Below are positions 1-24,404 of a stretch of DNA of 24,404 nucleotides, piece after piece. How positions within the stretch are numbered: the stretch's first letter is position 1; every line of letters starts with the position of its first letter. Source of the stretch: a virus; IMG/VR virus record IMGVR_UViG_3300049479_000025, positions 1 through 24,404 of that record. One strand, 5' to 3'. The translations under genes were made by a program, and so were the position numbers. The notes under the pieces are model-generated. The model was not told the DNA's origin and searched no databases. It was given only the letters and a program-made list of their open reading frames with translations.

Positions 1-10
1 ATACACTCAT
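1..10 (-). CDS. Start of a gene cut by the window edge
   Basis: Only the first three codons are visible (M-S-V, then the edge). The ATG is preceded on the minus strand by AAGGA with a 6-nt spacer, and it lies 9 nt after the stop codon of the tail-fibre-like gene, in the same direction. This fits the next gene of the late operon. Its product cannot be inferred. Confidence 0.6.
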
Positions 11-19
11 GGTAATTCC

Positions 20-661
20 TTACGAAAGAGCAGAGGAGTTAACAACATAAACATTCGTACCGTCAGAGAAGTATGACAGGAGATATGTACCTGCTGCGCT
101 AATAGTCGCTAGAGCAGTCGCTGAGACCTTCGTATTCGCATGAGCAGAGACTGTATATCCACCAGAGTTCACCAACAGAATAAACCCACTCTGACCAGCA
201 GTGATGTTAGTAAAGGTCAGCGTAGCGGCTCCTGTTGGCGTAGCCTTGAAATTGTTTGTGACATTCATATCTAGCGACAGATCATTGTCCGTCGTTACCG
301 TACCCCGCTGAGATGCAGTCCAGGTAAACGCTACAGGAGTGTTTGACAGAGCCTTAGAGCCGTTGGTAAACACAGGCTGGCTAGCAGTCAGCGCAGAGAT
401 AACGGGAGCGCTGGCAAAGCTCGTAGCGCCTAGAAAGGTCGCAGTTCCGGTGAACGACGAAGTAGAGGTCACATAGAGTGAGCCACCTACAGTTACATCA
501 TCACCGTCAGTACCTGTCTGGAACCGCTTGAGAGCCGCCATGATCTCACGGCCCATGTTGTTCATGGACGAAGGTGGGCATCCCTCCGCAATGTTTACAC
601 CATTGACATCGGTGTTATTCGCTGCTGAGGCGTCGTATTCGCTAATTTTTGCTCGTGTCAC
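20..661 (-). CDS. Tail-fibre-like virion protein (conserved fibre N-terminus)
   Basis: A 213-aa protein beginning at GTG; AGGAG lies just upstream and the stop codon of the preceding gene sits between that site and the start, so translation is coupled. The N-terminal part (residues 6-47, with S-E-Y-D-A-S, N-N-T-D-V-N, I-A-E-G and M-N-N-M-G-R-E-I-M) matches from memory the short conserved N-terminal segment of many phage tail-fibre or appendage proteins, which anchors them to the particle. The rest (about 55-213) is Ser/Thr/Ala/Gly rich with short beta-strand-like stretches and no cysteine, as expected for a beta-structured fibre or carbohydrate-binding shaft. It is the last complete gene of the leftward structural run. 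The exact role and receptor are unknown. Confidence 0.7.
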   Translation of the reverse strand: MTRAKISEYDASAANNTDVNGVNIAEGCPPSSMNNMGREIMAALKRFQTGTDGDDVTVGGSLYVTSTSSFTGTATFLGATSFASAPVISALTASQPVFTNGSKALSNTPVAFTWTASQRGTVTTDNDLSLDMNVTNNFKATPTGAATLTFTNITAGQSGFILLVNSGGYTVSAHANTKVSATALATISAAGTYLLSYFSDGTNVYVVNSSALS

Positions 662-662
662 T

Positions 663-2699
663 TTACTCTCCTAAAAGTCCGGTTTGTGTTCCAGTTATGG
701 TTCCAATTCTTCCACCGCCTCTAGCGGCTTCCTCTCTCAACAACTGATCTAGGCTCTGTAAGCGAAGCAAAGCCTGCCTCTGAGCGTTTGGATCGAGTGA
801 GAATAGGGTAGATGACAAAGCCTCTGCCGTGGGTTGCCCTGGCCCTGTCATCGTGCGTAAGAGGTAATTCCTAGCAGTTCCAGTTACACCCTGACGCATT
901 AGACTTGGCACAAGTTCTTCCTCGCCCTCAAGCTCTCGCTGGGCAAGTGTTCTACGCATTGTCTGAGAACCGCCCATCATTGTTGTGTCGGTCTCTCGAA
1001 TTACCCTCTCTCTAACTAAACGAGCCTGAAGGTCTTCAAAAGCATCGGGGCCAATAAACGCTGCAAGCTGATCCCGCTTCTGTTTAGATGACCAGACCCT
1101 ACGAAGGATGTCATGTCCGTCTGTGCCTTTGTCAATGGTCTCTCGGATGTTGTCATACACACCGATTCGGAATCCTTCTTGTTCGGCAGGGGACAGATCA
1201 TCGTAAGTCTTGCGAAGCTGGCGAGGGTCTACCTTAGTGAACTTCTGGCCCTGCTCGATAGCATCGTAAATTTCCATTGGGCCAGCAAACGCTCTACGAG
1301 CTTCCTTGTAAGATGCAGGGCCAACCTCATCAATCACATTGACAAACTCTCTCCTACGCTCCTTGAGTTTGCCCATCTCAGTTTTGCCAATTCCTGATGT
1401 TGGGGCTTTACCCAAAAATAGAACATCGTCAAGACCTCGCTTGATGTAATCAAGAGTCATAAGGTCAAAGCCGCCAAGATCACCCATTTTCTTAGGGTCT
1501 GGAGGCAGTTCAATCCCATCAAGTGCAGCAAGCCTACGAGCAGTCTTGTAAGCATCTTGAAACTGCGGAATCTTCATAAACTTGTTAATGCGAGGGTCAT
1601 CAATAACGCCACCCTCTCGGTAAGCTCGTTTATAAAGAGGATCAGCTTGAGCATCAGCGGTTTTAATTAAATTATCAGCAAGGTCAAACGCATCTGCGTT
1701 AACTTGCAATGCCTCTCGGAAGTCTTGGGTGATCCGTTGAGGCGCACCGCCAATTCGTTCCTCTGCAAGACCACGAGCAGCTTGAGCAGCGCCAGGGTAC
1801 TGAGCCACAACATCGGCAAGCCTACGGGTGTTTTCTCCACCCAACTCGATGATGGTTTCTGGCTTATAGTTGGACTGCCTGATCTGATTAAGGCGATTCA
1901 GAGCATCTTGAAGGTCAATGCCATCTCGCTGCAATGCCTGAAGGAGTTTGACATCTGCTCGTTGTGCAAAATCGGTCGGAGTTTCCTTACCGAATAACCG
2001 CTTACCGGCCTGCACAACAGGCTCTGCAACCTTCCCACCAACCTTGGCAGCAGTCATACCCATCGGGCCAAAAGCAGCGCCCAACTGACCGCTTTCTTGA
2101 GCGCCCTGAAACCTACCTCTAGGTTGAGCTTCACCAGCACCCGTTACCGCACCTGATACGCCACCAGTAACAGAAGCGCCCGTTAAGCCAGCAATCGTTG
2201 GAGAAATTTTAGCCAACTGAGGGATGTTTTGTACTGCACGAACTGCACCCAGTCCACCGAGCAACATCTGAGGGGCGGAGCCAATAATCTTTCCACCAAT
2301 TACCTCGGTCGCAGGCGCTCCCATCTCGTATTCTTGTTGTGCGCCTTGGATGGCTGCCAAATTCTGCTCATAGCTTCCTTTGCCAATAAGTGCTTTAATC
2401 CCAGCCTCGGCCTCATCAGACCATCCAAATGTCAAACCTTGAAGGGTATTTTTAAACGGGCCAAAGTCAGCAATAACGCCTTTAGACTTGTTGTAATTTT
2501 CTACTGCCTTAGCAAACGAGTCTGTTGTGTAACCCTCAGACCGCAGATAAGTCAAAGTCTCATCTTTGTTGGCTCCAAGTTCAGCCATGCGACTCATGTT
2601 CCGCAGAACAAGTTCTAACTTTGGCGTGCCTCTAACAGAAGTAGATTTTGGCAAGTTTGGTTGAAGCAATTTTGTGAATTCTTCTTGCGTAATTGCCAT
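663..2699 (-). CDS. Large virion protein, candidate internal/ejection protein
   Basis: A 678-aa protein, ATG start with GGAG 8 nt upstream. It has a charged helical N-terminus (1-75), a Gly/Ala-rich, weakly hydrophobic region (about 130-220) that could insert in a membrane, and a long charged helical C-terminal half. The segment around 520-610 (I-D-K-G-T-D-G-H-D-I-L-R-R-V, then Q-A-R-L-V-R-E and S-Q-T-M-R-R-T) resembles, from memory, the C-terminal part of large podovirus structural proteins of unknown function. Together with the two genes upstream it forms the usual set of big Ala/Gln/Gly-rich proteins downstream of the tail genes, where podoviruses often keep proteins ejected with DNA. No lysozyme or transglycosylase motif was recognised. 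The ejection role is inference. Confidence 0.6.
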   Translation of the reverse strand: MAITQEEFTKLLQPNLPKSTSVRGTPKLELVLRNMSRMAELGANKDETLTYLRSEGYTTDSFAKAVENYNKSKGVIADFGPFKNTLQGLTFGWSDEAEAGIKALIGKGSYEQNLAAIQGAQQEYEMGAPATEVIGGKIIGSAPQMLLGGLGAVRAVQNIPQLAKISPTIAGLTGASVTGGVSGAVTGAGEAQPRGRFQGAQESGQLGAAFGPMGMTAAKVGGKVAEPVVQAGKRLFGKETPTDFAQRADVKLLQALQRDGIDLQDALNRLNQIRQSNYKPETIIELGGENTRRLADVVAQYPGAAQAARGLAEERIGGAPQRITQDFREALQVNADAFDLADNLIKTADAQADPLYKRAYREGGVIDDPRINKFMKIPQFQDAYKTARRLAALDGIELPPDPKKMGDLGGFDLMTLDYIKRGLDDVLFLGKAPTSGIGKTEMGKLKERRREFVNVIDEVGPASYKEARRAFAGPMEIYDAIEQGQKFTKVDPRQLRKTYDDLSPAEQEGFRIGVYDNIRETIDKGTDGHDILRRVWSSKQKRDQLAAFIGPDAFEDLQARLVRERVIRETDTTMMGGSQTMRRTLAQRELEGEEELVPSLMRQGVTGTARNYLLRTMTGPGQPTAEALSSTLFSLDPNAQRQALLRLQSLDQLLREEAARGGGRIGTITGTQTGLLGE

Positions 2700-2704
2700 A
2701 TTTA

Positions 2705-3964
2705 TTACTCCAGTCCGAATTTTTTCTTGATTTCATCGGCAGTTGAAGATAGTTTGCCTTTTTTGGTCTCAGATATTTTAACTTTAGGCAACTCAGGCAT
2801 CTTAAAGACTGGGCCTGCGTTAATTATCATTGCTCTGGTCGTTGCGTTTCTAGCGTCTTTCTTTGCTTGGATGGTGTCTGGATCATCACCAGGGAGAGGG
2901 AAGTAAGTTTCATACTCTTTTTCCATCTCGTCTACACCAATCGCAGCACCTGACTCTTTACGCAAGTTGGCACGAATCCAGTTCATAGCTGCCTGCTTGT
3001 AACGCTGCTGATTAGTGTCTGCAAACTGGCGTTCTAAGTATCCGCCAACAAAAGGAACACCGCCTGCAATAGAAGTTGTGGTGGTTGGCAATCCAACACC
3101 TGCACCTTCAAGTGTATTAAGAATGTTTTGAGACCTGACCATACGATCAGCAAAACCAGCAGACAACTTCTGCCCTTCTGTTCCTTCTAGCCTCTTTGTC
3201 TCACGCTCTTGCGCTGCTGACGACTGTCTTTCTTCACGCTCTTGTCTAGCAATAAAATCTCTCTGTTGACGCTCAAGTTTGGCAAGACGATCCCGCTCTG
3301 CCCTGTCTAGGCGATCACGCTCATCTCGATCTTTGCGCTCTTGAGCAGATTCCGTCCTAGAGATAAAAGCATCCTCCATGCGCTGAAGATCAAGAATCCT
3401 TTGGTTTGCCTGCTCCTCAGTCAGAACACCCTGCTCAAAACTCTTTGTGTACTGTTCTGCAAGTTGCTTAACACCTGGGCTAGTTGCCAAAGTAAACGGC
3501 TTGAATGGGTTCTCCATCTCCATACCAGGTTGACGGAAAAGCCCAGCACGACGAGCAGCAGTCTGCGACTCAGCCATGTTCTTGATAATGTCGTACGCAC
3601 CAAGGTTTTGTAACTCAGGAATACGCTGCTCCATCGGGAGTTGCATCGCTGCTTGAATCTTGGACTGACGCTGCTTCATCATCTCTTGCTCTTGACGCTT
3701 GGCAAGAAGGTCTTGCAGTTGAGTACGCCTCAGAATCCCCTGTAGCGTCTCGTCAAATGCTCGTTGTTGTCCCTGCATGTAAGCAGGTGCAGCCATGCCT
3801 AGCCCCTGTAAGGTGCTAACACGACGACCACCGCCACCCTGACCAGCTTGCATGAGTGCGCTGCCAAGAGACAGAAGCCCTTGTACACGAGCGTCTCTTT
3901 CTGTTTGCTGGCGTTGCTCTGGGGTCAACAGACCCAACTGCGACAATAGTTCTAGTTCATCCAT
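2705..3964 (-). CDS. Coiled-coil virion protein, candidate internal/ejection protein
   Basis: A 419-aa protein. Its ATG overlaps the previous stop by one base (TAATG), with GAGGG 8 nt upstream. Residues 1-60 contain a Gly-rich stretch (GQGGGGRR). Residues about 190-265 are an extremely charged Arg/Glu/Asp/Gln stretch, predicted to be a long coiled coil. The segment with N-W-I-R-A-N-L-R-K-E-S-G-A-A-I-G followed by Y-F-P-L-P-G-D (about 328-355) is a signature I recognise from many podovirus-like structural proteins (R-K-E-S-G-A-A-I, F-P-x-P-G-D), whose function is not established. Its position suggests an internal or DNA-ejection component; a tail accessory protein is the alternative. Confidence 0.6.
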   Translation of the reverse strand: MDELELLSQLGLLTPEQRQQTERDARVQGLLSLGSALMQAGQGGGGRRVSTLQGLGMAAPAYMQGQQRAFDETLQGILRRTQLQDLLAKRQEQEMMKQRQSKIQAAMQLPMEQRIPELQNLGAYDIIKNMAESQTAARRAGLFRQPGMEMENPFKPFTLATSPGVKQLAEQYTKSFEQGVLTEEQANQRILDLQRMEDAFISRTESAQERKDRDERDRLDRAERDRLAKLERQQRDFIARQEREERQSSAAQERETKRLEGTEGQKLSAGFADRMVRSQNILNTLEGAGVGLPTTTTSIAGGVPFVGGYLERQFADTNQQRYKQAAMNWIRANLRKESGAAIGVDEMEKEYETYFPLPGDDPDTIQAKKDARNATTRAMIINAGPVFKMPELPKVKISETKKGKLSSTADEIKKKFGLE

Positions 3965-4797
3965 TACAGAAGCCCTCTACGATATGGTTCAGCGGTAGGC
4001 AGAAGACCTGCCTTGCCTTGTAACAAACCTAATAGACTTGAGTAGTCAACGCCACGAGGTTGTGATGCTCCACCCTCAGATACAAGTCCAGCTTGTTGTT
4101 GCACAGTCTTTGGCGTAAAAGATTCAGCAAGTCTGCCAACATCCTTTAGCGTCTCACTTAAATTAAACGGAATGTCAGTGCTTGAGATGCCTGCATTAAC
4201 ACCACCCTGAATGAGTGGGTTGATGCCGATGCTCGAAAGATATGACTGGAAAGACCCAGGAACAGGGGTAGCACCAGCAGTCTTTAATCCCTCTTGAGTC
4301 AGGAACTCTTGGAATGATCCAGGCGCATAAGACGCACCGCCAACAGGAACATCTCCAGCAGGTGTCTCTGGTGTGGTGAACCCTTCTAAACCAATGGCCT
4401 CTGTGATGGAGGGCAAGAGGGCCTGACCTGCCAAGTACATTGCAACCGCTTTGACCGCAGTTCCACCATACTTTTGCAGGTCACTTAGGTCATTCTTAGC
4501 CATGTTCCAAGTGCCGATGACATTACCCTCTGCGTCAACGGCCTCAAATGGCTTGAAAATACCGCTATCGTTATAAACACCTTTTTTACCCTGATACCAC
4601 TCACCTAATGGCTTTGCAATAAAGGCTGTATTTTGTGGCCCTTGCCCTACCGAATACTCAGAAGTGCTGAGTAGCTCTACTTCCTCTCCGGTTTTTGCAT
4701 CTGTTCCAAAGTATCGAGTAGGAACATATGCTTCATCAGAACTCAGTAGAGTCTCTGGCGTTCCTGGTACAACCCGAATGTTGGTGTACTTAGCCAT
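3964..4797 (-). CDS. Virion-operon protein of unknown function with PGSFQ repeat
   Basis: A 277-aa protein coupled at both ends by TAATG overlaps. I do not recognise the family. The N-terminal 100 residues look like a compact mixed fold rich in Tyr/Gly/Asp. A short hydrophobic helix lies near 113-135 (A-V-K-A-V-A-M-Y-L-A-G-Q-A-L-L). The C-terminal half is low complexity (Gly/Pro/Ser/Thr) and contains a duplicated unit starting PGSFQ-x-(F/Y)-L at residues 159 and 180, 21 residues apart. Its tight coupling to two likely virion proteins suggests a structural or ejected role, which is inference. Confidence 0.6.
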   Translation of the reverse strand: MAKYTNIRVVPGTPETLLSSDEAYVPTRYFGTDAKTGEEVELLSTSEYSVGQGPQNTAFIAKPLGEWYQGKKGVYNDSGIFKPFEAVDAEGNVIGTWNMAKNDLSDLQKYGGTAVKAVAMYLAGQALLPSITEAIGLEGFTTPETPAGDVPVGGASYAPGSFQEFLTQEGLKTAGATPVPGSFQSYLSSIGINPLIQGGVNAGISSTDIPFNLSETLKDVGRLAESFTPKTVQQQAGLVSEGGASQPRGVDYSSLLGLLQGKAGLLPTAEPYRRGLL

Positions 4798-6287
4798 TAT
4801 CCGAATGTCCCTGTAAACCAGTTGTAGACACGATTAGTGGTGTCTGGGAATAACTTTGCGGCAGTACCTGCGATATTTATCGCTGCGCCTGCGTTCTGCA
4901 AGAATGAGTTGCTTTGTTGTTCAGGCGCTCCAGTCAGCCTTCCAAGAGGACTTCCGTAGATGCTCGACAGATACCCACTGAGTTGCTGATAAGGCAACTG
5001 CTGCTGGTATTGGAAGCGCTGCATGGACTCTTGCAGAGGTTGAGCCGCAATCGCTTCCCTCTGTGCGCCAACCTGTGCGAGTTGCTGGATCGGCATGAAT
5101 TGAGTCTGGTAGAACTGAGGAGCCATTGCGCCAAACTGAGCCAACTGAGGAATAGCAGCCTGTTGGTATGCCCTCTCTTGTTGGAACTGCTGGCCTGCGA
5201 TGTTTGAAGTGATGTCACCTGCTGCACGAGTAAACGCTTCTGTTGCGCCAGAGGTTGCCCTCTCCATTGCACCAGAGCCATAACGCCCAGCCTGCGAGAA
5301 CTGAGAGGAAATCCCAGGAATGACTTGCTCGGTGAACTGCTTTTGTAGCGGACGCAAGGCAGCGCTTAGTTGAGCCTGAAGATAAGGCGACTCCTTTACA
5401 TACTCGCCTGCTGCGACCTTCGTAGCCTCGCCCATAGCCTTTTGGAAGGCAGTCTGACCTTCTTCGAGGATAGGCGCACGATTGGCGAGTTGCTCTGCCC
5501 GTGAGAGCGCAGTCAATGTCTGCTGACTTGGGGAGACATACATCTGCTCTGGGTAGAGTTGCGGAGCCTGACCCTGCAAGAATAGTTGCCTTGCTCGACC
5601 AAGTGCCTCACTCAGATACGGGGCAATAGTGGGGTCAATCCTAGACTCACCAGCGTTAGCGGCAAGACCTGCGGTAGCGCCAGGAGCATCTTGACCCTTT
5701 GCGCCTGCTCGGAAAGCTGCAATCTCCTCTGGGTCAATTCCAGGTGTAGCTCCACCCTTGAATTGATTCATCCAGAATTTGAGACCCTCTTGGTCAGGAT
5801 CACGCAAGAAGTATTGCTGGTACAGGTTTCTTACATCTTGCTCGGTGAATCCTGGCTGAGTAGTCCCCCCTGTGGTTCCTCCATCTGTGGTTTCACCGCC
5901 AGTTCTAATGGTCTCACCAGCAGCCCTTGCGCCAGCCAAGAAACGATTGATCTCGTCTTGAGAGATGTTCCCGTCAGAGGCAAACTCCCTGCGGTAGAAA
6001 TCAAGTCCAGCAGGGTCAGCAGAGCGACCAAGATAGGTTTGGTACAGGTTCTCGATGTCACCCGTAGACAACAATCCTTCACCACCTTGAGCAGCCCGTT
6101 GCTTGAGAGCTTCTGCCGCTTGAGTGTTCACTTGGTTCACATCGAACCCAGCGACACCAGCAAGGAATCGGTCAATTTCAGAAGGCTCAATCGTAGGCCC
6201 AAACTCACGGGTATAAAACTCTCGACCAGAAGGATCAGGCGCACGCCCTAGAACCTGTTGGTATAGATCATTAAGTGTCACAGCCAT
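4797..6287 (-). CDS. Virion protein with three N-terminal DUF4214-like repeats
   Basis: A 496-aa protein; ATG with AGGA 7-8 nt upstream, TAATG coupling to the next gene. The N-terminal 200 residues hold three copies of a unit of about 40 residues: LYQQVLGRAPDPSG (from residue 8), LYQTYLGRSADPAG (from 81) and LYQQYFLRDPDQEG (from 155), each followed by an aromatic (F-Y or F-W) and ending in F-x-A-G. This is the DUF4214 pattern known from bacterial surface proteins. A Gly/Thr linker (121-148) separates copies two and three. Residues 215-455 are Gln/Ala-rich helices with Y-G-S-G-A, Q-F-Q-Q-E-R-A-Y and L-P-Y-Q-Q-L-S-G-Y-L, a pattern common in large phage structural proteins. Probably virion-associated; the repeats may bind a cell-surface partner. 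Confidence 0.65.
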   Translation of the reverse strand: MAVTLNDLYQQVLGRAPDPSGREFYTREFGPTIEPSEIDRFLAGVAGFDVNQVNTQAAEALKQRAAQGGEGLLSTGDIENLYQTYLGRSADPAGLDFYRREFASDGNISQDEINRFLAGARAAGETIRTGGETTDGGTTGGTTQPGFTEQDVRNLYQQYFLRDPDQEGLKFWMNQFKGGATPGIDPEEIAAFRAGAKGQDAPGATAGLAANAGESRIDPTIAPYLSEALGRARQLFLQGQAPQLYPEQMYVSPSQQTLTALSRAEQLANRAPILEEGQTAFQKAMGEATKVAAGEYVKESPYLQAQLSAALRPLQKQFTEQVIPGISSQFSQAGRYGSGAMERATSGATEAFTRAAGDITSNIAGQQFQQERAYQQAAIPQLAQFGAMAPQFYQTQFMPIQQLAQVGAQREAIAAQPLQESMQRFQYQQQLPYQQLSGYLSSIYGSPLGRLTGAPEQQSNSFLQNAGAAINIAGTAAKLFPDTTNRVYNWFTGTFG

Positions 6288-6291
6288 GTTG

Positions 6292-7074
6292 TCATCCTAT
6301 AAGAATGTAAGCGTAAGTCTTGTCTGCCGTTGCGTTGGCATAGTGACTTATGGTTGCCTGCCCATTCTGTTGAGCAGATACATAAACATTTGAGTAAGCC
6401 AAAGGCGCAATAAACTGAACTTTAATCGTTGCCGCAGGGATTGCAGGTCGAGGCACTGTCCCATCAGCAGCGAAGTGTTCCAGAGTCACGGTTGTGTTAC
6501 TTACCGCACCCGCTACCTCAATGTAGTCACCAGCCGCTAAAGTCAGCACATACAGACCAACCCCGACCACATGAGAAGGGTCGCCTGTGCTTTTACGAGC
6601 AGGCAAGAAGAATCTTCGTCCGGTGTTCGCAACATCACTGCCGTTCTTCTTCACCCACACATCTGCGTACTCACCGTCGTTATTTGAGTTTTGCAGTTGT
6701 AGCGAATAATCGATCTGATAAGTTCCAGCGTTCCTCACATTTATTCGTGAGGTGTTGCTGAGATAAACCCCGTTGGACTCCTCAGTGACATCCCACGACA
6801 CAAGGGCAGTCGTTCCCGCACCTGGAGCAGTCTGGTCGGTGTCGTTTCTGAATTCACCATAAGGCGCAGCGTCTGTAAAAGCAGCACTTGAAAAAGGAAT
6901 CAGGACAATCTTTGTATCCGGTGAGATACGCTCGTCAAATAGTGTGGTGGATGTGGCATTGCCAGTCGCCAGGGTGATAGTCCCTGTATTGTTGGTCTTG
7001 CCATTCATGATCCCGTTGACAATCTCGGCAACTACACGAGGGTCTTGTCCGAAGGGAGGTAGAACTCGGAACAT
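6292..7074 (-). CDS. Tail/appendage protein with C1q-like jelly-roll domain
   Basis: A 260-aa protein, start overlapping the previous stop (TAATG), GGGA upstream. Residues about 85-195 show the C1q/TNF-like jelly-roll pattern seen in phage appendage proteins: G-V-Y-L-S-N-T-S-R-I, then N-A-G-T-Y-Q-I-D-Y-S-L-Q, then V-W-V-K-K-N-G-S-D-V, and a strand with L-A-A-G-D-Y-I-E-V. Such domains usually trimerise and decorate tails or capsids. The N-terminus (R-V-L-P-P-F-G-Q-D-P-R-V-V-A-E-I-V-N-G-I-M-N-G) resembles the short leader that starts many phage neck or tail decoration proteins. It lies directly after the tail-hub gene. The receptor or partner is unknown. Confidence 0.65.
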   Translation of the reverse strand: MFRVLPPFGQDPRVVAEIVNGIMNGKTNNTGTITLATGNATSTTLFDERISPDTKIVLIPFSSAAFTDAAPYGEFRNDTDQTAPGAGTTALVSWDVTEESNGVYLSNTSRINVRNAGTYQIDYSLQLQNSNNDGEYADVWVKKNGSDVANTGRRFFLPARKSTGDPSHVVGVGLYVLTLAAGDYIEVAGAVSNTTVTLEHFAADGTVPRPAIPAATIKVQFIAPLAYSNVYVSAQQNGQATISHYANATADKTYAYILIG

Positions 7075-8498
7075 TATCGAGTCCCAGCAGGGTTGAGGTC
7101 TACATCCACCGCAATCGCTGATGACCAGTTATCTCCGGTGGGAGTGACCCGTAGACGATGATACTTGCCAACTGACCGCAAGCCAACCCTGTTATCAGAA
7201 TTAGCTGCCACAGATGTTCCAAATGTAGGTGTATCAGAGAGTAAGAGACGACTAGCAATCGCCACACTCGCACTGCCATTGTCTACAACAGGACGGGCAA
7301 GGTTCACCATCGAAGTGATGCCATCACCAAAGTCAGGGGTCTCAATCAGTCCCGTCTTGGCTGGGCCAGAAAATGTAATAATTTTAGCCGCTGAGACTCC
7401 AGCCAGAGATAGCTTGCCACCAAGCCACACACGACTGTCAAGCGAAGTGTTAAGAGCATCAATCGAAGCCGAATAATTATCCAGACCTTCAAGAGTTGCA
7501 GACGGAGTTGACGAGCTTGCCACTCTTGAGACCGTTGAATCAGCATAAGACCACCGCTTAGTAACTGTGTGGTAGATCAAAAGACGATACTGGTTGTCCA
7601 GAGTTGGGTAGCCCCACACAATCAGGTTACGCTCTGGGTCAACCGCAGATGACATGTTGTTGATGCTTGAGTCAATCACAGTACTGAAGAAGTACCGATT
7701 GACCTTCTCACCACCGATGTTCTCGATCTGCTGCCCGTTGCACGAATAGAATCCGTCAGCAGCCAACCAGTAAGTGATGCCCTGCCATTGAATAACAGAG
7801 TTAGGCTCGTAGCACCCAAGGTTGCGTGAGATGTTGTCAAACTGGAACACCAGAGGAGTTCCTACATACGACATTCGCAGAATTGAACTCTCAAGCAAAA
7901 CAAGCCCAAACTCGCCACCCGTAACACCCTGAATATCACCACCGTCAGGAAGGTCTTGGAAGTCTGCCTGCGTAACTGCTGAACTTGTCCAAGTGTTCGG
8001 GTTGTTAATCCCAGACCACTGCACTCGATTTCCGAGACTCGGTTGGTTGCCACTCACAACAAAGTCTCGCACCACCGTCACGAACTTCGCAACAGGCGCT
8101 CCACTCAAAACCTGAAAGTTGCCAACAGATGTGAGGTCGTAATACTGAAGCGTATTCGGGGAGCCAGCAGCAATCAGATAGTTACCAAACTGCGTAAAGC
8201 GCCAGCGATCTGTCGTTGTGTAGGTAGTCGCAGATACATTGTCTAAACTCAGGTCAGACGAATCCAACAGAAAGAGTTTCGTAGACCCAGCACCGAATAC
8301 CTTGGTCGCACCGTCGGGGGTCTTAGCAGCCACCACATTGTTAAGATTTTCGGTTGCAGACTGTGAGTAATCTTCCTCAGTCGGAAATGGCCCATAGCCT
8401 GCCGCACGAGGATAGACATTCTTCGCAGTCACCAACGCCCCAACAACTCCAGGCTGGTCAGGAAGCCACTCAGTAAATGTTATCCGACTTGTTGCCAT
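7074..8498 (-). CDS. P22 gp10-like tail hub / DNA stabilisation protein
   Basis: A 474-aa protein, ATG with GGAAG 6 nt upstream, starting 19 nt inside the preceding gene. Its length, all-beta character with many aromatic strands, and its place after the adaptor gene match the P22 gp10 (phage stabilisation protein) type, about 470 aa, which closes the portal channel and carries the tail needle or spikes. Visible parallels are a central R-D-F-V-V-S-G strand (about 144-150), a W-x-A-A-D-G-F-Y segment, and a C-terminal strand with V-G-K-Y-H-R-L-R-V that looks like the last domain of gp10. The identification rests on remembered family features, not alignment; a different beta-propeller tail protein is the alternative. 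Confidence 0.6.
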   Translation of the reverse strand: MATSRITFTEWLPDQPGVVGALVTAKNVYPRAAGYGPFPTEEDYSQSATENLNNVVAAKTPDGATKVFGAGSTKLFLLDSSDLSLDNVSATTYTTTDRWRFTQFGNYLIAAGSPNTLQYYDLTSVGNFQVLSGAPVAKFVTVVRDFVVSGNQPSLGNRVQWSGINNPNTWTSSAVTQADFQDLPDGGDIQGVTGGEFGLVLLESSILRMSYVGTPLVFQFDNISRNLGCYEPNSVIQWQGITYWLAADGFYSCNGQQIENIGGEKVNRYFFSTVIDSSINNMSSAVDPERNLIVWGYPTLDNQYRLLIYHTVTKRWSYADSTVSRVASSSTPSATLEGLDNYSASIDALNTSLDSRVWLGGKLSLAGVSAAKIITFSGPAKTGLIETPDFGDGITSMVNLARPVVDNGSASVAIASRLLLSDTPTFGTSVAANSDNRVGLRSVGKYHRLRVTPTGDNWSSAIAVDVDLNPAGTR

Positions 8499-9148
8499 GA
8501 ATTGCTTCCAGAGCTAACTGTTGTCCATGTGTCAGACCCCATACTAATCGGAGTCCATGTATTCGCTTCTGAGGGAGTCAAGTTCCACTCCTCTCCGTAA
8601 ATGTAGGCACTTGCGTTTAATGTACCTACAAGTACAAATGATCCTGTAGCGCCTAGCACTACATTCGCAGTAGCAGCTAGAGTACCCGTTCCCGAGAAGT
8701 CTGCCTCGGCGCTGAACTCCACACCCGCTAGCGCAGTAAGCGTTCCCGTTCCGGTGATCGACCCTGCTACCTCACGGACTCGTAGCGCACTTGCACTCAG
8801 CGCACCAGAACCCGTTATAAAGCCCTCTACTGGCCTCTCTCGGTAAGCACTAGCATCTAGTGTCCCAGAGGCTACAATCGCCCCGTCTACCTCTCTAATC
8901 CGCACTACTGAGGATGTCAGAGTTCCGGTTCCGCTTACCGCACCAGCACCCAGAATAATGCAGGTTGTTTCCGACTCCCAGATAGTGTCATCCAGTGAAA
9001 ACGCTAGGGTGTCAATGTTGCCAAATTGATCTAGTAACTCAAGTGTGAATGGCCCACAAACCCCGTCATCAGTCCAGTTATTGTCAAGACTAAAGGGAAG
9101 GGAATCGAGCGAGCCAAACTGGTCTAGCTGCTCTAGTGTCAGTGCCAT
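8480..9148 (-). CDS. Repeat-built virion protein (20-aa and 10-aa periodic)
   Basis: A 222-aa protein coupled by TAATG to the gene upstream, its last 19 nt overlapping the gp10-like gene. It is built almost wholly of repeats. Residues 3-22 and 34-53 are a duplicated pair (L-D-Q-F-G-x-(L/I)-D-(S/T)-L-x-F-S-L-D), 31 residues apart. Residues 69-188 are six units of exactly 20 residues with a conserved G-(T/A)-L turn (G at 75, 95, 115, 135, 155, 175). Then Trp recurs every 10 residues at 188, 198, 208 and 218. The family is not recognised. Regular beta repeats in a tail operon suggest a fibre shaft, beta-solenoid or adhesin-like decoration. Confidence 0.65.
   Translation of the reverse strand: MALTLEQLDQFGSLDSLPFSLDNNWTDDGVCGPFTLELLDQFGNIDTLAFSLDDTIWESETTCIILGAGAVSGTGTLTSSVVRIREVDGAIVASGTLDASAYRERPVEGFITGSGALSASALRVREVAGSITGTGTLTALAGVEFSAEADFSGTGTLAATANVVLGATGSFVLVGTLNASAYIYGEEWNLTPSEANTWTPISMGSDTWTTVSSGSNSWQQVG
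8495..8587 (-). repeat. Ten-residue Trp repeat at the protein C-terminus
   Basis: Trp residues lie exactly 10 apart (188, 198, 208, 218), in the frame N-T-W-T-P-(I/V), D-T-W-T-T-V, N-S-W-Q-Q-V. The array follows directly on the 20-residue array; 10 is half that period, which suggests one continuous beta architecture. Confidence 0.65.
8585..8944 (-). repeat. Six in-frame 60-bp coding repeats
   Basis: Six units of 60 bp encode six 20-residue repeats (residues 69-188 of the 222-aa protein). Shared features are a G-T-L or G-A-L core and, in units 1, 3 and partly 2, a charged end such as R-E-V. The units differ at many bases, so this is an old, selected array rather than a recent slip. Confidence 0.75.
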
Positions 9149-9534
9149 TAGTCAAGGGTTGCAGTCAGGCTACCCGAAGCAATCTTCAGGACATCACCTG
9201 TTTCAATGGTTTTAGAAGTCGTCAGGGCAGTATGCATAAGCAGGTTGCCAGAGGTGATCGCATCAAACAGACCAATGTGCGTGATCGTTCCCCAGTTGCC
9301 CGTTGCTTGGTCAAACTGCACATCTGCGCTGGAGGTCACGATGCCACCAGAAGCAGTAGTCACGCTCAGAGTCTTGCGAGCATAAGACCCACCAGAGATT
9401 TCAGTAGCAGAACCGGAGTCTCCAGGGTCACCCGTGAACAAGCCAACATAGACCGTCGTGGGGGATGTGTAGCTCACATTTTTAAGGATGTGATCGAGAA
9501 GTTTGTTCTCAAGATAGTTTGATAGTTCAGCCAT
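9148..9534 (-). CDS. Gp80-like phage tail-fibre/appendage protein
   Basis: A 128-aa protein; ATG with GAGG 5 nt upstream. The whole chain matches a widespread small phage family (often named Gp80-like or putative tail-fibre protein): N-Y-L-E-N-K-L-L-D-H at residues 6-15, T-T-V-Y-V-G-L-F-T at 26-34, G-G-S-Y-A-R-K at 48-54, W-G-T-I-T-H-I-G-L-F-D at 81-91 and a final beta strand. Family members are virion proteins with an unclear exact place, usually beside appendage genes. Here it sits between the neck adaptor and the repeat protein, which agrees with a tail or appendage role. Confidence 0.75.
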   Translation of the reverse strand: MAELSNYLENKLLDHILKNVSYTSPTTVYVGLFTGDPGDSGSATEISGGSYARKTLSVTTASGGIVTSSADVQFDQATGNWGTITHIGLFDAITSGNLLMHTALTTSKTIETGDVLKIASGSLTATLD

Positions 9535-9536
9535 GA

Positions 9537-10157
9537 TTACCTCGAAGCGACACGAATTTCTAAGGGAACGCCAGAATACTCGGCATTATCGTCTGCATCT
9601 GACAGTGTGATGATTGCTTTTTCATACATTGAAGACCATACAGGCATACGAGCGTCATTCATTAGATAAGGCTCGGCCTCTAGGAGACTTGCATACAATA
9701 GGGCATCAGGCGCATTTGCCATGAACGCATTGGATTGATTTGAATCACTCAGTGCATCTGGCTTTGCGTAGTAAAGCATCTCAAGTGTGTACGCAGTATC
9801 GGGGTACGGAGCCAGAACCAATTCGTTAGCCCGTAGCGTGTAGAACTGAGATTTGCCAGTTTCGTCTGCACGAGAGTTACGAGAGAACGCAGCAGGCGAC
9901 ATATACGACAAAACCTGCCGAGGAGAACCTTGAATGAACAGGTCTCGCATCTCAATGAAATCGGTGGGGAGTCCGACAGTCCGGTCAGCAGCAGTCGTGC
10001 TTGCGGTTACTGTCTTTAGCATCTGGCGTATGCGGAGCGTCCGGTTAAGACGCAACTCCGCAAGCGAGATGAAATCAGGAATTGCGCTTGTTAGATCGCT
10101 TCTTCCCAGGTAGTTTGCTACGCTGGTCTTCAGGTCGTTGTAGCTTGTCAGTGCCAT
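9537..10157 (-). CDS. Head-tail adaptor protein (SU10-type)
   Basis: A 206-aa protein that starts 83 nt inside the upstream glycosyltransferase gene. The start M-A-L-T-S-Y-N-D-L-K is the usual one of the family, but the ribosome site is weak, so coupling to upstream translation is likely. Features are an N-terminal helix pair (Y-L-G-R-S-D-L, then I-P-D-F-I-S-L-A-E-L-R-L-N-R at 26-39), a beta domain with L-P-T-D-F-I-E-M-R-D-L, and a C-terminal helix with L-L-Y-A-S-L-L-E-A-E-P-Y-L-M-N-D. This is the pattern of the phage SU10 adaptor family, comparable in role to P22 gp4, which binds the portal and forms the platform for the tail hub. The context (capsid upstream, gp10-like hub downstream) supports it. 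Confidence 0.75.
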   Translation of the reverse strand: MALTSYNDLKTSVANYLGRSDLTSAIPDFISLAELRLNRTLRIRQMLKTVTASTTAADRTVGLPTDFIEMRDLFIQGSPRQVLSYMSPAAFSRNSRADETGKSQFYTLRANELVLAPYPDTAYTLEMLYYAKPDALSDSNQSNAFMANAPDALLYASLLEAEPYLMNDARMPVWSSMYEKAIITLSDADDNAEYSGVPLEIRVASR

Positions 10158-10779
10158 CTATATCTGCCCATGAATATGTGTACGAACCCACATGACCAAT
10201 CATGTTGCTCAGCGCATGGTCACAGTAAGTATTAAACCCAGCGTCATAAGCCTGTACACAGAAGTGGACATCCTCGCCCATGATCTTCTTTCCAGGCAGT
10301 TCGTAGAACCAAAACCAAGGCTCGGGTGTCTTCTTGAACACTTCAGCCTTCACTAACATCACACCGCAACCAATCGCAGTTACCTGCTCGATCTCGGTCT
10401 TGTCTTTACTGTCAACCGGAAGCCACTCGTTAGTCTGGGCCTCAAAGTCAATCTTCAGATTCTTAGCAGTCGGTCTGACTGGCTCGCTTCTCGTTGTGGC
10501 GTTCACACCTACAATCGGAAGGTCTAGCCCCATCAAACGCTCAATTGTGTCCTTCGGGAACCTCATGTCTGCATCAATGAACAGAATGTAGTCGCATCCC
10601 TCGTCCAGAGCAGTCTTCACTAGGTTATTGCGCTGGTCGAATATCAGCGTCCCGTTGACTGTATAAATCGCTAGAGTACCGTCCCTGTGCCTTGCGTCAT
10701 ATGCACACATCACCGCAAGGTCAAAGGCCGTACCTATCTCCATCTGGCCCCTACTGGGGATGCAGATGCCTACTTTCAT
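10075..10779 (-). CDS. GT2/GT-A-type glycosyltransferase
   Basis: A 234-aa protein coupled by TAATG to the gene upstream. The N-terminus M-K-V-G-I-C-I-P-S-R-G is a Rossmann-like nucleotide-sugar strand. F-I-D-A-D-M-R-F-P at residues 67-75 holds the D-x-D metal/UDP-sugar motif (D69, D71). The segment with G-C-G-V-M-L-V-K and the M-G-E-D-V-H-F-C stretch fit the acceptor end of small GT-A enzymes found in phage head operons. The C-terminal tail (D-K-L-Q-R-P-E onward, Lys/Arg rich) overlaps the adaptor gene by 83 nt and looks like an extension. It probably moves a sugar to a virion protein, DNA or host surface polymer; which one cannot be seen. Confidence 0.7.
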   Translation of the reverse strand: MKVGICIPSRGQMEIGTAFDLAVMCAYDARHRDGTLAIYTVNGTLIFDQRNNLVKTALDEGCDYILFIDADMRFPKDTIERLMGLDLPIVGVNATTRSEPVRPTAKNLKIDFEAQTNEWLPVDSKDKTEIEQVTAIGCGVMLVKAEVFKKTPEPWFWFYELPGKKIMGEDVHFCVQAYDAGFNTYCDHALSNMIGHVGSYTYSWADIDGTDKLQRPEDQRSKLPGKKRSNKRNS

Positions 10780-11102
10780 TAGACTCTCCCTGGTCGAACT
10801 CTGAAGTGGCGGTTCTCAGGATCGTTGAGGAAAGCCTTCATAGCCTTCTGGTCAACAATGTGGAACCCTCGGCATATCCCTCGCTTGTTCAGTTCTTGGA
10901 ACACCGCAAGAGGAATACTCGCAATCCTTGTCCAACCATCACCCCAACGAGCTTTCTCGTCGGTCTGGTTATACAAGGCTTTGTTCTGTTCGATTAGGGC
11001 AGATGTGTCCTGTTGCGTCTCCACCACGAAGGTGTCTGCATCAGGCATGTGTGCGATTTGCGTCATTCCCGTCAAGGGGTCATGACTCAGTATTTTCTTC
11101 AT
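10779..11102 (-). CDS. Conserved phage protein after the capsid gene
   Basis: A 107-aa protein, ATG with GAGG 4-5 nt upstream. I recognise the C-terminal pattern (A-F-L-N-D-P-E-N-R-H-F-R-V-R-P-G-R-V, residues 90-107) from many phages in which this gene sits between capsid and neck genes; its function is not known to me. The middle contains W-G-D-G-W-T-R-I-A-S-I-P (53-64), which fits a small beta domain. It lies just after the terminator that follows the capsid gene, so it depends on readthrough or on a promoter I cannot see. It could be a head completion or decoration protein, which is inference. Confidence 0.65.
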   Translation of the reverse strand: MKKILSHDPLTGMTQIAHMPDADTFVVETQQDTSALIEQNKALYNQTDEKARWGDGWTRIASIPLAVFQELNKRGICRGFHIVDQKAMKAFLNDPENRHFRVRPGRV

Positions 11103-11110
11103 ACAACCTC

Positions 11111-11143
11111 AAGAAAAAAGTGGGGGCAGTTGCCCACCCCCAC
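11111..11143 (-). terminator. Rho-independent terminator after the capsid gene
   Basis: Read on the minus strand, GTGGGGG (from 11143) pairs perfectly with CCCCCAC (to 11120) around a 10-nt loop, followed at once by TTTTTTCTT. It starts 15 nt after the stop codon of the major capsid gene. The following gene's ribosome site begins directly after the U tract, so part of the transcription must pass it. Confidence 0.85.
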
Positions 11144-11157
11144 TCTACCACAACTAC

Positions 11158-12108
11158 TTAGGATGCAACAAGGTCAGCAACCAGACCATGAGCAGCTTCG
11201 TTACGGACTTCGAGGGTCAACTCAGCGATGATCTGAGTCTTCTCGGAGTCACCCGTACGGGCAAGCTCGTTCGTCTGGAAGGGACGCAGGTAAGCGAGAG
11301 CAGCGTACTCAGGATCAAGCACGAATGCGTCACGGCTACGCATAAAGCGATCAGGAACGATCTGGAGAACACCGAAATCGCTCTGATACAGGTCAGCGCC
11401 AGCCAGAATGGTGATCTCACCACCGGTGTTGCTGTTGTAACGGTGCTGCGACAGGCCGGTGAAGCCAGAGACAACCTGCTTGAGTGCGGGAGGCACAACC
11501 AGCAGGGAAGGCGTACCGCCCTCGGTGAAGACCTTCTGCACAACATCCTTGAGCATGGACTCTTGGAAGGTGCGGGTCGTAGCAGAGTCAGAACGAACAT
11601 CCGAGCCATCACCCGTGGGGTTCGTACCAGCAGACTGCTTGTTCACATTGGTGGTGATCCAAGACAGGAGCGAGCCGAGCTTGCGAGTGCCGGTCGAACC
11701 AGCGTCTTTAGCCTGGTTCGTGGTAACGATTGCCTCGATGTCACGCTTCAGTTCAGCAGAAGCCTTGGCAAGCTGATAAGCCTTCTCAGACTTGCGGCCT
11801 GCTTTGTCAACAGACTCAAGGGTTCCAGAAATCTGAATGGTCTTCTGGACGATCTGAGTGTAGTTGCCAATGCGAACCGTGGGGGTCAGCGTAGCAGCAG
11901 TCGCATCTGCACCTTCAGCAGCGTAGTTAACCGTGGTAGCAGCAGCGAGAGAATCTTTCTGCCACTCGTGGTTGACTGCGGTTGCCTTGGTCTTGCCGAT
12001 GGACGACATGATGGGCGTGTCTTGGGGAGAGATGTCATAGATGACATCAGCGAGGTCTTCACGAAGACCCTTGGCAGCGTTAGCGCCGAATGTACCGAAT
12101 GTAGGCAT
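11158..12108 (-). CDS. Major capsid protein, SU10/DUF5309 type
   Basis: A 316-aa protein; ATG with a strong AAGGAAG site 5 nt upstream, the strongest-looking site in the head block. The N-terminus (G-L-R-E-D-L-A-D-V-I-Y-D-I-S-P-Q-D-T-P, about 14-32), H-E-W-Q-K-D-S-L (47-54) and the V-Q-K-T-I-Q-I-S-G-T strand are hallmarks of the DUF5309/SU10-like HK97-fold capsid family. The C-terminal part with F-G-V-L-Q-I-V-P-D-R-F-M and the P-domain-like ending also fit. It follows the scaffold gene and precedes a strong terminator, an arrangement that would favour high expression. An HK97 fold is known for the family, not derived here. Confidence 0.88.
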   Translation of the reverse strand: MPTFGTFGANAAKGLREDLADVIYDISPQDTPIMSSIGKTKATAVNHEWQKDSLAAATTVNYAAEGADATAATLTPTVRIGNYTQIVQKTIQISGTLESVDKAGRKSEKAYQLAKASAELKRDIEAIVTTNQAKDAGSTGTRKLGSLLSWITTNVNKQSAGTNPTGDGSDVRSDSATTRTFQESMLKDVVQKVFTEGGTPSLLVVPPALKQVVSGFTGLSQHRYNSNTGGEITILAGADLYQSDFGVLQIVPDRFMRSRDAFVLDPEYAALAYLRPFQTNELARTGDSEKTQIIAELTLEVRNEAAHGLVADLVAS

Positions 12109-12124
12109 TTTTACTTCCTTTCAA

Positions 12125-13063
12125 TTAGAGAAATGATTCAAAGAGTCGGGCAGCGTCTTTAACCTTGCCCGTTTTCCTTACTTGTTGCTTAAGTTTCTTC
12201 GACTGCTCGGTTTGACGAGTCTCTGGTGTCGAAGTACCAGGTTTCAGCATCCGAGGGGCTTGAGTCACTTTCTTGGTAGCGTCAATCTTGCCCTTCATCA
12301 GCTTGTCGTACTGTGCCGCCTTGTAAAGCGCAGTCACCGCCCGAGAATCGTAGACCTGACTGAGTTCTTGATCTGAGAACCCGACAGACTTTGCATATTC
12401 ACGAATCTCTTTCTTGATGATCTCGCCCTTTACTTCATCCTGCCATTCGGGGATTGCCTCTCGCAGCTTTGCGGCCTCGGTAGCCAGATGCGCTTTAAGA
12501 CGCTCTGCCTGCTCTGACTGCTGCTGCTGGGCCAACCTTGCCCGTTCTTGCTGGACTGCGGCTAACTGTTTCTGTCTCTCAGTCTGCTCGGCAACCGCTA
12601 CGGCATAGCCAATGGGATCGGTTTCCTTTAACTGAGATAGGTCAGGCTCCGGTTGCTGGAGCATTTGCTCAATGATGGAAAGGCGTTGAGCGTATTGGTC
12701 ACGGAGTCTTGCGGCCTCCTCAATCTTGGCCTGCTGCGCCTCTACTGCCTTGCGCTGCTCCGCTACCTCTTGAGTCTTTTTCGTGTAATCAGATGTACGA
12801 GAATAACCCTTGATAAGCTCATCTAAAGGAACCTCGACTTCCTCCTTGCCTACCTTGACACGATAGGTGGGGGTCGTTTCCTCTGGCTCGTCATAGTCAT
12901 CTTCGTGGAGGTCTTCCTGCACCTCCTCATGCTCGATTGCTTCGTCAATAATCTCAGAAGGCTCTGGTTGGGCTTGCGCCTCCTCGCCGTCCATCATACC
13001 GAGAAACTGTCCAGCAGCGTCTGACACGCTTAATGCACTCCCTTGCGGGTTGGTGTTTTCCAT
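12125..13063 (-). CDS. Capsid scaffolding protein
   Basis: A 312-aa protein; ATG with AGGAG 6 nt upstream. It is very charged and helical: an acidic N-terminus (about 25-65), a short beta unit with Y-R-V-K-V-G-K-E-E-V-E-V-P-L-D-E-L-I-K-G-Y (67-87), a long Gln/Ala/Glu/Arg coiled coil (about 95-210) and a basic C-terminal tail (K-K-L-K-Q-Q-V-R-K, about 289-297). No cysteine is seen. The position between portal and capsid and this architecture are those of podovirus scaffolds, whose basic C-terminus binds the coat protein. No protease motif is seen. Confidence 0.8.
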   Translation of the reverse strand: MENTNPQGSALSVSDAAGQFLGMMDGEEAQAQPEPSEIIDEAIEHEEVQEDLHEDDYDEPEETTPTYRVKVGKEEVEVPLDELIKGYSRTSDYTKKTQEVAEQRKAVEAQQAKIEEAARLRDQYAQRLSIIEQMLQQPEPDLSQLKETDPIGYAVAVAEQTERQKQLAAVQQERARLAQQQQSEQAERLKAHLATEAAKLREAIPEWQDEVKGEIIKKEIREYAKSVGFSDQELSQVYDSRAVTALYKAAQYDKLMKGKIDATKKVTQAPRMLKPGTSTPETRQTEQSKKLKQQVRKTGKVKDAARLFESFL

Positions 13064-13075
13064 CTAAGACTCCTG

Positions 13076-13315
13076 TTAAAAAATCTTGAAGCGTTTCTTC
13101 TCTATCGCTCGTTTGTCTGCAATAGATTGGATTGACGCAATGAACTCCTCGATAGCCCTGTGCTTGATTAGCGCCCTCTCTCGAAGGTCTACATCAGTCT
13201 CAGAACTATTCAATATGGTGGAAATATACCCCTGTTGTTGTTTTTCTACAACAGAGGTAAAAAACTCGTCATTCAAGAGCGTTGAGGCACGCTCGGGCCA
13301 ATTATCAATATTCAC
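13076..13315 (-). CDS. Small protein between portal and scaffold
   Basis: A 79-aa protein starting at GTG, overlapping the portal stop by 11 nt; the ribosome site is weak, so it is probably coupled to the portal gene. The sequence starts N-I-D-N-W-P-E-R-A and is mainly helical and charged, with a Lys/Arg-rich end (D-K-R-A-I-E-K-K-R-F-K-I-F). Similar short helical proteins sit at this place in podovirus head operons, function unknown to me. It is visibly richer in A+T than its neighbours. Confidence 0.6.
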   Translation of the reverse strand: MNIDNWPERASTLLNDEFFTSVVEKQQQGYISTILNSSETDVDLRERALIKHRAIEEFIASIQSIADKRAIEKKRFKIF

Positions 13316-15407
13316 CAGGGATTTCGATGTTTCCGGTTATCTCTGAGCCAACCTTTGCCGCTTTGAGTTGGGCCTCTGCTTGGAACTCCGCAGTCTTGAG
13401 TTGCAGGCTTGCGGCTGCTTTCTCTCTTGCCAACTGAATCTCAGCCATTGCCTTCTCACGAGCCAGTTGAATCTCTGCCTGCGCTTTTGCTTGGTCGATC
13501 TGAATGTCTGACTGGGCTTTGGCCTGTGCCGCTTGCAGTTGCATCTGCATCTGCTGCTGCAACATCATCATCTGGGGATCGGGCTGCCCCTGCGTCTGAG
13601 CCATCGCCTGCTCTGCTTCGGGAGGGATTTCACGGAAGAACTCAGTGGAATCCTTAAATCCAGCGCTTTCGATGAATCTGCCAAGCGTGGCTCGATATTG
13701 TGCGATTCCAACCAAAGCCTGACCAATGCCGCCCTGTCCAAGTAGCTGCTCCTGTTTCTGTAGCACCATTGCAAGCATAGCCATTTGTTCCTGGCGATTA
13801 CCAGTCCCCAGACCAACATTCACAGTAACATCATATGAACTGTCCCACTCACGGGGGTCGATGGAGACATACTTGCCACGGAGCCGGACGACTCTCGGCT
13901 TGTCTTGGTATTTACAGAGAAGGTGCAGAATCTTCTTGAACATGTCCCGCACACCGCCCTCAGCGAACATCCGAGCCATTAGCTCAACCTTGCTTGCAGC
14001 AGCGTTTTGCATTGCCGCTACCGCAGTCGCAGTCGTGTTCTGAAGGATGTTGGGGTCTAGCCCTTGTGAGGCCATGCTGACCCCTGTCCGCTTCTCCTGA
14101 ATCTGATCGAGATACTGGAGCATCGGGAACGACTGAGCCGCTACAGGAGGGATAGAAAGCTGCCCAATAGCCGCTGGATTCTTCACCCTTACCACACCAC
14201 CCACTGCTTGCGTCAGGAGGTCGTCAAGGTTCACTTGGCCCTCTACTGCCGTCACACGAGGTGTGTTGGTCAGGTACAGGTTGTCGAGAATCTGGCGGGT
14301 GATCGTAGACTTAATAAGCTGCAAGTCCATCGTCCGGTCAGCCAGAGAGTGTCCAAAGAACTTGTGAGGCATCGGGATCGGGCAGACAGAGGCAAACGGC
14401 ACATAGTCGATCTCTTCGTCCTCCAATACTTCCATGCCTGCGTAGACAATCCTGCGGAGTTCAGCAATCCCGTCCTTGTCCTCGTCGATGCGGATATAGC
14501 ACTCGTACACCTCAATCTCTTGCATCGAGTGGTCAAGGCTCTGACGGTCTAGCGGTTGCTCGCCCTGCGTATATCGAGCCACCTTCTCAGGCGTGAACTC
14601 CAAATCTTCGTAAGTAGCGAGGTCGTTAACCACATCCTCTGGGTAGCCCATCGCCACAAGGTCGGAACGAGTCACGAGCTTGCGGTGAGCGCAGAACGGA
14701 GTAGAGCCAATGTCTCGTGCCTTCTTGGAGATAATGAACTCCTCTGGCGGCACATTCTCAATAACGACTCGGCCTTTACGGTCGATCTTCTTGATCTTCA
14801 CATTGTAGACAAATACAGGCTGCATGACCGGCTCTGGTAGTTGTCCAGTTTGCTGCGCCATCATCATCTGCTCGGGAGTCGGTGGGACTGGTTGCTCGCC
14901 TACCTGAATCTCCTCTTGCTCTACGACCTCGTACTGCTCGTCGGACAGAAGAATGGTTAGTTCTTCTTGCGTCAGGTTCTCGTAGGACTCGGTGTTGACC
15001 TCTTCTTTCTCGTCCCAGTAAACCTTGAGGATGCCGTTCTTCTGAAGCAGCGCATCCTTGAACCAAGTGTGCATGATCGTCACACCAGGGTTATCCCTGT
15101 AGAACACCCAGTTACAGTATTCAGTCGCCTGCTTTGCCTTTTCCTCGTCGCCTGGGCCAGAAGGCTCAAAGCGCACCGCCTCATCTGACTGCGTGAAGAC
15201 TCTCAGGATGGCAGGCAAAGCCCCGTCAATGGCCTCTGCGACCTCTCCAGTGACGATAGTGGAGCGACCTTCAACCTCGTTGCCAAATCCTTCTCGGTTG
15301 TAATACTGGATTGCCTTGCGACGAGCTTCTGTTGTTTCCGTCTCGATGTAGCCCAGAGCGTCATGTATCTCTGAGTCCAGAATGGCTTTGATTTCGTTTT
15401 CAGTCAT
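13305..15407 (-). CDS. Portal protein, P22 gp1-like
   Basis: A 700-aa protein. I take the ATG that overlaps the terminase stop (TAATG) as start; a TTG four codons earlier is less likely. Features of P22-type portals are the N-terminal helices with R-K-A-I-Q-Y-Y-N-R-E-G-F-G-N-E, then E-G-R-S-T-I-V-T-G-E-V-A, and the core segment with P-M-P-H-K-F-F-G-H-S-L-A-D-R-T-M-D-L-Q, followed by the N-T-P-R-V strand. The length suits the P22 group (about 700 aa). The C-terminal region holds six 11-residue repeats (622-687), the place where P22 portal forms its helical barrel. Twelve copies are expected to form the DNA channel bound by TerL and the adaptor. Confidence 0.88.
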   Translation of the reverse strand: MTENEIKAILDSEIHDALGYIETETTEARRKAIQYYNREGFGNEVEGRSTIVTGEVAEAIDGALPAILRVFTQSDEAVRFEPSGPGDEEKAKQATEYCNWVFYRDNPGVTIMHTWFKDALLQKNGILKVYWDEKEEVNTESYENLTQEELTILLSDEQYEVVEQEEIQVGEQPVPPTPEQMMMAQQTGQLPEPVMQPVFVYNVKIKKIDRKGRVVIENVPPEEFIISKKARDIGSTPFCAHRKLVTRSDLVAMGYPEDVVNDLATYEDLEFTPEKVARYTQGEQPLDRQSLDHSMQEIEVYECYIRIDEDKDGIAELRRIVYAGMEVLEDEEIDYVPFASVCPIPMPHKFFGHSLADRTMDLQLIKSTITRQILDNLYLTNTPRVTAVEGQVNLDDLLTQAVGGVVRVKNPAAIGQLSIPPVAAQSFPMLQYLDQIQEKRTGVSMASQGLDPNILQNTTATAVAAMQNAAASKVELMARMFAEGGVRDMFKKILHLLCKYQDKPRVVRLRGKYVSIDPREWDSSYDVTVNVGLGTGNRQEQMAMLAMVLQKQEQLLGQGGIGQALVGIAQYRATLGRFIESAGFKDSTEFFREIPPEAEQAMAQTQGQPDPQMMMLQQQMQMQLQAAQAKAQSDIQIDQAKAQAEIQLAREKAMAEIQLAREKAAASLQLKTAEFQAEAQLKAAKVGSEITGNIEIPGEY
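13347..13544 (-). repeat. Six 33-bp repeats coding the portal barrel helix
   Basis: Six 11-residue units (portal residues 622-687) share Gln at position 4 of each unit: M-Q-L-Q, S-D-I-Q, A-E-I-Q, A-E-I-Q, A-S-L-Q, A-E-A-Q. The two middle units are identical except for their last residue and their DNA is close too, so they look like a fairly recent duplication. An 11-residue period is three helix turns and favours a long regular helix. Confidence 0.75.
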
Positions 15408-16660
15408 TACACTATCCAAGAGGTGTTAAGTTTTAGAGGCTTGCTCCAGGTCGAGCCCGTGTCCATTCCTATTGCCAAGTACCGGAACGCATCGCTTCCG
15501 TGTGAACTCCAGTCGTGCAAAGGCTTGTCGAAGAATACATTACGCTTCTCGTCGTACTCTCGTCGGTAATTTCGCAGACAGTCTAAGCCCTGCTTTGTGG
15601 CTTTATTAAACCAGCATCTCGGGAGTAATCGGCGTACAGATGCGATCCCATCATCTATAGGGAGTCTAGGTACGACTGTACAGTTAAGACCGGCCTCTCG
15701 TAGCATCTCCAGCCTAGATCGGCCCGTGCCAAGTTCCCTGACCTCAACATCGTGCGGGAGGAGCATTTCACTCTTCTCCCAGTTCCTTGCCTTGAGTTCC
15801 CTGACATACCAGTCGAGACCCTGCCCGTGATTTTCAATATAGTCCATGAGCCTAATTTCTTGCCCCGCCACTTGAGCAATCCAGATCGAGGTAGAGTCCC
15901 CGACCCCCAAGTCCCACGCTGCGTAGGTTTTACAGAGGTCGTCTCTAACGATCTCGCAGAACCTACCCTGCTGCTCAAGAGTATTGAGTATCTGCCCGTA
16001 ATAAGAACCTTCCACGGCTGCGTTAAACGAGCATTCAAACTCTTGGTTGTACTTGTCTTCGCCCATCTCCTTCTTCGCCGCTTCGAGTTCCGCAGCAGGG
16101 ACAATGCCCGTCTGAGACGCTTTGAATTCAAGTAGAGACCAGCCATCCTCTTTCTCTGCCCGATCTCTCAGGTCTTTAAAGTGGTTCGCACCCTTTGGGG
16201 TTCCGATGAATAGCGCCCACCCTAGTCTGTCGGATAGCGCAGGTCGCACTACCTCGTTCCAGATTTTAGGGTTCATGTCACCCACTTCGTCCAGCACCAC
16301 CCCGTCGAGATATATCCCTCGGAGCGAATCTGGGTTGTCTGCACCGTATAAAGAGATGCGCCTGCCGTAGAAGTCCACCCGTAGTTCGCTGATGTTCGCA
16401 GTAGCGTTTAGCGGTTGTGTGTATTTCAGCAGGTAATCCCAGGCTACTCGCTTGGCTTGGGTGTAAGTAGGTGCGATGTAGGCAAAACGAGGAGCTTCCC
16501 GTTCGCATTGCAGCGCAGCTTTAATAATTTGGTTGATTGCCGCAACAGTCTTTCCGAATCGTCTGTGCGCCACCGCAACAGAGAATCGGTGAGCATCAAC
16601 TGTCTGATGGAGAGAGAGTTGCTGGTCACGAGGCTTGTAAGGGATTACGACTTCTGCCAT
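15407..16660 (-). CDS. terL: Terminase large subunit (packaging ATPase and nuclease)
   Basis: A 417-aa protein overlapping TerS by 16 nt and coupled to portal by TAATG. The ATPase part has Walker A H-R-R-F-G-K-T (32-38), Walker B V-V-L-D-E (121-125) and the coupling motif F-I-G-T-P-K-G (151-157). The nuclease part has the RNase H-like acidic strand A-A-W-D-L-G-V-G-D (248-255, with D250 and D255) and a late S-D-A-F-R-Y. The two halves are of normal size for a compact terminase. It cuts the concatemer and drives DNA into the procapsid through the portal. No clear ribosome site precedes the ATG, so translation is probably coupled to TerS. Confidence 0.92.
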   Translation of the reverse strand: MAEVVIPYKPRDQQLSLHQTVDAHRFSVAVAHRRFGKTVAAINQIIKAALQCEREAPRFAYIAPTYTQAKRVAWDYLLKYTQPLNATANISELRVDFYGRRISLYGADNPDSLRGIYLDGVVLDEVGDMNPKIWNEVVRPALSDRLGWALFIGTPKGANHFKDLRDRAEKEDGWSLLEFKASQTGIVPAAELEAAKKEMGEDKYNQEFECSFNAAVEGSYYGQILNTLEQQGRFCEIVRDDLCKTYAAWDLGVGDSTSIWIAQVAGQEIRLMDYIENHGQGLDWYVRELKARNWEKSEMLLPHDVEVRELGTGRSRLEMLREAGLNCTVVPRLPIDDGIASVRRLLPRCWFNKATKQGLDCLRNYRREYDEKRNVFFDKPLHDWSSHGSDAFRYLAIGMDTGSTWSKPLKLNTSWIV

Positions 16661-16983
16661 GTAAAGTTCAACGGCTGACCATTCGCACCCGTCATCTCGT
16701 TAACTTGCGTCTCTTTCCAGCCAGCCCTAGTCTTGAGCCAGAAGATCATAGCCGTGGTGTTTCCAGACTTGGCCTGCTCATATAAAGACTTCGCAATCTG
16801 TGCGTTAGCGTCAATACGCCCGTCATCTAACTCCTGACGATAATACTTCGTGAGCGTGTCTGCGCTAATGCCTAGCTTGCTCGCTATGTCCTCATGCCGT
16901 ACACCTACCGCTGCCAGAGTCTTGACTTGTAGCCTAGCCTGGTCAGTTGGTTGGTGGGGAGGACGCCCCACTCCTTCTGCCAT
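16645..16983 (-). CDS. terS: Terminase small subunit-like DNA-binding protein
   Basis: A 112-aa protein; ATG with GGAG 7 nt upstream. It starts with G-R-P-P-H-Q-P-T and has a helix-turn-helix (V-R-H-E-D-I-A-S-K-L-G-I-S-A-D-T-L-T-K-Y-Y, about 28-48), followed by helices with I-A-K-S-L-Y-E-Q-A and A-M-I-F-W-L-K-T-R-A-G-W. This is the pattern of small HTH packaging proteins found next to terL. It should recognise the packaging site and recruit TerL. The 16-nt overlap with terL supports the call. Confidence 0.75.
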   Translation of the reverse strand: MAEGVGRPPHQPTDQARLQVKTLAAVGVRHEDIASKLGISADTLTKYYRQELDDGRIDANAQIAKSLYEQAKSGNTTAMIFWLKTRAGWKETQVNEMTGANGQPLNFTWQKS

Positions 16984-17137
16984 TTTTTAACTCCGCTAAA
17001 TATACTTCTGAAATGTAAAGTTTGTGCTTATTAACTAAACCTCGCAGCATTTTCTCTGCGGCTGGCTTCTGCACAAACACTGCCCCGTCTAGCGGTGAGC
17101 CATCATGTAAGTATAGGATGGCCCAGCGCTTAAACAA
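16943..17137 (-). CDS. Small protein between methyltransferase and TerS
   Basis: A 64-aa protein starting at TTG, 8 nt inside the end of the methyltransferase gene and 41 nt over the start of TerS. AGAAGG lies about 7 nt before the TTG. The first 50 residues (M-F-K-R-W-A-I-L-Y-L-H-D-G-S-P-L, A-V-F-V-Q-K, L-Y-I-S-E-V-Y-L-A-E-L-K) form a plausible small fold and vaguely recall short phage proteins; I cannot name a family. The tail after residue 50 is Ser/Pro rich and overlaps TerS. A spurious frame is the alternative. Confidence 0.5.
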   Translation of the reverse strand: MFKRWAILYLHDGSPLDGAVFVQKPAAEKMLRGLVNKHKLYISEVYLAELKNGRRSGASSPPTN

Positions 17138-18362
17138 GTTCGGCCTTCTGGCCTGTAAAATCTTCCCAGCGCTTTACGATTACATCGCAATACTTTGGGT
17201 CTAGTTCCATCGTAAAGTTAGTTCTTCCTAACTTCTCGCAAGCAATCATTGTAGAGCCGGAACCGCCAAACAGATCAAGAACAGACCCGCCATTTCTACT
17301 TGAGTATCCGATGGCTTTTTCTACAAGTTCAATCGGCTTCATAGTCGGATGTAAGTCATTTTTTCTTGTTCTTGCTACATCCCATACATCATCTTCTGCG
17401 TACTCTTGCCCGTAAAAGTGATTTTCAAAGTACCCATACACAATGGGTTCATACTTTCTTCTAAAGTGACCGCCACCCATCGGAGACTGATTTTTGTTCC
17501 AGATGATTATGCTTTTCCAGCCTATACCAGTATTTACTAATGGAGAAAGCAATTCATCTAACGTGGAACTTGAAAAACAAATGTAATAACCTCCAACACA
17601 ATAAATTTTTATTACAGACAAAATTGAAGTTATAAAGTCATTAAATTCAGACTTGCTTTTTTTGTCATTATGAATTTCATCGTGTTTTGCATTTGCACCA
17701 ATATGCGGAACCAACCGACCTTCAATTGTTGTGTTTGACATTGTTCCACCAAACCCAATGTTATAAGGCGGGTCTGTAAAGACCATATCTGCCTTCTGCC
17801 CATCCATCAGCTTCTCCACCGCATCTATGCTTGTAGAGTCACCGCACATCAGCCTGTGCCGCCCTAGTTGGTAAATGTCCCCAGGCTTGGTCTTAGGCTC
17901 CTCTGGAACCTCTGGCACTTCATCTTCGTCTGTAAGCCCTTCCGTGGGCTTCACAGGGTCTAGCAGGTTCTTTAGCTCGTCTACATCAAAACCTAAAATG
18001 TCGAGCGCAAAGTTATCCGCTAAGAGTTCGTTTAACTCTATCGTGAGTAACTCGTTATCCCAGCCAGCATTCAGAGCCAGTCGGTTGTCTGCGATGATGT
18101 ATGCCTTTCGCTGCGTCTCGTTCAGATGCCCCAGTCTTATACATGGGACTTCCATAAGCCCGATCTTCCTTGCAGCCATAACCCGTCCGTGGCCAGCAAT
18201 GATGACATCATCCTCGCCAATGAGAACAGGGTTGTTGAATCCAAACTCTTTAATTGACGCTGCGATCTGAGCTACTTGCTCGTCTGAGTGCGTCCTCGAG
18301 TTCTTGGCATACGGAATCAGCTTTTCTATGCCGATCTTTTCAATCTGATGTGCGCCTTGCAT
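17130..18362 (-). CDS. ParB-like domain fused to DNA methyltransferase
   Basis: A 410-aa protein; ATG with AGAGGA upstream. Residues 10-125 form a ParB/sulfiredoxin-like domain: I-P-Y-A-K-N-S-R-T-H-S (16-26), I-I-A-G-H-G-R-V-M-A-A (54-64) and A-D-N-R-L-A-L (91-97). A Pro/Glu linker (about 135-160) leads to an N4/N6-type methyltransferase: D-P-P-Y (197-200, catalytic), H-P-T-M-K-P (338-343) and the AdoMet motif F-G-G-S-G-S-T (365-371). The order D-P-P-Y before the AdoMet motif is that of the beta class. Such fusions are common in phages and probably guard phage DNA from host nucleases. The region between the motifs, where target recognition is expected, is much richer in A+T. Confidence 0.88.
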   Translation of the reverse strand: MQGAHQIEKIGIEKLIPYAKNSRTHSDEQVAQIAASIKEFGFNNPVLIGEDDVIIAGHGRVMAARKIGLMEVPCIRLGHLNETQRKAYIIADNRLALNAGWDNELLTIELNELLADNFALDILGFDVDELKNLLDPVKPTEGLTDEDEVPEVPEEPKTKPGDIYQLGRHRLMCGDSTSIDAVEKLMDGQKADMVFTDPPYNIGFGGTMSNTTIEGRLVPHIGANAKHDEIHNDKKSKSEFNDFITSILSVIKIYCVGGYYICFSSSTLDELLSPLVNTGIGWKSIIIWNKNQSPMGGGHFRRKYEPIVYGYFENHFYGQEYAEDDVWDVARTRKNDLHPTMKPIELVEKAIGYSSRNGGSVLDLFGGSGSTMIACEKLGRTNFTMELDPKYCDVIVKRWEDFTGQKAELV

Positions 18363-18395
18363 TGAGTCCTCTAGGGTTGCTCGGAAAGGTATAGT

Positions 18396-19073
18396 TTACC
18401 CTTTATCGTCAAGTCTGCATATGTCTACTAAATCGTATTTGCTTGCCTTGTTTGACCATACCTCAAAGTCTGGTTTGATCTCTCGCAATTCGTAGAATTC
18501 TGTAGTCCCGAACTTCTTTATGTGATGCTCCTCTGGGTACTGCCAGATATATGCACCCTCTAGTGTGTAGTTCAGCAGCCTCTCCACTATAAATGGAGTC
18601 ATAGGGAAGTTTCCCCTAGAGTACCCAGCGTCCTGATTCAGACCTGGGTGGCTGAGGTGCTTCTCCATGAATTCAAAGTATCTGTCCCACCAGTCTTTCT
18701 TTCCTAGTATGTAGGAGCAGAAAGCCATGTCCACCTGAAACTCGTTGATGTCCACCATATCCCGAGCCACCTTTATGAGCCTTGGATGGGACTGCCAACA
18801 GTTGTAGCTCACCGCAGATATAGCGGGGAACGGGTTAATAATCACCGCATCGTAGTTTCTGAGAAGTTCTCTTGCTTGGTCTTCCCATTCGTCTAACTTG
18901 GACTTGCGGTAGAACTTCCAGCTTATAAGACCGAAGTCGCCTTCAGGTCTCAGGTGCTTGAATATGTCGTACTCTAATCTCGGACACTCGATCTTCCTGG
19001 TGTCCAGATGAATTGTGTTTGGCAGCAGGTGTGCCTTTTGGTCGTCTCGGTAGTAGCTTTGAAAGATTACCAA
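18396..19073 (-). CDS. Glycan-enzyme-like protein next to HNH insertion
   Basis: About 225 aa if the TTG at 19073 is used; a GTG at 19097 would give 233 aa. Neither has a recognisable ribosome site. The body begins V-I-F-Q-S-Y-Y-R and carries G-L-I-S-W-K-F-Y-R-K-S, then N-Y-D-A-V-I-I-N-P-F-P, then S-Y-N-C-W-Q-S-H-P. This set (S-W-(K/R)-F, then Y-D-V-x-F-x-N-P-F-P, then Y-N-x-W) I know from sugar-transfer and polysaccharide-synthesis proteins, where its own chemistry is unclear. A second surface-glycan enzyme would fit with the glycosyltransferase at 10 kb. The apparent loss of a good start follows from the HNH insertion immediately upstream. Confidence 0.5.
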   Translation of the reverse strand: MVIFQSYYRDDQKAHLLPNTIHLDTRKIECPRLEYDIFKHLRPEGDFGLISWKFYRKSKLDEWEDQARELLRNYDAVIINPFPAISAVSYNCWQSHPRLIKVARDMVDINEFQVDMAFCSYILGKKDWWDRYFEFMEKHLSHPGLNQDAGYSRGNFPMTPFIVERLLNYTLEGAYIWQYPEEHHIKKFGTTEFYELREIKPDFEVWSNKASKYDLVDICRLDDKG

Positions 19074-19726
19074 TTTTTTGCAGCTATCGCTTTGCACATG
19101 TCTAAAAATTTTTGTTGGTCATACTTGTTTTTACACATATTGACCATGCTATGAACCCACTGAACATTGTCTATTGAATAGCCTTTTTTACTATCAATCC
19201 TATCAAGGCTTGCAGTTTCTGAAAGGTAGTCTGTAGAAATGTCCCAGCCAGTTAAGGCACACTTGCCATTAAAAATAGAAAACATCTGCTCAATTGATAA
19301 GTTCCAATTGATTGATCTGCTTTTTGCAGACCTCTTAAATTTGTTGAAAAGCCTTTGTTGACTACCAACAGGTTGATTAGAGTTTAAAGACTTATCTTTA
19401 GCTGAACACGCCTTGCAACGCCAGTCATTTAAGGCACTTTGCTTTGCGTGGTCTTTCCTTGTATATGGCTGCTCCTTGCCGCACCCAGAACAAGTAGAAC
19501 ACCACTTACCATCAAGTCGCTTATAAATCCCAGTGTCTTGATCGTTAATGTTTCTGTAGTCCAGCTTGCAACTAGAGCAAACGCCCCTGTTGAGCATCTT
19601 TAAACAACTACTTTTCGTCGAATAGGACTGAACTTTCCCGCATAGGCAGGTAGCCACCCATCTTCCGCTATTAAGCGATATTCGTGAGTCCTGAATTGGC
19701 AACATAGGCAATCGGTAACATACCAT
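19067..19726 (-). CDS. HNH homing-type endonuclease with zinc fingers
   Basis: Up to 219 aa from the first ATG; the ATG at residue 8 is also possible, and neither has a clear ribosome site. Two Cys4 zinc ribbons come first: C27-x-C29 with C50-x-x-C53, and C79-x-x-C82 with C104-x-x-C107. The nuclease part is C-A-L-T-G-W (156-161), L-D-R-I-D-S-K-K-G-Y (174-183) and N-V-Q-W-V-H (187-192), typical of phage HNH homing enzymes. The gene is A+T-richer than its neighbours. Its end overlaps the start of the glycan-type gene, and its start overlaps the end of the DUF6321-like gene, as expected for a recently inserted free-standing endonuclease. Confidence 0.85.
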   Translation of the reverse strand: MVCYRLPMLPIQDSRISLNSGRWVATCLCGKVQSYSTKSSCLKMLNRGVCSSCKLDYRNINDQDTGIYKRLDGKWCSTCSGCGKEQPYTRKDHAKQSALNDWRCKACSAKDKSLNSNQPVGSQQRLFNKFKRSAKSRSINWNLSIEQMFSIFNGKCALTGWDISTDYLSETASLDRIDSKKGYSIDNVQWVHSMVNMCKNKYDQQKFLDMCKAIAAKNW

Positions 19727-19748
19727 TTAACATGATTGCCAGTATAGT
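19070..19748 (-). mobile_element. Probable HNH endonuclease insertion (about 679 bp)
   Basis: AAAATGG at the end of the DUF6321-like gene (19755-19749) and AAATTGG at the start of the glycan-type gene (19076-19070) look like two copies of one ancestral junction. Removing the stretch between them restores a stop codon after K-I-K-W in one gene and an ATG start (M-V-I-F-Q) in the next. The exact edges are inferred. Confidence 0.6.
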
Positions 19749-20036
19749 CCATTTTATCTTATCCGACCACCAAGATGCGCTCATCTTGCCCTTGGCGATG
19801 TTTGCCGCATGTCTGGCCTTGAATGACTTCCTACGGGCCTTGTCTCCGGCAGATTCACCCTTTTTAGCCGGACTGCCGGAAACGCCCTGTTGACCGAATC
19901 GGATGGTCTTGACCTTGTCGCCCTCTTTAGCCACGACTACATGTGACTTAGTAGGGTGGTTCGGGGTGCGTTTGGGTCGGTTGTAGCCCTCTACCCCTAT
20001 GCGCTCAAGAATCTTGGCGGCCTCTCGGACTTTCAT
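19671..20036 (-). CDS. DUF6321-like protein with altered C-terminus
   Basis: A 121-aa protein; ATG coupled to the previous stop as ATGA. Residues 1-96 match a small basic phage family (DUF6321, from memory): A-A-K-I-L-E-R-I-G-V, R-T-P-N-H-P-T-K-S-H-V-V-V-A (24-37), I-R-F-G-Q-Q-G (45-51), F-K-A-R-H (72-76) and M-S-A-S-W-W-S-D-K-I-K-W (85-96). Family members, as I recall, end at this K-(I/V)-K-W. Here 25 extra, more hydrophobic residues follow, read from the HNH insertion. They are probably a by-product of the insertion. Function of the family is unknown. Confidence 0.7.
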   Translation of the reverse strand: MKVREAAKILERIGVEGYNRPKRTPNHPTKSHVVVAKEGDKVKTIRFGQQGVSGSPAKKGESAGDKARRKSFKARHAANIAKGKMSASWWSDKIKWTILAIMLNGMLPIAYVANSGLTNIA

Positions 20037-20191
20037 TTCTTTGCCCTGGCTCCAGCCATGTTAGCAATCAGAGACGGGTACTTACTGCCAGACTTCTTTG
20101 CGAATGCCTTGGCAGCTTTCTTCTGGTTCGGGCTGAGTTCTTTAGGCTCACCCAATGACTTAGGGCGCTTCTTGTCCCAGACCGCTTTCAC
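20033..20191 (-). CDS. Small basic conserved phage protein (52 aa, GTG start)
   Basis: A 52-aa protein starting at GTG, which overlaps the previous stop as GTGA; GGAG lies 8 nt upstream. It ends in an ATGA overlap with the next gene. The sequence W-D-K-K-R-P-K-S-L-G-E-P-K-E-L-S-P-N-Q-K (5-24), followed by A-K-K-S-G-S-K-Y-P-S-L-I-A-N-M, resembles a very common short phage protein (pattern K-x-L-G-x-P-K-x-L, then Y-P-x-L-I-x-N-M). It is strongly basic and may bind nucleic acid; no function is known to me. Confidence 0.75.
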   Translation of the reverse strand: MKAVWDKKRPKSLGEPKELSPNQKKAAKAFAKKSGSKYPSLIANMAGARAKK

Positions 20192-20340
20192 TTCTTGTAC
20201 TCCGGCTTCTTTTTCATGCTCTTGGTCTCTGCAACGAACTTCTTGGCTACAGACTGAGGAACACCCAGTTTCTTAGCCATGTCTTTGTTGGCAGCAGCAG
20301 CTTGCATAAAACGGTTTTGAGCTTTGGATACGCTAGGCAT
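20188..20340 (-). CDS. Small DUF3008-like basic protein (50 aa)
   Basis: A 50-aa protein. The second of two adjacent ATGs is chosen because GGAGG then lies 6 nt upstream. The start M-P-S-V-S-K-A-Q-N-R-F-M-Q-A and the segment G-V-P-Q-S-V-A-K-K-F-V-A-E-T fit the DUF3008-like short phage proteins (M-P-x-x-S-x-x-Q-x-R-F-M and V-P-x-S-V-A-K-E-F). It is Lys rich at the end. Gene pairs of this and the previous kind are frequent in front of phage packaging genes. Function unknown. Confidence 0.7.
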   Translation of the reverse strand: MPSVSKAQNRFMQAAAANKDMAKKLGVPQSVAKKFVAETKSMKKKPEYKK

Positions 20341-20653
20341 CATCTTCCTCCATTGGTTCCCATGCGTCACACACACTTGACTTCTTGCACTTGAAGTCCC
20401 ACATCACACAGTAGACCTCTTTGTCAGTCACGCCACACTTGTTCATGGGCATACCGTACTCGCAATTACCGCACTTCTCTTCACCCTCGGCTGGGCCGTA
20501 GGATGCTTTGAGGATAGCGATCTGCTTGTTTCCCTTGTTGACGATCTCGTCTTGAGTCGCCAGAGGACATTCCCCGTCCTCAAGGAGTCCGTCCTTTTTG
20601 ACCGTCTCAGGCTCTGAACCCAAGAGGCCAATCATGATAGTCGGGCCTTTCAT
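20333..20653 (-). CDS. Cysteine-rich phage protein, probable metal binder
   Basis: A 106-aa protein; ATG with GGAG 5 nt upstream. Seven cysteines lie at 29, 61, 64, 73, 82, 89 and 95, the last six in a compact set (K-C-G-N-C-E-Y, N-K-C-G-V, V-Y-C-V-M-W-D-F-K-C, V-C-D-A-W). This spacing fits a zinc or iron-sulfur site and recalls small Cys-rich phage proteins with a final C-D-A-W. It is the first gene after the terminator and candidate promoter, hence possibly the first gene of a late transcript. Function unknown. Confidence 0.65.
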   Translation of the reverse strand: MKGPTIMIGLLGSEPETVKKDGLLEDGECPLATQDEIVNKGNKQIAILKASYGPAEGEEKCGNCEYGMPMNKCGVTDKEVYCVMWDFKCKKSSVCDAWEPMEEDDA

Positions 20654-20662
20654 ATGCGCTCC

Positions 20663-20687
20663 AAAAAAACGCCCTCACGCAGAGGGC
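20663..20687 (-). terminator. Rho-independent terminator before the late block
   Basis: On the minus strand GCCCTC (20687-20682) pairs with GAGGGC (20676-20671) around TGCGT, followed after one G by TTTTTTT (20669-20663). It lies 48 nt after the stop of the winged-helix gene and just before the ribosome site of the Cys-rich gene. Confidence 0.85.
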
Positions 20688-20704
20688 AAAAGGGGAGGAG
20701 AAGA

Positions 20705-20720
20705 TGGGCGCAATAGCCCA
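20705..20720 (-). other. Leader stem-loop before terminator
   Basis: TGGGC (20720-20716) pairs with GCCCA (20709-20705) around TATTGC on the minus strand. No U tract follows. It would lie at the very 5' end of an RNA from the candidate promoter at 20726-20754, followed by a pyrimidine-rich stretch and then the terminator. Confidence 0.55.
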
Positions 20721-20725
20721 CCCCG

Positions 20726-20754
20726 AATATAGCATTACTGTTGAACTGGCGCAA
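20726..20754 (-). promoter_or_regulatory. Candidate extended -10 promoter for the late block
   Basis: On the minus strand TTGCGC (20754-20749), a 17-nt spacer and TATATT (20731-20726) preceded by TGC form an extended -10 promoter (TGnTATATT). The -35 box is poor. It sits in the 3' end of the winged-helix gene. A start near 20719 is predicted. No other candidate was found ahead of the 20-kb leftward run, but I did not scan exhaustively. Confidence 0.5.
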
Positions 20755-20947
20755 GGGTGAACACATAAATCATGCGTGGCCCGAGCTTGTTTGTGGACTC
20801 AACCTTATTCTTCATGACCTTCCCAGCCTTTACATACCTCGCAAGGCAGGCAGAGATGTAGCTGCGCTTGTAGTTCGTGATGGCCTCAATCTCAGCGCTG
20901 GTGACGGGTTTGTCGGACAGTACATCCAGAATAGTTTGGCAACTCAT
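20735..20947 (-). CDS. Winged-helix DNA-binding protein
   Basis: A 70-aa protein; ATG with GGAG 6 nt upstream and ATGA overlap with the gene before it. I-L-D-V-L-S-D-K-P-V-T-S-A-E-I-E-A-I-T (6-24) and K-R-S-Y-I-S-A-C-L-A-R-Y-V-K-A-G-K-V-M-K (27-46) make a winged helix-turn-helix followed by a beta wing (R-M-I-Y-V-F-T-L). This is typical of small phage regulators. It is the last gene before the terminator, so a role in the early-late switch is possible but not shown. Confidence 0.7.
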   Translation of the reverse strand: MSCQTILDVLSDKPVTSAEIEAITNYKRSYISACLARYVKAGKVMKNKVESTNKLGPRMIYVFTLAPVQQ

Positions 20948-21114
20948 TTGAGACTCCAGGCATGGACTTGTTGGGCGTGATTCATGATCTCTCTGGTGAC
21001 GACTTGAATCAGCGCTAGTCGGTTCTCGTCCGGTTTGGCAGCGCTAGCCGTTAGTTCTCTGAGTTCTGCTCCGAGTTGTTGTATTTTTACAACATGCAGT
21101 GCTGGATCGTTCAT
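20944..21114 (-). CDS. Short helical protein (56 aa)
   Basis: A 56-aa protein with ATGA overlaps at both ends and AAGGA 9 nt before the ATG. The sequence begins N-D-P-A-L-H-V-V-K-I-Q-Q-L and continues as an amphipathic helix pair (G-A-E-L-R-E-L-T, then L-A-L-I-Q-V-V-T-R-E-I-M), ending H-A-W-S-L-K. I do not recognise the family. The perfect coupling on both sides and the ribosome site argue that it is real. Confidence 0.7.
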   Translation of the reverse strand: MNDPALHVVKIQQLGAELRELTASAAKPDENRLALIQVVTREIMNHAQQVHAWSLK

Positions 21115-21356
21115 GCGTTTAGTTCCTTTAGTTTAGCTTCAATGGCTTTGGCAAAAGACTTGTATTGTAGTGAGTCAAATTGCTTGTAGATGTCAAACAC
21201 CTCCTCATCCGTCAGCCCAACCCATTTGTCAGAAACTCGTACATTTTTTTCTGACATTTCGATGGCTTGGCGTAGGGCAAGAGCAGCCCTCAATTGAATG
21301 CTTGGGTCATCGGAATCCAAAGCCTCCAATGCTTGCTTCATTGCTGAGATGCTCAT
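21111..21356 (-). CDS. Small protein with LTDEE module
   Basis: An 81-aa protein; ATG overlapping the previous stop (ATGA), AGGAG 9 nt upstream. The N-terminal half is a helical segment starting M-K-Q-A-L-E-A-L-D. The C-terminal half carries W-V-G-L-T-D-E-E-V-F-D (45-55) and K-S-F-A-K-A-I-E-A-K-L-K (66-77), both shared almost letter for letter with the next gene upstream. The module is widespread in small phage proteins; its function is not known to me. Confidence 0.65.
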   Translation of the reverse strand: MSISAMKQALEALDSDDPSIQLRAALALRQAIEMSEKNVRVSDKWVGLTDEEVFDIYKQFDSLQYKSFAKAIEAKLKELNA

Positions 21357-21619
21357 GTGTTCCTGCTCCTTAATTTTTCTTCTATGGCTTTTCCAAAAGA
21401 CTTGATTCCATAATTACTCCCATGCTGATAGAGAAACTTATCGGCGTAATCGTAAATCTCCTCATCAGTCAGCCCAACCCATGCTGCCTTGCAGTTAGGG
21501 CATTCAATCTCAGGCTCCTTGCCAAACCGTTCTACCCACCACTGGCGCTGGCTTCTGTCGCCATCATAGATCAGCTTCACATCGCACTTGCAGCAGGGAA
21601 TGTAGTCACTGTGTGCCAT
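21353..21619 (-). CDS. Zinc-ribbon protein with LTDEE module
   Basis: An 88-aa protein. I choose the second of two adjacent ATGs because GGGG then lies 5 nt upstream; it overlaps the upstream gene by 14 nt. The N-terminal part is a Cys4 site (C9/C12 and C40/C43) with G-D-R-S-Q-R-Q-W-W-V-E-R-F-G between the pairs. The C-terminal part has W-V-G-L-T-D-E-E-I-Y-D (47-57) and K-S-F-G-K-A-I-E-E-K-L-R (73-84). It looks like a zinc ribbon joined to the same module as its neighbour. Function unknown. Confidence 0.7.
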   Translation of the reverse strand: MAHSDYIPCCKCDVKLIYDGDRSQRQWWVERFGKEPEIECPNCKAAWVGLTDEEIYDYADKFLYQHGSNYGIKSFGKAIEEKLRSRNT

Positions 21620-21887
21620 CATCACCCCTTGCTCTGATTGCGTCGGCGCACCGTTTAGCACCTTCAGCAATACGCAGTAGCCCTGGATTGCCTTGTGGCA
21701 GATAAAACGCTTCTTGGTGATAAGCCTCTTGCGCCTCTTCTAAACACACCTTCGCACACGCCTCACGCTCTGCTTGCATGAGTGCCAATGCAAACTTAAT
21801 CAGGCCATCGTCCTTGAAGTTCCAGCGTCCAAAGTCGTCCTGCCATCCGTACTGGTCTGCCAGATCAAAGATTTCCTCGTCGGTCAT
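21606..21887 (-). CDS. Small phage protein starting MTDEEIF
   Basis: A 93-aa protein. The ATG at 21887 is chosen over one two codons earlier because it gives the ATGA overlap with the previous gene and a good distance (7 nt) to GGGGG. It begins M-T-D-E-E-I-F-D-L-A-D-Q-Y, the same motif as in the two genes downstream, and continues with A-L-M-Q-A-E-R-E-A-C-A-K-V-C and G-A-K-R-C-A-D-A-I-R-A-R-G, a helical pattern common in small phage and prophage proteins. Function unknown. Confidence 0.65.
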   Translation of the reverse strand: MTDEEIFDLADQYGWQDDFGRWNFKDDGLIKFALALMQAEREACAKVCLEEAQEAYHQEAFYLPQGNPGLLRIAEGAKRCADAIRARGDDGTQ

Positions 21888-22129
21888 AGCCATACCCCCA
21901 TCACATTTTTAGAATACTTCTTAGCCAGTTTCACAGGGTTAGTAGGAAGGATCGTAGCGTATACCTTCCTCCAGTTTACAGTCCCAATGTCCTCGTCCCT
22001 ACGGATCAACAGACCCTGGCGCTGGAGGGACAAGACCTTGGCGCTCATCGTCCGGTCTGGAGTCCCGAACTTCTTGCAGAGTTCTTTCATCGTCCGAGGT
22101 TTATAACAATAATCAAGGATTTCCTGCAT
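21884..22129 (-). CDS. Winged-helix DNA-binding protein
   Basis: An 81-aa protein; ATG 17 nt inside the gene upstream, G-rich stretch 3-8 nt before it. I-L-D-Y-C-Y-K-P-R-T-M-K-E-L-C-K-K-F-G (4-22) and R-T-M-S-A-K-V-L-S-L-Q-R-Q-G-L-L-I-R-R (26-44) form a winged helix-turn-helix. The C-terminal basic tail (V-K-L-A-K-K-Y-S-K) may help DNA binding. It is one of two small wHTH proteins in this block; the pair may act in early regulation, which is inference. Confidence 0.65.
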   Translation of the reverse strand: MQEILDYCYKPRTMKELCKKFGTPDRTMSAKVLSLQRQGLLIRRDEDIGTVNWRKVYATILPTNPVKLAKKYSKNVMGVWL

Positions 22130-22370
22130 TTTGCCCCCACCATAGTGTTAGACATGCGCCTTCGAGGTCTTTGTGTACTCGCTTGGTGTTCAGCGCTGCC
22201 TCCCAGCCCTGCTCGTAAGCTCGCACCAGTTCCTCGTTGGTTGGTTTGTCGTGAGCCACAGTCCACATAATTAAAGCCACCATGATCCCTACTAAGAGAG
22301 GTAGGTAGGAATATGGGCGCTGAGGCTTCCATCGGAGTTTCTCAGGAATATCACTGTCTGGTTTTCGCAT
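22113..22370 (-). CDS. Single-pass membrane protein, unknown
   Basis: An 85-aa protein; ATG with GGAG 8 nt upstream. A basic N-terminus (about 1-20) precedes one hydrophobic helix, L-P-L-L-V-G-I-M-V-A-L-I-M-W-T-V-A (23-39), so the N-terminus is predicted to stay in the cytoplasm and the C-terminal 45 residues to face the periplasm. The C-terminal part has E-E-L-V-R-A-Y-E-Q-G-W-E-A-A-L. It overlaps the end of the upstream gene by 79 nt. Roles such as superinfection exclusion or host takeover are possible but unproven. Confidence 0.6.
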   Translation of the reverse strand: MRKPDSDIPEKLRWKPQRPYSYLPLLVGIMVALIMWTVAHDKPTNEELVRAYEQGWEAALNTKRVHKDLEGACLTLWWGQNAGNP

Positions 22371-22492
22371 CGGTTCTTCTCCACCATTTCTCGTTTGAAC
22401 TCAGGGGTGCAGTCAGCACATGGGCCAAGGCTGGGAGGCTCTGTCCGAGCAGCCTCCCTCCACTCCTCAAACTGCTGCCGTGTAAAACACAT
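22292..22492 (-). CDS. Small Cys4 phage protein
   Basis: A 66-aa protein. The ATG at 22492 with AGGGGG 8 nt upstream is preferred to a TTG 11 codons earlier. M-C-F-T-R-Q-Q-F-E-E-W-R-E-A-A-R, P-C-A-D-C-T-P-E-F (24-32) and R-C-E-N (41-44) match small phage proteins with cysteines at 2, 25, 28 and 42, probably a zinc site. The last 26 codons overlap the membrane-protein gene. Function unknown. Confidence 0.7.
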   Translation of the reverse strand: MCFTRQQFEEWREAARTEPPSLGPCADCTPEFKREMVEKNRCENQTVIFLRNSDGSLSAHIPTYLS

Positions 22493-22511
22493 GGGGTATT
22501 CCCCCTTGAAT

Positions 22512-23018
22512 TTAGGCTTCTGCAAGGCTCTGCTTCCTTTGATCTTTAGCTGCCGTGATCTTTGAGAGTGCCTCCTGATCCCCGTTGAACTGGCGCACTG
22601 CTGCCTGGAACACTACCTGTAGGGCAGGGATAGACGGAGCCGCCAGAATCGCTTCTATGGCCTTGGCTGGGTCTTTCTTCTGCTGGACTATGGCGTTCTG
22701 TACTTCGTTGGCACTAGCGAACTCTGAGCCACCAAAGCCAGCACCTGCTAACGCACGACCGATTGCAGAGGTCTCGCAGTTCTCTAAAGCCGATGTTGAG
22801 TTGATCTGTGAGGCTTTGCGCTTTTCTTCTGCGTGGCCCGTAGAGATGGTGCGCCCAGAGTCGTCCATAATACTAGCGAGCATCACAACCTCGTCTGCGT
22901 CCCTATGCACGATTGTTGTGACTATTGACCAGTTGGGGTGCTTGTCCCGAAACTGCTGGACTCGGAGGGCGACTGTCATGTACTCCTTGCCCCGAATGTT
23001 TACGATACCCGTGTTCAT
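22512..23018 (-). CDS. Putative single-strand DNA annealing (ERF/Rad52-like) protein
   Basis: A 168-aa protein; ATG with AAGGAG 7 nt upstream, ATGA overlap with the gene before. Residues 1-110 have a beta-beta pattern (G-K-E-Y-M-T-V-A-L-R-V-Q-Q-F, I-V-H-R-D-A-D-E-V-V-M-L-A), G-H-A-E-E (61-65), then S-A-L-E-N-C-E-T-S-A-I-G-R-A-L-A-G-A-G-F (75-94). This N/Y-x-E-x-x-E-T-S-A-(I/V)-G-R-A-L pattern I associate with ERF/Rad52-type phage annealing proteins. The C-terminal 50 residues are a helical, Gln/Lys-rich tail. Such a protein would anneal single strands in recombination-dependent replication. An unrelated ssDNA-linked family is possible. Confidence 0.55.
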   Translation of the reverse strand: MNTGIVNIRGKEYMTVALRVQQFRDKHPNWSIVTTIVHRDADEVVMLASIMDDSGRTISTGHAEEKRKASQINSTSALENCETSAIGRALAGAGFGGSEFASANEVQNAIVQQKKDPAKAIEAILAAPSIPALQVVFQAAVRQFNGDQEALSKITAAKDQRKQSLAEA

Positions 23019-23206
23019 TCTTCTTCTCCTTCTGTATGGTCAAGATTTGAAACGACAATTAACGACATACACTCGTAAATCTGTTCAAGGTAATATTTCC
23101 AATCAATCAAAGCATCTAGTTGTGAAGTTCTGTCCATGTTGAAAAATTCTTGGTCAAAAGCAACATGACCTTCTCCAATGTCTGAATCCCAAATTAAACG
23201 ACTCAT
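23015..23206 (-). CDS. Small acidic protein (63 aa)
   Basis: A 63-aa protein. The ATG at 23206 with AGGAG 5 nt upstream is preferred over an earlier in-frame start. It starts M-S-R-L-I-W-D-S-D-I-G-E-G and ends in an acidic tail (H-T-E-G-E-E-E). It is rich in Asp/Glu and aromatics. I recognise no family. Its end overlaps the start of the annealing-protein gene (ATGA). Confidence 0.55.
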   Translation of the reverse strand: MSRLIWDSDIGEGHVAFDQEFFNMDRTSQLDALIDWKYYLEQIYECMSLIVVSNLDHTEGEEE

Positions 23207-23214
23207 ATCTTCTC

Positions 23215-23301
23215 CTAGAGGAACATAAACCAAATAAAGGTGACAACGAATATGGGGAACACGATTGCAAAGGCAATCCGGTCGGCAAGGGTCTCACGCA
23301 T
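23215..23301 (-). CDS. 28-aa membrane peptide
   Basis: A 28-aa open frame with GGAGG 6 nt before its ATG. It overlaps the end of the gene upstream by 8 nt; its TAG stop lies 8 nt before the next ATG, inside that gene's ribosome site. M-R-E-T-L-A-D-R is followed by about 20 hydrophobic residues (I-A-F-A-I-V-F-P-I-F-V-V then T-F-I-W-F-M-F-L). It would be a single-span inner-membrane peptide with the N-terminus inside. Too short to assign; candidates are a toxin-like, exclusion or lysis-timing peptide. Confidence 0.6.
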   Translation of the reverse strand: MRETLADRIAFAIVFPIFVVTFIWFMFL

Positions 23302-23554
23302 TCCATTCCTCCCGAAAGTGGTAAAGCTCGTCGTTAAGGGAGTCTAGGAACCTGTCGAATAGCTTTAGTTGGTACTCGCTGAGTGAGCTAGGTTTGTTGA
23401 GGAGTTCTGCCTTGAACTCGATCTGCTTGGCGATCATCCGCAGGTCTGTCTGGACTTGCTCGCAGCGCTCCTCCCACTCCTTCTGCTCTTGCTCTGCCTG
23501 CTGAACCATGTGTGAGTAGTCGTCGATCCAGCAATCTACTATTTCTTTCATCAT
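23294..23554 (-). CDS. Coiled-coil protein (86 aa)
   Basis: An 86-aa protein. Start at 23554 because AGGAG lies 6 nt upstream; a further ATG follows directly. It is almost entirely helical and charged: W-I-D-D-Y-S-H-M-V-Q-Q-A-E-Q-E-Q-K-E-W, then I-A-K-Q-I-E-F-K-A-E-L-L, ending Y-H-F-R-E-E-W-N-A. A coiled-coil dimer is likely. No family recognised. Confidence 0.6.
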   Translation of the reverse strand: MMKEIVDCWIDDYSHMVQQAEQEQKEWEERCEQVQTDLRMIAKQIEFKAELLNKPSSLSEYQLKLFDRFLDSLNDELYHFREEWNA

Positions 23555-23570
23555 CTTCTTCTCCTTAGAT

Positions 23571-23584
23571 GGGGCCGAAGCCCC
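23571..23584 (-). other. GGGGC-UUCG-GCCCC RNA hairpin
   Basis: Between two early genes the minus strand reads GGGGC, TTCG, GCCCC, a perfect 5-bp stem closed by the very stable C(UUCG)G tetraloop. No U tract follows, so it is not a classic terminator; it may protect or be processed in the mRNA. Confidence 0.65.
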
Positions 23585-23589
23585 GTTAG

Positions 23590-23844
23590 TCATCCTCTCA
23601 AATAAATCTGGTACTCACGATTTTCGTGCGGATCGCCAGGATCAGCACCAAACTCCATCTCTACCGAACAAATGAAAATGGCCGTTGGGTTGTGCGTCTT
23701 GCGGTAGCGGCAGGGCGTGTTTGCTGCATTGATACGCATGTCAATGAAAGCGTCGTCAAAAATCTCAAATGGCTTGTCAATGCCAAACTGATGAGCAACT
23801 GTCTTAATGATCTGAACTGCTTGGGGCTTTGTTACGGGTTTCAT
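23590..23844 (-). CDS. Early small protein (84 aa)
   Basis: An 84-aa protein. The ATG at 23844 with AGGAG 6 nt upstream is chosen; a longer frame upstream would run across the promoter. It has M-K-P-V-T-K-P-Q-A-V-Q-I-I-K-T-V-A-H-Q-F-G (1-21), then D-A-F-I-D-M-R-I-N and I-F-I-C-S-V-E-M-E-F-G. It is the first leftward gene after the divergent promoter. No family recognised. Confidence 0.6.
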   Translation of the reverse strand: MKPVTKPQAVQIIKTVAHQFGIDKPFEIFDDAFIDMRINAANTPCRYRKTHNPTAIFICSVEMEFGADPGDPHENREYQIYLRG

Positions 23845-23861
23845 CTTCTTCTCCTGGTTGG

Positions 23862-23890
23862 TTGTGTACTGCCATGAATAGAAGTATACA
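23862..23890 (+). promoter_or_regulatory. Candidate rightward promoter
   Basis: TTGTGT (23862-23867), a 17-nt spacer and TATACA (23885-23890) could start rightward RNA with a leader of about 65 nt before the PD-(D/E)XK-like gene. Both boxes are weak. The -10 shares the palindrome GTATAC with the leftward promoter. Confidence 0.3.
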
Positions 23891-23910
23891 GACTTCAGCA
23901 GAGAAGTAAA
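23883..23910 (-). promoter_or_regulatory. Leftward early promoter
   Basis: On the minus strand TTTACT (23910-23905), 16 nt, then TATACT (23888-23883); a start near 23876 is predicted, about 30 nt before the first leftward ATG. An A-tract upstream (23913-23930 region) resembles an UP element. Boxes match the sigma70 consensus 4/6 and 5/6. Confidence 0.6.
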
Positions 23911-23962
23911 CAACTTTTTTATTTTTTTTCTTAGGACTAACCCTGTGTTGTATATTTGAGAC

Positions 23963-24298
23963 ATGAGTCCAACACAACGCAGTCTTGCGTACATAAGAGA
24001 TCAGGGTATGAAGCCTTGGGTCTGTGAGTACTGGAACCACTTCGCCAGGAAGCGTGTAGACCTCTACGGGTGTATCGACATCCTGGCAATTGGTAACGGA
24101 GAGACATGGGCAGTACAGACCACCAGCACAGGCGTAGCCAGTAGGGTGAAGAAGATTCAGGAGTCTGAGTACTTCCCACTCATGCTGGAGTCAGGCTGGA
24201 GGGTCTTCGTACATGGCTGGGCCAAAAATACTAAGGGCGAGATGAAACATCGAGTTGTGGAGTTGACGAAGCCTGAGGAGAAGAATACAGTTGAGTAG
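23963..24298 (+). CDS. PD-(D/E)XK-like protein (nuclease fold)
   Basis: A 111-aa protein, the only complete rightward gene. It starts S-P-T-Q-R-S-L-A-Y-I-R-D-Q-G and has C-E-Y-W-N-H (21-26), R-V-D-L-Y-G-C-I-D-I-L-A-I (31-43), A-V-Q-T-T-S-T-G (50-57) and R-V-K-K-I, then S-G-W-R-V-F-V-H-G-W. From memory this is a common phage family with the D-(L/I)-x-A then V-Q-x-T-S pattern of PD-(D/E)XK nucleases, in which the usual E-x-K is Q-x-T. Activity is therefore uncertain; K63 or K64 might replace the lysine. The ribosome site is weak. It may act in recombination or degradation of host DNA. Confidence 0.6.
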   Translation: MSPTQRSLAYIRDQGMKPWVCEYWNHFARKRVDLYGCIDILAIGNGETWAVQTTSTGVASRVKKIQESEYFPLMLESGWRVFVHGWAKNTKGEMKHRVVELTKPEEKNTVE

Positions 24299-24299
24299 T

Positions 24300-24383
24300 T
24301 GCGGCTAGGGTAGCTCCCGAAAGACGGTTCACCCCTTTCCCGTTTGCCGCAGCACCTTCCGAAGGGGGAAGCTGGAAAGGGGT
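24300..24383 (+). promoter_or_regulatory. Structured leader with sequestered ribosome site
   Basis: Within 84 nt: TGCGGC/GCCGCA (24300-24305 with 24346-24351); GGG/CCC (24308-24310 with 24316-24318); AGACGG/CCGTTT (24322-24327 with 24340-24345, one wobble); CTTCC/GGAAG (24356-24360 with 24367-24371). The 12-nt loop of the third stem holds most of ACCCCTTTCC (24331-24340), perfectly complementary to GGAAAGGGGT (24374-24383), the ribosome site of the next gene. This fits a cis-acting translation control element. No known riboswitch class was matched. Confidence 0.55.
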
Positions 24384-24387
24384 TGTT

Positions 24388-24404
24388 ATGCACTTTTATA
24401 AGTT
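24388..24404 (+). CDS. Start of a rightward gene cut by the window edge
   Basis: ATG followed by H-F-Y-K to the edge; AAGGGG lies 5 nt upstream. The ribosome site is the 3' half of the 10-bp inverted repeat of the leader. Product unknown. Confidence 0.55.

Follow-up and report, generated by a model that had tools for sequence, protein, structure and literature searches.

An int-alpA family leader in a phage genome fragment whose P3 loop co-varies with two downstream segments, one bearing the Shine-Dalgarno site

A structured leader ahead of a DUF1376 gene

The window analysed here is the complete 24,404-nucleotide stretch of virus record IMGVR_UViG_3300049479_000025, a phage fragment in which SU10-type capsid and portal genes are present. 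At its right-hand end, as the initial annotation of this DNA had noted, a gap of 89 nt (24299–24387) separates the stop codon of a 111-aa open reading frame (ORF), ending at 24298, from the next ATG at 24388 (Table 1). A Pfam search of this upstream ORF returned no match. Its stop codon (24296–24298) overlaps the first base of stem P1 of the leader RNA, and ribosomes terminating there could disturb the junction and the folding of the leader. The ATG had been taken as a gene start, and a related viral locus (L002) bears this out: an identical leader there opens a 250-aa frame, whose protein is DUF1376 in a further relative, L004 (E = 1.7e-24). Elsewhere in the window, the minus strand at 17130–18362 encodes an N6/N4 DNA methylase with an N-terminal ParB-like domain, the ParB match falling slightly under the cut-off.

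Table 1. Coordinates of the leader elements and flanking genes in the window
Feature	Position	Strand	Remarks
Upstream ORF, 111 aa	23963..24298	+	PD-(D/E)XK-like according to the initial annotation; 75 viral relatives
int-alpA RNA (RF02996) match, full model 1-71	24298..24366	+	45.2 bits; gathering cut-off 35.8
P1, 5' strand	24298..24305	+	8 bp with 24346-24353, one G-U
J12, UA	24306..24307	+	same in 60/61 bacterial leaders; UG in the remaining one
P2 hairpin, GGG-UAGCU-CCC	24308..24318	+	24308-24310/24316-24318; palindrome AGCU inside loop
J23, GAAAG	24319..24323	+	family form GAAAA
P3 hairpin, 4 bp	24324..24343	+	24324-24327/24340-24343, loop 24328-24339
L, P3-loop segment, ACCCCTTTCC	24331..24340	+	partner P or S
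P1, 3' strand	24346..24353	+	pairs with 24298-24305
P, GAAGGGGG	24361..24368	+	8 bp with L 24332-24339, one G-U; predicted pseudoknot freeing S
P4, weak hairpin, SD in loop	24370..24384	+	about 24370-24373/24381-24384
S, GGAAAGGGGT	24374..24383	+	SD-bearing; exact complement of L
Start of DUF1376 gene (MHFYK...)	24388..24404	+	truncated by window end; putative regulated gene

A covariance search places the leader in the Rfam family RF02996, int-alpA, well above the gathering cut-off and over the full length of the model; the earlier statement that it matched no known motif was therefore mistaken. As an object, the leader is a further member of a known RNA family, and the three-way junction that had been drawn from the letters is the one that characterises int-alpA, with a P1 of about 8 bp, P2 and P3 each located in the window. 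Its junction strands read UA / GAAAG / UU, the last two slightly off the commonest UA / GAAAA / CU. Junction and stems are common to model and leader, whereas the Rfam model lacks S and P4, pairs its loop with neither P nor S, and carries the type 'Gene; sRNA'. The name-giving genes likewise lie outside the model, and the copy in the window precedes a DUF1376 gene rather than int or alpA. We know of no function for int-alpA, which was reportedly first described as a computational discovery by Weinberg et al. in 2017. In the part of the literature that we covered, the two-way pairing, the hairpin around the Shine-Dalgarno (SD) site and the palindromic loop described below appear to be undescribed so far.

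The central claim of the initial annotation was that the third loop is an exact 10-nt complement of the SD region, and this proved accurate: L and S match throughout, the GGGG of the SD site ends 5 nt before the ATG, and the long helix competes with P3 by one base, its tenth pair using C24340, which also closes P3. A second partner of the loop, P, had been missed, and the competition is thus two-way. In relative L004, the pairing of L with P (L:P) is Watson-Crick throughout. In the window, P4 is a weak hairpin of about 4 bp, two of them G-U; in most relatives it is strong or clear.

The lowest-energy fold of the leader is the long helix of L with S (L:S), at -34.2 kcal/mol. Since the energy of the whole-leader fold is ordinary relative to shuffled sequences (z = -0.29), significance rests on comparative evidence. 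A helix of at least 10 bp arises anywhere in 0.8% of 500 dinucleotide shuffles of the leader, and a 10-bp helix joining the places of L and S in 0 of 2000; together with the co-variation reported below, these shuffles led us to reject chance complementarity of the two segments. L:S is the stabler of the two pairings in the window (-17.7 versus -14.0 kcal/mol for L:P), so this particular leader may be closed by default. Further targets of L within the window were considered and rejected, as its one-mismatch sites are at chance level (four matches, a number reached by 6 of 100 shuffles).

Distribution and anatomy of int-alpA leaders

Searching with the 111-aa upstream protein yielded 75 viral loci, several with the same leader, and a search with a 21-nt core of the leader yielded more than 119 viral stretches. 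The exact core also occurs in 55 stretches of bacterial genome contigs (Alpha-, Beta- and Gammaproteobacteria, Planctomycetota and Acidobacteriota), and a similar core in 92 named phage records, some of them by chance. Matches to RF02996 above its cut-off are present in 49 of the 349 Pseudomonadota genomes sampled, in 5 of 61 from the Bradyrhizobium family and in 4 of 79 from Planctomycetota; the 14 control genomes have none. A BLASTn search of named phages with the region gave no match, and our first two Rfam-like patterns gave 0 and 3 matches because the subgroup to which the window belongs has a shorter P2. One planctomycete genome (G484; contigs C35, C100, C301, C405 and C460) holds eight int-alpA copies; tandem copies occur in other genomes (G046:C33, G138:C2), some with the same L and some degenerate-looking.

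The genes downstream are mixed. Among 83 viral downstream proteins there are 8 DUF1376, 7 HNH_3, 3 Prim-Pol, 2 KilA-N and 2 NUMOD4 proteins, with many lacking a family; among 54 bacterial ones there are 4 integrases, and most of the 54 are unknown proteins. Integrases make up 5 of the 137 scanned proteins, and the carriers overall comprise homing endonucleases, DUF1376 proteins, primases, integrases and many unknowns. In named phages, the leader often precedes a free-standing gene among structural genes (for example NUMOD4, HNH and Seg-like homing endonucleases). One phage with a copy is Enterobacter phage Tyrion (KX231829).

Several loci that share the homologous upstream gene carry something else behind it. 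Four have a different leader (L003 4325–4480, L010 4322–4480, L014 and L017), in which CAGTCTYCATTGG is complementary to CCAATGGAGATTG directly ahead of the start codon; this too could hide the SD site, by a second kind of structure. An Rfam search of L003 and L010 gave no match. In seven others (L008, L009, L015, L016, L034, L035 and L067), a long branched hairpin with a T-run at its end replaces int-alpA and is followed by a stretch resembling an HNH-type ORF. Loci L019–L031 have a conserved stretch of unassigned kind, TCCAAGTGGGG...GGTTAGGAACAGTG...CTGATACCCC, ahead of varied genes. Viral contig L032 carries a Betaproteobacteria-1 RNA (RF02932, 92.8 bits) on the minus strand at 212–332.

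Comparison of the leaders gives the following order of elements: P1 (8 bp), UA, P2, GAAAA, P3 with L, CU, the second strand of P1, P, P4, usually with S in its loop, and the start codon, which lies about 27–43 nt past P1 in most leaders, start codons having been assigned by rule. The viral set was collected by the exact core, which makes its conservation partly a matter of construction, and statements about the junction therefore rest on the 61 leaders found by the Rfam model, of which 60 have UA, 42 GAAAA and 46 CU. In this set the P2 stem occurs in 22 sequence variants, although the parser demands P2 pairing, so these forms are no independent proof of P2. P4 is stronger than in shuffles (z = 8.9 and 9.2). 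A match of 5/6 or better to a -10 promoter element is present in 35 of 79 viral leaders, compared with 10 of 79 shuffled ones, which hints at a promoter of their own for part of the leaders; the match in the window is weak.

The P3 loop has co-evolved with P and S

We measured the fit of each L to its own P and S against its fit to those of other leaders, for about 140 leaders in all; a first version of this swap test, which left P and S unseparated, was too blunt and was discarded. The viral set comprises 49 distinct loops. Its L:P score is 15.3 versus 9.0 when swapped (z = 18.6) and its L:S score 13.2 versus 9.1 (z = 13.5), while the control pairing of L with the ORF start gives z = 0.6. The 61 bacterial leaders found by the Rfam model behave alike (L:P z = 14.2, L:S z = 12.6, control -0.5), as does a third set of 29 leaders (6.3 and 5.4); all of these z values are inflated by shared descent. 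At least five contiguous Watson-Crick pairs are formed by L:P in 88% and 80% of leaders, against 9% and 18% after swapping, and by L:S in 61% and 70%, against 8% and 15%. As the swaps preserve the generic fit between an anti-SD and an SD sequence, the excess for L:S is specific. The parser found no clear S or P in a few leaders of the 61-leader set.

The same pattern is visible at single loci. Close relatives that share the upstream gene (L005, L011 and L018) have L, P and S altered together: the L/S pair is ACCCCTTTCC/GGAAAGGGGT in the window, TCCCTGA/TCAGGGA in L005 and CTCTCCTTTT/AAAAGGAGAG in L011, with P matched each time. The initial annotation had named homologues that vary in the two halves without keeping complementarity as the observation that would speak against it, and here the complementarity is kept. 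Taken across leaders, these comparisons show co-evolution of L with both P and S downstream. Of the regulatory reading first proposed, the idea of a loop that can hide the SD site, by a pseudoknot or by a long helix, gains strong support from this co-variation, and the denial of a known motif is the part that falls; a riboswitch, a protein-binding leader and an autoregulated mRNA may all still describe it.

The two pairings are also near balance, with mean energies for L:P and L:S of -8.6 and -6.9 kcal/mol in one set and -7.4 and -7.5 kcal/mol in the other, the balance that a switch would call for. L:P outweighs L:S in 38 of 49 viral leaders and in 32 of the 61 bacterial ones.

A candidate translational switch and its alternatives

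With a probability of roughly 0.7, judged from sequence comparison, we read the leader, an int-alpA family member, as a translational switch acting in cis, in which L:P leaves the SD site free and L:S hides it. The junction formed by P1, P2 and P3 presents L, which can pair with P or with S, never both. Because P is transcribed before S, L:P would form first and leave the SD site open; where L:P is lost or disfavoured, L:S would take over and translation of the downstream gene would stop. What sets the balance may be a partner that reads the P2 loop or the conserved UA, GAAAA and CU of the junction: a ligand, a protein or another molecule of the leader. Both the direction of the switch, with L:P as the on state, and the existence of such a trigger are what we infer. 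Conservation of the junction argues for a sensed partner; the mixed genes downstream in the viral and bacterial sets suggest no particular ligand. The leader resembles translational riboswitches with pseudoknots between a loop and the 3' tail: here too a conserved core, the near-invariant junction, is joined to an expression platform of mutually exclusive pairings, L:P versus L:S, that expose or hide the SD site. The leaders differ from riboswitches in preceding many unrelated genes rather than those of one pathway.

The main alternative to a sensed partner is a plain attenuator. Control by folding time is exemplified by the leader of the MS2 maturation gene, and a timer of this kind would, with no sensor at all, let L:P form first for a burst of translation, after which L:S would shut expression off or keep it low. 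The order L, P, S and the balanced energies would suit such a timer, as would the homing endonucleases among the carriers, whose translation phage T4 holds low by structures that hide the ribosome-binding site (RBS; PMC2988022). RNA hairpins hide the RBS of the homing endonucleases I-TevI and SegB of T4 and MobE of Aeh1 (PMC2988022). These resemble the leader in that the SD site of a mobile phage gene is hidden by RNA structure (PMC2988022), but they are simple hairpins with neither a conserved junction nor an alternative partner. A timer has no need of a near-invariant junction (UA, GAAAA, CU) kept across several phyla, and we consider it unlikely.

Slightly less likely is a trans-acting antisense RNA like phage P1 C4 and the CI RNA of satellite phage P4, in which a processed junction would bind, through its P3 loop, the SD region of other mRNA copies and confer loop-specific immunity. 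C4 RNAs (RF01695; P1 c4, P4 CI RNA) have the same topology as the leader: an outer stem and two hairpins, the second of which carries in its loop a complement of the target. For C4 this target is a ribosome-binding region; in the leaders, the loop is complementary to the ribosome-binding region of a gene on the same transcript (10 bp exact in the window; z = 13.5 and 12.6 among relatives). Loops that diverge among close relatives while S keeps matching would also fit immunity, and the Rfam listing of int-alpA as an sRNA would imply action in trans. Against this, the leader lies at the 5' end of the matched gene in nearly all copies, has P beside L in cis, so that L has two cis partners within about 40 nt, and precedes many genes, such as those for homing endonucleases, with no role in immunity; processing of the leader is unsupported. 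Membership in C4 was rejected, as the C4 model finds no match in the window leader at E<=1 and scores P4 CI RNA, used as a control, at 74.9 bits. Lysogeny immunity was likewise set aside as this phage's principal use of the leader, since a search of seven related phage records, three of them 34–36 kb long, found no integrase; these records may be fragments. Position and co-variation favour a cis leader over a free sRNA. In phage P4 itself (L199, 8615–8692, minus strand), an isrK RNA (RF01394, 60.8 bits) overlaps a c4-a1b1 match (44.1 bits, cut-off 46.7) upstream of the C4-type CI RNA.

The P2 loop offers a further lead. Nineteen of 26 distinct P2 loop forms contain a self-complementary 4-nt palindrome, compared with 6.5 expected and a maximum of 15 in 5000 shuffles, and five contain a 6-nt palindrome (0.5 expected); P3 and P4 loops have no such excess. 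Examples are the window (24311–24315, UAGCU), L337, L338 and L340; an exception is the commonest bacterial P2 loop, GACG (24 of 61), which is not palindromic. Kissing homodimers typically have loops of this sort, which suggests, as a lead only, that leaders may form such dimers. A still more speculative proposal, which we think improbable, is that int-alpA acts as a dosage or self-recognition switch: kissing of P2 loops would make L exchange P for S, either in the same molecule or between the two molecules of the dimer, translation would go off once enough mRNA copies are present, and L would serve as an identity tag.

Very improbable is a reading in which L:P serves as a fixed structural element, a pseudoknot, and L:S is a by-product of the likeness of both P and S to an SD site. 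L:P does outweigh L:S in 38 of 49 viral leaders, but L:S stays specific when the swaps preserve generic complementarity to the SD site (z = 13.5 and 12.6).

Returning to the cis-acting translational switch, one loop that co-varies with two downstream sites gives the computer-found int-alpA family a concrete and testable mechanism of translational control in cis. It predicts this control for mobile genes, among them those for homing endonucleases, integrases and primases, in phages from several phyla, and speaks for revisiting the listing of int-alpA as an sRNA. Should a ligand or dimerisation be found, int-alpA would represent a new class of switch, shared by phages across unrelated genes.
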